Shown one piece after another: positions 1-64,000 of a DNA stretch of 64,000 bases (position 1 is the stretch's first letter; each line of letters starts with the position of its first letter). The position numbers and the translations under genes were made by a program. Source of the DNA: Streptosporangiaceae bacterium NEAU-GS5 (GTDB lineage: Bacteria > Actinomycetota > Actinomycetes > Streptosporangiales > Streptosporangiaceae); contig JAGFNW010000001.1 in the NCBI GenBank assembly GCA_017592665.1, forward strand, positions 682,001 to 746,000. The letters are read 5' to 3'. The notes beneath the pieces are model-generated. The model did not search any database and was not told the DNA's origin. It saw nothing but the letters and a program-made list of their open reading frames with translations.

Positions 1-747
1 CGTGGCGGAGAAGGAGTTGACGGCCAGGCCGACGCCGCCGATCCACGGCTCGAAACCAGCCTGGATGCTGGTCAGGAACCAGTTGTTGTTGCCGTACTGG
101 GAGCCGCGGCCGAGCGTGTCACGTACGAAGGCCATCACGTCGAAGGTGATGTTCGTGATGCCGGCGTTGACGTACGAGACGACGTTGTTGGAGCCGTTGT
201 TGCCGGTCCAGACGGCCCAGCTGCGGCCGCCGATGTTGGCGGTGCCGGTCTGTGAGCCGATCGGCTGGATCGAGCCGGTGTGGTTCAGCCAGACCATGAT
301 CTCGGTGTCCTGGACGCCGGTGACGTTGGTGTCGGCGTTCAGCCAGATGTCGTACGCGGCGTCGTAGGTGCCGCTGCCGGGATAGGTGAGGCTGATGCTG
401 GTGTTGGCGCTGCCGATGGTGCTGATCTGCTTGGGCAGCGGGGAGCTCGGGCTGCAGTTGCTGTAGTGGCAGCCGAGGTAGATCGCCGGGTAGGACACGG
501 GGGCGCCGCTGAGGTTCCCCATGCCGTCCTGCTGGATGATGCTGAAGCCGGTGGACGTGACGTTGATGCACTGCGGTGAGTTGCTGCCCCAGCGGTTGTT
601 CATGACGACGTAGTTGCCCAGTGTGGTGCTGCCGAACTGCTCGCAGATCACGGTGTCGGCGTGGGCGGCGGTCGCGGTGATGTTCGCGCCCACGCCTCCC
701 AGGACGAGGATCGCCGCTGCGATCAAGGCGCGGATGGGGTTCTTCAT
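1..747 (-). CDS. Secreted glycoside hydrolase family 12 endoglucanase (C-terminus beyond window)
   Basis: Secreted beta-1,4-glucan or xyloglucan hydrolase; 249 codons are visible and the frame runs off the left edge. An N-terminal signal peptide (charged MKNPIR, then an Ala/Leu/Val core to about residue 30, ending in TAAHA) is followed at once by the GH12 fold, which begins ICEQFGS. Both catalytic glutamates of the family are recognisable: E149 in EIMVWLNH and E233 in IQAGFEPW. In related enzymes a linker and cellulose-binding module often follow, but that part is not in view. The ATG at 747 has AGGAG 5 nt upstream. A CebR-like operator lies about 40 bp upstream, suggesting induction by cello-oligosaccharides. 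The family assignment is firm; exact substrate preference is not visible. Confidence 0.93.
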   Translation of the reverse strand, partial: MKNPIRALIAAAILVLGGVGANITATAAHADTVICEQFGSTTLGNYVVMNNRWGSNSPQCINVTSTGFSIIQQDGMGNLSGAPVSYPAIYLGCHYSNCSPSSPLPKQISTIGSANTSISLTYPGSGTYDAAYDIWLNADTNVTGVQDTEIMVWLNHTGSIQPIGSQTGTANIGGRSWAVWTGNNGSNNVVSYVNAGITNITFDVMAFVRDTLGRGSQYGNNNWFLTSIQAGFEPWIGGVGLAVNSFSAT

Positions 748-785
748 GGTGCTCCTAGGGGGCCGGAGATGGTGACGCCTGCGCG

Positions 786-799
786 TGGGAGCGCTTCCA
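786..799. promoter_or_regulatory. CebR-type operator upstream of the GH12 gene
   Basis: TGGGAGCGCTTCCA differs at one base from the perfect palindrome TGGGAGCGCTCCCA, which is bound by the LacI-family cellobiose repressor CebR in Streptomyces. It sits 39 bp upstream of the GH12 start codon, a normal repressor position. No cebR gene is in the window. The site could also serve the divergent MFS gene, whose start is about 200 bp away. Confidence 0.72.
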
Positions 800-995
800 C
801 GCCGCACCATAGGCCGCCCTCCGTCCCGGAGCGATCGCTCAACCGAATTGGATGGACAATTCAACTAAATCCTGGCACGTTATCCTGACGGATCTCGTTC
901 AGCGGCCTGAATGTTTCACCACATCCAACGCTCCCCACGACACGCTCCCGCCGCGTTTCCCCAGGATGTTTCCCCAGGATGGAGCCAGGCTCAAA

Positions 996-2246
996 ATGTT
1001 GAATGATCTGCGGCGGGCGCCGGTCGCGCTGGCCTACGCCGCCTTCGTGCTCGTCGGAATCAGCGCCGGGGTCAGCGGAGTGCTGCTCCCCGCACAGATC
1101 GACGACTACCACGTGACGATGACCACGATCGGCCTCACGTTCTTCGTCTTCTCCGCCGGATTCTTCCTCGCCGGATCCTTCACCGGCGCGCTCGTCCAGC
1201 GCTTCGGCACCCGGATCTCACTGGCCATCGGCGGCGGGGCGTACGTGCTGTCCGGCCTCTACATGGGCCTCCGCCCGCCCTTCATCGGCCTGGTCGCCAT
1301 CCAGATCCTGGCCGGATTCGGCACCGGCACCCTCGAATCGGTGCTCAACGCCTACCTGGCCGGACTCCCCTCGGCCACCACCCTGCTCAACCGGCTGCAC
1401 GCCTTCTTCGGCGTCGGCGCCCTGCTGGGGCCGCTGCTCGCGGCCTGGATGCTGGGCTTCCTCAGCTGGCCGGCCGTCTGGCTGGTCCTCGCCGCGGTGT
1501 GCCTGTCCCTCACCGCCGCCTTCCTCGCCGCCTATCCCCGCCATGCCCCCGCTCCCGCGCCCGACGCCGTCACGCCCGATGCGCCCGACACGCCCGTCGA
1601 GCCCACGGCGAACGGCGGCCTCCTCGCCGCCGCCCTGCGCTCCCCCGCCATCGTGCTCGCCTCGATCTTCCTTTCCGTGTACGTCGGACTCGAGATCAGC
1701 GTCGGCAACTGGGGCTTCACCCTCATGGTCGACCAGCATTCGGCGTCCAGGATCGTGGCCGGATACCTGGTCAGCGGCTACTGGCTGGGGCTCACCCTGG
1801 GCCGGTTCCTGATCAGCCCGTTCGCCGCGCGGATCGGAATGAGCGCCGCCCGCATGTCCCTCGCCTGCCTCGTCGGCGTGGTCGCGGCCAGCGTGCTCGT
1901 GTGGCTCGCGCCGTTCGCCGTGGTGGCCGGGGTCGGGCTGGTGCTGCTCGGCTTCTTCCTCGGGCCGTTGTTCCCCACCGCGATGGCGGTCGTCCCCGAC
2001 CTCGCCTCCCCCCGGCTGGTGCCCACGGCCATCGGCCTCATGAACGGCGTCTCGGTCATCGGCGGCTCCGCCCTGCCGTGGCTCGCCGGCGCGCTCGGCG
2101 AAGGCATCGGCATCTGGACGCTCATGCCGTACGCCGCGATTCTCGGCGTCATCCAGGTCGTCATCTGGCGATCCCTCATGAGCTACATGGGACGGACCCC
2201 GACGGGGCGGCCGAGCGACGCGGTCGGCCCGGCCGCCGGGGCCTAG
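996..2246 (+). CDS. MFS transporter (12 TM, unknown substrate)
   Basis: Major facilitator superfamily permease of about 416 aa with twelve hydrophobic segments and a hydrophilic Pro/Ala-rich central loop (APAPAPDAVTPDAPDTPVEP, roughly residues 186-206) between the two six-helix halves. The open frame extends 48 codons upstream to an ATG at 852, but that part is polar and non-conserved in appearance. MLNDLRRAPVALAYAAFVLVG is a normal MFS N-terminus, so 996 is preferred; an ATG at 966 also exists. The gene is divergent from the GH12 endoglucanase, so a sugar substrate is possible but unproven. It ends 7 bp before the convergent PEP-mutase-family gene. Confidence 0.88.
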   Translation: MLNDLRRAPVALAYAAFVLVGISAGVSGVLLPAQIDDYHVTMTTIGLTFFVFSAGFFLAGSFTGALVQRFGTRISLAIGGGAYVLSGLYMGLRPPFIGLVAIQILAGFGTGTLESVLNAYLAGLPSATTLLNRLHAFFGVGALLGPLLAAWMLGFLSWPAVWLVLAAVCLSLTAAFLAAYPRHAPAPAPDAVTPDAPDTPVEPTANGGLLAAALRSPAIVLASIFLSVYVGLEISVGNWGFTLMVDQHSASRIVAGYLVSGYWLGLTLGRFLISPFAARIGMSAARMSLACLVGVVAASVLVWLAPFAVVAGVGLVLLGFFLGPLFPTAMAVVPDLASPRLVPTAIGLMNGVSVIGGSALPWLAGALGEGIGIWTLMPYAAILGVIQVVIWRSLMSYMGRTPTGRPSDAVGPAAGA

Positions 2247-2253
2247 TGTCCGC

Positions 2254-3093
2254 CTAGCGGCGCTGGAAGAGCTCGTTGAGCTCGGACTGCGGGAGCTGGC
2301 CGTCGGCGTAGGTGAACGTGCCGCGCTCGGCCAGCTCCCGGGCCGCGTCGAGCAGGTGGCGATACATGGCGCGGGCGATGCTGCCGCCGAGCGTGACCCG
2401 CCGTACGCCGAGCGCGCGGAGGTCGTCGAGCGACAGCGCGTTGCCGGTGAGCCCCATGACGACGTTCAGCGGGCCGTCGAGCTCGCGTACGAGAACCTCG
2501 ATCGTCGCCGCGTCGCTCGCGCCAGGGATGAACGCGCACTGCGCGCCCGCGGCCAGATAGGCGTTGGCCCGGCGGATGGCCTCCTCGATCGGCATGCCGT
2601 ATAGGAGCGCGTCCGTCCGGCCGACCAGCACGAACGGCTCGCCGCTCGCGTCGGCCGCGGCGCGAGCGGCATGTATGCGCTCGACGGCCAGCCCCAGGTG
2701 GTGCAGCGGCCGCGAGTCGTGCCCGGTGAAATCCTCGATGTTGCCGCCCGCGGCGCCCGCAGCGACCGCCAGCGAGATCGTCTTCGCCACCGTCTCGGGC
2801 TCGGTGCCGTAGCCGTCCTCGAGGTCGGCGCTGACCGGGACCCGCACCTCGTCGGCGATCTCCCGGACGCGCCCGATCATCGTGTCCCGATCGACCCTGC
2901 CCGTGGCCGCGTCGGCGTGATCGGGCCGGCCGAGCGAGAAGGCGACGCCCGCGCTCGTCGTGGCGATGGCCGCGAAGCCGGCCGCCTCCAGCACCCGCGC
3001 GCTCCCCACATCCCACGCATTGGGCAGCAAGAACGTGCCCGCATCGTGCAACTCCACGAACCGCGCCGCCCGCTCCCGCCGCCCCTGCTCCAT
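2254..3093 (-). CDS. Isocitrate lyase/PEP mutase superfamily protein
   Basis: TIM-barrel enzyme of about 279 aa in the PEP mutase/isocitrate lyase superfamily, which cleaves or forms C-C or P-C bonds in 2-oxo acid derivatives. Seen in the sequence: N-terminal LPNAWDVGSARVLEAAGF, the Mg-binding motif SADLEDGYG, VGRTDA and the late strand VTLGGS. The KKCGH loop of true isocitrate lyases is absent. It therefore resembles the many actinobacterial paralogues of unknown substrate (oxaloacetate hydrolase or carboxy-PEP mutase type). The frame is open to 3147, but the start at 3093 (MEQGRRERAARF) is preceded by purine-rich GGGGGCAGGG and gives the family length. Confidence 0.85.
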   Translation of the reverse strand: MEQGRRERAARFVELHDAGTFLLPNAWDVGSARVLEAAGFAAIATTSAGVAFSLGRPDHADAATGRVDRDTMIGRVREIADEVRVPVSADLEDGYGTEPETVAKTISLAVAAGAAGGNIEDFTGHDSRPLHHLGLAVERIHAARAAADASGEPFVLVGRTDALLYGMPIEEAIRRANAYLAAGAQCAFIPGASDAATIEVLVRELDGPLNVVMGLTGNALSLDDLRALGVRRVTLGGSIARAMYRHLLDAARELAERGTFTYADGQLPQSELNELFQRR

Positions 3094-3212
3094 CCCTGCC
3101 CCCTTCAGCCACTCACCCCCAGCAAACCTACAAGCCCCACCGGCCACGGCCGTCCTGCGCCGTGGTCTTCCTCGAGCCCAGTGGCGCGATCACGCCTTCC
3201 CGCGTGCGAAAA

Positions 3213-3279
3213 ATAGGGAGCCGGCACGGCGAGATAGGGAATTTCCCCCGATCCCATGTTCTCCGCCTCGTCCTAAGGT
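3213..3279 (+). promoter_or_regulatory. Island box S1 and promoter for RCC1-lectin gene 1
   Basis: The inverted repeat ATAGGGA-ATTTC-CCCCGAT lies at 3234-3252 and a TAAGGT -10 hexamer at 3274-3279, with 21 nt between. A further half-site ATAGGGA at 3213-3219 is exactly 21 bp (two helical turns) upstream of the first arm. The box centre falls near -43 if transcription starts about 7 nt after the -10, the usual place for a LuxR-type class II activator. Predicted 5' UTR is about 110 nt. Nothing else is recognised in the 3094-3397 intergenic stretch. Confidence 0.7.
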
Positions 3280-3397
3280 CGATGCCGATTGCCGGGCGTG
3301 GCCGTCGCGGCCGGGTTACTGCCGAGGGCATCGATGAAGGCCACAGGTTCGCCGCTTCCTGACCGGTCAGCGGCGGCATCCAGGTGAGAGAGATCGG

Positions 3398-4969
3398 ATG
3401 AAATCGGAGATCATGTTCGGCCGGTGGGCGCGCCGTAGGCTCGCAGTGGTTTTCGCCGGTCTGTGTTCGCTGGTGATCAGCGCGGTGGCAGTGCCTGCCG
3501 CACCGGCGGCGGCGGACGCGACGCGCATTTTGTACGGCTGGGGATACAACGCGTCCGGCCAGGTCGGCGACGGCACCGTCGTTTCCGGCACCCATCCGGT
3601 CCCGGTGGCCGGTAGCACGTCCGACATCACCCAGGTGGCCGGATCATTCGATGGCAGCGTCGCGCTGCGCGCCGACGGCACCGTGTGGACCTGGGGCGCC
3701 CCCGCCATCTTGGGCGACGGCAGCGTGAACAACCGCCTCATCCCGGGAAAGGTGCTGGGGCTGCCGCCGATCAAACACATCAGCGTCAGTTCCTTCGGGC
3801 TCCATGTGCTGGCGGTGGGCGTCGACGGATCGCTGTGGGCCTGGGGCCTCAACAGCTCCGGCGAGTTGGGGGATGGGACGAAGACCGACCGGCAGACCCC
3901 GGTCAAGGCGGCCATTTCCGGCACGATCGTTCAGGCGGCCGCCATGGCGGAAGCCAGCATGGCCCTGACATCCACCGGCGAAGTGTGGGCATGGGGCGAC
4001 AACCAATCCGGGCAACTCGGCAACGCCGACTACACCGGCCCCGCGGGGAGCGCGACCCCGGTCCGGGTGATCGTGCCGGACGGGATCGTCCAGATCGAGG
4101 CCGGGCGCCGCTTCGGTGTGGCGCTGCGCTCCGACGGCTCGGTGTGGACGTGGGGTGACAACCACTTCGGCGAGCTGGGTGACGGCAGCACCGTGGACAA
4201 GCGGCTGGTGGGCACCCGGGTGGTGAACGCGACCGGCATCACCCGAATCGCCGCCCGTTTCCTCCACGTCGTGGCGCTGGCCGAGGACGGCACGATGTGG
4301 GCCTGGGGTTCGAACGAATGGGGGCAGATCGGCGACGGCGGCCCTCACGAGGTGCCGCGTCGTACGCCTGTCCATCTCGGTCTGCAGGGCATCACCCAGA
4401 TCGACGCCACCGCGGCGGGAAGCGTCGCCGTCGACACTGGCGGCCATCTCCTGTACTGGGGCCTGAACGGAAGCGGTCAAAGCGGCACCGGCCGGACCGA
4501 CGGGTTCCTCGATCAGCCGACCCCGATCAACAGGCTGTCCGGCGTGGTGCACGTGAACGCCGGCTTTTCCACGCTCTTCGCCATGGCAGATCCCATCGGC
4601 GTCGCGTGGCCGATCACCGGCTATGCCGGCAAATGCATGGATATAAGCGGCGCCAACCCCGCCGACGGCACCCAGGTCCAGACCTGGACCTGCAACGGCA
4701 CGAACGCCCAGCAATGGACCATCTCCGGCTCCACCATTCAAGCGCTCGGCAAATGCCTGGACGTCAACGGCGCCAACCCCGCCAACGGCACGAAAGTCCA
4801 GCTGTGGACCTGCAACGGAACCACCGCCCAGCAATGGACCATCAACGCCGACGGCACCATCCGGGCGCTCGGCAAATGCCTGGACGTCACCGGAGCATCC
4901 TCCAACGACGGCACACCCCTGATCATCTGGGACTGCCACGGAGGGCCCGGCCAGCACTGGAACACCTGA
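3398..4969 (+). CDS. Secreted RCC1-repeat beta-propeller with C-terminal ricin-type lectin domain (copy 1)
   Basis: Secreted 523-aa protein. The signal peptide (basic MFGRWARRRL, hydrophobic 16-34, cleavage near APAAA-DA at 39-40) is followed by about seven RCC1/ATS1 repeats (residues ~43-400), each with the WxWGxN..GQLGDGT signature (for example VWAWGDNQSGQLGN, MWAWGSNEWGQIGDGG). They should close into a beta-propeller. Residues ~405-523 form a three-part ricin-B/CBM13 beta-trefoil with paired Cys (GKCMDI/TCNG, GKCLDV/TCNG, GKCLDV/WDCHG) and QxW motifs (QQW, QQW, GQHW), predicting carbohydrate binding outside the cell. The start is supported by the same MK-x(4)-FG N-terminus in the paralogue at 8713. 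The cellular role is unknown; it could be an adhesin, a polysaccharide sensor or a secreted effector scaffold. Confidence 0.88.
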   Translation: MKSEIMFGRWARRRLAVVFAGLCSLVISAVAVPAAPAAADATRILYGWGYNASGQVGDGTVVSGTHPVPVAGSTSDITQVAGSFDGSVALRADGTVWTWGAPAILGDGSVNNRLIPGKVLGLPPIKHISVSSFGLHVLAVGVDGSLWAWGLNSSGELGDGTKTDRQTPVKAAISGTIVQAAAMAEASMALTSTGEVWAWGDNQSGQLGNADYTGPAGSATPVRVIVPDGIVQIEAGRRFGVALRSDGSVWTWGDNHFGELGDGSTVDKRLVGTRVVNATGITRIAARFLHVVALAEDGTMWAWGSNEWGQIGDGGPHEVPRRTPVHLGLQGITQIDATAAGSVAVDTGGHLLYWGLNGSGQSGTGRTDGFLDQPTPINRLSGVVHVNAGFSTLFAMADPIGVAWPITGYAGKCMDISGANPADGTQVQTWTCNGTNAQQWTISGSTIQALGKCLDVNGANPANGTKVQLWTCNGTTAQQWTINADGTIRALGKCLDVTGASSNDGTPLIIWDCHGGPGQHWNT

Positions 4970-5003
4970 CCAGGCCCGTCATGTTCGGGGGCATAGTGGC
5001 GCC

Positions 5004-5063
5004 CAACAGGGCCTGCGTCTTACCGTCAGTGACGACGGGCGCGGAATGGTCCCCGCCAGCCCG
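5004..5063 (+). pseudogene. Relic of a GHKL ATPase gene
   Basis: Noncoding DNA after RCC1 copy 1 contains a fragment reading GLRLTVSDDGRGMVP in frame. At DNA level it matches the intact stand-alone GHKL ATPase at about 13469-13523 almost base for base (GCCTGCGTCTTACCGTCAGT here against GCCTGCGTCTTACTGTCAGC there). It has no start and no flanking domain sequence, so it is a decayed remnant of the G1 box of a second ATPase copy. Confidence 0.75.
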
Positions 5064-5097
5064 TGACCCGACCGTCCGCTTGCTCGGACGCGTCTCG

Positions 5098-5763
5098 TCA
5101 CAGGTCCGGGGCCTTCGGCGGCCATAGTTCGGCCTCGCGCGCCAGCAACCCCGCCTGCGTCCGGTTGGCGCAGTCGACCTTGACCAGAAGCCGGGAGATG
5201 TGGCCCTTCACCGTGGCCTCGCTGAGGTAGAGCCGCCGGCCGATCTGCTGGTTGGACATGCCGAGCCCGAGGTAGGTCAGCACTTCGAGCTCGCGGGCGG
5301 TCAGGTCGGTCAGCCGCGCCCGGGCCCGTACCCGTGCCTCGACCAGGTCGCCGGACACGGTGAGGAGCCGGCGCACGGCCGACGGGGAGAACACCAGGTG
5401 GCCACCGGCCGCCACCCGCACCAGGGCGACCAGATCATCCGGGGCCGTGTCCTTGAGCAGGTAGCCGGCCGCGCCTGCGCGCATCGCCCGCAGCACGTAT
5501 CCATCGAGGTCGAACGTGGTGAGCGCGACCACGGTGGACGGCGGGTCCAGCCGGCCGATCTGCTCGATGGCGGTCAGGCCGTCCACGCCGGGCATGCGCA
5601 GGTCCATGAGGACCAGATCGGGGCGGTAGAGCAGGACCGCTTCGACCGCCTCGGCTCCGTCGTACGCCTCGGCGACCACCTCGATGTCGGGCGCGGCGCA
5701 AAGGATCGTCCGTAAGTGGGCGCAAACCAGGCGCTCATCATCGACCACAAGGACCCGGATCAC
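5098..5763 (-). CDS. NarL/LuxR-family response regulator
   Basis: Two-component DNA-binding regulator of 221 aa. The receiver domain (residues 1-~120) has the acidic pair VVDDE, the phospho-acceptor Asp in LVLMDLRMPGVDG, the switch Thr in VVALTTFD and the Lys in YLLKD. The C-terminal LuxR helix-turn-helix (LTARELEVLTYLGLGMSNQQIGRRLYLSEATVKGHISRLL) spans ~150-210. The GTG start overlaps the kinase stop codon (GTGA), so the pair is translationally coupled. The frame is open further upstream inside the kinase gene, but VIRVLVVDDE is the canonical N-terminus. Target genes are unknown; the nearby RCC1-lectin and hydrolase genes are candidates. Confidence 0.93.
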   Translation of the reverse strand: MIRVLVVDDERLVCAHLRTILCAAPDIEVVAEAYDGAEAVEAVLLYRPDLVLMDLRMPGVDGLTAIEQIGRLDPPSTVVALTTFDLDGYVLRAMRAGAAGYLLKDTAPDDLVALVRVAAGGHLVFSPSAVRRLLTVSGDLVEARVRARARLTDLTARELEVLTYLGLGMSNQQIGRRLYLSEATVKGHISRLLVKVDCANRTQAGLLAREAELWPPKAPDL

Positions 5764-6944
5764 GAGGCGGCCCCGGTGGGCAGCACCGCGCGGACCTCGA
5801 AGCCGCCGCCCGGCAGCGGCCCGGCGTCGAAGCTGCCGTTGACCAGTTCCACCCGTCGGCGCAGACCGTGCAGCCCGCCACCGGCACCCGAATCGACCAA
5901 CTGCCCGGCCGTCGCGACACACCCCGTGTTGCGCACGGTGAGCACGAGGGTGTCGCCCTCGCACCGCACCGTCAACTCGACCGCGGCGCCCGGGGCATGC
6001 TTGCGCACGTTCGTCAACGACTCCTGAACGACGCGGTACGCGGTACGCGCGACCACGGCCGACATCACCAGCGGGCCGCCGGCGACGTACTCGACCGGAA
6101 CGCCGACCCCGCGAGAAGCGGCGACCAGATCGGCCAGGTCGAGCAGCGCCGGCCGGGCCCGATGCCTCGGCTCGACCGGTACGTCCTGGCGGATCACGGA
6201 CAACAGCTCGCGCAACTCGCCCAAGGCCTGCTGGCCGGACCGGCGAAGCTCGTCGGCTTGCCGGCGCACCGCGTCATCGCCCGTGCTGACCTGCAGCGCG
6301 CCGGCCTGCAACACCATGAGGCTCACCCGGTGAGTGATCACGTCGTGCATCTCGGCGGCCAGCCTCTCCCGCTCCTCGGCGCGCGCCTGCTCGGCGTACA
6401 GCGCACGGTCGCGAGCCGCCAGGGCCTCACGCGCCTCGGCCCGCCGCCGGCGTAGCCCCAGCGCGGCCGCGATGACCACCGCGACCAGCATCAACTGCAG
6501 GTTGACCGTGACGCCGTCACGGTCAGGTAACACGTCCGGCGTCCAGGGGCGCGCCGCCACCACCGCCATGACGAACGCGACCATCCAGGCACGACGCGCA
6601 GGTGCGCCGTACGCGAAGACGGCATAGGTCGCCGGTGCCACCGCCGGAGTGGCCGCCACAACCGACAGCGCCGCGACCGCCAGCGCGACGGCCAGCGGCG
6701 CCCGCCTGCGAGCAGGCAGGCATGCGGCGCCCACCAGCTGAACACCAATCACCGCCCACCATGCCAGGCCCGGCAGATGACCGAAATGTCGCAGGCCGCT
6801 GAGCACCAGGGCGACTCCGCCGAGTGCCGTGACACCTGCCACAGCGATCTCTCGCCGCGGGCCGGGCCCGCGCAGCACGGCGGTCAAGGGGCGGGCGGTG
6901 GCACCCATGACAGGCACGGTAGGCGGCCTTCGATCCGCCGTCAT
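5760..6944 (-). CDS. Sensor histidine kinase, NarL-partner (HisKA_3) type
   Basis: Membrane sensor kinase of 394 aa. Residues ~30-165 contain five or six hydrophobic segments with very short loops, so the input is probably membrane-borne rather than an extracellular domain. The dimerisation helix carries the phospho-acceptor His in ERERLAAEMHDVITHRVS. The HATPase domain shows the N box VVQESLTNVRKHAPG and the glycine-rich GGGLHGLRRRVELVNG and PGGGFEV boxes. It is co-transcribed with the response regulator it overlaps. An internal ATG at 6908 (MGATARPL) is an alternative start. The upstream neighbour on the same strand, the serine hydrolase, ends 85 nt away and may share the transcript. Confidence 0.93.
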   Translation of the reverse strand: MTADRRPPTVPVMGATARPLTAVLRGPGPRREIAVAGVTALGGVALVLSGLRHFGHLPGLAWWAVIGVQLVGAACLPARRRAPLAVALAVAALSVVAATPAVAPATYAVFAYGAPARRAWMVAFVMAVVAARPWTPDVLPDRDGVTVNLQLMLVAVVIAAALGLRRRRAEAREALAARDRALYAEQARAEERERLAAEMHDVITHRVSLMVLQAGALQVSTGDDAVRRQADELRRSGQQALGELRELLSVIRQDVPVEPRHRARPALLDLADLVAASRGVGVPVEYVAGGPLVMSAVVARTAYRVVQESLTNVRKHAPGAAVELTVRCEGDTLVLTVRNTGCVATAGQLVDSGAGGGLHGLRRRVELVNGSFDAGPLPGGGFEVRAVLPTGAAS

Positions 6945-7029
6945 AGAGGAACCTTGATCCGGTCAGGTTCGGGTAGCGCACCGCCTCGGCGACGCGACCT
7001 ACAGAGTCGCGGATCAACCGCGTCCGCGT

Positions 7030-8427
7030 TCACTCGAGCAGCCCGAAGGCGCCGCGGACCAGGGCGAGCAACTCGAGAGTGGCCGTGCTCTCGTCGAGCA
7101 GGGCGCGGGGGTTGCTGGTCAGGGCGGTCACGACGTACGTCCTGCCGTTGGCGGACCTGGCGAGGAAGCTCAGCGCCAGGACCCCGGGCTCGGAGCCGCC
7201 CTTGAACCAAACGGCCGGCCAGGTCTTGTGGTCCAGCCCGAGGCCACCGTCGTTGACCGACATCACCTGCCCGACGCGCGGGTCCGCCGTCTCGGCCAGG
7301 CCCGCCAACGTACGGCAGACGTCGGTCGGCGAGCCGAACCATTCCAGTGTGCCGATGTCGCGGGGTGCCCCCCACAGTTCGATGCCGGACAATGAGGCCT
7401 TGGCGACCGTCTCGTCCAGGAAGCGGCGTCGCCGCTCAGTGCCGAGTGACAGGTACTTCTCCGCCTGGCGCGGATAGTCGATGCCCTTGAGCTGGAACAT
7501 CTCGCGGGTGGTAAGGAACGGGACGTTCAGCGCCGCATGCCCGGACCACCGGCGGGCCTGGTCCTCCACCGCTGCCCGCCCGACCGTGTGGATCAGCAGG
7601 TCGGCGGCGGTGTTGTCACTGATGGCGATCATCAGTTGGGCCGCCTCGGCGACCGTGACCTTGCTGTTGTCCGGCCTGTCCTGGAGCTGCCCGCCGAACG
7701 TGCTTTTCAGCTCGGGCGTGATCGTCAAGGTCGTATCCCAGGTGAGCCCTCCGTCGCGGATGCGCTCGGCCACGGCCCCCAGCACGTACAGCTTGAATAT
7801 CGACCCCAAGGGCCGGGGCGTACCCGCGCTGACCGTGTGCACCGTACGGCAGGACGAGCCGGTGACCTCGGCGGCGAGGAAGCCGACATCCGGGGCGACC
7901 TTCCGGAGACGGCTGTCGAGCTCGGACCAGCTCGCCGGGGCGGGAGCGGCGGAGACGGATGGCCCGCCTGCCGGCGACAGCAGGAGCCCCTCGATCTTCT
8001 CCTGACCATCCACACTGATGTAGATCGTGAACTTCCGGTCACCGCTGGTGACGATGCCTCTGAGGGCCGTCGGCCTGACGTCGGTCAGCTCCTCCAAACG
8101 GACGCGGGGGATGGTCGCGAAGAGCGCGTTGAACCGTACGGCCGGCACCTGCTCGACGAAGGCCGCACTCGCGTGCGCCGACAGCTCTGTCGCGGGAATC
8201 GGTAAGCGGGCTGTGGCGCCCAAGAACCAGCGGAGCTGCTCGCCGACGGGGGTGCGGGGAATCTCGACGGACGGCGAGGCCGGCATCGCGGCCCCTGTGG
8301 TGCCCGACGAAGCCGGCCGCCCGGTGTCCGATTCCGTTGAGGGGGCCGCATCCCGCGTGCCGTTCCCGCACGCCGTGATGAGCGCGGTCACGGTGACGAG
8401 CGCCGAGACCAACGCGGTGGCCTTCAT
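7030..8427 (-). CDS. Serine hydrolase lipoprotein, class A beta-lactamase fold with ORF12/LpqF-type N-domain
   Basis: Predicted lipoprotein of 465 aa. A signal sequence ends in the lipobox LITAC (Cys20), followed by a Ser/Thr/Pro linker. Residues ~60-150 resemble the cystatin-like N-domain of ORF12 and mycobacterial LpqF. The C-terminal ~300 residues have the serine beta-lactamase/D,D-peptidase fold with all three motifs: S209-I-F-K (SxxK), S270-D-N (SDN) and K-G-G in VWFKGGSEPG in place of KTG. Members of this family often act as esterases rather than beta-lactamases; activity on peptidoglycan or antibiotics cannot be read from the sequence. The frame is open to 8568, but MKATALVSALVTVTALITAC at 8427 is a clear lipoprotein start. 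It is divergent from RCC1 copy 2. Confidence 0.86.
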   Translation of the reverse strand: MKATALVSALVTVTALITACGNGTRDAAPSTESDTGRPASSGTTGAAMPASPSVEIPRTPVGEQLRWFLGATARLPIPATELSAHASAAFVEQVPAVRFNALFATIPRVRLEELTDVRPTALRGIVTSGDRKFTIYISVDGQEKIEGLLLSPAGGPSVSAAPAPASWSELDSRLRKVAPDVGFLAAEVTGSSCRTVHTVSAGTPRPLGSIFKLYVLGAVAERIRDGGLTWDTTLTITPELKSTFGGQLQDRPDNSKVTVAEAAQLMIAISDNTAADLLIHTVGRAAVEDQARRWSGHAALNVPFLTTREMFQLKGIDYPRQAEKYLSLGTERRRRFLDETVAKASLSGIELWGAPRDIGTLEWFGSPTDVCRTLAGLAETADPRVGQVMSVNDGGLGLDHKTWPAVWFKGGSEPGVLALSFLARSANGRTYVVTALTSNPRALLDESTATLELLALVRGAFGLLE

Positions 8428-8618
8428 CTGGACTGGTCGAGAGAGCAGATACACCAGAACCAATCCCTCACGGGTGTGTCGAATGGTGGCCGACTCAGGG
8501 TGGACGTTTTCTGCTGCCGCCTCACCTGGATGGCGTGACGTCCCGTTCCACGCGTTCCACCCTGACAACTGGGGGTCCGCGGAGCTAACGTCCGCCTATT
8601 CGGAGCAGCAGGGTGGAA

Positions 8619-8664
8619 ATAGGGAGTTTTTCCCATGCTGGCAGGCCTAGGTTCCTTTTAGGGT
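8619..8664 (+). promoter_or_regulatory. Island box S2 and promoter for RCC1-lectin gene 2
   Basis: ATAGGGA-GTTTT-TCCCATG at 8619-8637 is followed after exactly 21 nt by TAGGGT at 8659-8664. Spacing is identical to S1 and S4. The right arm is weaker (CCCATG for CCCGAT). The predicted 5' UTR to the ATG at 8713 is about 42 nt and contains GGGAAGAG as ribosome-binding site. The box lies in the 285-nt divergent gap with the serine hydrolase gene. Confidence 0.7.
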
Positions 8665-8712
8665 CGGCAGGGTGTCACGCGCTGATAGCTCCGCCCTACT
8701 GGGAAGAGTTCG

Positions 8713-10281
8713 ATGAAATTGAAGGTCACGTTCGGACAGTGGTCGCACCGGCGGCTTCCATCGGTTTTCGCAGCCGTGTGCTGGCTGGTGATCGGCGCGA
8801 CGGCGGCCCCGGCAACGGCGGCGTCAGCCGATGGAACGCACATCCTGTACGCCTGGGGAAACAATTCGTTCGGCGAGGTCGGCGACGGCACCACCGAGCC
8901 CCGCGCCGTTCCGGTTCCGGTGGCCGGTAGCACGTCCGATTTCAGTGAGGTGGCCGCGTCCGGTGCAGGCGCCGTCGCTCTGCGTGCCGATGGAACCGTG
9001 TGGACCTGGGGTCTGTCCACCCTTCTCGGCGACGGGAGCACGGCGAACCGCGCCACCCCGGGCAAGGTGCCCACGCTGCCGCCGATCAAGCACATCAGCG
9101 CCAGTATTCTCGGTCCCCATGTTCTGGCGGTTGGCACCGACGGGTCGCTGTGGGCCTGGGGCACCAACGGCTCTGGCGAACTGGGAGATGGGACGAAGAC
9201 CTATCGGCCGACTCCGGTCAAGGTGGCCATCTCCGGCACGATCACCCAGGTCGCCGCCGGGAACCGTTCCAGCCTGGCCCTGACGTCCACCGGAGAGGTG
9301 TGGGCCTGGGGCGACAACGAATTCGGGCAACTCGGCAACGCCGACAACACCGGCCCCTCAGGGAGCGTGACCCCGGTCCGGGTGATCGTGCCGGACGGCA
9401 TCATCCAAATCCAGAGCGGCAACTACTTCGGTGTGGCTTTGCGCTCCGACGGTTCGGTATGGACCTGGGGCGACAACCGTGAGGGAGAGCTGGGTGACGG
9501 CAGCACCGCGGACAAGCGGACGGTGGGCACCCGGGTACTGAACGCGACCGGCATCACCAAGATCACCGCTCACTTCCTCCACGTGATGGCATTGGCCGAG
9601 GACGGCACCGTGTGGGCCTGGGGATGGAACCTATGGGGGCAGATCGGAGACGGCGGCCCGAACGGAGTCCGTCGCTCGCCTGTTCACCTGGGTCTGCAGG
9701 GCATCACACGGATCGACACCGGCACGGTTGCGAGCGTCGCCATCGATGCCGGCGGCCATCTGCGTTACTGGGGCCGCAACCTCGGCGGAGAAAGCGGTAC
9801 CGGCCGGACCGATTTGACCCTCGACCAGCCGACCCTGGTCAACAGGTTGACCGGTGTCGTGCGCGCCGACTTCGGAGGGATCGCGGTTTATGCCACAGCC
9901 GACCCCGGCGGCGTCGCGTGGCCGATCACCGGTTACGCCGACAAGTGCGTGGACGTGTCCGGCGCCAACCCCACCGACGGCACCAAAGTCCAGACCTGGA
10001 CCTGCAACGGAACCAACGCCCAGCAGTGGACGATCACCGGCTCCACCATTCAAGCGCTCGGCAAATGCCTGGACGTCAACGGCGCCAACCCCGCCAGCGG
10101 CACCAAAGTCCAGCTGTGGACCTGCAACGGAACCGCCGCACAACAATGGACCATCAACGGCGACGGCACCATCCGAGCCCTCGGCAAATGCCTCGACGTC
10201 ACCGGAACCAACTCCAACGACGGCACACCCCTGATCATCTGGGACTGCCACGGAGGACCCAACCAGCACTGGAACATCTGA
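8713..10281 (+). CDS. Secreted RCC1-repeat beta-propeller with C-terminal ricin-type lectin domain (copy 2)
   Basis: Paralogue of the 3398-4969 gene with the same layout in 522 aa: a signal peptide (FGQWSHRRL, cleavage near ATAASA-DG), about seven RCC1 repeats (for example VWAWGDNEFGQLGN, VWTWGDNREGELGDGS) and a C-terminal three-lobed ricin-B lectin with conserved Cys and QQW motifs. Many coding differences are spread over the propeller, while the lectin third is nearly identical to copy 1 even at synonymous sites. Copy 2 therefore looks like an older duplicate homogenised by gene conversion. It is preceded by box S2 and followed 80 nt later by box S3. Function is unknown; an extracellular glycan-binding scaffold is the safest inference. 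Confidence 0.88.
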   Translation: MKLKVTFGQWSHRRLPSVFAAVCWLVIGATAAPATAASADGTHILYAWGNNSFGEVGDGTTEPRAVPVPVAGSTSDFSEVAASGAGAVALRADGTVWTWGLSTLLGDGSTANRATPGKVPTLPPIKHISASILGPHVLAVGTDGSLWAWGTNGSGELGDGTKTYRPTPVKVAISGTITQVAAGNRSSLALTSTGEVWAWGDNEFGQLGNADNTGPSGSVTPVRVIVPDGIIQIQSGNYFGVALRSDGSVWTWGDNREGELGDGSTADKRTVGTRVLNATGITKITAHFLHVMALAEDGTVWAWGWNLWGQIGDGGPNGVRRSPVHLGLQGITRIDTGTVASVAIDAGGHLRYWGRNLGGESGTGRTDLTLDQPTLVNRLTGVVRADFGGIAVYATADPGGVAWPITGYADKCVDVSGANPTDGTKVQTWTCNGTNAQQWTITGSTIQALGKCLDVNGANPASGTKVQLWTCNGTAAQQWTINGDGTIRALGKCLDVTGTNSNDGTPLIIWDCHGGPNQHWNI

Positions 10282-10363
10282 CAAAGGACTCTGCGCGGCA
10301 AGTGGCAGGTGCGCCGAAGCCAAGCACCGGACATCGGCGGCGGCCGTCACGGCCACCAGGGAA

Positions 10364-10409
10364 ATAGGGAGATTTTCCCGATGCCGGTCCGCCGCGCCGT
10401 CCGCAGACT
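10364..10409 (+). promoter_or_regulatory. Island box S3 upstream of the LAL regulator
   Basis: ATAGGGA-GATTT-TCCCGAT at 10364-10382 has the best arms of the four boxes. At the -10 register (21 nt on, 10404-10409) the sequence is CAGACT, a poor hexamer. The promoter may therefore be weak or strongly activator-dependent, or the site may act differently here. Its position 135 bp before the LAL gene suggests autoregulation. Confidence 0.6.
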
Positions 10410-10517
10410 CATGTACCCGGAAAGGGCGCGACTTTCTGGTGCTGGTGGGTCAGGCATGCTTTCCCATGTCGCGAGCGTGCTGTAGTTCAGACGCGGGACG
10501 CGGGGGACACTTCAGAC

Positions 10518-13109
10518 ATGCGGTTGCTGGAGCGTGAGGCGGCGGTGGCGGCGCTGGCCGAATACGCGGGCGAGGCCGGTCGCGGGCAAGGCCGGCTGGT
10601 TCTTGTCGCGGGCGAGGCGGGAGTCGGGAAGTCGGCGCTGGTGGAGCGGCTTCAGCAGGAGTTGCCCGCGGCGCGCTGGTCGTGGGGGGCATGCGACGGG
10701 TTGTTCACACCACGGCCACTCGGACCTCTGTTCGACCTGGCCGACCAACTCGGTGGCCGCCTGCAGGACCTGTGCCGTTCGGGAACCGACCGTATGGAAT
10801 TGTTCCGCGCGCTGCTACGGCAGGTCGGCGAGCCAGGCGTGCTGGACGTGGTGATCGTGGAGGACATTCACTGGGCGGACGAGGCCACTCTCGACCTGCT
10901 GAGGTTCGCCGGTCGGCGGTTGCGGGATGCCTGGGTGCTGCTCATCGCCACCTATCGGGACGACATTCACGCACGGGGAGATCTACTGCCGATTACACTG
11001 GGTGATCTCGTGACGCAGCGGTCTACCCGGCGGATCGAGCTGGCTCCCCTTTCCAAGCATGCGGTGGAAGTGCTGGCCGAGGGCAGCGGCTGGGATGCGG
11101 CCGAGCTGTTCCGGCTGACCGGGGGAAATTCGTTCTACGTGACCGAGGTGCTGCAGGCGGACGCACGGGCCGTGCCGACTTCGGCGCGCGACGCGGTTTT
11201 GGCCCGTGCGGCCCGGCTGACCCCCCCGTCGCGCGCCGTACTGGATGCCGCGGCATTGACCGGTTCACGGGTCGACCTGCGGTTGCTCGAGTCCATTACC
11301 GAGTGCACACCCGCAATCGTCGACGAACTGCTGGCGTGCGGGCTGCTGGTGGCGGACGGAACGTGGGTGAGGTTCCGCCACGAGATCGCGCGGCTGGCAG
11401 TGGCGCAGGCGATCGTCTCGCACCGTGGCGCCGTCATCCATCGCCGGATCCTCGACGCGTTGCGCGCCCGGGGGTGCGACGACGATGCGCTGATGGCCTT
11501 CCACGCGCAGGCGGCCGGCGACGATGCGGCGGTGCTGCGCCACGCGCAGGCGGCGGCACGACGTGCGGCCGGCCTGGGCGCGCACCGCGAGGCGGCCGCG
11601 CAGTTCGAGCTGGCACTGCGCTTCGCCGCGGACGCCGACTCCGCGCTGATCGCGGGGTTGCAGGACGAGCTTTCCGACCAGTTGGCACTCGGAGACCGCT
11701 GGCAGGATGCCGCCGACGCGTGCGAGCGGGCGCTGGCGCTGTGGCGCGAGGCGGGTGATCGCCTGCGGGAGGGCGACTCCCTTCGGCGTTTGTCGCGCTC
11801 CTTGTGGAACCTGTGCCGTGGAGATGAGGCGGTCGCCGCGGCTCACGCCGCGATCGCCGTGCTCGAGCCGCTCGGACCTACCCTTGAGCTGGCCTGGGCC
11901 TATGCGACCTTGGCCAACCGCTGGATGTTGTGCTCGGAGCATGAGAAAGCGACCGAGTTCGCGCTGCGGGCACAGGCGATCGCGGCGCAGACCGGGGCGT
12001 CCGATGTGCTCAGCTATTCGCTCAACACACAGGCATGCAGCGCTTCCGCCATAGGGCAGGACTGGGCCGCGCTGATGCACCGCGCGCTCCAGATCGCGCT
12101 GTCCGGCCGCCATCATGAACACGCGGGTCGTGCGTATAACAACCTCGGCAGCATTTACGCGGAACGGCGGCAGTTCGCCGAGGCCGAGCGCTGGTTCGAG
12201 GAGGGCATCGCGTACTGCGATGAACACGACATCACGATGTACGCGACGAGCATGCGGGGCGAGCAGGCCAACATGCTGGACTCCGCGGGGCGCTGGGACG
12301 AGGCCGTGACATTGAGCCTGGAGATCCTGGCCGTGTCCGGGCCCGCACCGGCCAATCGGATATGCGGCCTGAAAAGGCTTGGCGTGATTCGCGCGCGCCG
12401 CGGTGAGCCGGGAATCTGGGACTGTCTCGACGAGGCCGCCGCGAGCGCCGACGCCGCAGGTCAGCCCTACGACATGGCGACCATCCGGCTGGTCCGCGCC
12501 GAGGCGTACTGGCTGGCGGGAAATATGGCCGAGGCCAGGTACGAGGCTGAGCTGGCCGACGATGTCGTCGACAAATGTGACGAATGGATGCGCGGGTCGG
12601 TCGCGTCCTGGCTGGCACGGACCGAATCCGCACGGCCGTCGCGTGGCGCCATCGCCGAGCCGTACCGGCTGGAGCTGGAGGGCGGCATACGAGAGGCCGC
12701 CAAGATGTGGCGCGAACTGAACCACCCATATGAGGCGGCGCTGGTCCTGATCGGCGCTACCGAAGAAGAGGCGTTGCTCGAGGCGTACGAGATCTTCACG
12801 AACCTCGGTGCGGCGGCCGCGGCCAAGTTCGTGGAAGAGCGGAGGCGCCTGCTCGGCCTCCAGCCCGCATCCACTGCGCGGCAAACCACATCGGCGTCCC
12901 CTTTCGGGCTGACCGCACGCGAGCGTGAGGTCCTGGATCTGATCTGCACCGCCCACACCAACGCCGAGATCGCCGACAAGCTGTGCATCTCCGCCAAGAC
13001 CGCAGGTCATCACGTGTCGGCGATCCTGGCCAAGATGGGCGCCCCGAGCCGAAGCGCCGCCGCGCGCGAGGCTATCCGGCTGGGCCTGACCAGATCCGGC
13101 AACACCTGA
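10518..13109 (+). CDS. LAL-type LuxR regulator (AAA+ ATPase, TPR-like region, C-terminal HTH)
   Basis: Large 863-aa transcription factor of the MalT/LAL class. An N-terminal AAA+ module carries Walker A GEAGVGKS (residues 32-39) and Walker B VVIVEDIHWADE (111-122). The middle ~500 residues are alpha-helical and contain TPR-like repeats (RAYNNLGSIYAERRQFAEAERWFEEG). The LuxR helix-turn-helix is at ~797-860 (LTAREREVLDLICTAHTNAEIADKLCISAKTAGHHVSAILAKM). Such proteins are usually ATP- and ligand-dependent activators that bind inverted repeats near -42. It is the only large DNA-binding regulator in the island and sits between boxes S3 and S4, so it is the leading candidate to bind the ATAGGGA-N5-TCCCGAT sites; that link is inference. 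The ribosome-binding site is weak (GGGGGA, 12 nt). Confidence 0.93.
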   Translation: MRLLEREAAVAALAEYAGEAGRGQGRLVLVAGEAGVGKSALVERLQQELPAARWSWGACDGLFTPRPLGPLFDLADQLGGRLQDLCRSGTDRMELFRALLRQVGEPGVLDVVIVEDIHWADEATLDLLRFAGRRLRDAWVLLIATYRDDIHARGDLLPITLGDLVTQRSTRRIELAPLSKHAVEVLAEGSGWDAAELFRLTGGNSFYVTEVLQADARAVPTSARDAVLARAARLTPPSRAVLDAAALTGSRVDLRLLESITECTPAIVDELLACGLLVADGTWVRFRHEIARLAVAQAIVSHRGAVIHRRILDALRARGCDDDALMAFHAQAAGDDAAVLRHAQAAARRAAGLGAHREAAAQFELALRFAADADSALIAGLQDELSDQLALGDRWQDAADACERALALWREAGDRLREGDSLRRLSRSLWNLCRGDEAVAAAHAAIAVLEPLGPTLELAWAYATLANRWMLCSEHEKATEFALRAQAIAAQTGASDVLSYSLNTQACSASAIGQDWAALMHRALQIALSGRHHEHAGRAYNNLGSIYAERRQFAEAERWFEEGIAYCDEHDITMYATSMRGEQANMLDSAGRWDEAVTLSLEILAVSGPAPANRICGLKRLGVIRARRGEPGIWDCLDEAAASADAAGQPYDMATIRLVRAEAYWLAGNMAEARYEAELADDVVDKCDEWMRGSVASWLARTESARPSRGAIAEPYRLELEGGIREAAKMWRELNHPYEAALVLIGATEEEALLEAYEIFTNLGAAAAAKFVEERRRLLGLQPASTARQTTSASPFGLTAREREVLDLICTAHTNAEIADKLCISAKTAGHHVSAILAKMGAPSRSAAAREAIRLGLTRSGNT

Positions 13110-13122
13110 GGACGTACGGAAC

Positions 13123-13168
13123 ATAGGGAATTTCTCCCGATCTCCGATTCCCCGGCTCGATCTAGGGT
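13123..13168 (+). promoter_or_regulatory. Island box S4 and promoter for the GHKL ATPase
   Basis: ATAGGGA-ATTTC-TCCCGAT at 13123-13141 is the closest to the consensus. It is followed after exactly 21 nt by TAGGGT at 13163-13168. It begins 13 bp after the LAL stop codon, so the downstream ATPase gene has its own promoter and is not just a read-through partner. The predicted leader to the ATG at 13203 is about 28 nt and includes the GGGGGA ribosome-binding site. Confidence 0.7.
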
Positions 13169-13202
13169 CAGTGCCGTACGCACCATCTGAGGCTGGGGGA
13201 AA

Positions 13203-13658
13203 ATGAACAGGAAGGTGGGCGAGGGCCTGCCCGTCACGCCCGCTGATGCCGGGGAGGCGTTGTCCGAGGAGCGCGGCCTTGCCGGCGCACTTGAGGACCA
13301 TCTCGTCAATTGGTCGGACCGGACCGGTGTCCTGGTCGAGATCTGGGCTCTGCCGACAACGGACGTGGCCGCCGACATAGCGGAATGCGTTCTTGAGACC
13401 ATCACCGACGCTCTCGAAAACGTTGAACGGCATAGCGGTGCCCGACAGGTCTCAGTGGCGGTGACCACTGGTCGCAACGGCCTGCGTCTTACTGTCAGCG
13501 ATGACGGGCGTGGGATGGTCCCCGATACCGCCGGTCGCGGGATCGCCCGGATGAAGGCCAATTTCGTGGCGCTAGGCGGCTCCCTATCGGTCAATGGTGT
13601 TCTCGGTGGAGGGACCACGGTGTCGGGCGTGCTGCCAGGAAAGGCACGAACCAGCTGA
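13203..13658 (+). CDS. Stand-alone GHKL (HATPase_c) protein
   Basis: Soluble 151-aa protein made almost only of a histidine-kinase ATPase domain of the NarL-partner class. It shows the N box VLETITDALENVERHSGA, the G1 box VSDDGRGMVP, G2 AGRGIARMKANFVALGG and the terminal GGGTTVSGVLPG. No DHp helix, phospho-acceptor His or membrane segment is present, and the ~40-residue N-terminus is unlike known sensor domains. It cannot autophosphorylate on a resident histidine. It may be an anti-sigma-like kinase, a trans-acting ATPase partner, or the remnant of a kinase that lost its sensor. Box S4 gives it a promoter shared in design with the lectins and the LAL gene. A relic of a second copy lies at 5004-5063. 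Confidence 0.82.
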   Translation: MNRKVGEGLPVTPADAGEALSEERGLAGALEDHLVNWSDRTGVLVEIWALPTTDVAADIAECVLETITDALENVERHSGARQVSVAVTTGRNGLRLTVSDDGRGMVPDTAGRGIARMKANFVALGGSLSVNGVLGGGTTVSGVLPGKARTS

Positions 13659-13674
13659 GCTCGTGGCCTGCGCA

Positions 13675-13890
13675 CGGCCCGACGGGGTTCAGCGGTTTTC
13701 GCCGGTATGTGTTCGCTGGCGATCGGCACGGTGCCGATACCTGTGGCGCCGGCCGCGGCGGACGTGGCAAACATCTTGTACGGCTGGGGATACAACGCGT
13801 CCGGCCAGGCCGGCGACGGGACCACCGAGTCCAGCGTCCATCCGATCCCCGTGGCCGGGGACACGTCGGACATCACTGCGGGCCACTGGG
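13675..13890 (+). pseudogene. Truncated third RCC1-lectin copy
   Basis: The DNA closely matches codons ~17-80 of RCC1 copy 1: the signal-peptide core FAGMCSLAIG, then ANILYGWGYNASGQAGDGT and HPIPVAGDTSDIT. The original start is lost, and homology stops near 13885 in unrelated DNA leading into the hairpin array. It begins 17 bp after the GHKL stop codon, the reverse order of the 3.4-5.1 kb unit, where an intact RCC1 gene is followed by a GHKL relic. Confidence 0.8.
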
Positions 13891-13975
13891 AAGGCGCTTC
13901 GCGCCGACCACGGTGGCCCGCTTCGGGTGGACCTGACGTCCGCTTACGCGAACACGGCAACCACGGTAGCGCTGG

Positions 13976-14222
13976 GGGTGTCGGGGGCGGAGCCCCCGGG
14001 AAAAGGGGGCGGGGGCGGAGCCCCCGGGAAAAGGGGGCGGGGGCGAAGCCCCCGGGAAAAGGGGGCGGGGGCGAAGCCCCCGGGAACGGGCGAAGCCCAC
14101 AAGGGGCGCGGGGCGAAGCCCCGAGGAGCGGGCGAAGCCCACAAGGGGGTGTGGGGGCGAAGCCCCCACAAGAAGCGGGGGTGTCGGGGGGCGCAGCCCC
14201 CTGACAACTGGGGGTCCGGGGG
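13976..14222. repeat. Array of GGGGGCGAAGCCCCC-type hairpin repeats
   Basis: About 245 bp of short imperfect tandem units built on GGGGGCG[GA]AGCCCCC, joined by GGAAAAGGGGGCG or CCCACAAGGGG spacers. Each unit is a perfect or near-perfect hairpin. The array lies between the RCC1 relic and the tmRNA terminator. All frames are open because of composition, but no credible protein is encoded. Similar dispersed hairpin arrays occur between genes in high-GC actinomycetes. Confidence 0.85.
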
Positions 14223-14247
14223 TTATCCCCCGGGCAGACATGACGAA

Positions 14248-14290
14248 GCGGACCACGGGAGGAACCCGAAGGGTTCCGACCATGGTCCGC
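14248..14290 (-). terminator. Terminator after ssrA
   Basis: Interrupted inverted repeat: outer arms GCGGACCA/TGGTCCGC (14248-14255, 14283-14290) and inner arms GGAACCC/GGGTTCC (14261-14267, 14271-14277) with a 3-nt loop. It sits 8 bp past the mature tmRNA 3' end. No U-tract is present, as is usual for actinobacteria. Confidence 0.6.
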
Positions 14291-14297
14291 CCATCCG

Positions 14298-14684
14298 TGG
14301 AGGTGGCGGGAATCGAACCCGCGTCCTTCGGCACCGAGTCAGGGATTCTCCGGGCGCAGCCTGCTACTGATTTCTCAGCCCCGGCAAGCTCGCAGGCAAG
14401 TCGCCGATGGGCTCAGTCGCTGTCAGATTTCCCGCACGGCCCCGCGACCGGGTCGTGCGGTTGAGCCTCCTAGCGATGCCAGCACCGGACCGGAGGCACT
14501 TCCGGGCTGACAAGGTTACTTCGCTGTTTAGGCAGCGAGACCCAGGGTGTCCTGGGTCAGAACCTGAGTGCGCGTAGAGTTGGCACTTATTGGTTTGCGG
14601 TCACAGTATTAACGAGGTTATGTCCGCCGTCCTCGGCCCGCTTCCCACTGTCTCGCAATGTCGAAGTCGAAACCGGTCACCCCC
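14298..14684 (-). ncRNA. ssrA: tmRNA
   Basis: Transfer-messenger RNA that rescues stalled ribosomes together with SmpB (encoded at 16915-17406). The 5' end reads GGGGGTGACCGGTTTCGACT, the conserved tRNA-like start. The 3' end reads GGTTCGATTCCCGCCACCTC and closes a 7-bp acceptor stem (GGGGGUG with CACCUCC, one G-U pair) with discriminator A. CCA is not encoded; CGG follows. Between them lies a tag reading frame at 14528-14584: GCC resume codon, peptide ANSTRTQVLTQDTLGLAA, TAA stop. The tail LAA is the protease-recognition end expected. The ends are set from the acceptor stem and could shift by one base. Confidence 0.92.
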
Positions 14685-14765
14685 CTGTTCAGTTGTCAGC
14701 ACAACGATACAGGTCCCAACGCCTCCGCCGCGAACCGAATTCCGCGGGCGTTCACCAAGCCGAAA

Positions 14766-14861
14766 CCCCCGGAGGCGATGCACGTGGCAGTCGCCTCCGG
14801 GGGCCGACCGGCAGGGTCGAGCCGGTCCGGACGGCGGGGCTCCCCCCGAGATGGAGCCCCG
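14766..14861 (-). terminator. Two tandem hairpins after the PBP-like gene
   Basis: A perfect 13-bp stem (CCCCCGGAGGCGA at 14766-14778 with its complement at 14791-14803) and a 9-bp stem (CGGGGCTCC at 14835-14843 with 14853-14861). They lie between the stop codon of the PBP-like gene and the 5' end of ssrA, so they probably end the smpB operon and insulate ssrA. The rest of the 14685-14974 gap holds nothing recognised. Confidence 0.65.
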
Positions 14862-14974
14862 GTCTCATCACGGCGACTGAGTCCGCAACCCCCCAAGCGG
14901 TGCTCAGTCACCCTGAAAGACGCCGCAACGGGCTCTGTTGGTTGCTCGGGTGATCCACTTTTTTCTTGACGTGG

Positions 14975-16918
14975 TCAGGGCGTCACGTGGGCGTTGCGGA
15001 AAAACGTGCCGGCGATCACGGCTGCCTCGCCCTGGTCGGGGGTTTCGGCCATCACGGCGATGGCCACGTCGCCCTGCCAGCCGACGAACCAGGACAGGTT
15101 TCGGCGCTTCTTCTCGGTGTAGCCGAGCCCGGCGGCCACGCCGTACACCGGGTCGCCGGGTGCGGCCGCGGCTTGGGCACTGCCGGAGGTGACGCCGGCG
15201 CGCATGAGGTCGCGGAGCTTGGCGGCGGCGCCCTGGTCGAGCGGGATGGGCGAGGGCGCGGACGGCAGGGTCGCCTCGGCGGCCGGGTCGGGGGTGGCGG
15301 GCGAGGTCACGAGCACCGGCGGGCGCCACGTGCCGGACGCGACGGCCCCCGCGACGAGCGCCATGGACAGTGGGCTCACCCGGACCGTGGTCCCGGCGAT
15401 GATCCTTGCCCGGTCGGCGTCGCTGGAACCGGCCGGGAGCGCGCCGCTGTAGGCGCTGACCGGCAGCCCCCACTTGGCGGCGACGCCGAGCGTGGCCGAG
15501 CTGTCGTCGACCGTCTGGTCGGTGGTCAGACGGGCGAGGGAGGCGAGCGCGGTGGCGCAGCCCTGCGCGAAGTCGGCGGCGAAGGTGGCCGAGTCGTCCG
15601 GCACGGCAGAGGTCGTCTTTCCGGTCGGGTCGACCGCTCCGGAAGCGCCGACCGTCCCCGTGGTGGTGCCGGCGACCTCGGCGGTGAAGCGGGCGCCGCC
15701 CACGGTCCGGTCGGCCGTGCAGGGGACCTTCCGCCGTACGTCGAAGCCGTTTTTGAGCAGGCCGTACGAGGTGACGATCGAGTAGGTGGTGCCGGGCGGG
15801 TAATGCCCGGCGAGCGCGTCCTTCTCCTGGTTGAAGCGGTGCCCGGGGTCGGTGGAGACGGCGAGGATCTGCCCGGTCGAGGCCTGTACGGCGACCAGCG
15901 CGGCGGGCACCTGCCCTGTCGTCGCGATGTCGGCGGCCCGCTGGAGCCGGGAGTCGATGGTCGTCTTGACCGAGGTGTTCTTCCGCCCCGGCCACGACTT
16001 GAGCTCGCGCATCTCCTGGGTCTTGGTGTCGATGATGATGACCCGGGTCTCGGTGGAGCCGGTCAGCTGATCCTGGTAGGCCTTCTGCAGGCCTTCGCGC
16101 CCGACCGTGTCGCCGGCCCGCTGGGGCCCGCCGAGCTGCTGCTCCTTCTCGGCGGTGATCGCGGCCACCCGGCCGACGATCTGGGTGGGCGAGGCGGGGG
16201 CCACCGGCTGCGTGTCGGTGAACACGCGCAGGCCCTGGATGGCCGCCAGCCGCGCCCGCAGCTCCTCGTACTTGGCCCGGCCGAAGGTGGCGAGCGGCAC
16301 CCGGTCGTTCGGCGGCGCCGAGAGGATCTTGCTGAGCAGGCGGTCCTGCGCGAAGCCGGTGACGGCCGACAGCTGGCGGCAGAGCTCGGCGGGGTCGCTC
16401 AGCTCGGATGGGATCACCGAGGCCACGTACAGGCGCGCGTCGGTCTGCAGCGGGTTTCCGTCGCGGTCGAGGATGGGCTGGCGCGGCTGCGGGTCGACGG
16501 CCACCGCGAGCCGCTGCCCTTCGTGCATGTCGGGGTGGATGACCGCCGGTGACCAGCGCACCTTCCACTCTCCGCCGACCAGATGGAGCGGGAGCACGCT
16601 GTCGTACTCCCACAGGGGGTTGTTCTCCCCCAGGTCGACCTCGGCGTGATACTTCGCGGTGGCCTGGTCGCCGTCGGCCTTGATGGACGAGACCGAGAAG
16701 CGCATGGAGGCCGCGTCGAGCTGAACCCCGACCGCCTCGAGAGCCTTCCGCACGGTCGCGGGGTCGCCGTCGGCCCGGCGCGCGGCCGACGCGTAGTCAC
16801 CGTCTTCCCAGCCGACCAGGAACTCCCGCACCGCCTCGTGCGGTGAGGGCTCCTCGAAGCAGGCGGTGAGCGCGGGCGCCGCGAGACCGAGCGCGAGCGC
16901 GAGCCGTACGAGCTTCAC
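14975..16918 (-). CDS. PBP-like lipoprotein with degenerate transpeptidase motifs
   Basis: Lipoprotein of 647 aa (lipobox ALTAC, Cys20) with the layout of a class B penicillin-binding protein: an NTF2-like MecA_N domain (~25-140), a PBP dimerisation region (~145-320) and a transpeptidase domain (~335-640). The signature motifs appear lost. The SxxK site aligns with [11 protein letters not shown], giving Thr377 for Ser and Ser380 for Lys. The SxN site aligns with QGCATALA. The KTG site aligns with GLGYTEK. It is therefore predicted not to be an acylating transpeptidase. It may be a pseudoenzyme that scaffolds or regulates division PBPs. Its ATG overlaps the smpB stop (ATGA), placing it in the ftsE-ftsX-smpB operon. 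Confidence 0.88.
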
Positions 16919-17406
16919 GGGCGTCCGCGACCTCCTCGGCGGCGCAGGGAGTTGGACATCGCACGGGCCATCTCGCGGTTTGCCTGCTTCTCAGCGAGCG
17001 CGTGCCGTTTGTCGTAATCCTTCTTGCCGCGTGCCACGCCGATCTCGATTTTGGCCCGGCCGTCCTTGAAGTAGAGCGCGAGGGGGACGATCGTCAGCCC
17101 CCGCTCCTTCACGGTCGCGTCCAGCTTGCCGATCTCCTTGCGGTTGAGCAGGAGCTTGCGCTTGCGCTTGGCGGAGTGGTTGGTCCACGTGCCCTGGCTG
17201 TATTCAGGGATCTGGACGTTGTACAGCCACACTTCGCCGTCCTCGACCGAGGCGAAGCCGTCGGTCAGGTTGGCTCGCCCCGCACGGAGGGACTTCACCT
17301 CCGTGCCGACGAGCACGAGCCCGGCCTCATAGGTGTCCTCTATGTGGAAGTCGTGCCGGGCACGCTTGTTCTGGGCGATGTTCTTGCGCCCGGTCTCACG
17401 TGGCAT
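16915..17406 (-). CDS. smpB: SsrA-binding protein SmpB
   Basis: RNA-binding partner of tmRNA, 163 aa. It positions the tRNA-like domain in the decoding centre of a stalled ribosome. Conserved blocks are seen in order: [58 protein letters not shown] and the basic C-terminal tail [25 protein letters not shown]. It is coupled to the downstream PBP-like gene and 22 nt from ftsX. ssrA lies 2.2 kb further along the same strand. Confidence 0.98.
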
Positions 17407-17428
17407 ACGTCGAGCGTACCGGCGCTAA

Positions 17429-18331
17429 CTACACACGCAGATAACGGCGGAGTGTGATGAAGGAGGCCAGGATGCAGATCAGCACGCCAACGATCATCGT
17501 GAGCGTGATCACCCCGGACACCGCGTTCCAGCTGAGCTGCACGCTCATCAGGCCGCCGAGGCCGTCGAATATGATGATCTTTGAGCAGATCAGCAGGACC
17601 GCGGCGAACACCCCGCCGATCAGGCCGGCGATCGTGCCCTCCATGATGAACGGCAGCTGGATGTAGAGGTTGGACGCGCCGACCAGCCGCATGATGCCGG
17701 TTTCCCGCCGTCTGTTGTACGCCGAGAGCCGGACCGTGTTTCCGATCAGCAGCGCCGCCGCGAACACCATGGTCAACGCGATCACGAGGGCGGACCATTG
17801 GAGTTTGCCGAGGAATCCGAAGGTCTTGTCGACAAGATCCTTCTGGTTGATCACGTTCGAGACGCCGGCCGTGCTCTCGAGCGTCTGCACGGTCGTGGCG
17901 TAGTTGTTCGGGTCGCGCAGCTTGATCTGGAAGGACTCGGGCAGGTCGCCGACCTTCACCGCGGACTTGAGGACCGTGTCGGCCGTGCCGGCGATGAAGA
18001 TCTTGTACGCCTGGGAGGCGTCGACGAACGTCACGCTCTCGACCTGCTGCATGCCCTGGATCTCGCCCTTCAGGGCCGCCTTCTGCTCGTCGCTGAGCGC
18101 CGGGTGGTCACGGCACTTGGGGAACGGGTCGTCCTTGGCCTTGCAGAGGTAGACGTTGACCTCGACCTGGTCGTTCCAGTAGGAGCTGAGCCGTCCCACC
18201 TGAGAGTTGATCATCAGGCCGATGCCGAGCAGCGCCATGCCGACGGCAACGGTCACGACGACCGCGATGGTCATCGTGAGGTTGCGGCGGAGGCCGATCC
18301 AGACCTCGGAAAAGATGAAGTTCGCCCGCAT
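17429..18331 (-). CDS. ftsX: Cell-division protein FtsX
   Basis: Membrane subunit of the FtsEX ABC-type complex (300 aa). It couples ATP hydrolysis by FtsE to activation of septal peptidoglycan hydrolases. It has one N-terminal TM helix (~20-45), an extracellular domain (~50-165, with the actinobacterial paired-Cys insertion VNVYLCKAKDDPFPKCRDH) and three C-terminal TM helices in the FtsX/MacB domain (RLVGASNLYIQLPFIMEG). It is 27 nt downstream of ftsE. In actinomycetes the pair usually acts with an RipC-type NlpC/P60 hydrolase, which is not in the window. Confidence 0.97.
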   Translation of the reverse strand: MRANFIFSEVWIGLRRNLTMTIAVVVTVAVGMALLGIGLMINSQVGRLSSYWNDQVEVNVYLCKAKDDPFPKCRDHPALSDEQKAALKGEIQGMQQVESVTFVDASQAYKIFIAGTADTVLKSAVKVGDLPESFQIKLRDPNNYATTVQTLESTAGVSNVINQKDLVDKTFGFLGKLQWSALVIALTMVFAAALLIGNTVRLSAYNRRRETGIMRLVGASNLYIQLPFIMEGTIAGLIGGVFAAVLLICSKIIIFDGLGGLMSVQLSWNAVSGVITLTMIVGVLICILASFITLRRYLRV

Positions 18332-18358
18332 GCCGTGATAACTCCCTTATGCCCCGAC

Positions 18359-19048
18359 TTAGTACGCTTGGCCGTACACGCCGCGCGACTGGTCCCGGAC
18401 GATTTTGCCGTCCTCGAGCTCCACCACGCGCTTGCGCATCGAGTCGACGATGGCGGCGTCGTGCGTGGCCATGAGGACGGTGGTGCCGGTCCGGTTGATG
18501 CGGTCGAGCACCTTCATGATGCCGATGCTCGTCGCCGGGTCGATGTTTCCGGTCGGCTCGTCGGCGAGAAGGATCATGGGCCGGTTGACGAACGCGCGGG
18601 CCATCGCGACCCGCTGCTGCTCACCGCCGGACAGCTCGTCCGGCATCCGGTGCGCCTTGCCCTCCAGGCCGACCAGCTCGATGACTTCCGGCACGACCTT
18701 GCGGATGAAGCGCCGCGGCTTGCCGATGACCTCCAGCGCGAAGGCCACGTTCTCGTACACGTTCTTGTTCGGCAGCAGCCGGAAGTCCTGGAACACACAC
18801 CCGATGCGGCGCCGCAGGTGCGGCACCTTGAAGTTGGACAGGCGAGCGAGGTCCTTGCCGGCCACGTGAATGGCGCCGGAGTTGGGCCGCTCCTCCTTCA
18901 GCACGAGCCGCAGGAAGGTCGACTTCCCCGAGCCCGAGGGGCCCACGAGGAACACGAACTCACCCTTGTCCACATCCACGGATACGTGGTCGAGGGCCGG
19001 GCGGTTCTGGTTCGTGTAGACCTTGGTGACATTATCGAAATGGATCAC
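18359..19048 (-). CDS. ftsE: Cell-division ATP-binding protein FtsE
   Basis: ABC ATPase of the FtsEX division complex. Motifs: Walker [10 protein letters not shown]-loop VFQDFRLL, signature [14 protein letters not shown], Walker [11 protein letters not shown] and switch [13 protein letters not shown] at 19048 ([11 protein letters not shown]) gives 229 aa and the standard FtsE N-terminus. An in-frame ATG at 19087 would add 13 non-conserved residues. It is first gene of the ftsE-ftsX-smpB-PBP-like operon, divergent from the small CxxC protein gene. Confidence 0.96.
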
Positions 19049-19217
19049 GGGCGCATCACGGCTAGCCAGTCTAGGGGTTGGGGACATCCAGCCCGGGGGG
19101 CGCCGGTCTCTTTACTCTAGATCGACGTTCCGGTTGGCCAGAGCACAGTCTAGGGGTAACACTGGCATGGAACGTCCATAACGGAAACAAAACGATTAGG
19201 GCATAGGTAAAGCCGCC

Positions 19218-19406
19218 ATGAGCTGCGAACACTTGATCTGCGCCGCCTGCGCCGGCCCCGTGGTGGAGGGCCGCTGCCCGGTGTGTCGCGAGGGCCGCGC
19301 GAAGTTGCACCATCACGGGTTCCAGGGGTTGTCTCCCCTGCTCCTGGCATTGATCGTGGTCCTGTTGCTGGTGGTGGTCGCGATCAAGCAGGCGACCGGT
19401 TACTGA
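19218..19406 (+). CDS. Small CxxC membrane protein
   Basis: 62 aa. The N-terminal 30 residues contain [21 protein letters not shown], two CxxC-like pairs that could bind zinc as a rubredoxin-like knuckle. Residues ~38-57 are one hydrophobic TM helix. It lies between ftsE and prfB and overlaps the 3' end of prfB by 7 bp, tail to tail. No strong ribosome-binding site is visible, but GC-rich third positions and the compact domain plus TM layout support a real gene. Function unknown. Confidence 0.6.
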
Positions 19407-20509
19407 TTCTCCTGGCGGCGCATCCAGCGGATCTCCGCCTCGATGAATCCGTCGAGGTCGCCGTCGAGGATCGCGGTCGGGTTGCCGGCCTCGAAGCCTG
19501 TGCGCAGATCCTTGACGATCTGATACGGGTGGAGGACGTAGTTGCGGATCTGGGTGCCCCACGACGTGGTGCTCTCGCCGCGTAGCTCGCTCATCGTGGC
19601 GGCCTCCTCCTGCCGCTTGCGCTCCAGCAGCTTGGCCTGGAGCACGGCCATGGCCGAGGCGCGATTCTGCAGCTGGGAGCGCTCGTTCTGGCAGGAGACC
19701 ACGATGCCGGAGGGCAGGTGGGTGATCCGGACGGCCGAGTCGGTGGTGTTGACCCCCTGGCCGCCGGGCCCGGACGAGCGGTAGACGTCGATCCGCAGGT
19801 CGTCTTCGTTGATGTCGATGTGGTCGGTCTGCTCCACGACCGGGACCACGTCGACGCCCGCGAAGGAGGTCTGACGGCGGCCCTGGTTGTCGAAGGGGCT
19901 GATCCGGACCAGCCGGTGGGTGCCGTGCTCGCCCCTGAGCGTGCCGTACGCGTAGGGGGCCTTCACGGTGAACGTGGCCGACTTGATGCCGGCCTCCTCG
20001 GCGTAGGAGGTGTCGTAGACCTCTGAGGAATAGCCCTTGCGCTCGGCCCAGCGCAGATACATGCGCAGCAGCATCTGCGCCCAGTCGGCCGCGTCGACGC
20101 CGCCGGCCTGGGAGTTGATGGTCACGAGCGCCTCGCGCGCGTCGTACTCCCCCGACAGGAGCGTGCGCACCTCGAGCGCGCCGATGTCGGACTTGAGCGC
20201 CGCCAGCTCGCGGTTGGCCTCGTCGAGGGTGTCCTGATCGGACTCCTCGGCGGCCAGCTGGAACAGCACCTTCAGATCGTCGAGCCGCGACACCAGGCTC
20301 TCCACCCGGTTGACCTCGCCCTGCATGTGGGAAAGGCGGCTGGTCACCTTCTGCGCCTGCTCCGGGTCGTTCCACAGGTCGGGCGCGGCAGCCTGCTCCC
20401 CCAGCTCGTCGATCTGCTTGTGCAGGGACTCGAGGTCGAGGACGTCCTGGATGCTGTTGAGCGTGCCGGTAAGCTCGTTGATCTCTTCAGCGGGGTCGAT
20501 GTCTGCCAC
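19400..20509 (-). CDS. prfB: Peptide chain release factor 2
   Basis: Class I release factor that reads UGA/UAA. The peptidyl-hydrolysis motif GGQ is in [17 protein letters not shown], and the codon-reading loop appears as [15 protein letters not shown] (SPF tripeptide, RF2 type). The frame is continuous, with no programmed +1 frameshift as in E. coli. The GTG at 20509 ([14 protein letters not shown]) gives 369 aa, the usual actinobacterial length; an ATG at 20530 is the alternative. It heads toward ftsE on the same strand, with the small CxxC gene between them on the other strand. Confidence 0.97.
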
Positions 20510-20571
20510 GTCTGCCAAGCGTAGCCGCATCGCGCACTAACATGGCGGACGGGAACCTTCAGGAGGCTGGT

Positions 20572-21666
20572 GTGAACGGGGTGCTGCGGTCTGCGCTCGC
20601 CCTGTTTCTCCTGAGTTCGGCTGTAGCGGCGTGCACCAGCGCGGAGCAGCAGGCCGCGCAGCCGACCGTGACGCGGGCGGCCGAGGTGCCCAAGGTGCCG
20701 CACACGCCGACCGCGACGGCCACGGCCGCCGCCCCCGCGGTGACGATCGCCGAGGCGGGCCGCGCGCTCAACGACTATCTCGCCACCGACGACGTGATCC
20801 GCGCCGGCGGCGACGAGCGGATGGCGCTGAAGCTGTCCCGCGACGCGCAGCTCCCCCTGATGGTCGCTCACTATCGCGACAGCAAGAAACGGCTGCCGCG
20901 CTACACCTGGGGCCCGGCGCGCACCCTGCTGGTCCCGCGGCTGAAGCCGGACGCCCCCACCCGCTGGTTCGCCGCCCTGGTCGAGCGCCGCTCGGCCACC
21001 GGCGCGTCCCGCACGGCCCTGCTCGCCTTCGTCTCCCACAAGGGCGGGCCGGCCTGGCAGAAGACCTTCGAGACGCTGCTCGACCCCCGCACCGGGCCGC
21101 CGAAGATGTTCCGCGACGCCGACGGCTACGCCACCGCGCTCGACGCGCGCGACCAGAGCGTCCTGGTCAGCCCCAATCTGTTCGGCCCGCTGCACGCCAC
21201 GGTCGCCGAGGAGGGCGCCGACGGCTACGCGGCCCGGCTGATCTCCCCCGGCCGGTGGACGACCGACTACTACTCGCAGATCGTCAAGGAAAAGGACACG
21301 GCCCAGCAGGTCAACGGGCTCGCCTACAACTCGATCTTCGCCGCCGCCGCCTATCCGGTGCTCGCGCTGCGCACCGAAGAGGGCGGCGCCCTGGTCCTCT
21401 ACACGCTGATCCGCACCAGCACCTGGACCACGCCGAAGAGCGGCGGCTCGGGCCAGGGCATCGTGTTCGCGATCCACCGGCCGGTCGAGATCCCCAAGGA
21501 CGCCCGGTGGGATCTGCCCAAGCCCGGCGACGAGTTCATCGACAACGAACGGCGGATCATCTCCACCCTGCAGTACGCGGGCCTGGTGCCGCCCAAGAAC
21601 GCGCAGGCGGCCCAGGCCCAGGTGATCGGTCAGGACGGCTTCGTGACGAGCGCCTCCACCAGCTGA
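20572..21666 (+). CDS. Putative lipoprotein of unknown function
   Basis: 364 aa from a GTG preceded by AGGAGG at 7 nt; an upstream in-frame ATG at 20542 lacks this site. The signal sequence ends in lipobox AVAAC, followed by a Thr/Ala/Pro linker (to ~residue 65) and a globular domain that begins TIAEAGRALNDYLATDDVIRAGGDERMA. No catalytic motif is recognised. The two-lobed pattern and lack of hydrophobic segments suggest a surface-anchored extracellular domain. It converges on the glutamate dehydrogenase gene with 5 bp between stops. Confidence 0.8.
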   Translation: MNGVLRSALALFLLSSAVAACTSAEQQAAQPTVTRAAEVPKVPHTPTATATAAAPAVTIAEAGRALNDYLATDDVIRAGGDERMALKLSRDAQLPLMVAHYRDSKKRLPRYTWGPARTLLVPRLKPDAPTRWFAALVERRSATGASRTALLAFVSHKGGPAWQKTFETLLDPRTGPPKMFRDADGYATALDARDQSVLVSPNLFGPLHATVAEEGADGYAARLISPGRWTTDYYSQIVKEKDTAQQVNGLAYNSIFAAAAYPVLALRTEEGGALVLYTLIRTSTWTTPKSGGSGQGIVFAIHRPVEIPKDARWDLPKPGDEFIDNERRIISTLQYAGLVPPKNAQAAQAQVIGQDGFVTSASTS

Positions 21667-21671
21667 CCGGC

Positions 21672-24600
21672 TCAGTCCTGCTGTTTGTGCTCGTGCTGGT
21701 GCTGGTCCTCGTGCGGCAGGCCGGTGGTCGAGGCGAGGGTGCGGATGGCCCGCAGCGCCACCGAGAGCGTGGCGAGATCGAAGGTGTCGCTCTCCCAGAT
21801 CTCCGACAGCGTCTGCTTGGCCCGTGACACGGCCGCGCCGTTGTGGTCGGTCCAGGCGGCCAGCCGCTCCTCGGGCGACAGCCCGGACGCGCTGTGGATC
21901 AGCACGTCCTGGGTGAGCGCCGCGTGCGCGCCATAGAGGTCGTCGCGGAGCGCCACCCTGGCCATCGAGTTCCAGCGGCTGTCGCGCGGCAGCGCGATCA
22001 CCCGTTCGCGCAGCCGGGCCACCTGGATCCGGTCGGCCAGGTCGAAGTAGACCTCGGCCACCTCGTTGACCGGCCGGCCCGTGGCCGCGGCCACCTCGAC
22101 CAGGTCGAAGGTGGAGTAGGCGGGCACCATGGAGGCCACCCGCTCGGCGAGGTCGTCCGGCACGCCGCGGGCCGTGAAGGAGTCCCTGCGCTCCTCGAAG
22201 GCGGCGAGGTCGGGCCCGGCCAGCAGCTTCGGCAGGTGCGGCAGCAGGCCGCTGGAGCCCTCGGTGAAGAACCGAACGGTCGAGGCCAGGTCGAGCGGCG
22301 GCCTCCGGTTGCCGAGCAGCCAGCGCGTGCCCCGCTCGGACAGCTTTCGGCCTTCGAGCAGCATGGCCAGCTGGGTCGAGGTGTCGACCTTGTTGTCGAG
22401 CGCCTCGACCTGGCGGCGGAAGTCGGCGAGGTCGAACACCTCGCGCGCGACGAGGAAGGCGCGGGTCACGTCCGGCACCGAGGCGCCGGTCTCCTCGGCG
22501 AAGCGGAACACGAACGTCGTGCCGCCGAAGTTGACCATGTCGTTCACGATGCGGGTCGTGATGATCTCCCGGCGCAGCGGGTGCGCGTCCATATAGGTCT
22601 GGAAGCGCTCGCGGAGGGCCGACGGGAAATACGACACGAGCCACTGGCGGAGCGCCGGGTCGTCCGGCAGGTCGGAGCCGAGCAGCCGGTCGTCTCCCAC
22701 GATCTTGGTGTACGCCAGGAGGATCGAGAACTCGGGCGCGGTCAGCCCGAGCCCGGCCTGGCGGCGCTCGGCGAGCACCTTGTCCGACGGCAGGAACTCC
22801 AGCTCGCGGTTGAGCATCCCGTGCCGCTGCAGCCAGCGCAGGTAGCGGGCGTGGATGTGGAGCATCTCCGGCGCCTGGGCGCGCGCCGCGGCCAGCACCA
22901 CGTTCTGCGCGTAGTTGTCGCGCAGCACGAGGTCGCCCACCTCGCCCGTCATGTCGAGGAACAGCTGGTTGCGCTGCTTGTCGGTCATCTCGCCGTCGCG
23001 GACCACCTGGTTGAGCAGGATCTTGATGTTGACCTCGTGGTCGGAGGTGTCCACTCCGGCGGAGTTGTCGATGAAGTCGGTGTTGATCAGGCCGCCGCCC
23101 AGGGCGTACTCGATCCTGGCCCGCTGGGTGAAGCCGAGGTTGCCGCCCTCGCCGACCACACGGCAGCGCAGCTCGGTCGCGTCGATCCGCAGCGGGTCGT
23201 TGGCCTTGTCGCCGACGTCGGCGTGCGTCTCGCCCGAGGCCTTCACGTACGTGCCGATGCCGCCGTTCCACAGCAGGTCGACCGGGGCCCGCAGGATGGC
23301 GTTGATCAGCTCGTTGGGCGTCAGCGAGGTGACTCCGGGAGAGATGCCGAGCGCGGCCCGCATCGGCCCGGAGATGGGGACCGACTTGGCCGCGCGTGGC
23401 CAGACGCCGCCGCCCGTGGAGATGAGGTCGCGCGAGTAGTCGTCCCACGAGCTGCGCGGCAGCTTGAACAGGCGCTGCCGCTCGGCGAAGCCGCGTGCCG
23501 CGTCGGGATCGGGGTCGACGAAGATGTGCCGGTGATCGAAGGCGGCCAGCAGCCGAATGTGCTGCGACAGCAGCATGCCGTTGCCGAACACGTCGCCCGA
23601 CATGTCGCCGACGCCGACCACGGTGAAGTCGGTGGCCTGGACGTCGAGGCCGAGGGTGCGGAAGTGGTAGCGCACCGACTCCCAGGCGCCCTTGGCCGTG
23701 ATACCCATGGCCTTGTGGTCGTAGCCGATCGACCCGCCGGAGGCGAAGGCGTCGCCCAGCCAGAAGCCGTACTCCTTGGCCACCTCGTTGGCGATGTCGG
23801 AGAACGACGCGGTGCCCTTGTCGGCGGCCACCACCAGGTAGGTGTCGTCGCCGTCGTGCCGCACCACGTCGGGCGCCGGCACGACCTGGCCGTCGACCAG
23901 GTTGTCGGTCACGTCGAGCAGGCCCGAGATGAACTGCCGGTAGCAGGCGATGCCCTCGGCCAGCGGGTCGGCGTGCGAGGGCCGCTTCACGACGAAGCCG
24001 CCCTTGGATCCGGTGGGCACGATGACCGTGTTCTTCACCGTCTGCGCCTTGACCAGGCCGAGGATCTCGGTGCGGTAGTCCTCCATCCGGTCCGACCAGC
24101 GCAGGCCGCCGCGAGCCACCTTGCCGAACCGCAGGTGGACGCCCTCGACGCGGGGCGAATAAACGAAGATCTCGTACTTGGGCCGCGGCGGCGGCAGCAC
24201 GCTGATCGCCCCCGGGTCGAGCTTCAGCGACACGTACGGCTTGGCCGGGACCTGGTAGTAGTTGGTGCGCAGCGTGGCGCTGATCATCTCGAGATAGGCC
24301 CGGAGGATGCGGTCCTCGTCCAGCGAGGCCACCTGGTCGAGGGCGGCCAGGATCTCCTCGCGCAGCGCCTCGGACAGATCCTGCCGCGCGACCTCGTGCC
24401 GGGGGTCGAGGCGGGCCTCGAACAGCCGGACCAACAGCCGCGCCAGCCGTACGTTGCCGACCAGGACCTGCTCGATGTAGCGCTGGCTGAAGGCCGTGCC
24501 GGCCTGCCGCAGATACTTGGCGTACGCCCGGAGGATGACGACCTGCTGCCAGGTCAGCCCGGCGGCGAGGACCAGCGCGTTGAAGTCGTCGTCCTCGACC

Positions 24601-26516
24601 TCGCCGTGCCACAGGGCGGCGAAGGCGTCCTGGAACAGCCGTTTGAAGCCGTCGCGGTCGACCTCGTCGGACGGGATGTAGCGGAGCCCGAAGTCGTAGA
24701 TCCAGGCGTCCTGGGTGTTCGGGTCGTTGTCCCGGTCGACCTCGTACGGACGCTCGTCGACCACCTCCACGCCGAGCCGCTGCAGCATGGGCAGCACGTG
24801 GGACAGGGAGATGGGGGCGCCCAGCCGGTAGAGCTTGAACCGCCGGTCGCCTTCGGCGGCGCCGTACGGCTCGTAGAGGTTCATCCCGATGTCGGTGGGA
24901 TCGGTGGCGGCGAGATGCTCGAGCCGTTTGATGTCGGAGACAGCCGTGCGGGATGGGAAGTCGGCCTTGTAGCCCTCGGGGAAGGCGGCGGCGTAGCGGC
25001 GGGCCAGCGCCGGTGCCTCCTCCTCGTCGCAGAGCTCGGCGATGGCGTCGGCGAGGTCGTCCTCCCAGGACCTGGTCGTGGCGGCCAGCCGGGCCTCGAG
25101 CTCCTCGATGTCGGCCACCTCGGCCAGGCTCTCGCCGCGCACCACCAGGTGCAGCCGCGCGAACGCCGAGTCGCCGATCATCGTGCTGTAGTCGAACGTG
25201 GTCCCGTTGAGCGCCTTGAGCAGGATCTGCTGCATCTTCAGCCGCACCTTGGTGGTGTAGCGGTCGCGCGGCAGATAGATCAGGCAGGACACGTAGCGGC
25301 CGAAGTCGTCGCGCCGCAGGAACAGCTTGACCTGCTTGCGCTCGCGCAGCCGGAGCACGCCGAGGGCGATCGGGAGCAGCTCGTCCACCGAGATCTGGAA
25401 CAGCTCGGCACGCGGATAGGACTCCAGGATCTCGATCAGATCCTTGCCGTCATGGCTGTCGGCCGGCAGCCCAGCGCGCTCGAGCACCTCGCCGAGCTTG
25501 CGGCGGAGCACCGGGATACGGGAGATCGACTCGCTGTAGGCCACATAGGTGAACAGGCCGAGAAAGCGGCGCTCGCCGATCACCTCCCCCTCCGCGCTGA
25601 ACACCTTCACGCCCACGTAGTCGAGGTAGTTGGGCCGGTAAACAGTGGCCCGGCTGTTGGCCTTGGTGATGATCAGCACCTGCTTCTCACGCGCCTTGGC
25701 GCGGAGCTCGGGCGGCATGGCGGCGAAGCTGTCGGAGCCCGCCTTGTCGGGGCGCAGGATGCCAAGGCCGGTGCCGGGCAGGGCGGTGAGGGTGTCGTCG
25801 CTGTTCAGGCGGTATTCGCGGTAGCCAAGGAAGGTGAAGTGCCCGTCGGACAGCCAGCGCAGCAGCTCGATGCTGTCTTCGACGTCGGCCGGCTCGAGCG
25901 CGGGCGGGCTGACCGCCAGCTCCTCAGCGGTCTGCACGGCCAGGGCGCGCATCCGGCTGAAGTCCTCGACCACGTGCCGCACGTCCTCAAGGACGCGGAC
26001 GAGATCCTGCTCCAGCTGCTTGAGCATGGCGAGGTCGGACTGGCGGTCGATCTCGATGTGGATCCACGACTCGGCGAGCGTGAGCCCCGTGATGTCGGGG
26101 TCGTCGAGGAGCTTGCCGGTCATGTCGCGGCGGACCCGCATCATGGGGTGGACGATCAGGTGGGTGCCGATCTCGTGCCGGTCGAGCTCACTGGTCACCG
26201 AGTCGAGCAGGAACGGCATGTCGTCGGTGACCAGCTGGATCACCGAGTGCCCGGTGCCCCAGCCGTTCTCCTCCAGCGTCGGGGTGTAGACGCGGACCAC
26301 GGCCCGGCCCTGGGGGCGCTGGGTGGCGAGGAGCCGGTGGGCCGCCGCCGGCCCGTAGATGTCGACGGGGTTGCGGTCGACCAGGTCCTCCGGGGGGACC
26401 TGGCGGTAGTACTGCCGCAGGAATCCGAGCATGTCCTCGGCGCCGTGCGCGCAGGTCTCCGCCGCGTTGCTCAGCAGCTCGTCCAGCTCCTGCTCAGAAG
26501 GCATCTCGCCACTCAC
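21672..26516 (-). CDS. gdhB: NAD-specific glutamate dehydrogenase, large (~180 kDa) type
   Basis: Catabolic enzyme converting L-glutamate and NAD to 2-oxoglutarate, ammonia and NADH. At 1614 aa it has the full length of the L_180 family: an N-terminal regulatory half with ACT-like segments (GHSVIQLVTDDMPFLLDSVTSEL) and a catalytic core around 780-1230. The core includes GGLRWSDRMEDYRTEILGLVKAQTVKNTVIVPTGSKGGFVVK (substrate and catalytic lysines), VVGVGDMSGDVFGNGML (dinucleotide fold) and GGNLGFTQRARIEYALGGG. The protein ends in a His/Gln-rich tail (PHEDQHQHEHKQQD). A weak purine-rich site precedes the ATG. Confidence 0.97.
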   Translation of the reverse strand: MSGEMPSEQELDELLSNAAETCAHGAEDMLGFLRQYYRQVPPEDLVDRNPVDIYGPAAAHRLLATQRPQGRAVVRVYTPTLEENGWGTGHSVIQLVTDDMPFLLDSVTSELDRHEIGTHLIVHPMMRVRRDMTGKLLDDPDITGLTLAESWIHIEIDRQSDLAMLKQLEQDLVRVLEDVRHVVEDFSRMRALAVQTAEELAVSPPALEPADVEDSIELLRWLSDGHFTFLGYREYRLNSDDTLTALPGTGLGILRPDKAGSDSFAAMPPELRAKAREKQVLIITKANSRATVYRPNYLDYVGVKVFSAEGEVIGERRFLGLFTYVAYSESISRIPVLRRKLGEVLERAGLPADSHDGKDLIEILESYPRAELFQISVDELLPIALGVLRLRERKQVKLFLRRDDFGRYVSCLIYLPRDRYTTKVRLKMQQILLKALNGTTFDYSTMIGDSAFARLHLVVRGESLAEVADIEELEARLAATTRSWEDDLADAIAELCDEEEAPALARRYAAAFPEGYKADFPSRTAVSDIKRLEHLAATDPTDIGMNLYEPYGAAEGDRRFKLYRLGAPISLSHVLPMLQRLGVEVVDERPYEVDRDNDPNTQDAWIYDFGLRYIPSDEVDRDGFKRLFQDAFAALWHGEVEDDDFNALVLAAGLTWQQVVILRAYAKYLRQAGTAFSQRYIEQVLVGNVRLARLLVRLFEARLDPRHEVARQDLSEALREEILAALDQVASLDEDRILRAYLEMISATLRTNYYQVPAKPYVSLKLDPGAISVLPPPRPKYEIFVYSPRVEGVHLRFGKVARGGLRWSDRMEDYRTEILGLVKAQTVKNTVIVPTGSKGGFVVKRPSHADPLAEGIACYRQFISGLLDVTDNLVDGQVVPAPDVVRHDGDDTYLVVAADKGTASFSDIANEVAKEYGFWLGDAFASGGSIGYDHKAMGITAKGAWESVRYHFRTLGLDVQATDFTVVGVGDMSGDVFGNGMLLSQHIRLLAAFDHRHIFVDPDPDAARGFAERQRLFKLPRSSWDDYSRDLISTGGGVWPRAAKSVPISGPMRAALGISPGVTSLTPNELINAILRAPVDLLWNGGIGTYVKASGETHADVGDKANDPLRIDATELRCRVVGEGGNLGFTQRARIEYALGGGLINTDFIDNSAGVDTSDHEVNIKILLNQVVRDGEMTDKQRNQLFLDMTGEVGDLVLRDNYAQNVVLAAARAQAPEMLHIHARYLRWLQRHGMLNRELEFLPSDKVLAERRQAGLGLTAPEFSILLAYTKIVGDDRLLGSDLPDDPALRQWLVSYFPSALRERFQTYMDAHPLRREIITTRIVNDMVNFGGTTFVFRFAEETGASVPDVTRAFLVAREVFDLADFRRQVEALDNKVDTSTQLAMLLEGRKLSERGTRWLLGNRRPPLDLASTVRFFTEGSSGLLPHLPKLLAGPDLAAFEERRDSFTARGVPDDLAERVASMVPAYSTFDLVEVAAATGRPVNEVAEVYFDLADRIQVARLRERVIALPRDSRWNSMARVALRDDLYGAHAALTQDVLIHSASGLSPEERLAAWTDHNGAAVSRAKQTLSEIWESDTFDLATLSVALRAIRTLASTTGLPHEDQHQHEHKQQD

Positions 26517-26559
26517 TCCCTTGTGAGGCCAAAGGGACCGCTAGGGGGTCCCGGAAGCG

Positions 26560-26838
26560 CTAAAGCCAGGCCCGTAGTTCCCAGAGGAGGGGGTAAAAGT
26601 GCAGCCGGGTCCGCCCTGTCAAATACGGTGCCCCTGACGAGCCGCCCGTATCCGATTTCACGCCGATCTGGCGCTCCACCGCCCGCGGATCGAGCCGCGA
26701 CAGGACCGTGATGGGGTAAGCATCGCACAGGTGGAAGGGGCGGAAACGGCGATGGGCGCGCCACGGCGCGCCCAGCTGTAGGTAGCCGCCAACGGCCAGA
26801 GGACCGCCGTCCTCACCGAAACCGCGGCTCGATGACAC
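26560..26838 (-). CDS. Possible small protein upstream of the glutamate dehydrogenase
   Basis: 92 codons from a GTG with GGGGAG 5 nt upstream, ending 43 nt before the gdhB start on the same strand. Third codon positions are mostly G/C in the middle section, as in real genes here. The sequence (RRFRPFHLCDAYPITVLSRLDPRAVERQIGV) is soluble, without TM helix or known motif. It is not a family I recognise. The remaining bases of the 26517-26992 gap hold a terminator and nothing else evident. Confidence 0.42.
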   Translation of the reverse strand: MSSSRGFGEDGGPLAVGGYLQLGAPWRAHRRFRPFHLCDAYPITVLSRLDPRAVERQIGVKSDTGGSSGAPYLTGRTRLHFYPLLWELRAWL

Positions 26839-26930
26839 TTCGTCTCCCCGATGGCGCGAGCGCCCCGATCACCATTGATCGGGTCCACGCCACCGGACCG
26901 ATACCACCCGAAAAAGAGCGGACAGTCAAA

Positions 26931-26955
26931 CCGGGCCCCCACCTTGGGGGCCCGG
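26931..26955 (-). terminator. Terminator of the sigma/anti-sigma operon
   Basis: Perfect 10-bp stem CCGGGCCCCC/GGGGGCCCGG with loop ACCTT. On the minus strand it is followed by TTTGACTG, a short T run. It lies 38 bp after the stop of the zinc-finger gene. Confidence 0.75.
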
Positions 26956-26992
26956 TCGTTTGGTCTGTGTCACGGGGGTTACGGGATGGTGC

Positions 26993-27175
26993 TTACGGGA
27001 TGGTCCGCTCCGAGGTCGCCTCGTCGAGCAGTGCAGGCACCTGGCAGAAGAGGGCAAGCTCTTCGCGGCAGGCGGGGCACACGTCAAGGTGCCGCTCGAA
27101 CGCCTCGGTGTCTCCGTCGTCGAGCACTCCCAGGGCGTACGCCGCCACATCGAAGTGTTCCGACGACCTGGACAT
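26993..27175 (-). CDS. Short zinc-finger anti-sigma-like protein
   Basis: 60 aa. It matches the N-terminal zinc-binding anti-sigma domain: FDVAAYALGVLDDGDTEAFERHLDVCPACREELALF, with the H-x3-C-x2-C core. The TM helix and extracytoplasmic domain of the usual ~250-aa anti-sigma factors are missing; the frame closes at TAA, inside a short direct repeat (TTACGGGATGGT). Its ATG overlaps the sigma stop (TGATG), so the two are coupled. It may be a soluble RsrA-like anti-sigma, possibly redox-sensing, or a truncated membrane anti-sigma. Confidence 0.82.
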   Translation of the reverse strand: MSRSSEHFDVAAYALGVLDDGDTEAFERHLDVCPACREELALFCQVPALLDEATSERTIP

Positions 27176-27735
27176 CAGCTGGCCACCCCCCTTTCCTTCA
27201 ACTCTACTCGCAGATTTCGCAACGCGTAGTAGAGCCTCGACTTCACCGTCCCCGGCGGTATCCCCAGTATCTCCGCCGCTTCGTTCACCGTGCGGTCCCG
27301 AAGGTATGTCTGTTCTATAACTTCACGGTGCTCATTCGAGAGGCCACGGAGCGCATCCGCCACGACGATCGCCGCGATCGCGCTCTCCGACCCATCAGGT
27401 ACAGAGATGCTGTCTTCTTCCGGTGCTTCGACCTCCCTGGGGCGCACGCCACGCCGGCGGCGCCCGTCGATCACGATGCGGCGGGCCACTGTGAGGAGCC
27501 AGGCCCACAAGAGGCCCCGCTCCCAGGTGAGCTTGGCCGCGTTACGCCACGCTCTGAGGAGCGTCTCTTGGACGACATCCTCTGCCCATTGAAGGTCATT
27601 GCCGGTCGTCTGCCGTACATGACGGAGCAGGGGACCACCGAACTCGTCATACAGCTCCCGGATCCGCAGATCTGGGTCGTCCATGGGGTCCAGACGCTCA
27701 TACCGGCTGTCGAGTTGACGACGCACGGGCCACAT
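27175..27735 (-). CDS. ECF-family RNA polymerase sigma factor
   Basis: Extracytoplasmic-function sigma factor of 186 aa. Region 2 is seen as LLRHVRQTTGNDLQWAEDVVQETLLRAWRN...LLWAWLLTVARRIVIDGRRRR. Region 4 is ALRGLSNEHREVIEQTYLRDRTVNEAAEILGIPPGTVKSRLYYALRNLRVEL. An internal ATG at 27684 (MDDPDLRIREL) gives the more usual N-terminus and may be the true start; neither start has a strong ribosome-binding site. It is coupled to the short zinc-finger gene and divergent from the DUF4142/DUF1996/cytochrome genes, its likely targets. Confidence 0.93.
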   Translation of the reverse strand: MWPVRRQLDSRYERLDPMDDPDLRIRELYDEFGGPLLRHVRQTTGNDLQWAEDVVQETLLRAWRNAAKLTWERGLLWAWLLTVARRIVIDGRRRRGVRPREVEAPEEDSISVPDGSESAIAAIVVADALRGLSNEHREVIEQTYLRDRTVNEAAEILGIPPGTVKSRLYYALRNLRVELKERGVAS

Positions 27736-27855
27736 ATTTGCACCCGGGTTTGTCCGATGTACACAACTCTCGTCACTTCAGTCATTTCTGACTATCCCTG
27801 AACCACCGTCCCACACCCCGCGTACCTCCCGGCGAAGGTCACGAAAGGAGGCACA

Positions 27856-28437
27856 ATGCGGTTCCGGTTCGGGGAACTCCTGGTGCTTGGAGTCTTCCTG
27901 TTCGCCGCGGCGATCGCGGTGATCGTGGTCGTGCCGAGGAGCGACGCCTCCGGGCCCGGCTGGACTCAGACTCCATGGGGCCCCCTGGGCCCCGCAGACC
28001 GCGACCTGATCATCAAGGTCAGGTGGGCGGGTCTGTGGGAGGTCCCGGCCGGGCAGTGGGCACAGCAGAAGGGAGCCAGCGCTCGGGTCCGAGAGGTAGG
28101 CGCGACCCTCGTCGAGGATCATACGAAACTCGACGAAGCGACCCGGGCGCTGGCCGCCAAATTAGGTATGGGCCTGCCCAACGACCCCAACCCAGACCAG
28201 CAGCGCTGGCTGGGTGAGATGCGAGACAGCACGGGGGCCGCATTCGACCAGATCTTCGCCGACCGCCTGCGCGGCGCCCACGGCAAGGTCTTCTCCACGA
28301 TCGCGGCCGTGCGCGCAGGCACACGCAACAGCCTGGTGCGCGAGTTCGCCACGGTGGCCAACACCTTCGTCATGAAGCACATGACGATCCTTGAGAGCAC
28401 CGACCTCGTGAACTACTCGATTCTCCCGACTCCCTAA
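27856..28437 (+). CDS. DUF4142 family exported protein
   Basis: 193 aa with an N-terminal TM or uncleaved signal anchor (residues 8-27) and a ferritin-like four-helix DUF4142 domain (DRDLIIKVRWAGLWEVPAGQWAQQKGASARVREVGATLVEDHTKLDEATRALA...). A perfect AGGAGG precedes the ATG. The ORF begins 120 bp from the divergent sigma-factor gene and is followed 16 nt later by the DUF1996 gene. The biochemical role of the family is unsettled. Confidence 0.9.
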   Translation: MRFRFGELLVLGVFLFAAAIAVIVVVPRSDASGPGWTQTPWGPLGPADRDLIIKVRWAGLWEVPAGQWAQQKGASARVREVGATLVEDHTKLDEATRALAAKLGMGLPNDPNPDQQRWLGEMRDSTGAAFDQIFADRLRGAHGKVFSTIAAVRAGTRNSLVREFATVANTFVMKHMTILESTDLVNYSILPTP

Positions 28438-28453
28438 GTGTAGGCGGAAGCAC

Positions 28454-29731
28454 ATGCGAAAACACGTTCTGGTCGCGGTCGCGGCCATCACCTTCGGCAC
28501 GTCCCTCGTGGCCGTGTCACCGCCTGCGAACGCCGACGGCCCAACGCCCGACCAGTTCATCGACATCCGCCAGGTGCCGCGAGGCACGAACCTCGTGGTC
28601 GCGGGACGCGGCTCGTTCATCGCTCAGTGTGGCCGCAACCAGAACGGCCACCACAACCCCGACAACTTCATCGTCGCTCCGGGTGTCAGCAACGGCGCCC
28701 ACCACGTGCACGACTACGTCGGCAACCTGTCCACGGACGGGTTCTCCACCGACCAGAGCCTGGCCGCCGCCGGCACCACCTGCCGGTTCGGCGACAAGTC
28801 CGCGTACTTCTGGCCGGTCCTCCGGAGCATCACCAACGTCAACCAGCAGCAACAGCAACAGCAACAGCAACCCCAGCAGTCCGCCCAGCCGAGCCAGTCC
28901 GCGCAGCCGACCGTGTCGGCTTCCGCTTCCGCTTCCGCCTCCGCGTCGGCCTCCGCCTCGGCGGCGGCCTCTGACGGCACGGGCGGCACGGGCGGCACCG
29001 GCACAGGTTCCGCTAAATCTTCATCCGCGTCCTCCTCGGACGCCCTGAGTCAGGACACCGGAGCCGCCCAGGACACAGGCGCGGCCGCTGACTCATCGGC
29101 CGACTCTTCGGCTTCTTCAGCCGCGGCCGCAGCCCAGCCCGCCAGCAGATCGGCCACCGCTTCCAACAGGTCGCAGGCCACCGCCTCGGATGAACCGGGC
29201 GGCGCGGCGGACGGCAACGTGGGCAGGATCCTCCTGCCTCGCTCGGTGACGCTGCAGTTCCGCAGCAACCGGGCCGCGCGGGTGGTAGCCATGCCGCGCT
29301 TCATCCGGATCATCACTGGTGACGCCAAGTCCGCCACGAACGGCGGGGCCAACGCCCGAGCGCGATGGACCTGCACTGGCTTCACCGACCGGACCACGAC
29401 CAAGTACCCGCTGTGCCCCCGAGGCAGCCAGGTCGTCCGCATCCTGGACTTCCCGAGCTGCTGGGACGGACAGAACACCGACAGCGCCAACCACCGCACC
29501 CACGTGCTGTTCCCGGATGCGCAAGGCCGGTGCCAGAGCGGCACCAAGCCCATCCCGCAGCTGCGGATGATCCTCACGTACTCCGTGAACGCCGGGGCGT
29601 CCTTCGCGGTGGACTCCTTCCCGGAGCAGGCCCACAACCCGATCACCGACCACGGCGACTTCACCAACGTGATGCCGGACCGGTTGATGACCGCGGTCGT
29701 GAACTGCCTCAACCGCGGACAGCGTTGCTAG
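28454..29731 (+). CDS. Secreted DUF1996 protein with poly-Gln and Ser/Ala low-complexity insert
   Basis: 425 aa: a signal peptide ending SPPANA, then the first part of DUF1996 (FIAQCGRNQNGHHNPDNFIVAPGVSNGAHHVHDYVGN), with the His-rich motif of the family. A ~130-residue insert follows: nine consecutive Gln, then alternating Ser-Ala and Gly-Thr runs. The domain resumes at ILLPRSVTLQFRSNRAARVVAMPRFIRIITGDAKS and ends in the usual paired-Cys DUF1996 C-terminus (FPSCWDGQNTDSANHRTH, NCLNRGQRC). DUF1996 proteins are secreted and found in fungi and actinomycetes; function is unknown. The insert is encoded by CAGCAA and GCTTCC repeats, prone to slippage. Confidence 0.88.
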   Translation: MRKHVLVAVAAITFGTSLVAVSPPANADGPTPDQFIDIRQVPRGTNLVVAGRGSFIAQCGRNQNGHHNPDNFIVAPGVSNGAHHVHDYVGNLSTDGFSTDQSLAAAGTTCRFGDKSAYFWPVLRSITNVNQQQQQQQQQPQQSAQPSQSAQPTVSASASASASASASASAAASDGTGGTGGTGTGSAKSSSASSSDALSQDTGAAQDTGAAADSSADSSASSAAAAAQPASRSATASNRSQATASDEPGGAADGNVGRILLPRSVTLQFRSNRAARVVAMPRFIRIITGDAKSATNGGANARARWTCTGFTDRTTTKYPLCPRGSQVVRILDFPSCWDGQNTDSANHRTHVLFPDAQGRCQSGTKPIPQLRMILTYSVNAGASFAVDSFPEQAHNPITDHGDFTNVMPDRLMTAVVNCLNRGQRC

Positions 29732-29801
29732 GCGTTCTTCTCCGAGCCCGCACTCTCAGTTAAGCATTCGTCACAGGTTCTCCCCTACTGCGGAGGAATC
29801 A

Positions 29802-30659
29802 GTGCCCAATCGACGGGCTCCCCGGCATCAAACGAGGCCAGACCTCGGCCTCGATCACCTGCATCGCCGGAGCGTTCGGATCGGACTCAGTGTCACGGCC
29901 ATCGTGCTCGTTCTCGGGACCTTGGTGCTGAGCCGATCCGGCTACGGAGTGATGTATCTCGACCAGGCGCAGGCGTTCCTGACGTTCTACGCCGGCGTGT
30001 TCTCCCTGGTCGCGCTTTCGATCACGGTAATGCTGGGCCTTCTGGCCACCGAGCGCATCGTGCTGGGCATCCGGCAGCGGGTCTACGCCCAGCTGGTGCA
30101 CCGCGCGTTCGCGCTCGTCGGCGTGGGCTTCCTCATCGTCCACATCGCAATGAAGATCGCCGCCGGCCTCGTGCCGTCGTACGGTTCGGTCGTCCCCTCG
30201 ACCAACCTCTACGTCGGCATGGGCGCGGTGGCGTCCGACCTGTTCATCATGGTCATCGCCACCGGCGTCATGCGCGGCAGGTTCGCCCAGGCCGAACGTC
30301 CCTGGTTGTGGCGTGGCATCCACGACATGGCCTACGCCGCCTGGCCGCTGTCGATCCTGCATGGACTGGCCGCCGGCCGTACCCCGGCCGCATGGGTGAG
30401 CTGGTCTTACGTTCTCTGCCTGCTCGCTGTCGGAGCGGCTCTGATGCTCAGGGTGGTCGTCTCCGCCCGCCCGGTACGCGTGTCCCAGCCGGCCGCCAAG
30501 CCGACCGGCAAGGCCGCACCTCTGGACGCCGACAACTGGCTGAAGGACATCAAGAGGGGCCTCAACACCGTGAAACCCCGCTCGGCCGACATGGATACCG
30601 AGCCGGTGCCTGAGGTGCCGTCACAGACCGAACGTCCGAAACTCAGGAGGGTCGTATGA
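29802..30659 (+). CDS. Ferric-reductase-like/cytochrome b-type membrane protein
   Basis: 285 aa from a GTG with GGAGG at 6 nt. Six hydrophobic segments (residues ~25-215) with His residues in opposed helices (QLVHRAFALVGVGFLIVHIAMK, WRGIHDMAYAAWPLSILHGLAAG) suggest a di-heme ferric-reductase-like transmembrane domain. The C-terminal ~65 residues are a polar cytoplasmic tail. It overlaps the NuoF-ferredoxin gene by ATGA. The pair looks like a membrane electron-transfer unit: NAD(P)H to flavin/FeS to heme b to an acceptor across the membrane. The heme ligands are inferred from position only. Confidence 0.8.
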   Translation: MPNRRAPRHQTRPDLGLDHLHRRSVRIGLSVTAIVLVLGTLVLSRSGYGVMYLDQAQAFLTFYAGVFSLVALSITVMLGLLATERIVLGIRQRVYAQLVHRAFALVGVGFLIVHIAMKIAAGLVPSYGSVVPSTNLYVGMGAVASDLFIMVIATGVMRGRFAQAERPWLWRGIHDMAYAAWPLSILHGLAAGRTPAAWVSWSYVLCLLAVGAALMLRVVVSARPVRVSQPAAKPTGKAAPLDADNWLKDIKRGLNTVKPRSADMDTEPVPEVPSQTERPKLRRVV

Positions 30660-32125
30660 TCCCCTACCGCGTCTCCCAGGTCCGACAGATCGGCCCGGCC
30701 CGTCTCACAGCCGGGCTGGACCGCTATCGCCGGCTCGACCTCAACGCCCACTACTCCGTCCACGAGCAGGTCCCCAACGCCACCGTGGACGAGATCATCG
30801 GCATGGCCGAGGAAGTGGACATGCGCGGCCGTGGCGGCGCCGGGTTCCCCTTCGCCCGGAAGATCCGCGCGGTCGCCGACAACGCCCGCAAGAGCGACAC
30901 GGTCGTGCTGGTCAACGCCGCCGAAGGCGAGCCGGCCAGCATGAAGGACAAGACGCTGCTCACCCGCGCGCCCCACCTCGTCCTCGAGGGCGCGCTGATG
31001 GCGGCGAGCGCGCTCGGCTCGCGCGAGGTCGTCATCGCCGTCCCCGCCGGCGAGCTCGCCGAGGGTTCGGTCAACGCCGCCGTCGCCGAGCGTGGCCTCC
31101 AGGGCTACGTACGGGTCGCCGGCATCGAGGAGCGCTTCGTGTCCGGCGAGGGCGGCGCCCTCATCCGCGCCGTCAACGGCGAGCCGTCCGGCCTGCCGCC
31201 CGGCCGCAAGCAGCGCAGCAGCGATGTGGGCGTCGACGGGCTGCCCACCCTGCTGTCGAACACCGAGACCTACGCCCAGCTGGCCATCCTCGCCGAGATC
31301 GGCCCCCAGGCGTACGCGTCCGCGGGCACCCTCCAGGAGCCCGGCACGACGCTGCTCAGCGTCAGCGGCGCCGTCAAGGCCACCTCGGTGATCGAGATCG
31401 CGCCGGGCATCCCGTTCGCGGCCGTCCTCGACATGTGCGAGGCGGACGTGGGCGACGGCGTCCTGGTCGGCGGCTACCACGGCAAGTGGATCACCCGTCA
31501 GGCCGCGTACTCCGCGACCTGCTCACGGCAGGGCCTGAAGGAGGTCGGCGGCGAGCTCGGCGCCGGCATCATCGTGCCGCTCAGCCCCGACACCTGCCCG
31601 CTCGGCGAAGTCCTCCGGGTGGCCCGGTACCTGGCCGCCCAGTCGTCCGGACAGTGCGGGCCGTGCCGGCTCGGCCTGCCCGACCTGGCGAGCGCGCTCG
31701 CCGACGTCATCGAAGGCGACCCCGACGCCATCGAGCTGGTCGAGCGCGTGGCCGGAGCCGTGAAGGGCCGCGGCGCCTGCTTCCACCCCGACGGCACGTC
31801 GCGCTTCGTGCTGTCGGCTCTCGAGGCGTTCAACGGCGACGTGCAGGAGCACCTGCTGCACGGCACCTGCGGCCGCAAGGTGAAGGAGCTGCTCCCATTG
31901 CCCATCAAGAACGAGGTGGACGTCCGCCTCGTGGTCGACTGGACCCGCTGCCAGGGCCACGGCCTGTGCGCGCACCTCGTCCCCGACCTGGTCAAGCTCG
32001 ACACCCACGGCTACCCCGTCTTCATGGACGGCGGCATCCCCTCCTGGCAGCGCAGCGCCGCGCAGAAGGCCGTGGAGATGTGCCCGGCGCTCGCCCTGCG
32101 CATCGGCGGAGGTGGCGACGCCTGA
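30656..32125 (+). CDS. NuoF-like NADH-binding flavoprotein fused to a ferredoxin domain
   Basis: 489 aa. Residues ~40-400 match the 51-kDa NADH-dehydrogenase subunit: an FMN/NADH-binding glycine-rich segment (MRGRGGAGFPFARKI), VNAAEGEPASMKDK and a C-terminal FeS region SGQCGPCRLGLPDL...RGACFHPDGTSRF. The last ~75 residues are a single-cluster ferredoxin of the P450-partner type: DWTRCQGHGLCAHLVPDLVKLDTHGYP...AVEMCPALALRI, with three Cys and His in place of one cysteine. This arrangement is not complex I; it resembles a stand-alone NADH:acceptor module that passes electrons to the overlapping cytochrome gene product. A weak terminator follows. Confidence 0.86.
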   Translation: MIPYRVSQVRQIGPARLTAGLDRYRRLDLNAHYSVHEQVPNATVDEIIGMAEEVDMRGRGGAGFPFARKIRAVADNARKSDTVVLVNAAEGEPASMKDKTLLTRAPHLVLEGALMAASALGSREVVIAVPAGELAEGSVNAAVAERGLQGYVRVAGIEERFVSGEGGALIRAVNGEPSGLPPGRKQRSSDVGVDGLPTLLSNTETYAQLAILAEIGPQAYASAGTLQEPGTTLLSVSGAVKATSVIEIAPGIPFAAVLDMCEADVGDGVLVGGYHGKWITRQAAYSATCSRQGLKEVGGELGAGIIVPLSPDTCPLGEVLRVARYLAAQSSGQCGPCRLGLPDLASALADVIEGDPDAIELVERVAGAVKGRGACFHPDGTSRFVLSALEAFNGDVQEHLLHGTCGRKVKELLPLPIKNEVDVRLVVDWTRCQGHGLCAHLVPDLVKLDTHGYPVFMDGGIPSWQRSAAQKAVEMCPALALRIGGGGDA

Positions 32126-32135
32126 CCTGACTTCG

Positions 32136-32161
32136 CCGTGATCCCTGAATCCCGATCACGG
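32136..32161 (+). terminator. Weak hairpin after the NuoF-ferredoxin gene
   Basis: Inverted repeat CCGTGAT/ATCACGG (7 bp, 12-nt loop) starting 11 bp after the stop codon. No T-run. Confidence 0.4.
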
Positions 32162-32235
32162 TGATGAGACTGTAACCAACCCGGCCCGATATCCGCGCGT
32201 CTCAAGTGGCAGCAGCTACCGAGGGGTGATCGCGG

Positions 32236-33714
32236 ATGTTGGACAGACGGGAATTTCTGCGTGTTTCGGCGTTGACGGGTGTCGCCGTCTCGACAGGGGC
32301 GGCGGCCGCCATGCCATTCGCCGCGACAGTCGCCGGGGCCGCGGCCCCGGATTGGCGCGCGCTCGCGCGCGGGCTGGACGGGACGCTGATCCGGCCGGGT
32401 GACGCGGCCTACGACCGCGCCCGGCTTGTGTTCAACTCCGCGTTCGACAAGATCCGGCCGGCCGCCGTGGCGTACCCGAAGAACGCCACCGACGTGGCCG
32501 AGTGCCTGGCGTTCGCGCGGCGCTTCAACGTGCCGGTGACCGCGCGCTCGGGCGGGCACAGCTACGCGGGTTGGTCCACCGGCACGGGGCTCGTCGTGGA
32601 CGTGTCCCGCATGTCCGGTGTCACCTACAAGAGCGGGCGGGCCACCGTGGGCGCCGGCGCGCGGCTCGTCGACGTCTACGCCAAGCTGGCCGCGCACGGG
32701 GTGAGCATCCCGGCCGGGTCGTGCCCGACCGTGGGCGTGGCCGGTCTGACGCTCGGCGGCGGCATCGGCGTGGTCTCCCGCAAGTACGGCCTGACCTGCG
32801 ACACCTTAGCCTCGCTCCAGGTCGTGACGGCCGACGGGAAGCTGCTGACCTGCTCCCCCACGCAGCACGCCGACCTCTACTGGGCCTCGCGCGGCGGCGG
32901 TGGCGGCAACTTCGGCGTGGCCACCTCCTTCACGTTCCGCACGCATCCGACCCAGAACGTGACGGTCTTCTTCCTGCACTGGCCGTGGGCGCGGGCGGCC
33001 AAGGTCATCAGCGCCTGGCAGTCGTGGGCGCCCAAGGCGCCCGACGCGCTCTGGTCCAATCTGCACCTCAACCACGACCCGTCCCCGGACGTGATGGTCG
33101 GCGGGCTCTATTTGGGCTCTCAGGCGGGCTGTGAGCGGCTCCTGCAGGCCCTTGCGGACAAGGTCGGCGCGAGTCCGTCAAGTCGGTTCGTCAGCCACAC
33201 CACCTATCAGCACGCCATGATGATCATGGCGGGGTGTTCCACGATCAGCGTCGACCAGTGCCACCGCGGCGGCGACCTGCCCGGCCAGACCGCGAGCGGC
33301 CGGCTCGTGCGCGACGGCTTCAACGCCAAGTCGCACATGGCGTACGGCCCGCTGTCGGCCGCGGGGATCAACGCGCTGATCGCGCAGACGGCCATCCCCG
33401 GCAGTCACTCGATCCTGCTGGACGCCCTCGGCGGCGCCGTCTCCCGGGTCCGGTCCGACGCGACCGCCTTCCCGCACCGGCAAGCGATCTTCAGCGTGCA
33501 GTACTACGCGCACCGGGCCGGCGCCCTGCAGTGGGTCAGGGCCGCCCACAACGCCATGCGCCCCCACTTCGGCGACCACGCGTACGTGAACTACATCGAC
33601 CCGGAGCTCACCGACTGGCGCGCCCAGTACTACGGCCCCAACGCCGCCCGCCTTGCCAAGGTCAAGGCAGCCTACGATCCGAAGCGCCTGTTCCGCCTGC
33701 CGCAAAGTATTTGA
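32236..33714 (+). CDS. Tat-exported BBE-like FAD-linked oxidase
   Basis: 492 aa with a Tat-type signal (LDRREFLRVSALTGVAVSTGAAAA). The PCMH FAD-binding domain has the His of RSGGHSYAGW and the Cys of PAGSCPTVGVAGLTLGGGIG, the two positions that carry bicovalent FAD in berberine-bridge-type oxidases. The BBE C-terminal segment (YVNYIDPELTDWRAQYYGPNAARLAKVKAAYDPKRLF) is complete. Likely an extracellular oxidase of sugars or aromatic alcohols; substrate unknown. GAGGGGTGATCGCGG precedes the ATG. The last 53 bp overlap the 3' end of the convergent acetoacetate-CoA ligase gene. Confidence 0.93.
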   Translation: MLDRREFLRVSALTGVAVSTGAAAAMPFAATVAGAAAPDWRALARGLDGTLIRPGDAAYDRARLVFNSAFDKIRPAAVAYPKNATDVAECLAFARRFNVPVTARSGGHSYAGWSTGTGLVVDVSRMSGVTYKSGRATVGAGARLVDVYAKLAAHGVSIPAGSCPTVGVAGLTLGGGIGVVSRKYGLTCDTLASLQVVTADGKLLTCSPTQHADLYWASRGGGGGNFGVATSFTFRTHPTQNVTVFFLHWPWARAAKVISAWQSWAPKAPDALWSNLHLNHDPSPDVMVGGLYLGSQAGCERLLQALADKVGASPSSRFVSHTTYQHAMMIMAGCSTISVDQCHRGGDLPGQTASGRLVRDGFNAKSHMAYGPLSAAGINALIAQTAIPGSHSILLDALGGAVSRVRSDATAFPHRQAIFSVQYYAHRAGALQWVRAAHNAMRPHFGDHAYVNYIDPELTDWRAQYYGPNAARLAKVKAAYDPKRLFRLPQSI

Positions 33715-35545
33715 GCACCTCGGGATTGGCCATGGCGTCGGGATTGGCGGCGCGTTCGACGGGGGTGCCGAGGAGGATCTTCCGTACGGGTATCTCGAGC
33801 TTCTTGCCGGACAGGGTGCGCGGGATGCCGGGGACCTCGTGGATCTCGTCGGGCACGTGCCGTGGGGACAGCTCCGTGCGCAGGGCCGCGCGGAGCCGGG
33901 CGGCGAGGTCGTCGGTGAGGCGGGCGCCCTCGGCGGGGGTGACGTAGAGCAGCAGACGCCCCTCCTGGCCGAGCCGGCCCGTGTCGATGACCAGGCTGTC
34001 GGCGATCTCGTCGAAGCGCTCGACCACGCGGTAGAACTCGCTGGTGCCCATCCGCACGCCGCCGCGGTTGAGGGTGGAGTCGGACCGGCCGTAGATGACG
34101 CAGCCGCCGTCCGGGAGGATCTTGATCCAGTCGCCGTGCCGCCACACGCCGGGGTAGTCGGCGAAGTACGCCTCCCGATAGCGCTCGCCGGACGGGTCGT
34201 TCCAGAACATGACCGGCATGGACGGCATCGGCTGGGTGAGCACCAGCTCGCCCACCTCGCCGACCGTCGGCTCGCCTTCGGGCGAGTACGACTCGACGTG
34301 CGCGCCGAGGCAGCGGCACGGGATGACCCCGGCCCGGACCGGCAGCACGGGGACGGCCCCGACGAAGCCCGTGCACACGTCGGTGCCACCGGAGAACGAC
34401 CCGAGCTGCACGCCCGGCAGCACGTCGCCCACCCACGCGAAGCCCTCGGGCGGCAGCGGGGACCCGGTCGAGCCGATCCCGCGCAGCTTCCCTCGCGACG
34501 GCCGCGCGCCGCTCTTCAGGGAGGCCATGATGTACGGAGCGCCGGTGCCGAAGTAGGTGACGCCCTCTTCGGCCACCACATCCCACAGTGAGCCGGGATG
34601 GCCGTCGTAGAGCAGGACGTCGGCCCCGGCGAGCAGGCCGCCGATGAGGTAGTTCCACATCATCCAGCCGGTCGTGGTGTACCAGAAGAACAGGTCGCCC
34701 TCGCCCAGATCCTGGTGGAAGGTGAGCGCCTTGAGGTGCTCGAGGACGATGCCGCCGTGGCCGTGCACGATCGGCTTGGGCAGCCCGGTCGTGCCCGACG
34801 AGTAGAGCACCCACAGCGGATGCCCGAACGGCACCGGCTCGAAGACCAGCTCGCCCGGCTCGGCGCGAAGCTCCTCCCAGCCGGCTCCGCCCACGTGGAC
34901 GGTCGCGGTGAGGGTCGGCAGCTTGGCGGCGATGTCGGCGACCACCTCGGAGCGGTCGTACGTCCTGCCGTTGTAGTGATAGCCGTCGACGGCGATGAGG
35001 ACCTTCGGCTCGATCTGGGTGAAGCGGTCGATCACGCTCGGCGCGCCGAAGTCGGGCGAGCAGGACGACCAGATGGCGCCCAGAGAGGCGGTGGCCAGAC
35101 AGGCGATCAGCGCTTCGGGGATGTTGGGGAGGTAGGCCGCGACCCGGTCGCCACGCCCGACGCCGAGCCGCCGAAGGCCCGACTGGACCCGGGCGACCTC
35201 GTCAAGAAGCGTTTCGTGGTCATAAATCCGCCGATTTCCGGCCTCGTCGCGGAAGATGACCTTCGACGGGCGCCGGAGGGCATTGGCGGCGTAGTTCAGG
35301 CGCGCACCGGGAAACCACTCGACATCGGGCATCGCGCCGGACAGGACCGGCCCGTCACCGCGCTCCCCCACGACGTCGAAGTAGTCCCAGATGGACGCCC
35401 AGAACTCGGCCGGCTGATCGACCGACCACCGCCACAGGCCCGCGTAGTCTCCCGGCCTGCCCAGCCACTCCTGATAACGAGTGATCTTCGCCGTGTCGAC
35501 GACGTCGGCGGACGGTTCCCACAGCAGCGCGCCTTCCTCAACCAT
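33662..35545 (-). CDS. Acetoacetate-CoA ligase
   Basis: ANL-superfamily enzyme (627 aa) that activates acetoacetate with ATP and CoA, linking ketone-body or leucine breakdown to acetyl-CoA. Seen: the acyl-CoA-synthetase N-terminus (FWASIWDYFDV...WFPGARLNYAANAL), AMP motif LYSSGTTGLPKPIVHGHGG, the A5 region FFWYTTTGWMMWN, YGRSDSTLNRGGVRMGTSEFYRVVE and the Lys-containing C-terminus TLSGKKLEIPVRKILLGTP. The final residues (ANPEVLKYFAAGGTGASDRRLP) extend into the opposite-strand oxidase gene. AAGGATGG precedes the ATG. Confidence 0.95.
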   Translation of the reverse strand: MVEEGALLWEPSADVVDTAKITRYQEWLGRPGDYAGLWRWSVDQPAEFWASIWDYFDVVGERGDGPVLSGAMPDVEWFPGARLNYAANALRRPSKVIFRDEAGNRRIYDHETLLDEVARVQSGLRRLGVGRGDRVAAYLPNIPEALIACLATASLGAIWSSCSPDFGAPSVIDRFTQIEPKVLIAVDGYHYNGRTYDRSEVVADIAAKLPTLTATVHVGGAGWEELRAEPGELVFEPVPFGHPLWVLYSSGTTGLPKPIVHGHGGIVLEHLKALTFHQDLGEGDLFFWYTTTGWMMWNYLIGGLLAGADVLLYDGHPGSLWDVVAEEGVTYFGTGAPYIMASLKSGARPSRGKLRGIGSTGSPLPPEGFAWVGDVLPGVQLGSFSGGTDVCTGFVGAVPVLPVRAGVIPCRCLGAHVESYSPEGEPTVGEVGELVLTQPMPSMPVMFWNDPSGERYREAYFADYPGVWRHGDWIKILPDGGCVIYGRSDSTLNRGGVRMGTSEFYRVVERFDEIADSLVIDTGRLGQEGRLLLYVTPAEGARLTDDLAARLRAALRTELSPRHVPDEIHEVPGIPRTLSGKKLEIPVRKILLGTPVERAANPDAMANPEVLKYFAAGGTGASDRRLP

Positions 35546-35567
35546 GGGTCCATCCTTACACCCACGG

Positions 35568-36287
35568 TCACCCGGCTTTGCGCTCCACTGGAGAGGTGAG
35601 GCGGGCCACCGCGGCGACCACCTCGGAGGCGTTCGACAGGTCGGGCAGCACCAGGTCGGCGCCCGCCTCGTGCAGTTCGGCCTCGGTGGACCGGCCGGAC
35701 GCGACCGCGATCATGGCGGCCCCGCCGATCCGGGCGGCCTGGACGTCGCGCGTCGAGTCGCCGATGAGGACCGTGTTGCCCGGCCCGAAGGTCGCGCCGT
35801 AGCGGGCCTTGGCCCGGCCCTGCGCCACCTGCAGCAGCGTGGCCTTGGGATAGACCTCCTCGCCGTAGCCGCCGATCTCGAAGTCGACCCACTTGTCCAG
35901 GCCGAACGCCTTCATCTTGTGGACGGCGTTGCTCTTGATGGTGCCGGTGAGGACGGACTGGACGAAACCGTCGAGCCGGGAGACGGCCTTCAGCGCGTCC
36001 TTCGCGCCCGGCATCATCCGGCCTTCCTTCGGGATCCGCTTGATCTTCGCGCCGAACGCGACGGAGAGGGCGTCGATGAACCGCGCGAGGTGATAGTCCT
36101 CGACCGTGATCGCGTTGATGGCCAGCGTCTCGAAGATGATCTCGGAGTCGGGCCGGCCCATCGCCGGCGCCAGCTTGACCAGGGGCCGCCCGGTGACCAG
36201 TTTGAAAGCCTCGGCGTAGGCGTCGCGGGTGACGATCGTGGCGTCGACGAGGGTCAGATCGACATTCCAGAGAACCAGGCGGTTGAT
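35568..36287 (-). CDS. HAD-like protein with no canonical start codon and Asn at the nucleophile position
   Basis: The HAD fold is open from the upstream gene end through INRLVLWNVDLTLVDATIVTRDAYAEAF to KPDxGD-type motifs further on (KATLLQVAQ, NTVLIGDSTRDVQAARIGG). Motif I reads N-V-D-L-T where a catalytic Asp is expected. No ATG, GTG or TTG occurs in frame upstream of motif I. The only well-placed codon is ATC at 36287, 5 nt after a perfect GGGAGG. The first ATG (36161) would remove motif I. Either an AUC start is used, the gene is inactivated by an ATG-to-ATC change, or it is a non-catalytic homologue. The coordinates assume the ATC start (239 aa). Confidence 0.65.
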   Translation of the reverse strand: MNRLVLWNVDLTLVDATIVTRDAYAEAFKLVTGRPLVKLAPAMGRPDSEIIFETLAINAITVEDYHLARFIDALSVAFGAKIKRIPKEGRMMPGAKDALKAVSRLDGFVQSVLTGTIKSNAVHKMKAFGLDKWVDFEIGGYGEEVYPKATLLQVAQGRAKARYGATFGPGNTVLIGDSTRDVQAARIGGAAMIAVASGRSTEAELHEAGADLVLPDLSNASEVVAAVARLTSPVERKAG

Positions 36288-36385
36288 GGTTGCCTCCCAG
36301 GCTTGTTCCTCGCTAAGAGTACGGCCTGGGCACGGGGAATCTCCCGACGATACCGAGCTTGCACCGATTTGTCGGCCAAATGGCG

Positions 36386-37021
36386 TTACACCAGGTCAAG
36401 GGCTGCGGCGAGCGACTCGACGACCGGGACGCCGACAAGATCCAGCGCCGACCGGCGCGTCATGCCGCCCGCGTACAGAATCGCGCGCGCGCCCACATGC
36501 CGGGCCGCGTCGGCGTCGTCGATGCTGTCGCCGATGACGACGACGGTCGTCGGATCGACCCCGATCGCCGCGAGGTGCGCGACCATGTGCTCGGCCTTCG
36601 CCCCGCCGGACGCGCTCCGCAGCCCGTCGACCCGCGTGAAGTGCCGGTCGATGCCGAACTCGGCGACCTTGGAGACCAGCCGGTCATGCCCCCACATGGA
36701 CAGCAGCGACTGCGTGCGGCCCGAATCCTCCCAGGCGCTGAGACTGGCCATGGCCCCCTCCGCCAGCCGGCACTGGAGCATCAGCCGGTGGTAGTGATCG
36801 TGGAAGTCGGCGTCGAGCCGATCCCACTCTCCCGCCTGCAGCGACCTGCCGAGCATCCGCTCGTAGGCCACCCAGATGGGCCGCGTGTAGACGGCCCGGA
36901 AGCCGTCGGCCGTCATCGGCTCCAGCCCATAGGGCCGGAAGACCTCGTTGGTGGCCCCGACGACGGCGTCGATGTCGTGGAACAGCGTGCCGTTCCAATC
37001 CCAGATGATGTGCTTCGTCAT
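36386..37021 (-). CDS. HAD-family hydrolase
   Basis: 211 aa. Motif I IIWDWNGTLFHD (DxNGT variant), a helical cap (~15-90), motif II LLSMWGH, Lys in GGAKAEHM and motif IV VVVIGDSIDDADAARHVGARAILYAGG are all present. It is therefore probably an active phosphatase on a small metabolite; the DWNGTL form is common in actinobacterial phosphoglycolate-phosphatase-like proteins. Substrate not predictable. It precedes the degenerate HAD gene by about 100 nt. Confidence 0.9.
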   Translation of the reverse strand: MTKHIIWDWNGTLFHDIDAVVGATNEVFRPYGLEPMTADGFRAVYTRPIWVAYERMLGRSLQAGEWDRLDADFHDHYHRLMLQCRLAEGAMASLSAWEDSGRTQSLLSMWGHDRLVSKVAEFGIDRHFTRVDGLRSASGGAKAEHMVAHLAAIGVDPTTVVVIGDSIDDADAARHVGARAILYAGGMTRRSALDLVGVPVVESLAAALDLV

Positions 37022-37046
37022 ATGCCATCGAGCCTACTCAACGGCG

Positions 37047-37556
37047 CTATGAGCTCAGCAGGTCAGGGATCTCCTGGGTGGCGTACCACTGGAGCTCGTG
37101 GGCCTCGGCGCCGTCGACCGTGAACTGCGCGTCGCCGTCGCCCGCGTCGGCCTGCGGCAGGGCGTCGAGCGCGGCCTCGACGTCGCCGGCCGCATCCGGA
37201 TCGTCGATGTGCACGGCCGCGAGCGCCGTCAGCGGCACGGACTCGGCCACCCGCACCCGGCCGCGCTCCTCGAGATCGACGCCCGCGGTGATGAGCCCGT
37301 CAGAGATCTCGGCGGCCACCACGACCCGGCGGGCCGCCACGTCGACGCCGTCGGCCCGGTCGGCGGCCAGCATGCGCAAAGAGGCCCGGGCGGCCTCCGT
37401 CAGCGCCACGTATTCGAGCTCCTCGGTGTCGCCCGAGACGTACCACTCGACAAGCGCGGGGGTCACGGCGTATCCCGTGAGAGGGGCCGGGCCCAACTCG
37501 CCCTCGGCGGCCATGCGGGCCAGCGCGGGAAGCGTGCAGGGCAGATAGACGCGCAT
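37047..37556 (-). CDS. Conserved actinobacterial protein, possibly DUF6912
   Basis: 169 aa, soluble, acidic and alanine-rich. It starts MRVYLPCTLPALARM and has a central EYVALTEAARASLRML block and a C-terminal AHELQWYATQEIPDLLSS. I associate this N-terminus with the small DUF6912 family found near HAD and secA genes in actinomycetes, but without catalytic motifs the link is tentative. It is 25 nt upstream of the 36386 HAD gene's start. Confidence 0.72.
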   Translation of the reverse strand: MRVYLPCTLPALARMAAEGELGPAPLTGYAVTPALVEWYVSGDTEELEYVALTEAARASLRMLAADRADGVDVAARRVVVAAEISDGLITAGVDLEERGRVRVAESVPLTALAAVHIDDPDAAGDVEAALDALPQADAGDGDAQFTVDGAEAHELQWYATQEIPDLLSS

Positions 37557-37612
37557 CGTTGTCCCATCGATGAGGTTGACCCCTCGAGTGTGCCAGCGTC
37601 ACGGCCTGAGAA

Positions 37613-38269
37613 TCACGCGCCACGGCGAAGTGGACGGCCCACAAGGGCCTCCAGGGCCCCGATCGTCACAACGGGATCGGTGTGGTGGATGGCGGTCAGC
37701 CCGAGCGACTGCGCCGCGGTGACGTTGGCCTCGATGTCGTCGACGAACACGCACTCCTCCGCGGGCAGGCCGACCAGGCCGAGCGCGTGCTCGAAGATCC
37801 CCGGCTCGGGCTTGCGCATCCCGACCTCGCTGGAGATCACGACCGCGTCGAACATCTCGCCCCAGTCCTCGCGCGGATAGTCGTTGCCCCACGAGTTGGA
37901 CACGAGGCAGGTGCGCAGGCCCGCGCCCTTGGCCACGCGGAGCATCTCCGACATCTCGGCAACCGGGCGAAAGCCCGCGAACATGCGGTTGAGAATGCCC
38001 TCGGCCACCACAGGGCCGCCGTCGAGCGTGCGCAGCTGGGCGGCCAGCTCCTGCTCGAACTGCGCGACCGGCAGTTCGCCGCGCTCCAGCGCGTGCACGA
38101 TGTTGGTCGAGCCGCCGTCATAGGCCTGGGAGATCAGCTCGATCATCACGGTCCGGTAGTTGGAGGCGTCGATACGGTCGGCCGCGATCCAATCCTGGAT
38201 CGCCTCCGCCAGCCCGGTGGTGAGCACCCCGCCCCAGTCGATCAGCACCCCTTTGATCACGTATGTCAT
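37613..38269 (-). CDS. HAD-IA family hydrolase
   Basis: 218 aa. Motif I VLIDWGGVLTTG, cap domain, motif II CLVSNSWGN, motif III Lys in VGMRKPEPGIFEHAL and motif IV CVFVDDIEANVTAAQSLGL are complete. It resembles the phosphatase domain of epoxide-hydrolase/YihX-type HAD proteins that act on sugar phosphates. Its ATG overlaps the stop of the upstream GH3 gene (ATGA), making it the last gene of the amino-sugar/PTS transcript. Confidence 0.93.
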   Translation of the reverse strand: MTYVIKGVLIDWGGVLTTGLAEAIQDWIAADRIDASNYRTVMIELISQAYDGGSTNIVHALERGELPVAQFEQELAAQLRTLDGGPVVAEGILNRMFAGFRPVAEMSEMLRVAKGAGLRTCLVSNSWGNDYPREDWGEMFDAVVISSEVGMRKPEPGIFEHALGLVGLPAEECVFVDDIEANVTAAQSLGLTAIHHTDPVVTIGALEALVGRPLRRGA

Positions 38270-39924
38270 GGTAACGACAGTTCCACCGGGAGTGCGCCGG
38301 TGGGTTTGGCCGCGCCCGTGAGGACTTTGGCCGCGGCGGCAAGCGACGGCTCGCCCGACGAGTAGACGGCCACGGCTCCCCGGTAGCCGCTCAGCCTGGC
38401 CAGCTCATACGGCGCGCCCATCGACACGAGCACCACCGGCCGGCCCGTCTGGACCATCGCCTGCACCAGCCGGGCCTGCATGGGGCCGGCGTCCTCGGTC
38501 GTCACGACCACCGAATCGGCGCGCGCGCCGGCCGCGGACGCGGCGGCGATCTCGGTCGTCTTCGGGGTGTCGCCGGTCGCGACCGCCGTCGACCCGGGGA
38601 TCAGCGCCGACAACTGCTTGCCCGCCGGGCCGGTGACCAGCACGGCGCCCGAAACGGCCGGCTCGCCCACACCGGTCGCCGACGCGGTCGCGATCCGCCG
38701 CGCCACATCGCGGTGCTCGTCCGACTTCAGACCGGAAAGATCCGTGGCCGACAGCCGGTGCTTCTGCTTGAGCGTGAGGATCCGCCGCACCGACTCGTCC
38801 AGCCGCTCCTGCGAGATCCGGCCCGACCGCACGGCCTTGAGCACGGCCTGATAGGCGGTCGGGAAGTCGGGCGGCATGAGCAGGATGTCGGCGCCGGCCA
38901 GGATCGCCCGGACGGCCACCTCGGCGTCGCCGTACTTCTTCCTGACCCCGGCCATGTCGAGCGCGTCCGTGCTGATCACGCCTTTGAAGCCGAGCTGCTC
39001 GCGGAGCAGCCCGGTGAGGATCTTGTGGGACAGGGTGGAAGGCGCGCCCGAGGGATCGAGCTTGGGCATCACGACGTGCGCGCTCATGATCGCGTCGACG
39101 CCGTGCTCGATGGCCGCGCGGAACGGCGGCGCGTCGAGCTTCTCCCACTGCCGCTTGGTGTGCTGGATCACCGGCAGCCCCGTGTGGCTGTCTACCGTGG
39201 TGTCGCCGTGGCCCGGGAAGTGCTTGGCGACCGAGGCGATGCCGGCGTCGTGGAACCCGTCGACGGCCGCGCCGACCATGGTCGCCACCTTCTGCGGGTC
39301 GGAGCCGTACGACCTCGCCCCGATGACGGGGTTACGCGGGTTGACGTTGACGTCGGCGACCGGCGCGAAGTCGAGCGAGAAGCCGAGCCCGCGCAGCTCC
39401 TCGCCCGTCACCTTGGCCGCGTCGTGGGCGTTGGCCGGGTCGCCGGTGGCGCCGATGGCCATGGCCCCGGGCAGCTGGGTGACGATCGGGCCGAGCCGGG
39501 AGACGATCCCGTTCTCCTGGTCGACGCCGATCAGCAGCGGAATCTTCGAGGCCTTGCGCAGGCCTGTCGTCAGGGCCGCCACCTGCTTGCCGTTGACGAT
39601 GTTTCCGGACCAGGGGAACAGGATGACGCCGCCCGGACGATACTTCTTGATCATCTGGGCGGGCGTGGCCACGCCATATCGGGCCTGGTTCTCCTGGCTC
39701 CGCGAGTCGGCGGCCGCGCCGTAGAGGACCGGGACGAACAGCTGGCCGACCTTGTCTTCGACGCTCATGCCGGCGAGCAGGTCGGCCGGGGTCGGACTCA
39801 CCGCGGTGGCCTCGCCGCTGGGGGCGGGGGCGGGGGGCTGCGAGCTGGGCGCGGCGGCAGGCGCCGACGAGCAGCCGGCCAGCAGGCCGGCTGCCACGAT
39901 GACGGCCGCCAGACTTCGGAACAC
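38266..39924 (-). CDS. GH3 lipoprotein, NagZ-like beta-N-acetylhexosaminidase
   Basis: 552 aa from a GTG, with lipobox LLAGC and a Pro/Ala linker. The GH3 barrel carries the NagZ signature VAKHFPGHGDTTVDSHTGLP (catalytic His-Asp pair) and the nucleophile region VISTDALDMAGV. A C-terminal GH3_C-like domain follows (SADSVVVTTEDAGPMQARLV...VSMGAPYELARLSGY). It should release GlcNAc from chitin or peptidoglycan fragments outside the membrane, feeding the PTS encoded just upstream; the gap to ptsI is 4 nt. Confidence 0.92.
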   Translation of the reverse strand: MFRSLAAVIVAAGLLAGCSSAPAAAPSSQPPAPAPSGEATAVSPTPADLLAGMSVEDKVGQLFVPVLYGAAADSRSQENQARYGVATPAQMIKKYRPGGVILFPWSGNIVNGKQVAALTTGLRKASKIPLLIGVDQENGIVSRLGPIVTQLPGAMAIGATGDPANAHDAAKVTGEELRGLGFSLDFAPVADVNVNPRNPVIGARSYGSDPQKVATMVGAAVDGFHDAGIASVAKHFPGHGDTTVDSHTGLPVIQHTKRQWEKLDAPPFRAAIEHGVDAIMSAHVVMPKLDPSGAPSTLSHKILTGLLREQLGFKGVISTDALDMAGVRKKYGDAEVAVRAILAGADILLMPPDFPTAYQAVLKAVRSGRISQERLDESVRRILTLKQKHRLSATDLSGLKSDEHRDVARRIATASATGVGEPAVSGAVLVTGPAGKQLSALIPGSTAVATGDTPKTTEIAAASAAGARADSVVVTTEDAGPMQARLVQAMVQTGRPVVLVSMGAPYELARLSGYRGAVAVYSSGEPSLAAAAKVLTGAAKPTGALPVELSLP

Positions 39925-39928
39925 CCCA

Positions 39929-41605
39929 TCACGGTATCCCGGGCAGATGAGCGTGCGCGCCCTCCTTCGCCTCAGCGGCGGTCACGGCCTGACGTGCGGT
40001 GGTGGCCGCGGCCTGGCACTGCGCGTACGTGTGGGCGGCCAGCGCGGCCCGCACCCAGGGCAGCGCGGGGGCGCCCATGGACAGCGAGGTCACGCCCAGC
40101 CCTACCAGCACACAGGCCAGCAGCGGATCGGCGGCGGCCTCGCCGCAGACGCCACAGCCCTTGCCGGCCTCTCCGGCCGCCGCCGCGGCCAGCGCGATCA
40201 GGTCGAGCACCGCGGGCAGCCACGGGTCCTGCAGCGAGCTGACGCCGCTGACCTGCCGGTCGGCGGCCATCGTGTATTGGGTCAGGTCGTTGGTGCCGAT
40301 CGAGAAGAAGTCGGCCTCGACCGCGAGATCGCGGGCGCGCAGCGCGGCCGCCGGCACCTCGATCATGATCCCGGAATTGGCAAGGCCCATGCGGTGGCCC
40401 AGCTGGGCGAACCACGCCGCCTCGGCCGCCGTCGAGACCATGGGAGCCATCACGTACGGCTCGGCCGACGTGCCCTCGGCGGCCCGTGCGATGGCGCGCA
40501 GCTGGGTCTCCATGACCGCCGTGTTGTCGATCCGGAACATGCGCAGGCCGCGCACGCCCAGGGCCGGGTTGGGCTCGTCACCGGGCGGCGGCAGGAAGGC
40601 CAGCGGCTTGTCGGCCCCCGCGTCGAGAGTCCGCACCACGACGCGGCCGCCCGGGAACGCCTCGAAGACCGGCCGATATTGGCCGACCTGCTCGTCCTCC
40701 CCCGGCGCGTCCGCCCGGTCGAGGAACAGGAACTCGGTCCGGTAGAGGCCCACGCCCTCGGCGCCGTATTTGAGCGCCGACTCCAGATCCTTCGGGCCGC
40801 CGATGTTGGCCAGCAGCGGCACGGCATGGCCGTCCTTGGTGGTCCCCGGCCCGACGGCGGCGGCCACCGCGGCCTCGCGCGCCCGCGCCGCCTCGACGGC
40901 GGCGGCGGCCTCGGCCTCCGGCGGCGAGAGCCGTACGAGACCCGAGGAACCGTCGACGAGCAGGCGCTCACCGGCGATGATCGCTGTGGCGCCGACGCAG
41001 CCGACGACGGCGGGCACCCCCATGGCACGGGCCAGGATCGCGGTGTGGCTGGTCGGCCCGCCGTATTCGGTCACGAAGGCGGCCACCAGCGTCCGGTCGA
41101 GCAGCGCCGTGTCGGCCGGTGCGAGATCGCGAGCGATCAGCACGTACGGCTCGGCGGCCGAGGTCGGGACGCCGGGCATGGGCCGGCCCGTCAGGACCGC
41201 GATGGTCCGGTCACGGATGTCGTCGAGGTCGGCCACCCGCTCGGCCAGATAGCCGCCCGCGGCGGCCAGCAGCTCGCGGTAGGCGCCGAAGGCCTCGAAC
41301 ACGGCGCGCGCCGCCGCCTTGCCGTGACCGACGAGGTCGGCGACCCGGTCGGCCAGGCCGGGGTCGCGGGCCATCATGGCCTGTGCCGTCAGCACCTCCT
41401 GGGCGTCGCCGCCGGCCGTCAGGCCGCGGCCCTCCAGGTCGGCCGCGACCCGCTCGAGCGCGGCGGCGGCACGTGCCGTCTCGGCCTCGGCGTCGCCGTC
41501 GTGCGTGTCGGCGCCGTCCGGCTCGGGGATGCCTCCGGTCAGGACATACGCCGGGCCGTAGCCGATGCCCGGGCTGACCCCGACCCCCTCCAACTGGGCC
41601 GGCAT
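39929..41605 (-). CDS. ptsI: PTS enzyme I (PEP-protein phosphotransferase)
   Basis: Cytoplasmic kinase of 558 aa that moves phosphate from PEP to HPr. The N-terminal domain has the phospho-His segment TEYGGPTSHTAILARAMGVPAVVG. The PEP-binding C-terminal barrel shows GVGLYRTEFLFLDR, MFRIDNT, DFFSIGTNDLTQYTMAADR and the catalytic Cys region GKGCGVCGEAAADPLLACVLVGLGVTSLSMG. The ATG overlaps the ptsH stop (TGATG). EI is present here next to HPr, IIA, IIB and IIC. Confidence 0.97.
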   Translation of the reverse strand: MPAQLEGVGVSPGIGYGPAYVLTGGIPEPDGADTHDGDAEAETARAAAALERVAADLEGRGLTAGGDAQEVLTAQAMMARDPGLADRVADLVGHGKAAARAVFEAFGAYRELLAAAGGYLAERVADLDDIRDRTIAVLTGRPMPGVPTSAAEPYVLIARDLAPADTALLDRTLVAAFVTEYGGPTSHTAILARAMGVPAVVGCVGATAIIAGERLLVDGSSGLVRLSPPEAEAAAAVEAARAREAAVAAAVGPGTTKDGHAVPLLANIGGPKDLESALKYGAEGVGLYRTEFLFLDRADAPGEDEQVGQYRPVFEAFPGGRVVVRTLDAGADKPLAFLPPPGDEPNPALGVRGLRMFRIDNTAVMETQLRAIARAAEGTSAEPYVMAPMVSTAAEAAWFAQLGHRMGLANSGIMIEVPAAALRARDLAVEADFFSIGTNDLTQYTMAADRQVSGVSSLQDPWLPAVLDLIALAAAAAGEAGKGCGVCGEAAADPLLACVLVGLGVTSLSMGAPALPWVRAALAAHTYAQCQAAATTARQAVTAAEAKEGAHAHLPGIP

Positions 41606-41868
41606 CAGGGCGCCGACGCGATCGCGGCGAGCTGGTCGAGGAGCTCGTCGGCGCCCTCGCCCTCGGCCTTGATGACGATGGTGTCGCCCTGCCGCACGTC
41701 GAGGGCCAGGACCGACAGGATGCTCTTGGCGCTCACCGGCTGGCCCCCGCCGCCCAGCTTGGCGATCGTGACGTCCATGCCGGACTTGGCCGCGGTCTGC
41801 ACGAAGGTGGCCGCCGGACGGGCATGCAGCCCGACCTCGGATTCGACGGTGATCTTGCGCTCGGCCAC
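41605..41868 (-). CDS. ptsH: PTS phosphocarrier HPr
   Basis: 87 aa from a GTG with AAGGAGGA 3 nt upstream; an upstream ATG at 41901 lies inside the HAD gene. The phospho-His is in VGLHARPAATFVQ and the regulatory Ser equivalent to Ser46 is in SAKSILSVLALDV. It passes phosphate from EI to IIA. Translationally coupled to ptsI. Confidence 0.97.
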   Translation of the reverse strand: MAERKITVESEVGLHARPAATFVQTAAKSGMDVTIAKLGGGGQPVSAKSILSVLALDVRQGDTIVIKAEGEGADELLDQLAAIASAP

Positions 41869-41878
41869 GGTTCCTCCT

Positions 41879-42532
41879 TCAGCTGGGGCGGTCCGTACCA
41901 CCCGAAATCGGCCAGTCGATCTCCGAAAGATCCGCCACCACCAGGTCGGCCGCGGCGAGTTCGTCCGGGTGGTGGGTGGTCGCGACCCCCACGCATGTCA
42001 TACCCGCGGCCTTCGCCGCGGCAATCCCGGCGAGGGAGTCCTCGAAGGCCACGCACTTCGCCGGGTCGGCGCGCAGCCGTTCCGCCGCGAGCACGTAGCC
42101 GGCCGGGTCGGGCTTGCCGACCGCCACGTCCTCGTCGGACACGATGGTCTGGACCAGGTCACGCACGCCGACGTCGGCCAGGCGCGCCTCGGCCCACGCG
42201 CGGCGGGCCGATGTGACCAGGCCGATCGGCCAGCCCTCGGCCGACACCCGGCGCACCAGATCCGCGGCGCCCGGGATGTGCACGATGTCCGGCAGCCCGG
42301 GATGGGTCAGCAGCACCTCGATCTCATCGCGCACCGCGTCGAGGTCGGCCTCCGGCAGCAGGGCCGGCAGCACGTCGCGCCCGCGGCGGCCCATGAAGCT
42401 CCGCAGCAGCTCCTCGTCGTGCGCGATGCCGTGGTTGGTCAGGAACATGGCCCACACGGCCCGGCTGCGGAGCTCGGTGTTGATCAGGGTCCCGTCGAGG
42501 TCGAACAGGGCGGCGCCGGTCATGTGGTCCAT
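41879..42532 (-). CDS. HAD-family sugar phosphatase/phosphomutase-like protein
   Basis: 217 aa. Motif I AALFDLDGTLINTE, LVTSARRAWAE, the Lys in AVGKPDPAGYVLAAERL and VAFEDSLAGIAAAKAAGM place it in the beta-phosphoglucomutase/2-deoxyglucose-6-phosphatase branch. It lies between the IIA and HPr genes, overlapping IIA by 13 bp, so it probably prevents sugar-phosphate build-up during uptake. An ATG three codons further in (42523) is an equal start. Confidence 0.93.
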   Translation of the reverse strand: MDHMTGAALFDLDGTLINTELRSRAVWAMFLTNHGIAHDEELLRSFMGRRGRDVLPALLPEADLDAVRDEIEVLLTHPGLPDIVHIPGAADLVRRVSAEGWPIGLVTSARRAWAEARLADVGVRDLVQTIVSDEDVAVGKPDPAGYVLAAERLRADPAKCVAFEDSLAGIAAAKAAGMTCVGVATTHHPDELAAADLVVADLSEIDWPISGGTDRPS

Positions 42533-42969
42533 TCGAACAGGTCGTCGCCGGGTGCGACAGGGCCGAGGTGGACGCCGGCGATCGCCTCGGCGGGGGCGTC
42601 GAGGGCCACGACGGGGCAGACGGGCGAGCGCCCCCCGGCCTCCACCGCGGCCGGATCCCAGCCCACCACGGGCTGCCCGGCGACCACCCGGTCGCCTTCC
42701 GCGGCCAGCAGGTCGAACCCTTCGCCCTTCAGCTGGACCGTGTCGATGCCGAGATGCACGAGCACGCCGCGGCCGTCGTCACCGACCACGACGTAGGCGT
42801 GCGGATGCAGTTTGACGATCGTCCCGGCGATCGGGGCGACCGCGCGCGCGGGCGCCCTCGCCGGGTCGATCGCTGCCCCGGGACCGACCATGGCCTGCGA
42901 GAACACCGGATCCGGCACATCGGCCAAGCCGATCGCGACCCCGGCGACCGGGGCGAGCACTTTGGTCAT
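42520..42969 (-). CDS. crr: PTS IIA component, glucose/GlcNAc (Crr) family
   Basis: 149 aa. The core VAPIAGTIVKLHPHAYVVVGDDGRGVLVHLGIDTVQLKGEGFD contains the phospho-His of VLVHLGIDTV and the partner His of LHPHAY. It receives phosphate from HPr and passes it to IIB. The gene is 18 nt downstream of the IIB gene. Confidence 0.96.
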   Translation of the reverse strand: MTKVLAPVAGVAIGLADVPDPVFSQAMVGPGAAIDPARAPARAVAPIAGTIVKLHPHAYVVVGDDGRGVLVHLGIDTVQLKGEGFDLLAAEGDRVVAGQPVVGWDPAAVEAGGRSPVCPVVALDAPAEAIAGVHLGPVAPGDDLFEWTT

Positions 42970-42987
42970 GGGGGTCCTTATGGCCGA

Positions 42988-43224
42988 TCAGCCGATGATG
43001 TCCTCGATGTCGCTGGCGATCGTGTCGGCCTCGGGCCCCACGACCACCTGGACTACGTTGCCCGCCGCCATCACGCCGTGGGCGCCGGCCGCCTTGAGCG
43101 CCGCCTGGTCGACCTTGGAGGCGTCATGGACCTCCGTGCGGAGCCGAGTGATGCACGGCTCGATCTCGATGATGTTGTCGGCTCCACCGAGCCCGGCGAT
43201 GATCGCCTGCGCGTCTGCCGCCAT
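42988..43224 (-). CDS. nagF: PTS IIB component, GlcNAc type
   Basis: 78-aa IIB domain with the phospho-Cys in IEIEPCITRLRTEVHDASKVDQAALKAAGAHGV. In most bacteria IIB is fused to IIC; here it is a separate gene, as in Streptomyces NagF. The cognate IIC gene is on the other side of the regulator. Confidence 0.94.
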   Translation of the reverse strand: MAADAQAIIAGLGGADNIIEIEPCITRLRTEVHDASKVDQAALKAAGAHGVMAAGNVVQVVVGPEADTIASDIEDIIG

Positions 43225-43257
43225 CGTGTCTCCCTTTTGTGCGTGGCCAGGCTATTA

Positions 43258-44292
43258 CTAGTCGGTCTGGGTGACCTTGTTCAGACCCCGGGGGGCGTCT
43301 GGGTCGATCCCGAGCCTGCGCGCCAACGCCTCGGTGAGCAACTGCCCCGGGACGATGAGGCCAAGCGGAGCCACCCACTCTGGCAGATCGGGACCGTTCA
43401 GCGCGGCCGTCGCGACCGAGGCGAGAGCCGGGCCACCGCCCACGGTGTAGGCCGCGGCCCCGGCGCCCGTGACCCGCTCGGCCAGGGCGATCGTGCCCGG
43501 TAGGGTCGGGCCGTCGTTGGCGGCGACCAGGATGGCCGGGGTGTCGGCGTCGACGACCGCGATCGGCCCGTGCAGCAGATCGGCGTACGACAGGCCCATG
43601 GCGTGCAGGTAGCACGCCTCCTTGAGCTTCAGCGAGAGCTCGAGCGCGGTGGAGAAGGCCAGGCCGCGGCCCGACACGACGGCGCCCGGCTTGTCGGCAA
43701 GGCCCGCCACGATCGCGTCGACGTCGCCCGGCTCCTCGATCAGCTGGGCCACGGCGTCGGGCACCCGGCGCAGGTCGCCGGCGTCGACGTCGGCCCCGAC
43801 GCCGAGCGCCAGGACGGCCATCGCGGCCAGCTGCGTGGTGTAGGTCTTGGTGGCCGGCACCGCCTTCTCCTCGCCCGCGACCGTGCACAGCGCGAGGTCG
43901 GCGGCCTGGGCGAGCGGCGACTGCTCGCCGCCGTTGGTGATGGCGACGGTCTTGGCGCCGCAGTCCCTGGCCCAGTCGAGGGTCTCGACGATCTCCTCGG
44001 TCTTGCCGGACTGCGAGACCGCCACCGCCAGCACGCCGTCGAGGTCGAGGCGGCGGCGGTACGTCGTGGCGATCGAAGGAGCGGCCAGCGCCGACAGCCG
44101 GCCGGCGTGCGACTCGATCAGATAGCGGCCGTAAACCGCGGCGTTGTCCGAGGTGCCGCGGGCGATGAACAGCAGATGACGGGTCTGCGCGGCGAGCCGC
44201 TCGACCTCCCCGGCCCGGGGCAGCAGGGCGTCCAGCGTGGCACGCAGGGCCGCGGGCTGCTCCGCGATCTCGCTGCGCATCTTCGTGGTCAT
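43258..44292 (-). CDS. SIS-domain sugar isomerase/deaminase, probable NagB-II glucosamine-6-phosphate deaminase
   Basis: 344 aa with two SIS domains and no glutaminase domain: FIARGTSDNAAVYGRYLIE, AVSQSGKTEEIVETL, LKEACYLHAMGLSYADLLHGPIAVVD and LTEALARRLGIDPDAPRGLNKVTQTD, the last as in GlmS and FrlB/NagB-II. In this PTS context it most likely converts imported GlcN-6-P to fructose-6-P plus ammonia. A GlcNAc-6-P deacetylase (NagA) is not in the window. First gene of the minus-strand operon, downstream of the DasR-type operator. Confidence 0.86.
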   Translation of the reverse strand: MTTKMRSEIAEQPAALRATLDALLPRAGEVERLAAQTRHLLFIARGTSDNAAVYGRYLIESHAGRLSALAAPSIATTYRRRLDLDGVLAVAVSQSGKTEEIVETLDWARDCGAKTVAITNGGEQSPLAQAADLALCTVAGEEKAVPATKTYTTQLAAMAVLALGVGADVDAGDLRRVPDAVAQLIEEPGDVDAIVAGLADKPGAVVSGRGLAFSTALELSLKLKEACYLHAMGLSYADLLHGPIAVVDADTPAILVAANDGPTLPGTIALAERVTGAGAAAYTVGGGPALASVATAALNGPDLPEWVAPLGLIVPGQLLTEALARRLGIDPDAPRGLNKVTQTD

Positions 44293-44322
44293 GTGGTGCT
44301 CATCCTGTTATCGGTCCATACG

Positions 44323-44365
44323 TTGACAGATTTTCCGTGGCTGTGGTCTAGTCCGGACTAGACCA
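44323..44365. promoter_or_regulatory. Double DasR-type operator and dasR promoter
   Basis: A perfect 22-bp palindrome at 44344-44365 has outer halves TGGTCTAG and CTAGACCA. Each half with adjoining bases matches the DasR core TGGTCTAGACCA at 10 of 12 positions, so two operators overlap back to back. A TTGACA -35 at 44323-44328 and TCTAGT at 44347-44352 (18 bp apart) form a promoter toward dasR whose -10 lies inside the operator. The same operator is placed to control the divergent PTS operon. Confidence 0.8.
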
Positions 44366-44400
44366 GTACGAACCATATCAACCGCGGGAGGGAGGCGACA

Positions 44401-45141
44401 GTGGCCCAGATCGATCCGGACAGCCCGGTTCCGAAGTACTTCCAGCTCCGCGAGATCCTCCTCGACCTGATCGAGAGCAACGAGCTCCAGATAGGCGCGG
44501 CGATCCCCTCCGAGCGCGAACTGTGCCAGCGCTTCGGGCTGTCACGCATGACCGTCCGCCAGGCGGTGGATCATCTGGTGTCCGAGGGACGGCTCCACCG
44601 GGTCCCCGGCAAGGGGACGTTCGTCGCCCGGCCGAAGATCGAACTGGCCCTCCAGCTGACCTCGTTCAGCGACGACATGCGAGCGCGGGGCATGGAGCCC
44701 GGCTCACGCGACCTTGACCGGCGCGTGGTCCGAGCCAGCGCCCACCTCGCCCGCGAGCTCGGCATCCAGCCGGGAGACGCGGTCCACTTCATCGAACGGC
44801 TGCGCACGGCGGACGGAGAGCCCCTGTCCATCGAGCGGGCCCACATCCCGGTGGCCATGGCGCCTGACCTGGACACTCACGATTTGTCAGGACGGTCCCT
44901 GTACGCCCTGCTCGAGTCCCGCTACGGGCTCGTGCTGGACGCGGGGGAGCTCACGATCGACGCCGGCATCGCCGATCCAAGCGACGCCGACCTGCTCAAG
45001 CTGCCCCGCGGCGGGGCGGTGCTGCTGCTGCAGCGCCGCTCCTTCTCCGGCGGGGTCTGCGCCGAACTCGGGGTATCCACCTACCGTGCCGACCGCTACC
45101 AGCTCAGAACACTCCTCGAGATCCCCACTCGACGCTCGTAA
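44401..45141 (+). CDS. dasR: GntR/HutC-family regulator DasR
   Basis: 246 aa from a GTG with GGAGG upstream. N-terminal winged helix (PKYFQLREILLDLIESNELQIGAAIPSERELCQRFGLSRMTVRQAVDHLVSEGRLHRVPGKGTFVA) and C-terminal UTRA effector domain (LTSFSDDMRARGMEPGSRDL...ELGIQPGDAVHFIERLR). In Streptomyces DasR represses GlcNAc uptake and chitin genes and is released by GlcN-6-P. Adjacent PTS genes and the operator in its own promoter support orthology and autoregulation. Confidence 0.92.
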   Translation: MAQIDPDSPVPKYFQLREILLDLIESNELQIGAAIPSERELCQRFGLSRMTVRQAVDHLVSEGRLHRVPGKGTFVARPKIELALQLTSFSDDMRARGMEPGSRDLDRRVVRASAHLARELGIQPGDAVHFIERLRTADGEPLSIERAHIPVAMAPDLDTHDLSGRSLYALLESRYGLVLDAGELTIDAGIADPSDADLLKLPRGGAVLLLQRRSFSGGVCAELGVSTYRADRYQLRTLLEIPTRRS

Positions 45142-45167
45142 TCCCCGATTTACTGGAGGAACCCCCC

Positions 45168-46499
45168 ATGAGTTCCACCTCCGCTGACGCGGGTCTGCCC
45201 GCCGCACCTGCCTCGCAGTCACCAGTCATGGCGACCTTGTCCAGGATCGGCCGCTCGCTGATGCTGCCGATCGCGGCCCTGCCCGCGGCGGCCATCCTGC
45301 TCCGGCTCGGCCAGGACGACCTGCTCGGCCGTACGGACAACGCCACCCTCGACAAGATCGCGCAGATCATCGGCGGGGCCGGCGGAGCGCTCTTCGACGC
45401 GCTGCCGCTGCTGTTCGCGGTCGGTGTCGCGGTCGGCTTCGCGCGGCGCGCGGACGGCTCGACGGCGCTCGCCGCCGTGGTCGGCTACCTGGTTTGGGAC
45501 CGCATCACCAAGCTGATGTTCTTCGACGCGTCGAGCGACCTCGCCGTGCACCAGAAGGTGACGCAGTCCATCGCCGGAGCCGACGGCAAGCCCGCGGAAG
45601 CGCTCAACCTCGCCGCGGCCAACCCAACGGGAGTCCTCGGCGGCATCCTGATCGGCCTGACCGCCGCCATCCTGTGGCAGCGCTACTACCGGATCAAGCT
45701 GCCCGCCTGGCTCGCGTTCTTCGGCGGCCGCCGGTTCGTGCCGATCATCACCGCGCTGGCCGCGCTGATCCTCGCCGTCATCTTCGGCCTGATTTGGCAG
45801 CCCATCGGCCAGGGCCTGACCAACTTCGGCGACTGGCTGGCCACCAACTCCACTCTCGGCGCCGGCATCTACGGCGTGGTCAACCGGGCGCTGATCCCGC
45901 TCGGCCTGCACCACTTCGTGAACTCCATCGTGTGGTTCACCGTGCCCGAGTGCACGGTCGGCGCGACGCACGCGGCCGGCGACCTGAACTGCTACTTCGC
46001 GGGACAGGACGGCGCCGGCGCCTTCATGGCCGGGTTCTTCCCGGTGATGATGTTCGGCCTGCCGGCCGCCGCCCTCGCCATCTGGCGCGCCGCGCCGTCG
46101 CACCGCCGCGCGGCCGTCGGCTCGATCATGATCTCCGCGGCGCTGATCTCGTTCGTGACCGGCATCACCGAGCCCATCGAGTTCGCGTTCATCTTCGTGG
46201 CGCCGATTCTCTTCGCGGTGCACGCGCTGCTCACCGGCGTCTCCATGGCGGTGGTCGCCGCCTTGGACGGCCGCCTGGGATTCGGGTTCTCGGCGGGCGC
46301 GATCGACGCGGGCTTGAACGCCACGAAGGACAACACGCACAACTTCTGGTTGATCATGTTGATAGGCGTGATCTACTTCGTGCTCTACTACGCGATCTTC
46401 AGCTTCCTGATCAAGAGGCTGAACATCATGACCCCGGGTCGCGAGCCCGAACCGGACGTCGACTCCGGCGAGGCCGCACCCGCGCGGGCCGGCGCGTAA
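45168..46499 (+). CDS. nagE2: PTS IIC component, N-acetylglucosamine permease
   Basis: 443-aa membrane permease of the glucose/GlcNAc superfamily. It has about ten hydrophobic segments, the sugar-binding motif GITEPIEFAFIFVAP and conserved LGLHHFVNSIVWFTVPEC. No IIB or IIA domain is attached. GGAGG precedes the ATG; it follows dasR by 26 nt and ends before a strong terminator. Confidence 0.95.
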   Translation: MSSTSADAGLPAAPASQSPVMATLSRIGRSLMLPIAALPAAAILLRLGQDDLLGRTDNATLDKIAQIIGGAGGALFDALPLLFAVGVAVGFARRADGSTALAAVVGYLVWDRITKLMFFDASSDLAVHQKVTQSIAGADGKPAEALNLAAANPTGVLGGILIGLTAAILWQRYYRIKLPAWLAFFGGRRFVPIITALAALILAVIFGLIWQPIGQGLTNFGDWLATNSTLGAGIYGVVNRALIPLGLHHFVNSIVWFTVPECTVGATHAAGDLNCYFAGQDGAGAFMAGFFPVMMFGLPAAALAIWRAAPSHRRAAVGSIMISAALISFVTGITEPIEFAFIFVAPILFAVHALLTGVSMAVVAALDGRLGFGFSAGAIDAGLNATKDNTHNFWLIMLIGVIYFVLYYAIFSFLIKRLNIMTPGREPEPDVDSGEAAPARAGA

Positions 46500-46515
46500 C
46501 GGTCTCCCGGTAAAC

Positions 46516-46546
46516 AGGGGCGTCCCTTCTCAGGGGGGACGCCCCT
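46516..46546 (+). terminator. Terminator after the IIC gene
   Basis: Perfect 11-bp stem AGGGGCGTCCC/GGGACGCCCCT with a 9-nt loop followed by TTTCC, 17 bp after the stop codon. Confidence 0.85.
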
Positions 46547-46721
46547 TTCCCGTTTCCGGCGCGACCGTTACGGCCGCGGTGGGCGCCAGGTTCGCGGCGC
46601 TTTCCTGGGTCAAGCGGTACGTAGCGGCGGCGGGAGAGCGGAAGTTGGTGATCGGGGCCATCGGCGGCCGGGACCGAAAACTCCTCCAGGGGTCAGAATC
46701 CACCTCGATCCCGGAGTCACG

Positions 46722-47183
46722 ATGTCCAAGCCGACACCCCTGCCCCGGCTGGTCCCCGTCCCCGCGGACCCTCCGTACGACGACGATGGCCGCATGCCCG
46801 TCGTCTACGGTGCACTGGCCCTGGCCTGCGCCCCCACGGGCGAACCCGGCTATGAACCGGCGGCGCGCGGGCCCATCGAGCCCGACGAGCGGCGGCTGCG
46901 CGGGCTCGGCCAGGCCGTCGCCGAGATCCTGGCCGGCCGCCGCCCGCCCGACACCGTGCAGGACCGCCTGACCGACACCGCCTACGCCGGCCTGGTCCGC
47001 GCCGGCCGGATGATCGAAAGCCGCCGCCCACCCCTGGTCGGCGCCCCGCACATCCAGCGCCCCCGCGCCGGAGTGATCGAGATGTGCCTGCTCGTCAACT
47101 GCGGCCACCGCAGCCGCGTCCTCGCCCTCCGCCTCGAGCGCTACGGCATCCGCTGGCTCGTCACCGACATCGAAACCGCCTAA
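46722..47183 (+). CDS. Rv3235-family protein
   Basis: 153 aa. A variable Pro-rich N-terminus (to ~45) is followed by a compact domain: RRLRGLGQAVAEILAGRRPPDTVQDRLTDTAYAGLV...HIQRPRAGVIEMCLLVNCGHRSRVLALRLERYGIRWLVTDIETA. Rv3235-type proteins sit next to secA in many actinobacteria, and here the gene converges on secA. Function unknown. 46547-46721 holds nothing recognised. Confidence 0.82.
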   Translation: MSKPTPLPRLVPVPADPPYDDDGRMPVVYGALALACAPTGEPGYEPAARGPIEPDERRLRGLGQAVAEILAGRRPPDTVQDRLTDTAYAGLVRAGRMIESRRPPLVGAPHIQRPRAGVIEMCLLVNCGHRSRVLALRLERYGIRWLVTDIETA

Positions 47184-47406
47184 CCCACGACGTCCCAATG
47201 AGCCGCCGGCCCACCCCTGCCACGCGCCCCACCTCGCCACGCGCGGTCGCCGCAGCCCGCGCCCCGCGGGCTCCCACCACCCGCGGGGCACCACCGGCCC
47301 CTGCGCACCCCGATCGACCCATCGCCCGTTCTCGCAGGGGGCGACGCCGATTCGGAACAGGGCTGGGCCGGGCGGATCGCGGTGGGTCCATTGATCGGCG
47401 AATGCG

Positions 47407-47439
47407 AAGCCCCCGCGGGTCATGGACCAGCGGGGGCTT
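47407..47439 (+). terminator. Terminator of the Rv3235-like gene
   Basis: Perfect 10-bp stem AAGCCCCCGC/GCGGGGGCTT, 13-nt loop, then T. It lies 223 bp after the stop codon; the intervening GC-rich sequence shows no gene. Confidence 0.65.
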
Positions 47440-47474
47440 TGACAGTCGCTCAGGTCATGTCTGAACGTCCGGCC

Positions 47475-47507
47475 TGCTGCCCGTCGCCAGCGGCGACGGG
47501 CAGCAGA
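47475..47507 (-). terminator. Terminator of secA
   Basis: Perfect 15-bp stem CTGCTGCCCGTCGCC with its complement and a 3-nt loop, 14 bp past the secA stop. It may work for both convergent genes. Confidence 0.85.
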
Positions 47508-47521
47508 GCGTCGGACACTCC

Positions 47522-50323
<2,802 letters not shown>

Positions 50324-50499
50324 TTTGTGAAGCTCCTCGCAGGTCTTCTGAAGTCTGGGGCAGGCATACTCCCCCGCTGCCATCGTAGGCCGTTCCCGTA
50401 GCAGACACAGCCACCGAAACATGCCGCAGGACAACGACGGAACAACGAAGCAGACGCCCCGACCGTTCCCCCGGCCGGGTCATCGGGTAAAAAGGCCCT

Positions 50500-50763
50500 A
50501 TGGCAGAGAGCGCACACCAGGGAAGCCACGCGGGCAGTGCCAAGTCGTGGCTCGCCGTCACCGTGATGCTGGTCGGTTTCACTGTGGGCGGTTTCGCGCT
50601 CACCGCAGGTCCCCAGTGGTTCCTGTTCTGGGTCGGGTGCGGGATCGTCGCGGCGGGAGGGCTGCTCGCCCTCGTCTTCGACATCTTCTCCGATGTGATC
50701 ATGGACACACCGCGCGTCATCCCGACGCAGCAGCATCACTCCCCGGTGGAACATCACCACTGA
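50500..50763 (+). CDS. HGxxPAAW-family small membrane protein
   Basis: 87 aa: a short polar N-terminus with a divergent motif (SHAGSAKSWLAV), two TM helices (~18-38, 45-65) and a cytoplasmic tail ending HHSPVEHHH. The family is common in actinomycetes and of unknown function. Divergent from secA across a 176-bp gap. Confidence 0.8.
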   Translation: MAESAHQGSHAGSAKSWLAVTVMLVGFTVGGFALTAGPQWFLFWVGCGIVAAGGLLALVFDIFSDVIMDTPRVIPTQQHHSPVEHHH

Positions 50764-50800
50764 AACGGTTTTGTCGGTGGCGCCGTCTAGCATCGGGGCC

Positions 50801-52018
50801 GTGACCGACCTCGTTGAGATTTCCGCCGATCAGGCCCGCAGAATCATCCTGCGGGCCCAGGGCTTCCTCGGTTCCGCTCCCCGCAAGAGCGGTGTCCCGG
50901 CCATGCTCCGCCGGCTCGGCGCCGTCCAGCTCGACACCATCTCCGTGCTGGCCCGCTCGCATGAGCTGGTCGCCTACGCGCGGCTCGGCGCGGTCGGGCG
51001 CGCGGCCGTCGAGCAGGCCTATTGGAGCGGCGGCGCGTTCGAATACTGGTGCCACGCCGCCTGCATCCTCCCCGTCGATCACTGGCCGCTCTACGGCTTT
51101 CGCCGCCGAGCCTTCCGGGAGCGGCGTTACCGCTGGCACGAGGTGCCGCCCACGGTCGACAAGGTGCTCGACCGGGTGCGGCTCGACGGCCCGATCTCGA
51201 CCAGCGACATCGGCGGCGCGCGGGTCAACGGTCGCGCCTCCGACACGACGCCGGCGGGCGCGTGGTGGGATTGGTCGGATTCCAAGATCGCCATCGAGTG
51301 GCTGCTCGACATCGGCGAGGTCGTCTGCGTCAAGCGCGTCGGCTGGCGCCGCATCTATGACCTGGCCGAGCGGGCCATCCCCGAGCACCTGCTCGCCGAC
51401 GATCCGACCGACGCCGAATGCGTGGCCCGGCTGGCGAGGGTCGCCGTGGAAGCGCTCGGCGTCGCCACCCGATCCGACATCGTCGACTTCATCCGGGTCA
51501 GCGGCCGCTATTTCGACATTCTCGACGAGGTCCTGCTCAACGGGGCCGCCGGCCTGGTTCCCGTACGCGTGACGGGCTGGCCGGCGCCGCGCCGCGCCGG
51601 AGCGCCCACGGCGTGGGCCGATCCGGCCGCTCTGGAGAGCGACCCGCGTGGGCGGCACCGGACGACGCTGCTGTCGCCGTTCGACTCCCTGGTCTGGGAT
51701 CGGCCGCGCACCGAGCGCGTCTTCCGGTTCAACCACCGCCTCGAGGCGTATGTGCCGAAGGACAAGCGCGTCCACGGCTATTTCTCGATGCCGGTGCTGG
51801 CCGGCGGGCGGCTGGTGGGCCGGGTCGACCCGGCGCGCGAGGGCGACACGCTGGTCGCCAAGCACGTCGTCTTCGAGCGCGGCAGCGGCCGGGTCGCGGC
51901 GGCGGCCGAGTCGATCAAGGAGGCCCTGCGCGAGGCCGCCACCTGGGTCGGCTGCACGAAGATCCGCATCGACCGCGTCAGCCCGGCCGACTTCACGCCC
52001 CTCTTCGACGACGCCTGA
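50801..52018 (+). CDS. YcaQ/AlkX-like DNA glycosylase family protein
   Basis: 405 aa of the HTH_42 (winged-helix) family. The first ~120 residues contain the QxD motif AVQLDTISVLARSHEL, which in E. coli YcaQ is the catalytic site for unhooking DNA interstrand crosslinks, followed by FEYWCHAACILPVDHWPLY. Later blocks TTLLSPFDSLVWDRPRTERVFRF and VHGYFSMPVLAGGRLVGRVDPARE are typical. Actinomycetes often use such enzymes for self-resistance to azinomycin-like products, but no biosynthetic genes are near. The GTG at 50801 is preferred to a TTG at 50771. Confidence 0.88.
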   Translation: MTDLVEISADQARRIILRAQGFLGSAPRKSGVPAMLRRLGAVQLDTISVLARSHELVAYARLGAVGRAAVEQAYWSGGAFEYWCHAACILPVDHWPLYGFRRRAFRERRYRWHEVPPTVDKVLDRVRLDGPISTSDIGGARVNGRASDTTPAGAWWDWSDSKIAIEWLLDIGEVVCVKRVGWRRIYDLAERAIPEHLLADDPTDAECVARLARVAVEALGVATRSDIVDFIRVSGRYFDILDEVLLNGAAGLVPVRVTGWPAPRRAGAPTAWADPAALESDPRGRHRTTLLSPFDSLVWDRPRTERVFRFNHRLEAYVPKDKRVHGYFSMPVLAGGRLVGRVDPAREGDTLVAKHVVFERGSGRVAAAAESIKEALREAATWVGCTKIRIDRVSPADFTPLFDDA

Positions 52019-52118
52019 CAGATCGCCAGGCCCAATTCAGCGACCCGCCGGCCCGGGCCACGTGCATGCCTGGTTCGCGCGGCGGGGCATGCTCCGGCGG
52101 GCGCGGCCTAGTGCCTTA

Positions 52119-52823
52119 CTAGGTGATCTCCAGGAGACGCTCGCGGACGGCGTAGACGACCGCTTCCATGCGGGAGTGCAGCTGCAGCTTCTCCAAGATG
52201 TTGCGGACGTGGTTCTTCACCGTGTTCTCGGAGATGAACAGCTCCTTGGCGATCTCTCGGTTGTTCATCCCCTTGGCCACCAGGCGCAGCACCTCCATCT
52301 CGCGCTCGGTCAGCCGGGGCGCCGGCAGCTGCGGGGGTCGCTCGGCCTCCTTCCGGCTCATCTGGGCGAACTCGGTGATCAGCTTCGCCGCCATAGCGGG
52401 ATTGATGAGCGACTGCCCGCCGTGCACCCCGCGCACCGCGTCGGGGACCTCGTCGAGCTGCACGTCCTTCAGCAGATATCCGGTGGCGCCGGCCTTGATG
52501 GCCTCGAAGAGATCTTCCTCCTCGTCGGAGACCGTGAGCATGATGATCCGGGTGCTCGGCACGGACTCCTTGATGGCGCGGGTCGCGCCGATCCCGTCCA
52601 TCCTGGGCATGCGAACGTCCATCAGCACGACATCGGGCAGCAGCCGGTCGGCCAGCCCGACCGCCTCCTTGCCATCGCTCGCCTCCCCGACGACCTCGAT
52701 GTCGGGCTCGGCCGCGAGGGCGAGCTCGAGGCTTCGGCGGATCAGGGCGTGATCGTCAACGATCAGCACGCGGATCGGCTCGCCAGGAGCGGTAGGGGTC
52801 GCCGCGTCCTCGGTCGGGGGCAC
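52119..52823 (-). CDS. Orphan NarL/LuxR-family response regulator
   Basis: 234 aa from a GTG with AAGGAGGAG 3 nt upstream. Receiver: [13 protein letters not shown], phospho-Asp in [14 protein letters not shown], Thr in [12 protein letters not shown], Lys in YLLKDVQ. C-terminal [51 protein letters not shown]. No kinase gene adjoins. In actinomycetes a regulator of this type sits next to hpf, as here. Target unknown. The frame is open to an ATG at 52865. Confidence 0.94.
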
Positions 52824-52904
52824 GTCTCCTCCTTGCGGGGGCCAAGGTCGCTGAACCGCCATCATTACACGGGTTCACGCGAGCGTGAGGATCTTCGACG
52901 GCCA

Positions 52905-52941
52905 GGCCCGTGGATTCCACACGTGTAGGAATCCACGGGCC
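52905..52941 (-). terminator. Terminator of hpf
   Basis: Perfect 14-bp stem GGCCCGTGGATTCC/GGAATCCACGGGCC with a 9-nt loop, 20 bp past the hpf stop. It separates hpf from the response regulator, so the latter has its own promoter. Confidence 0.8.
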
Positions 52942-52960
52942 CGGACCGATCAGCGGTGCA

Positions 52961-53638
52961 TCAGTCTTCGACGAGCCGCAACACACCGTAGTCGTAACCG
53001 CGCCGCCGGTAGACGACGCTCGGGTGCCCGCACTCCTTGTCGCGATAGAGGTAGAAGTCGTGTCCGACGAGCTCCATCTCAAGGAGCGCCTGGTCGATCG
53101 TGATCGCGCTGCCCTGGTGATATTTCTCGCGGACGACGAGGGGGCCGTCGCCGTCCATCTCGATGGGGACGATCGGCTCGCCCGGGTCGCTCGTGGCCCG
53201 CGGCTGCGGGATCTCCGTCTCAGGCTCTGGCAGTGGTGGTGGCGGTGCTTGCTTGGGCGATTCCGTGATCAGCTGGTCGATGCCGGCCAGAGCCGCGGCC
53301 ACCTCGGCGGTCGAGGGTGGGCAGTTCTTGCCGTAATGGATCTTGCGCCGGTCGCTGAGGCGCCGCAGACGCGACTCCAGCTTCGCGAGTGCGATGTCGA
53401 GCGCGGAGAACCGATCATCCGCGGAGGCCTCGGCTCTGATGGCCGGCCCTTTGGAGTGGATGGTCAGCTCCACACGCTCGCGCTGGTCGCTCAGGCGTGG
53501 ATTGCGCTCTTTCGATACCTCCACATCCACGCGTATGAGCTGCTTGTTCAGTCGTTCGATTCTGGCCAGCTTGGTCGTCACATGATCGCGGAAGCGGTCA
53601 CTCACACCGGTGTGCCGTCCCTTGACGATGATGTCCAC
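52961..53638 (-). CDS. hpf: Long-form ribosome hibernation-promoting factor
   Basis: 225 aa. The N-terminal S30AE domain (MDIIVKGRHTGVSDRFRDHVTTKLARIERLNKQLIRVDVEVSKER) inactivates 70S ribosomes. A Pro-rich linker (~125-160) leads to the C-terminal dimerisation domain (IVPIEMDGDGPLVVREKYHQGSAITIDQALLEMELVGHDFYLYRDKECGHPSVVYRRRGYDYGVLRL) that joins two ribosomes into 100S particles. Expected to act in dormancy or stress. Confidence 0.97.
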   Translation of the reverse strand: MDIIVKGRHTGVSDRFRDHVTTKLARIERLNKQLIRVDVEVSKERNPRLSDQRERVELTIHSKGPAIRAEASADDRFSALDIALAKLESRLRRLSDRRKIHYGKNCPPSTAEVAAALAGIDQLITESPKQAPPPPLPEPETEIPQPRATSDPGEPIVPIEMDGDGPLVVREKYHQGSAITIDQALLEMELVGHDFYLYRDKECGHPSVVYRRRGYDYGVLRLVED

Positions 53639-54202
53639 GCAGATGGCCCCCCTTCGTCACTCGACTGAGATGGCTGGGCACCCGTCCGGCCGACCTGGTC
53701 TTCGTCCCCACATCCGCCTGCTGAGGGGTTCGCGGCTCCACGCCACTACTGCCCTTCTCCTCTGACGGAGGACATCTGGACCTCCGGGAAGGCAGGACTT
53801 ACCTCTAAGCCGCACCGTGATCGGTCGACGAAGAGTCGCCTTACGTGGGCCGTTTAGCCTGCGGCTGGCATCGGCTAGCCAGGCCGAACCCCTTTCGGGA
53901 GTCGGTCCGGCGCAACCACGGACCCGAACGGGTGCCATGTCCTGAACGCTAGTCGCTGCAGGGCCGAATGTCAGCGGGGCGATCGGTCAAAAGATCACGT
54001 TGCGTGATTTCCTCCCGAGATACCGATCCGGAGGATTGCGCGCGTTGATAGATGTTTGCGCCCTTATGTGAACGCCATTCGTGTCCAATGAGCAGGCCTG
54101 CTCGGTTGGTCAAGCCATGGAGGTGTGACCGGCTGGTCAGGCCTGGATTTGCGGGAAACTTTACCCAGCGTTACCGAATGTCGCACACGAATCTCGGGCG
54201 TG
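53639..54202. other. 564-bp intergenic region upstream of hpf
   Basis: No convincing gene is seen in any frame. The hpf-proximal half contains several short inverted repeats (GGAGG...CCTCC near 53767-53785; TAGCC...GGCTA at about 53855-53878; CCGA-CCC...GGG-TCGG near 53884-53905). These would be transcribed as a long structured hpf leader. The comF-proximal half is AT-richer and probably holds the hpf promoter. I recognise no riboswitch class. Confidence 0.5.
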
Positions 54203-54916
54203 TCACACCGACCGCAATCCCTTCCGGGCCTCAGAGCCGCCTCTGCGGCGCGTGGCGGCGACGGTCGCGGCCGCCCGCACCTCATGGCCGGCGACGCGAA
54301 GGGCACGCGCCGCCTCGGCCAGCGTGGCGCCGGTCGTGACGATGTCGTCCACCAGCACCACTGCGGGCGCTGAGGATGCCCGGGCAGGCCGTACGGACCT
54401 GGAGACGACCAGATAGGCCTCCTCGAGATTGGCGGCCCGCTGCGTGGCGCTCAGGCCCGCCTGGTCGGCCACGCGCCGGCGCTGCGTCAGGAGCGGGACC
54501 AGCGTGACGGGCGCCCCTTCGGCCCGCAGTCCGCGCACCGCAAGAGTCGCCATCCGCCGCACCGGATCGTGCCCGCGGATCCGGTAGGCCGCACGCGTGC
54601 TGGGAATCGGCACGACCTCCACCGCGGCGCCGACGGCTGTGACGGTCGCGGCCAGCGCGCCGGCGAGCGCCTCGGCCAGGACCGGGGCGACAGCCGTACG
54701 GCCGCGTTCCTTGCAGGCGAGCAGGAGCCGCCGCGTGACCCCGTCATAGTCGCCGGCCGACCAGCACGGTGGCATGCCGGGCGGGGAAGGCTCGGGAAGC
54801 CGCCGCGCGGGCACGCCTCGAACGCGTGCCGCGCACACCGGGCAGACCACGGATCCGGGCGCGTCACATCCGGCGCACCGCGGCGGCAGGATCAGATCGA
54901 GCAGCGGCGTCAGCAC
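54203..54916 (-). CDS. comF: ComF-family phosphoribosyltransferase-like protein
   Basis: 237 aa from a GTG. N-terminal zinc knuckle (CAGCDAPGSVVCPVCAAR) and C-terminal PRTase fold with the PRPP motif VVLVDDIVTTGATL. Competence-linked in transformable bacteria; in actinomycetes the role is unclear. It is 33 nt downstream of lpqB on the same strand and probably ends the mtrA-mtrB-lpqB transcript. Confidence 0.93.
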   Translation of the reverse strand: MLTPLLDLILPPRCAGCDAPGSVVCPVCAARVRGVPARRLPEPSPPGMPPCWSAGDYDGVTRRLLLACKERGRTAVAPVLAEALAGALAATVTAVGAAVEVVPIPSTRAAYRIRGHDPVRRMATLAVRGLRAEGAPVTLVPLLTQRRRVADQAGLSATQRAANLEEAYLVVSRSVRPARASSAPAVVLVDDIVTTGATLAEAARALRVAGHEVRAAATVAATRRRGGSEARKGLRSV

Positions 54917-54949
54917 GCGGTCACCGTGCCAGGCGCCACCGACAAACGA

Positions 54950-56701
54950 TCAGCCGAGGGGATAGACGGGCGCCGTCGCGGCGTCGCCGACCACCCGCAC
55001 CCAGGTGCCCTTCGTGTCGTCGTAGAGGCGGACCTCGCCCGCGTTGTCCTGATCGGGCTCGGTGCTGGCGAGAACGCGGTCAGGAGCGCCGGCGATCGAC
55101 TGGATATCGCTCTTGGGGTCGAGCCGGATGGTCTGGTTGTTCTCCTTCTCGCCTTCCAGGACCGACCACGCCGCCAACTCCTGGCTGGCCTTACCCTTCG
55201 ACAGGACCAGCAGCGTCGCCGCGTCCTGCCAGGCGATGGCGTTGATCAGGCCGGTCCGCGGGGGCACGAGGGACTGCACCTCCTGGATCCCCGCCGCGAT
55301 CCCGGAGCGCACGATCGTGCCGATCTTCACCTGTGGGCCTGATCCGTCGTCCACGATCATGGCTACCCGGGCGCCGTCCCGTGACACGCGGAGCGCCTTG
55401 AACTTCGCTCCCGTCAGATCCGGCGGGATGGTGACCCGATGCGGGTTGCCCGGGCCTACGGCGGTGAACACCTGGGTCTCGGTGTCGGAGACGCGGATGG
55501 CCGTCCAGACCGCGCCGTAGCGGTCCCACGAAGGCGGGGTCACGTCGGTGCCCTTGATCCACTGCTGCCACTGGCTCCCGGCGACCATGTCGGCCACCCA
55601 GATGCCGTTGCCGTCGGCGCGCGCCGCCACCCGCTGGGACTGGGCCGACACCGCCGGGTCGGTGAAGGGCATGGTGCCCTGCCCGGCCGCGCCGCCGACC
55701 GGATCGCCCGGGCCCTTCTCGGACGCCAGGCGCAGCACGCCGCCCTGCATGTAGAAGGCATCCGGGCTGCTGGTGAGCACGTTCGGGTCGTAGGCGTTCC
55801 ATTCCGTGGGCTTGAACGTCAGCCCGCCGCGGAACGGCTCCCCGTTGACCCGCACCTCGATGATCCGGCCCGCCACCAGGTCGCCGAGGGTCCAGGCGAG
55901 CTGGGCCTTCATGGCGTTCATCTGGTCGGACCTGATGTCGAGCAGCCCCGAGTCGAAGTCGACGACGACCGTGTTGCCCTCGACCGAGATCCGGTTGAGC
56001 TTGGCGCTCAGCGGGAAGGCGCTGGCCACGGCCGACCTGATGGTCTTGGTGGGCCCGGAGAGCAGGCGGCGCACGCGCGTCTCGGCGACGCCCGTGCTGG
56101 GGTCGATCGGCTCCCAGACGCGGTCGAGCACGAGCCCGGTCACGTGGGTCGCCGGCGGATAGTAGAGATCCATCTGCCGGTAGGCCCGCTTGAGGTCGTC
56201 GCTGGACAGCCACCGGCCGTCGGGCAGATCCGAGATCCGCCACTGGCCGTTGATCTTCGTCAGGCCGAACGGCTGGTCGCCCGCGGACGTCAGCGGGGCG
56301 AAGCGCCCTTCGCTGTCGATGGTCGCCTGGCTCTCGTACTTGAGCCTCACCGTCGTGTTCTTGTCGTCCGTGCTCACCGGGTCGGCGGTGAAGCGGCCGT
56401 CGTAGACCTGGGCCGTGTCGTACGGCTTCCACTTTCTGAGGGCTTCGGACGTCAGATAGAGCCTGGCCACGGCGAGCGTCGGGTCGTCGAAGCTGGCCGT
56501 GGCGGCCAGGAAGCCCTTGACGACGTCGAGCGGCTCGGCGTCCTTGCGCGGCGGCTCGGCGATGATCCGCACGTACGGCTGGCTGAGCGTGTCGCGGCCC
56601 GTGTCCTCGCCCCACACGCGCGGGCTGCCGCTGGTCGGGACGATGGCGCAGCCCGATCCGACGAGCATGACCACGGCCACGAGCAGGCGTTTAGTCCACA
56701 T
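54950..56701 (-). CDS. lpqB: Lipoprotein LpqB, MtrAB accessory factor
   Basis: 583 aa, lipobox VGSGC. An N-terminal domain and GerMN domain (LVLDRVWEPIDPSTGVAETRVRRLLSGP...LNRISVEGNTVVVDFDSGL) precede a C-terminal beta-propeller region with repeated strands to the end. LpqB binds the sensor domain of MtrB and modulates signalling. It overlaps mtrB by 11 bp. Confidence 0.96.
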   Translation of the reverse strand: MWTKRLLVAVVMLVGSGCAIVPTSGSPRVWGEDTGRDTLSQPYVRIIAEPPRKDAEPLDVVKGFLAATASFDDPTLAVARLYLTSEALRKWKPYDTAQVYDGRFTADPVSTDDKNTTVRLKYESQATIDSEGRFAPLTSAGDQPFGLTKINGQWRISDLPDGRWLSSDDLKRAYRQMDLYYPPATHVTGLVLDRVWEPIDPSTGVAETRVRRLLSGPTKTIRSAVASAFPLSAKLNRISVEGNTVVVDFDSGLLDIRSDQMNAMKAQLAWTLGDLVAGRIIEVRVNGEPFRGGLTFKPTEWNAYDPNVLTSSPDAFYMQGGVLRLASEKGPGDPVGGAAGQGTMPFTDPAVSAQSQRVAARADGNGIWVADMVAGSQWQQWIKGTDVTPPSWDRYGAVWTAIRVSDTETQVFTAVGPGNPHRVTIPPDLTGAKFKALRVSRDGARVAMIVDDGSGPQVKIGTIVRSGIAAGIQEVQSLVPPRTGLINAIAWQDAATLLVLSKGKASQELAAWSVLEGEKENNQTIRLDPKSDIQSIAGAPDRVLASTEPDQDNAGEVRLYDDTKGTWVRVVGDAATAPVYPLG

Positions 56702-58439
56702 CGAAGCCCCCCGACTCCTGCATCGCGGGCGCGAGGACCGGGGTCCCGTGCCCGCGCCACGTGCGCCGCATCTCGATCTCCGGCGGGACGAGCGGCAGCG
56801 GCGACCCCTTCAGCTCCTGTCCGGCCAGGCGCGGCAGCGACAGCCGGAACTGCGTGCCCTCACCGGGTGAGCCCCAGGCCTGCAGCCAGCCGCCGTGCAG
56901 CAGCGCGTCCTCACGCGAGATGGCGAGGCCGAGGCCGGTGCCCCCGATGGTGCGGGCCCGGGATGGATCGGCACGCCAGAAACGGTCGAAGACCAGGGTC
57001 TCCTCGCCCGCCTTGAGGCCGACCCCGTGGTCGCGTACGGCCATGGCGACCGCGTCGCGGTCCTGGCCGAGGGTGACCACGATGTCCTTGCCCTCGCCGT
57101 GCTCGATCGCGTTGAACAGCAGGTTGCGCAGCACGCGCTCGATCCGCCGGCTGTCGACCTCGGCCATGCACGGCTCGGTCGGCAGCCGCAGCTCGAAGCG
57201 GGTGGCGTGCCGTTCGGCGAGCGTCTCGGAGTCGGCCAGGGCGCGCAGCACGACGTCGCGCATGTCGACGGACTCGATGTCGAGCGTGGCCGCGCCCGCG
57301 TCGTAGCGGCTGATCTCCAGCAGGTCGGCGAGCATGGACTCGAACCGCTCCAGCTGGTTCTGCATGAGCTCGGCGGCGCGCGACGCGCCGGGGTCGAACT
57401 CTTCGCGGGCCTCGTAGAGCAGGTCGGCGGCCATCCGGACCGTGGTCAGCGGGGTGCGCAGCTCGTGCGAGACGTCGGACACGAACTGCCGCTGCAGCTG
57501 GGACAGCTCCTCCAGCTGGTGGATCTTGAGTGCCAGGTTGGACGCCATCTCGTTGAACGAGGTGGCCAGGCGGGCCAGGTCGTCTTCGCCGCGCACCTTG
57601 AGGCGCTCTTCGAGCCGCCCCGAGGCGAGCCGCTCCGCGGCCTGGCGCGCGAGCCGTACGGGAAGGACCACCTGACGGGTGACCAGGAACGCGATGGCGG
57701 CCAGCAGCGCGACGAGCGCCGCGCCGACGCCGACCAGCATCTGCCGCACCGAGGAGAGAGTGGCCTCCTCCTGGGTGAGCGGGAAGAAGTGGTAGATCTC
57801 GTAGCTGCCGACCCGCGCCCCGATGGCCAGGCCCACCTCGGGCCCGGCGTGGCCGATGCTGCGCAGCGTCATCGGCTGGGAGGCGAGCTCGCCCTCGCTG
57901 AGGTTGTCGCGCACCTTGTCGCGGAGTGCGGCGGGGATGTTCGTCCAGTCGACGTTGGACGTCGCGCGGCTCTGCCCGACCTCGGCGCTGTTGAGGATGA
58001 CCACGGCGTAGCCGCTGCCCGCGCGCTGGGCGAGGGCGTCGGCGGCCGCGTCCACGGGGCTGGTGGTGGCGCCGGACGAGCCGTCCTGCGAGGTGTCGGT
58101 GGCGTCGGTGTTATCGGGGGCGAGGAATCCGCTCGCGGTGGCAACGTTGGCGCGCGCCTCGGCGACGGCCGTCTGGGTGCGCCCGTCGAGCAGCGACTGG
58201 GTGATCGACTGCATCAGGAACACGCCGAGGACGGCCACCACCGCGATCGAGATGACGAGCGTGCTGGTGACCACCCGGAGCTGGAGGGACCTCCGCCATG
58301 CCCGGCGCAGCCTGCCCGCGATGCGGCGGGCACGCCTTCGTAGACCCCGGACTATCTGGCCCGGGGTCCGCCTGGTCCGCTTCGCCTTCTTCGGGGCCGT
58401 GGAGGTCTTGGCCGCGTTCTTGGCGGTGATGGGGGGCAT
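56691..58439 (-). CDS. mtrB: Sensor histidine kinase MtrB
   Basis: 582 aa: a basic N-terminus with KKAKRTRRTPGQIVRG, TM1 (~55-80), an extracellular domain (~85-220), TM2, HAMP (~245-300), DHp with the phospho-His in QFVSDVSHELRTPLTTVRMAADLL and HATPase boxes (LLFNAIEHGEG, VRDHGVGL, GGTGLGLAISRE). It senses envelope or osmotic state and controls MtrA. 16 nt downstream of mtrA. Confidence 0.97.
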   Translation of the reverse strand: MPPITAKNAAKTSTAPKKAKRTRRTPGQIVRGLRRRARRIAGRLRRAWRRSLQLRVVTSTLVISIAVVAVLGVFLMQSITQSLLDGRTQTAVAEARANVATASGFLAPDNTDATDTSQDGSSGATTSPVDAAADALAQRAGSGYAVVILNSAEVGQSRATSNVDWTNIPAALRDKVRDNLSEGELASQPMTLRSIGHAGPEVGLAIGARVGSYEIYHFFPLTQEEATLSSVRQMLVGVGAALVALLAAIAFLVTRQVVLPVRLARQAAERLASGRLEERLKVRGEDDLARLATSFNEMASNLALKIHQLEELSQLQRQFVSDVSHELRTPLTTVRMAADLLYEAREEFDPGASRAAELMQNQLERFESMLADLLEISRYDAGAATLDIESVDMRDVVLRALADSETLAERHATRFELRLPTEPCMAEVDSRRIERVLRNLLFNAIEHGEGKDIVVTLGQDRDAVAMAVRDHGVGLKAGEETLVFDRFWRADPSRARTIGGTGLGLAISREDALLHGGWLQAWGSPGEGTQFRLSLPRLAGQELKGSPLPLVPPEIEMRRTWRGHGTPVLAPAMQESGGFDVD

Positions 58440-58455
58440 GGGGGGCCGTAGGGTC

Positions 58456-59133
58456 TTAGGCAGGTCCGGCCTTATAGCCTACGCCGCGGACCGTGACCAC
58501 GATCTCCGGATGCTCCGGGTCCTTCTCGATCTTCGCGCGCAGACGCTGCACGTGCACGTTGACCAGCCGGGTGTCGGCCGCGTGCCGGTAGCCCCAGACC
58601 TGCTCGAGCAGAACCTCGCGGGTGAAGACCTGGCGCGGCTTGCGGGCCAGGGCCACCAGCAGGTCGAACTCCAGCGGCGTGAGGTTGATGGTCTCCTCGC
58701 CCCGCTTGACCGAGTGTCCCGCGACGTCGATCGTGATGTCGCCGATCTGGAGGATCTCGGGCGTCGGCTCGTCCGTGCGGCGCAGCCGCGCCCGCACCCG
58801 GGCCACGAGCTCCTTCGGCTTGAACGGCTTGACGATGTAGTCGTCGGCGCCCGACTCGAGGCCGAGCACGACGTCGATGGTGTCGCTCTTGGCGGTGAGC
58901 ATGACGATCGGCACGCCGGACTCGGCGCGGATCCGGCGGCAGACGTCGATCCCGTCGGCGCCCGGCAGCATCAGGTCGAGCAGGACCAGATCCGGCCGAG
59001 TGTCGCGGAACGCGTCGAGCGCCTTGTCCCCGTCAGAGACGAACGACGGCTCGAATCCCTCCCCGCGCAACACGATGCCAAGCATCTCGGCGAGAGCGGC
59101 GTCGTCGTCGACGACCAGCACGCGTCCTTTCAT
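58456..59133 (-). CDS. mtrA: OmpR-family response regulator MtrA
   Basis: 225 aa. Receiver (VLVVDDDAALAEML, phospho-Asp in LVLLDLMLPGADG, VMLTAKSDT, VKPF) and OmpR winged helix (INLTPLEFDLLVALARKPRQVFTREVLLEQVWGYRHAADTRLVNVHVQRLRAKIE). MtrA controls cell-wall, replication and developmental genes in actinobacteria. First gene of mtrA-mtrB-lpqB. Confidence 0.98.
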   Translation of the reverse strand: MKGRVLVVDDDAALAEMLGIVLRGEGFEPSFVSDGDKALDAFRDTRPDLVLLDLMLPGADGIDVCRRIRAESGVPIVMLTAKSDTIDVVLGLESGADDYIVKPFKPKELVARVRARLRRTDEPTPEILQIGDITIDVAGHSVKRGEETINLTPLEFDLLVALARKPRQVFTREVLLEQVWGYRHAADTRLVNVHVQRLRAKIEKDPEHPEIVVTVRGVGYKAGPA

Positions 59134-59178
59134 GGCCCCTCATTCGTTATGTACGCAGATCAGGAGAGCTATGGGGGT

Positions 59179-59206
59179 GTTACCACACGTTTGTCCGAAT
59201 GTTACC
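59179..59206 (-). promoter_or_regulatory. Paired GTTACC motifs upstream of mtrA
   Basis: Two direct GTTACC repeats (59179-59184, 59201-59206) are spaced 22 bp apart, two helical turns, 46-73 bp before the mtrA start. They resemble the GTNAC half-sites reported for MtrA binding, suggesting autoregulation. The rest of the 59134-59399 divergent gap is unassigned. Confidence 0.4.
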
Positions 59207-59399
59207 TGCGGCGACCACATGGGTGATACCCGACCACGACAAAGGATGGAGTTTAGGCCCCAAGTGGCGGCACGCGCGATGATGTGACCGATAAGACCCC
59301 TTCCACAAGAAGGTCACGGTCCAAGCATGCGCTTACCCGCGATGATTCCACCAGTCCTGATCATCCGGGTCAGGAGGTAAACGTGCCAGGATGTGGGAC

Positions 59400-60683
59400 A
59401 TGACTGACGGCCCCGGCTCCACCCCTGACGTGCCGCCCGGCTGGGCCTCCAACCAGCCGCCGCCTTACGGGACGCCGCCGCCTGGGCAGTGGGCCACACC
59501 CGGGTCCGTCCCCGGTCCGGATCCGGATGCCGGCCAGGGCCCTGGGCCCGGTCCCGCACCGGGTTATGGGCCTGGTCAGGGCTATTGGCAGGCGCCCGGT
59601 CCCCCCGGCTATCCCGGTTATCCACAGGGATACGGTTACGGCGCGCCGCCGGCCATCAAGCCGGGCATCATCCCGTTGAGGCCGCTCAACATGGGCGACA
59701 TGTTCAACGGGGGGGTTCAGTTCATCCGCAGCAATCCAAAGGCCACGCTCGGCCTGTCGGCCATGGTCACCGCGGTCTCCCAGGTCATCTCGCTGCTCGT
59801 CCAGCTGCCCGCGATGGCCGATTTCCTCGGCGCGGCCGCCGACCCGGCGCTGGCCGACGACCCGCGCGCACTGGTCACCGCCATGAGCGGATTCCTCGGC
59901 CGGTCCCTGATCGGCGGCGTGATCGCCATGTTCGCCCAGGTCGTGCTGACGGGGATGCTGACCACTGTGCTCGGCCGCTCCGTGTTCGGCGAGCCGATCA
60001 CGATCGGCCAGGCGTGGGCGCTGGTCCGCAGCCGCATCCTCCCGCTGATCGGGCTGGCCCTGCTCCAGACGGTGATCGTGGGCGGGTTCATCGTGATCGC
60101 GGTCCTGGCGTTCCTCGGCTTGTCCTTCGTCGGCGCTCCGGGCGGGGTGATCGCGCTGGTCGGGTTCGTCGTCGTGGTGGCCGCGGTCGCCGGCATCGTC
60201 TTCATCTACACCAAGATGAGCCTGGCCGGGCCCTCCGTCGTGCTGGAGCGGCTCGGCGTCATCGCGGCCATCAACCGCTCGTTCCAGCTCGTGCGCGGGG
60301 ACTTCTGGCGCGTCTTCGGCATCCTGCTGCTCACCACGATCCTCGCCGGCCTGGTCGCGAGCTTCGTGACCGTGCCGTTCTCGATCGCCGGCGCCATCTT
60401 CGGCGCGACGAGCGACAACCCAACCAACGCGCTCTACCTGCAGCTCGTCGTCGGCGCCCTGGGCGGGATCATCGGCGGCACCATCACCAACCCCTTCACG
60501 GCCGCCGTCTTCGGCCTGCTCTACACCGATCGCCGGATGCGCTCCGAGGCGTTCGACCTCGTCCTGCAGACCGAGGCGATGGACCGGCAGCGCGGCGGGT
60601 CCAGCGTGTCGATCGACGAGCTCTGGCACCCGGCGTACGCCGCGGGCAACCGCCCCTACGGTTATCAGCCGCCGGGTGCGTGA
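59400..60683 (+). CDS. Multi-pass membrane protein, GPDPase_memb-like
   Basis: 427 aa. A Gly/Pro/Tyr-rich cytoplasmic N-terminus (~80 residues) is followed by six or more TM helices (about 105-380) with the block MSLAGPSVVLERLGVIAAINRSFQLVRGDFWRVFGILLL typical of glycerophosphoryl-diester-phosphodiesterase membrane-domain proteins. It lacks the phosphodiesterase domain. AGGAGG lies 22 nt upstream; an in-frame ATG at 59391 is an alternative start. It overlaps the DUF4129 gene (TGATG). Confidence 0.82.
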   Translation: MTDGPGSTPDVPPGWASNQPPPYGTPPPGQWATPGSVPGPDPDAGQGPGPGPAPGYGPGQGYWQAPGPPGYPGYPQGYGYGAPPAIKPGIIPLRPLNMGDMFNGGVQFIRSNPKATLGLSAMVTAVSQVISLLVQLPAMADFLGAAADPALADDPRALVTAMSGFLGRSLIGGVIAMFAQVVLTGMLTTVLGRSVFGEPITIGQAWALVRSRILPLIGLALLQTVIVGGFIVIAVLAFLGLSFVGAPGGVIALVGFVVVVAAVAGIVFIYTKMSLAGPSVVLERLGVIAAINRSFQLVRGDFWRVFGILLLTTILAGLVASFVTVPFSIAGAIFGATSDNPTNALYLQLVVGALGGIIGGTITNPFTAAVFGLLYTDRRMRSEAFDLVLQTEAMDRQRGGSSVSIDELWHPAYAAGNRPYGYQPPGA

Positions 60684-61348
60684 TGATCCTCGGTTCACCG
60701 GTCGACATCGGGCGGGAGGCCGCGCGCGACGCGGCCCTGCGCGAGCTCGCCAAAGCCTCCTATCCCAAGCAGTCGTGGTGGGATCGGCTGACCGACACCT
60801 TCTGGGATTGGCTCAACGACCTCGTCGACCAGGCCTCGGGCATCCCCGGCGGCTGGGTCTCCCTGACGGTGCTGGCGCTCGTCCTGGTCGCGCTGGCCCT
60901 GCTGCTGGTGCGGGCCGGGCGTAAGGCGACCCGGGCGCGCAGGGGAGAGGACGCCGCCCTGTTCGGCGACCAGATCCGCTCGGCCGCCGAGCACCGCGCC
61001 GCCGCCGAACGGCACGCGGCGGCCGGTGAGTGGGCCCCGGCCATCCGCGAGCGGCTCCGCGCCATCGCCCGCGACCTCGAGGAGCGCGCCATAGTCGAGC
61101 CCTCACCGGGCCGCACGGCCGACGAGCTCGCCCAGGAGGCCGGCACGGCCCTCCCCGGCTTCCACGCCGACCTCGCCGCCGCGGCCACCACCTTCGACGA
61201 CGTCACCTATGGCGACGTGCCCGGCACACCGGGGGGCTACCGCCGCCTGACCGATCTCGACGACCGGCTCCGCCAGGCCAAACCCGCCCTCGCAGGCTCC
61301 TCGTCGGCCGTCGGAGCCTCCCCCACCCACTGGACGGCCGCCCGATGA
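60683..61348 (+). CDS. DUF4129 membrane protein
   Basis: 221 aa: an N-terminal polar segment with WWDRLTDTFWDWLNDLVDQ, one TM helix (~58-77) and a cytoplasmic DUF4129 domain (HAAAGEWAPAIRERLRAIARDLEERAIVEPSPGRTADELAQEAG). The ATG shares a base with the preceding stop. DUF4129 proteins commonly neighbour MoxR/DUF58/DUF4350 genes, as here. Confidence 0.88.
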   Translation: MILGSPVDIGREAARDAALRELAKASYPKQSWWDRLTDTFWDWLNDLVDQASGIPGGWVSLTVLALVLVALALLLVRAGRKATRARRGEDAALFGDQIRSAAEHRAAAERHAAAGEWAPAIRERLRAIARDLEERAIVEPSPGRTADELAQEAGTALPGFHADLAAAATTFDDVTYGDVPGTPGGYRRLTDLDDRLRQAKPALAGSSSAVGASPTHWTAAR

Positions 61349-61497
61349 CCCTCCCAAACCCACCCGGCCACCCGCGCCCAGAAGGTGAGCGCCCGGCGTG
61401 GGATGGCCGGTCCGTTCGCGACGACGGCCCCATTCCGGATGACGGGCCGACCCCCATCACCGGGGCCAGGCGCCGGAGGGCGGTGGCCGGCCGGTGA
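61345..61497 (+). CDS. Small coupled ORF between DUF4129 and DUF4350 genes
   Basis: 50 codons. Its ATG overlaps the DUF4129 stop (ATGA) and its TGA overlaps the GTG of DUF4350 (GTGA). The peptide is Pro/Arg/Asp-rich with no TM helix or known motif and ends in GARRRRAVAGR. It may be a real small protein, or a translational relay that carries ribosomes to the DUF4350 start. Confidence 0.45.
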   Translation: MTLPNPPGHPRPEGERPAWDGRSVRDDGPIPDDGPTPITGARRRRAVAGR

Positions 61498-62629
61498 GCG
61501 CACCGGTGTCGCCGCAGGTGCGAGACACCTGGCGGCAATGGCGCCTCCCCCTGGCCATGCTGGGCGTCTTCATCCTGCTCGCGATCGCGACGGCGGCGCT
61601 GTCCAGCCCGACCCCGGGCGGCTATCTCGACCCCGACGCCACCACGCCAGAGGGCGCCCACGCGCTGACCCAGCTGCTGCGCGACCAGGGCGTGGAGGTC
61701 AACGTCGCGACCACCCTCGACGAGGCGCGGCGGACGGCCCGCGCCGGCGCCCTGCTGGTCGTCGCCCGCACCGAGTTCCTCATCGACGACACGATCCTGG
61801 CGGGCATCGCGGAGCTTCCCGGCGACCGGCTGATCGTGGAGCCCTACCGGGAAGCGCTCGACACGCTCGCCCCGCACGTCCGCGAGCAGGGCACGCGGCG
61901 CACGCAGATCGTCTTCCCCCAGTGCGACCTCCGGGAGGCCACCCGCGCCGGAGGCGCCCGGATGGGTGGCACGCTGTTCAACGTGACCGCCGGGGCGTAC
62001 CGCTGCTACCGCCTCGACGGCGCGGCCAGCCTGCTGCGTTACGCCGACTCGGGCCGCACCATCACCGTGGTCGGGTCCGGCGAGTTCATGACCAACCAGC
62101 GGCTGGCCGAGCAGGGCAACGCGGCGCTCGCGCTCAACCTGGCCGGGGTGCGCCCGTCCGTGACCTGGCTCGCGCCCCGCGTGCCGCAGGGGCTCGCGAC
62201 CGGTGACACCAGCCTCTTCGACATGATCCCGGCCGGCGTGAAGTGGGCCGCGTTCCAGCTCGGGCTGGTCGTGCTCGTGGTCGCGCTCTGGCGCGGACGG
62301 CGCCTCGGCCCTCTCGTGACCGAGCGGCTGCCGGTCGTGGTCCGCGCGTCCGAGACGGCGCAGGGCCGGGGCCGCCTCTACCGCGCCCGGCGCGCGCGTG
62401 ACCGGGCGGCGGGCGCGCTCCGCGCGGCCTGGCTCGACCGGGTGGTGCCCCTCCTCGGGCTCACCGGGATATCCACAGGCGAGGAGATCGTGGCCGCGAC
62501 GGCCGCGCGGACAGGGCAGGATGCTCTGCAGATCAGGACCACGCTCTACGGCGACGCCCCCGGCGACGACGCCGCCCTCGTGGCCCTGGCCCGAGACCTC
62601 GACACCCTCGAAAGGCAGGTCGGAGACAC

Positions 62630-62633
<4 letters not shown>
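61494..62633 (+). CDS. DUF4350 membrane protein
   Basis: 379 aa: TM1 (~18-37), an extracellular/periplasm-side domain beginning PEGAHALTQLLRDQGVEVNVATTLDEARRTARAG, TM2 (~248-265) and a cytoplasmic C-terminal region (ETAQGRGRLYRARRARDRAAGALR). It is part of the MoxR-associated membrane cluster of actinobacteria. GTG starts and overlaps couple it on both sides. Confidence 0.88.
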
Positions 62634-63577
<944 letters not shown>

Positions 63578-63590
63578 GGCGTGACGGCAT

Positions 63591-64000
63591 ATGGCTCTGA
63601 CGGGGCGCGCTGGGTTGTTCGCGCTGCTGGGCGCTGTGGTGGTGCTGGTCGCGCCGGCGCCGGGGCAGGCCGTGCTCGGCTGGCTCCTGCTCCTGCTCGC
63701 GCTCGTCGTGATCGACGTGGCGCTCGCCGGGAGCGTCCGCCGCCTGCGCTTCCGGCGTGACGGCGACCAGCTCGTCCGGCTCGGCGACACGGCGTCCATC
63801 ACGCTGCTCGTGGAGAACCCCGGCCGCCGCCGCGTGCGAGGCATGCTGCGGGACGCGTGGCCGCCGAGCGCCCAGGCGCGCCCGGCGCGGCAGCGCGTCG
63901 ACATCCCGGCCGGCGAACGACGGAGACTGACCACCACGCTCACGCCCCTCAGACGCGGCGACAGCGGGGCGGTGACGGTCACCGTGCGATCGCTCGGCCC
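63591..64000 (+). CDS. DUF58 protein (C-terminus beyond window)
   Basis: 136 codons visible. Two hydrophobic N-terminal helices (~8-25, 29-47) are followed by the beta-rich start of a DUF58 domain (FRRDGDQLVRLGDTASITLLVENPGRRRVRG). It begins 13 bp after the MoxR gene, the usual MoxR-DUF58 order. The MxIDAS-like region lies outside the window. Confidence 0.85.
   Translation, partial: MALTGRAGLFALLGAVVVLVAPAPGQAVLGWLLLLLALVVIDVALAGSVRRLRFRRDGDQLVRLGDTASITLLVENPGRRRVRGMLRDAWPPSAQARPARQRVDIPAGERRRLTTTLTPLRRGDSGAVTVTVRSLG

Follow-up and report, generated by a model that had tools for sequence, protein, structure and literature searches.

A predicted ECF-sigma-controlled extracytoplasmic redox module in Streptosporangiaceae

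In a 64,000-nt stretch of the genome of Streptosporangiaceae bacterium NEAU-GS5 (contig JAGFNW010000001.1, positions 682,001 to 746,000; hereafter, the window), we identified a locus that, on balance, is probably an ECF-sigma-controlled extracytoplasmic redox module, i.e., an electron wire that keeps co-induced exported proteins reduced. The pair forming the wire, a ferric-reductase/MsrQ-like membrane protein (FRD) and a NuoF-like flavoprotein, is of a known kind (Meheust et al. 2021), and what is new is the group of exported proteins linked to the sigma factor. According to the mechanism we propose, the sigma factor and its soluble zinc anti-sigma would sense a signal, which may be thiol or metal stress in the cytosol. 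Sigma would then turn on exported or anchored proteins via TGAACC-N16/17-CGTA(C/T)C promoters, a step that is strongly supported. The NuoF-like protein would draw electrons from a cytosolic donor, NAD(P)H or another, and pass them to FMN and Fe-S centers; its fused ferredoxin would then hand them to the four-His FRD, whose two b hemes would carry them to the outer side of the membrane, a route suggested by conserved motifs and presumably running outward. There, the putative acceptors, namely the ferritin-like DUF4142 protein, a Rieske lipoprotein, DUF1996, and lipoproteins of the PF03640 and LP-X families (LP-X being an un-named secreted lipoprotein family), would be held reduced; DUF4142 and DUF1996 are proposed as acceptors through guilt by association. 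A more specific version is one we put forward only tentatively: within one sigma regulon, a two-heme wire linked to NAD(P)H would supply DUF4142, DUF1996, PF03640, Rieske and LP-X, forming a redox or metal shuttle at the cell surface that does without flavinylated carriers.

The locus (26993-32125) comprises a divergent sigma/anti-sigma pair facing a four-gene operon that encodes, in this order, DUF4142, DUF1996, the FRD membrane protein and the NuoF-ferredoxin fusion (by profile search and sequence). The set is bounded by two hairpins (Table 1), with which the limits drawn by the first-pass annotation (26931-32161) coincide. That annotation had described a sigma/mini-anti-sigma pair facing redox genes, a secreted DUF1996 protein among them, and a NuoF-ferredoxin gene overlapping that of the heme membrane protein. 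All six genes were indeed present and correctly named, and the overlap was found as an ATGA; the anti-sigma start overlaps the sigma stop in the same manner.

Table 1. Features of the locus and its surroundings (positions within the window).
Feature	Position	Strand	Description and basis
Hairpin	26930..26956	.	12-bp perfect, terminator-like, downstream of the anti-sigma gene
Mini anti-sigma	26993..27175	-	60 aa without a membrane helix; HxxxCxxC zinc motif; zf-HC2 2.5e-9
ECF sigma factor	27175..27735	-	SigL family, 186 aa; profiles and closest solved structure
Conserved non-coding block	27774..27795	.	imperfect inverted repeat AGTCA-GAAA-TGACT between the divergent genes
Sigma-dependent promoter (predicted)	27799..27826	+	TGAACC-N16-CGTACC, 30 nt upstream of the DUF4142 start
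DUF4142 protein	27856..28437	+	N-terminal membrane helix and ferritin-like four-helix bundle; profile 1.7e-21, AF2
DUF1996 secreted protein	28454..29731	+	425 aa; profile 2.3e-23
Ferric-reductase/MsrQ-like membrane protein (FRD)	29802..30659	+	four conserved His
NuoF-like flavoprotein fused to ferredoxin	30656..32125	+	profiles; ATGA overlap with the FRD stop
Hairpin	32133..32164	+	11-bp, 91% complementary, operon-closing
BBE-type FAD oxidase	32236..33714	+	exported-looking (RR motif); separate unit

A search for the same gene set in relatives, which the annotation had put forward as a check, established that the genes are co-conserved: among the GTDB relatives of FRD, the 10 nearest all keep the entire set, as do other Streptosporangiaceae genera, and at least four different gene orders, rearranged versions included, are found within the family. 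Since the neighbors remain together through several rearrangements, chance adjacency was ruled out.

The annotation had further proposed that the sigma factor controls the genes it faces. Judging from the promoter sequence, this is very likely for the DUF4142-headed operon, because the promoter keeps its place in front of DUF4142 or PF03640 in rearranged loci and recurs genome-wide. TGAACC and CCGCGTA are invariant across 12 aligned loci, and nearly every locus that bears the sigma has the full TGAACC-N16/17-CGTA(C/T)C pattern ahead of DUF4142 or PF03640. The pattern also precedes the Rieske lipoprotein gene at 12 of 30 loci (against 0.01 expected, and 0 on the reverse strand), LP-X genes in 15 of 17 loci, and second copies of DUF1996, DUF4142 and DUF305. 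Within a single genome (G000), only nine TGAACY-N16/17-CGTAYC sites were detected, compared with one for the control; eight of the nine are intergenic, and five lie ahead of regulon families. This search, a promoter pattern match only, supports a predicted sigma regulon whose exported products are of redox or metal type, and the promoter shared by the redox-type members outlines a little-known cell-surface redox program of soil actinomycetes. DUF4142, bacterial DUF1996, PF03640 and LP-X, families for which no function is known, are thereby tied to one promoter and placed in a likely redox setting, and can be tested jointly.

Turning to the wire itself, FRD of the window had no Pfam match at E<=1, yet relatives match Ferric_reduct (PF01794; 1.5e-9, above the cut-off, in the distant homologue L073 and 1.1e-3, below the cut-off, in L038). 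Residues H100, H114, H174 and H187 are conserved in 44/44, 44/44, 44/44 and 43/44 sequences, respectively, and by sequence form two pairs ~13 residues apart (H100/H114 and H174/H187; spacings X13 and X12) that are likely the ligands of two b hemes. This pattern, and the link to PF01794 through relatives, fit the name ferric-reductase-like membrane protein. Its partner matches Complex1_51K (PF01512, 4.3e-30), NADH_4Fe-4S (PF10589, 7.4e-16) and Fer4_15 (9e-15). The FMN motif residues N87, E90, E92 and K69 are kept in 40-41 of 41 homologues, and the fused ferredoxin, with its CxxHxxC...C motif at ~31931-32104, is found in 30 of them.

While the two NuoF-type domains and the FMN motifs liken this protein to complex I NuoF and to HydB, it differs from both in several respects: the ferredoxin is fused, the operon contains neither NuoE nor NuoG, and the first Cys of the N3-cluster motif is replaced by Ala (30) or Ser (11) in 41/41 homologues, such that the four-Cys N3-cluster motif of complex I NuoF is not kept. 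In addition, the TIGR01959 score is 172, against a cut-off of 559. The position that is acidic in NuoF/HydB (GEE) is G, E, S or A in 24, 10, 5 and 2 of the 41, respectively. NADH, named in the annotation as the electron source, is doubtful as the donor, since this position is Gly in 24/41. As for the trans-membrane redox system that the annotation envisaged, the anatomy fits, with four invariant His, FMN motifs and a ferredoxin.

MsrQ-like gene clusters containing a NuoF-like protein (PF10589) were previously found via ApbE/FMN_bind, mostly in Actinobacteria, and electron transfer from the cytosol to the outside was inferred for them (Meheust et al. 2021, eLife, PMC8238504). Like these systems, our locus combines the gene for a predicted six-helix, two-heme membrane protein of PF01794 type with that for a NuoF-like/NAD-binding flavoprotein (PF01512 and PF10589), and homologous FRD-NuoF pairs are found inside ApbE clusters. 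In contrast to them, it adds the sigma/anti-sigma pair, DUF4142, DUF1996 and the fused CxxHxxC ferredoxin. A complete flavinylated MsrQ-like system was rejected, as neither ApbE nor FMN_bind is encoded at the locus; the PF04205 matches of the genome lie on other contigs (C75 and C109). Most ApbE-FRD loci of distant genomes had no FMN_bind (PF04205) beside them either. The locus would work like the flavinylated MsrQ-like class, yet is no flavinylated member of it. MsrPQ, the envelope methionine sulfoxide reductase, offers a second parallel, in that a heme membrane protein of the PF01794 family supplies an exported protein; here, however, the operon lacks an MsrP gene, the donor would be the cytosolic NuoF-ferredoxin, and the acceptor would differ. 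Thus far described with flavinylated proteins, the FRD-NuoF module may serve different exported partners.

Among the exported partners, DUF4142 had been annotated as a ferritin-like exported protein. The fold stands, as the AF2 model (pLDDT 90) is a ferritin-like four-helix bundle with invariant E62, H89, D93, H142 and H175; by prediction, the protein is tethered to the membrane at its N terminus instead of being released. Foldseek, at a best E of only 5e-3, likened the model to the folds of DUF305, Dps, YciF and the copper protein CopM. This resemblance and the conserved E/H/D/H/H residues are consistent with metal handling, wherein FRD-NuoF would be an assimilatory or detoxifying iron or copper reductase, DUF4142 and DUF305 would bind metal outside, and Rieske and DUF1996 would be accessory. 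The same promoter before DUF305-type genes in two genomes, and the iron transporter present in some MsrQ-like clusters elsewhere (PMC8238504), point the same way. Nevertheless, no metal transporter was recognized beside the set in the aligned neighborhood table, whose members are partly annotated, and no metal regulator site was identified. We regard metal handling as unlikely, albeit the best placed of the alternatives.

Somewhat less likely still, FRD-NuoF could be an independent housekeeping redox pair captured by the sigma regulon of the secreted proteins, with the wire not serving DUF4142 or DUF1996. In some rearranged loci (L045, L047 and L050), only the secreted-protein unit lies behind the detected promoter, leaving FRD-NuoF outside that transcription unit, and no sigma promoter was found within 300 bp upstream of FRD itself. 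Moreover, FRD-NuoF is present in Streptomyces-like genomes with none of the remaining locus genes nearby, and is solitary also in three family members (L044, L048 and L049). Because of these arrangements, the electron wire may serve other partners. Set against a captured pair are the persistence of FRD-NuoF and the other genes as neighbors through several rearrangements, and the co-occurrence of the families: DUF1996 presence follows FRD presence (p 6e-5), and all 11 genomes with LP-X contain FRD (hypergeometric p 2e-7), both values being uncorrected for relatedness.

Returning to the preferred reading of a wire that reduces exported proteins, its outward direction has a reverse counterpart, in which exported oxidases (the BBE FAD oxidase and DUF1996) would send electrons inward, via the hemes and the ferredoxin, to NAD+ or some other acceptor in the cytosol. 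The BBE oxidase adjoins the set in five relatives, and the fused ferredoxin might just as well be an electron acceptor. However, the oxidase was rejected as an operon member, given the intervening hairpin and the absence of a sigma promoter before it; it is missing from most loci, and homologous systems were interpreted as outward (PMC8238504), rendering inward flow very improbable.

The DUF1996 domain is divided by a Q/SA-rich insert of ~120 aa (~28841-29215), and its AF2 model (mean pLDDT 72.9) gave no Foldseek match <0.001 and no VIA Z >=2. Least likely of all is a role of DUF1996 in polysaccharide oxidation or remodelling, as a metal-dependent, carbohydrate-active protein that draws electrons from FRD-NuoF: its near-invariant His (H84, H86, H347, H350 and H400), and a second DUF1996 clade that adjoins DUF305 and ECF sigmas carrying a fused glycosyl hydrolase core (PF11790, 8.9e-50), would suit such a role, but the model lacks a structural match and the second-clade loci have neither FRD-NuoF nor the promoter.

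With regard to the regulators, the sigma factor is built of regions 2 and 4 only (Sigma70_r2 2.5e-14, Sigma70_r4 4.6e-13), and its top solved relative is Mycobacterium tuberculosis SigL (6dv9, 1.1e-30), in keeping with the SigL family; its PRK09645 score of 189.5 bits is under the cut-off of 202. The anti-sigma carries the HxxxCxxC motif of ZAS anti-sigmas (H29, C33 and C36, in 18/18), a zinc motif that extends the likeness to SigL-RslA. The -35 element of SigL is TGAACC, the same as that of the locus promoter. RslA is a membrane protein, whereas the 60-aa locus anti-sigma is soluble, with no RskA/RslA-type membrane helix or outer domain. The predicted target set differs as well. SigL reads its -10 element, TGN(C/A)AG, with H54 and D60 (PMC6372665); in the locus sigma these specificity residues correspond to N65/W71, and the promoter has CGTACC, its -10 being CGTA rather than CGTG. 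SigK-RskA and ECF18-ECF19 (PMC7509140) are likewise comparable as ECF sigmas governing exported proteins, and differ from the locus in that its anti-sigma is a mini version. Longer anti-sigmas, each with one predicted membrane helix (judged by eye), do occur in two related loci (L045 and L046), such that one regulator paired with soluble or longer anti-sigmas provides a natural comparison of cytosolic and envelope sensing.

The locus comprises two divergent units enclosed by hairpins (see the table), within a 9.96-Mb, Streptosporangiaceae-type genome. Domain calls bore out the gene identities in the first-pass annotation, and the locus proved to be real, well conserved and larger in extent than could be seen there.

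Features of the locus and its flanks (window coordinates)
Feature	Position	Strand	Remarks
Tryptophan 2,3-dioxygenase-like remnant	26563-26847	-	by eye
Left hairpin	26930-26956
Anti-sigma	26993-27175	-	left unit, second gene; 60 aa; ATG overlaps sigma stop
ECF sigma	27175-27735	-	left unit, first gene
Conserved non-coding block	27774-27795		between the divergent genes; imperfect inverted repeat
Promoter	27799-27826	+	TGAACC-N16-CGTACC; ends 30 nt ahead of DUF4142 start
DUF4142	27856-28437	+	right unit, first gene
DUF1996	28454-29731	+	right unit, second gene
Short tandem repeats	28847-28971		CAGCAA and GC-rich; within DUF1996
FRD (ferric-reductase/MsrQ-like membrane protein)	29802-30659	+	right unit, third gene
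NuoF-ferredoxin fusion	30656-32125	+	right unit, fourth gene; ATGA overlap with FRD
Right hairpin	32133-32164
BBE-type FAD oxidase	32236-33714		RR motif

Sigma, anti-sigma, DUF4142, DUF1996, FRD and NuoF were all present in the 10 nearest relatives among GTDB genomes, selected by FRD similarity, and other genera of the family keep the genes in different orders. In L038, L039 and L042, PF03640 is inserted ahead of DUF4142; in L045, DUF4142-DUF1996 is relocated downstream of NuoF, and in L047 and L050, DUF1996-DUF4142-PF03640 is divergent from FRD-NuoF. Over 60 relatives, the presence of DUF1996 and FRD overlapped in 13/19 (p = 6e-5, kinship ignored). Across the phylum, 58 of 246 genomes had an FRD match, FRD-NuoF alone being far commoner than the full set; presumably Streptomyces-like genomes carry the pair without the remaining locus genes nearby.

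Within the divergent intergenic region, TGAACC and CCGCGTA were invariant in the 12 aligned loci, and rearranged loci have the same site ahead of DUF4142 or PF03640. The strongest objection to a single integrated system comes from L045, L047 and L050, where FRD-NuoF lies outside the unit of the detected promoter. The neighboring non-coding block, strongly conserved (AACTCCAGTCATTTCTGACTAT in relatives), could act as an operator or as the promoter from which the sigma gene itself is transcribed.

A genome pattern search for TGAACC-N15-18-CGTACC returned 7 sites in the window's genome vs 1 in the control. The slightly broader pattern TGAACY-N16/17-CGTAYC gave 9 sites there, 9 in G012 and 10 in G031 (controls 1, 0 and 2); a simple gene finder placed 25 of the 28 in intergenic positions, most with a same-strand gene downstream. 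Besides the locus itself, the targets that recurred were LP-X, a Rieske lipoprotein following uvrA, second copies of DUF1996, and DUF305 and tandem DUF4142 lipoproteins. LP-X is a family of secreted lipoproteins that matches nothing in Pfam; it was found in 11 genomes, all 11 FRD-bearing. Rieske promoters scored at least 11/12 in 12 of 30 loci vs 0.01 expected from shuffles (reverse strand, none), and LP-X promoters at least 10/12 in 15/17 loci, an independent count nearer 13/15 because L210/L215 and L212/L216 are each one and the same stretch. Since the locus sigma is constantly adjacent, we infer that it is the candidate reader of these sites. The promoter also lies ahead of aminotransferase-like and secreted beta-propeller-like genes (both by eye; L106/L233 and L111/L227), each in two genomes of two genera, and these are possible further regulon members.

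The closest solved relative of the sigma is M. tuberculosis SigL (1.1e-30), in which H54 and D60 set -12/-11 specificity (PMC6372665); the window sigma has N65 and W71 instead, and its locus promoter reads CGTA rather than the CGTG of SigL. The anti-sigma retains HxxxCxxC in 18/18 relatives. Neither the window protein nor its counterparts in near relatives have a membrane helix, and such a soluble zinc-motif protein suggests a cytosolic signal; the stress induction proposed in the first-pass annotation found no support in the data. In L045 and L046, the anti-sigma is 222-338 aa long with one membrane helix (by eye).

Co-conservation, a common promoter and conserved ligand-type residues are evident at the sequence level. 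On the proposed path, NAD(P)H or another donor would reduce the FMN of the NuoF-like protein, from which electrons would pass via Fe-S to the ferredoxin, then to two b hemes of FRD and on to an exported acceptor, which could equally be DUF4142, the Rieske protein or DUF1996. FRD H100, H114, H174 and H187 are conserved in 43-44 of 44 homologues; the window FRD has no Pfam match, and one homologue matches Ferric_reduct. The NuoF-like protein retains the FMN motif residues, and 30/41 homologues have a CxxHxxC...C ferredoxin. A distinct Fe-S site is likely, since the N3 motif known from complex I has Ala/Ser in place of its first Cys in 41/41 proteins (the window's and 40 homologues), while C314, C334, C337, C375 and C405 are invariant in the same set.

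The MsrQ-like PF01794 clusters described by Meheust et al. come mainly from Actinobacteria and include ApbE and FMN-binding proteins; 31 of the clusters also have a NuoF-like protein (PMC8238504). Our search for NuoF and MsrQ together found only this paper on such gene clusters. The putative FRD-NuoF "electron wire" would work like these systems, although the flavinylation parts that define them are missing at the window locus. The electron-transfer half belongs to a kind of system already known; the surrounding sigma regulon of exported proteins appears, from the papers searched, not to have been described before. In several distant loci ApbE is immediately ahead of FRD; in L191, L194 and L196 the gene ahead of ApbE codes for a small, Ser/acidic-rich protein that looks exported, and a search of those genomes found no FMN_bind domain.

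Almost no bacterial functional literature on DUF4142 and DUF1996 was found, and no paper tying either to an ECF sigma. The DUF4142 model (pLDDT 90) comprises a membrane helix and a four-helix bundle, its closest folds being ferritin-like (DUF305, CopM, Dps, YciF, Rv2844; E-values weak throughout). E62, H89, D93, H142 and H175 stay invariant even when paralogues are compared, which makes a putative metal site plausible. DUF1996, which has conserved cysteines and histidines and a low-complexity insert, gave no known match in structure comparison; its tandem repeats encode a Q/SA-rich linker that differs among relatives. A second DUF1996 clade (L164, L168, L170, L173), without FRD-NuoF, lies next to a DUF305 protein and to a fusion of an ECF sigma with a glycosyl hydrolase core (PF11790; verified for L164).

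At the right flank, the FAD oxidase, whose nearest NCBIfam models are BagK/FevA1 (scores well under cut-off), is directly downstream in five relatives. At the left, the dioxygenase remnant has lost its middle, keeping a short N-terminal piece and the C-terminal 39-41 aa, which are 80-85% identical; a full-length copy lies beside the anti-sigma gene in 10 relative loci.
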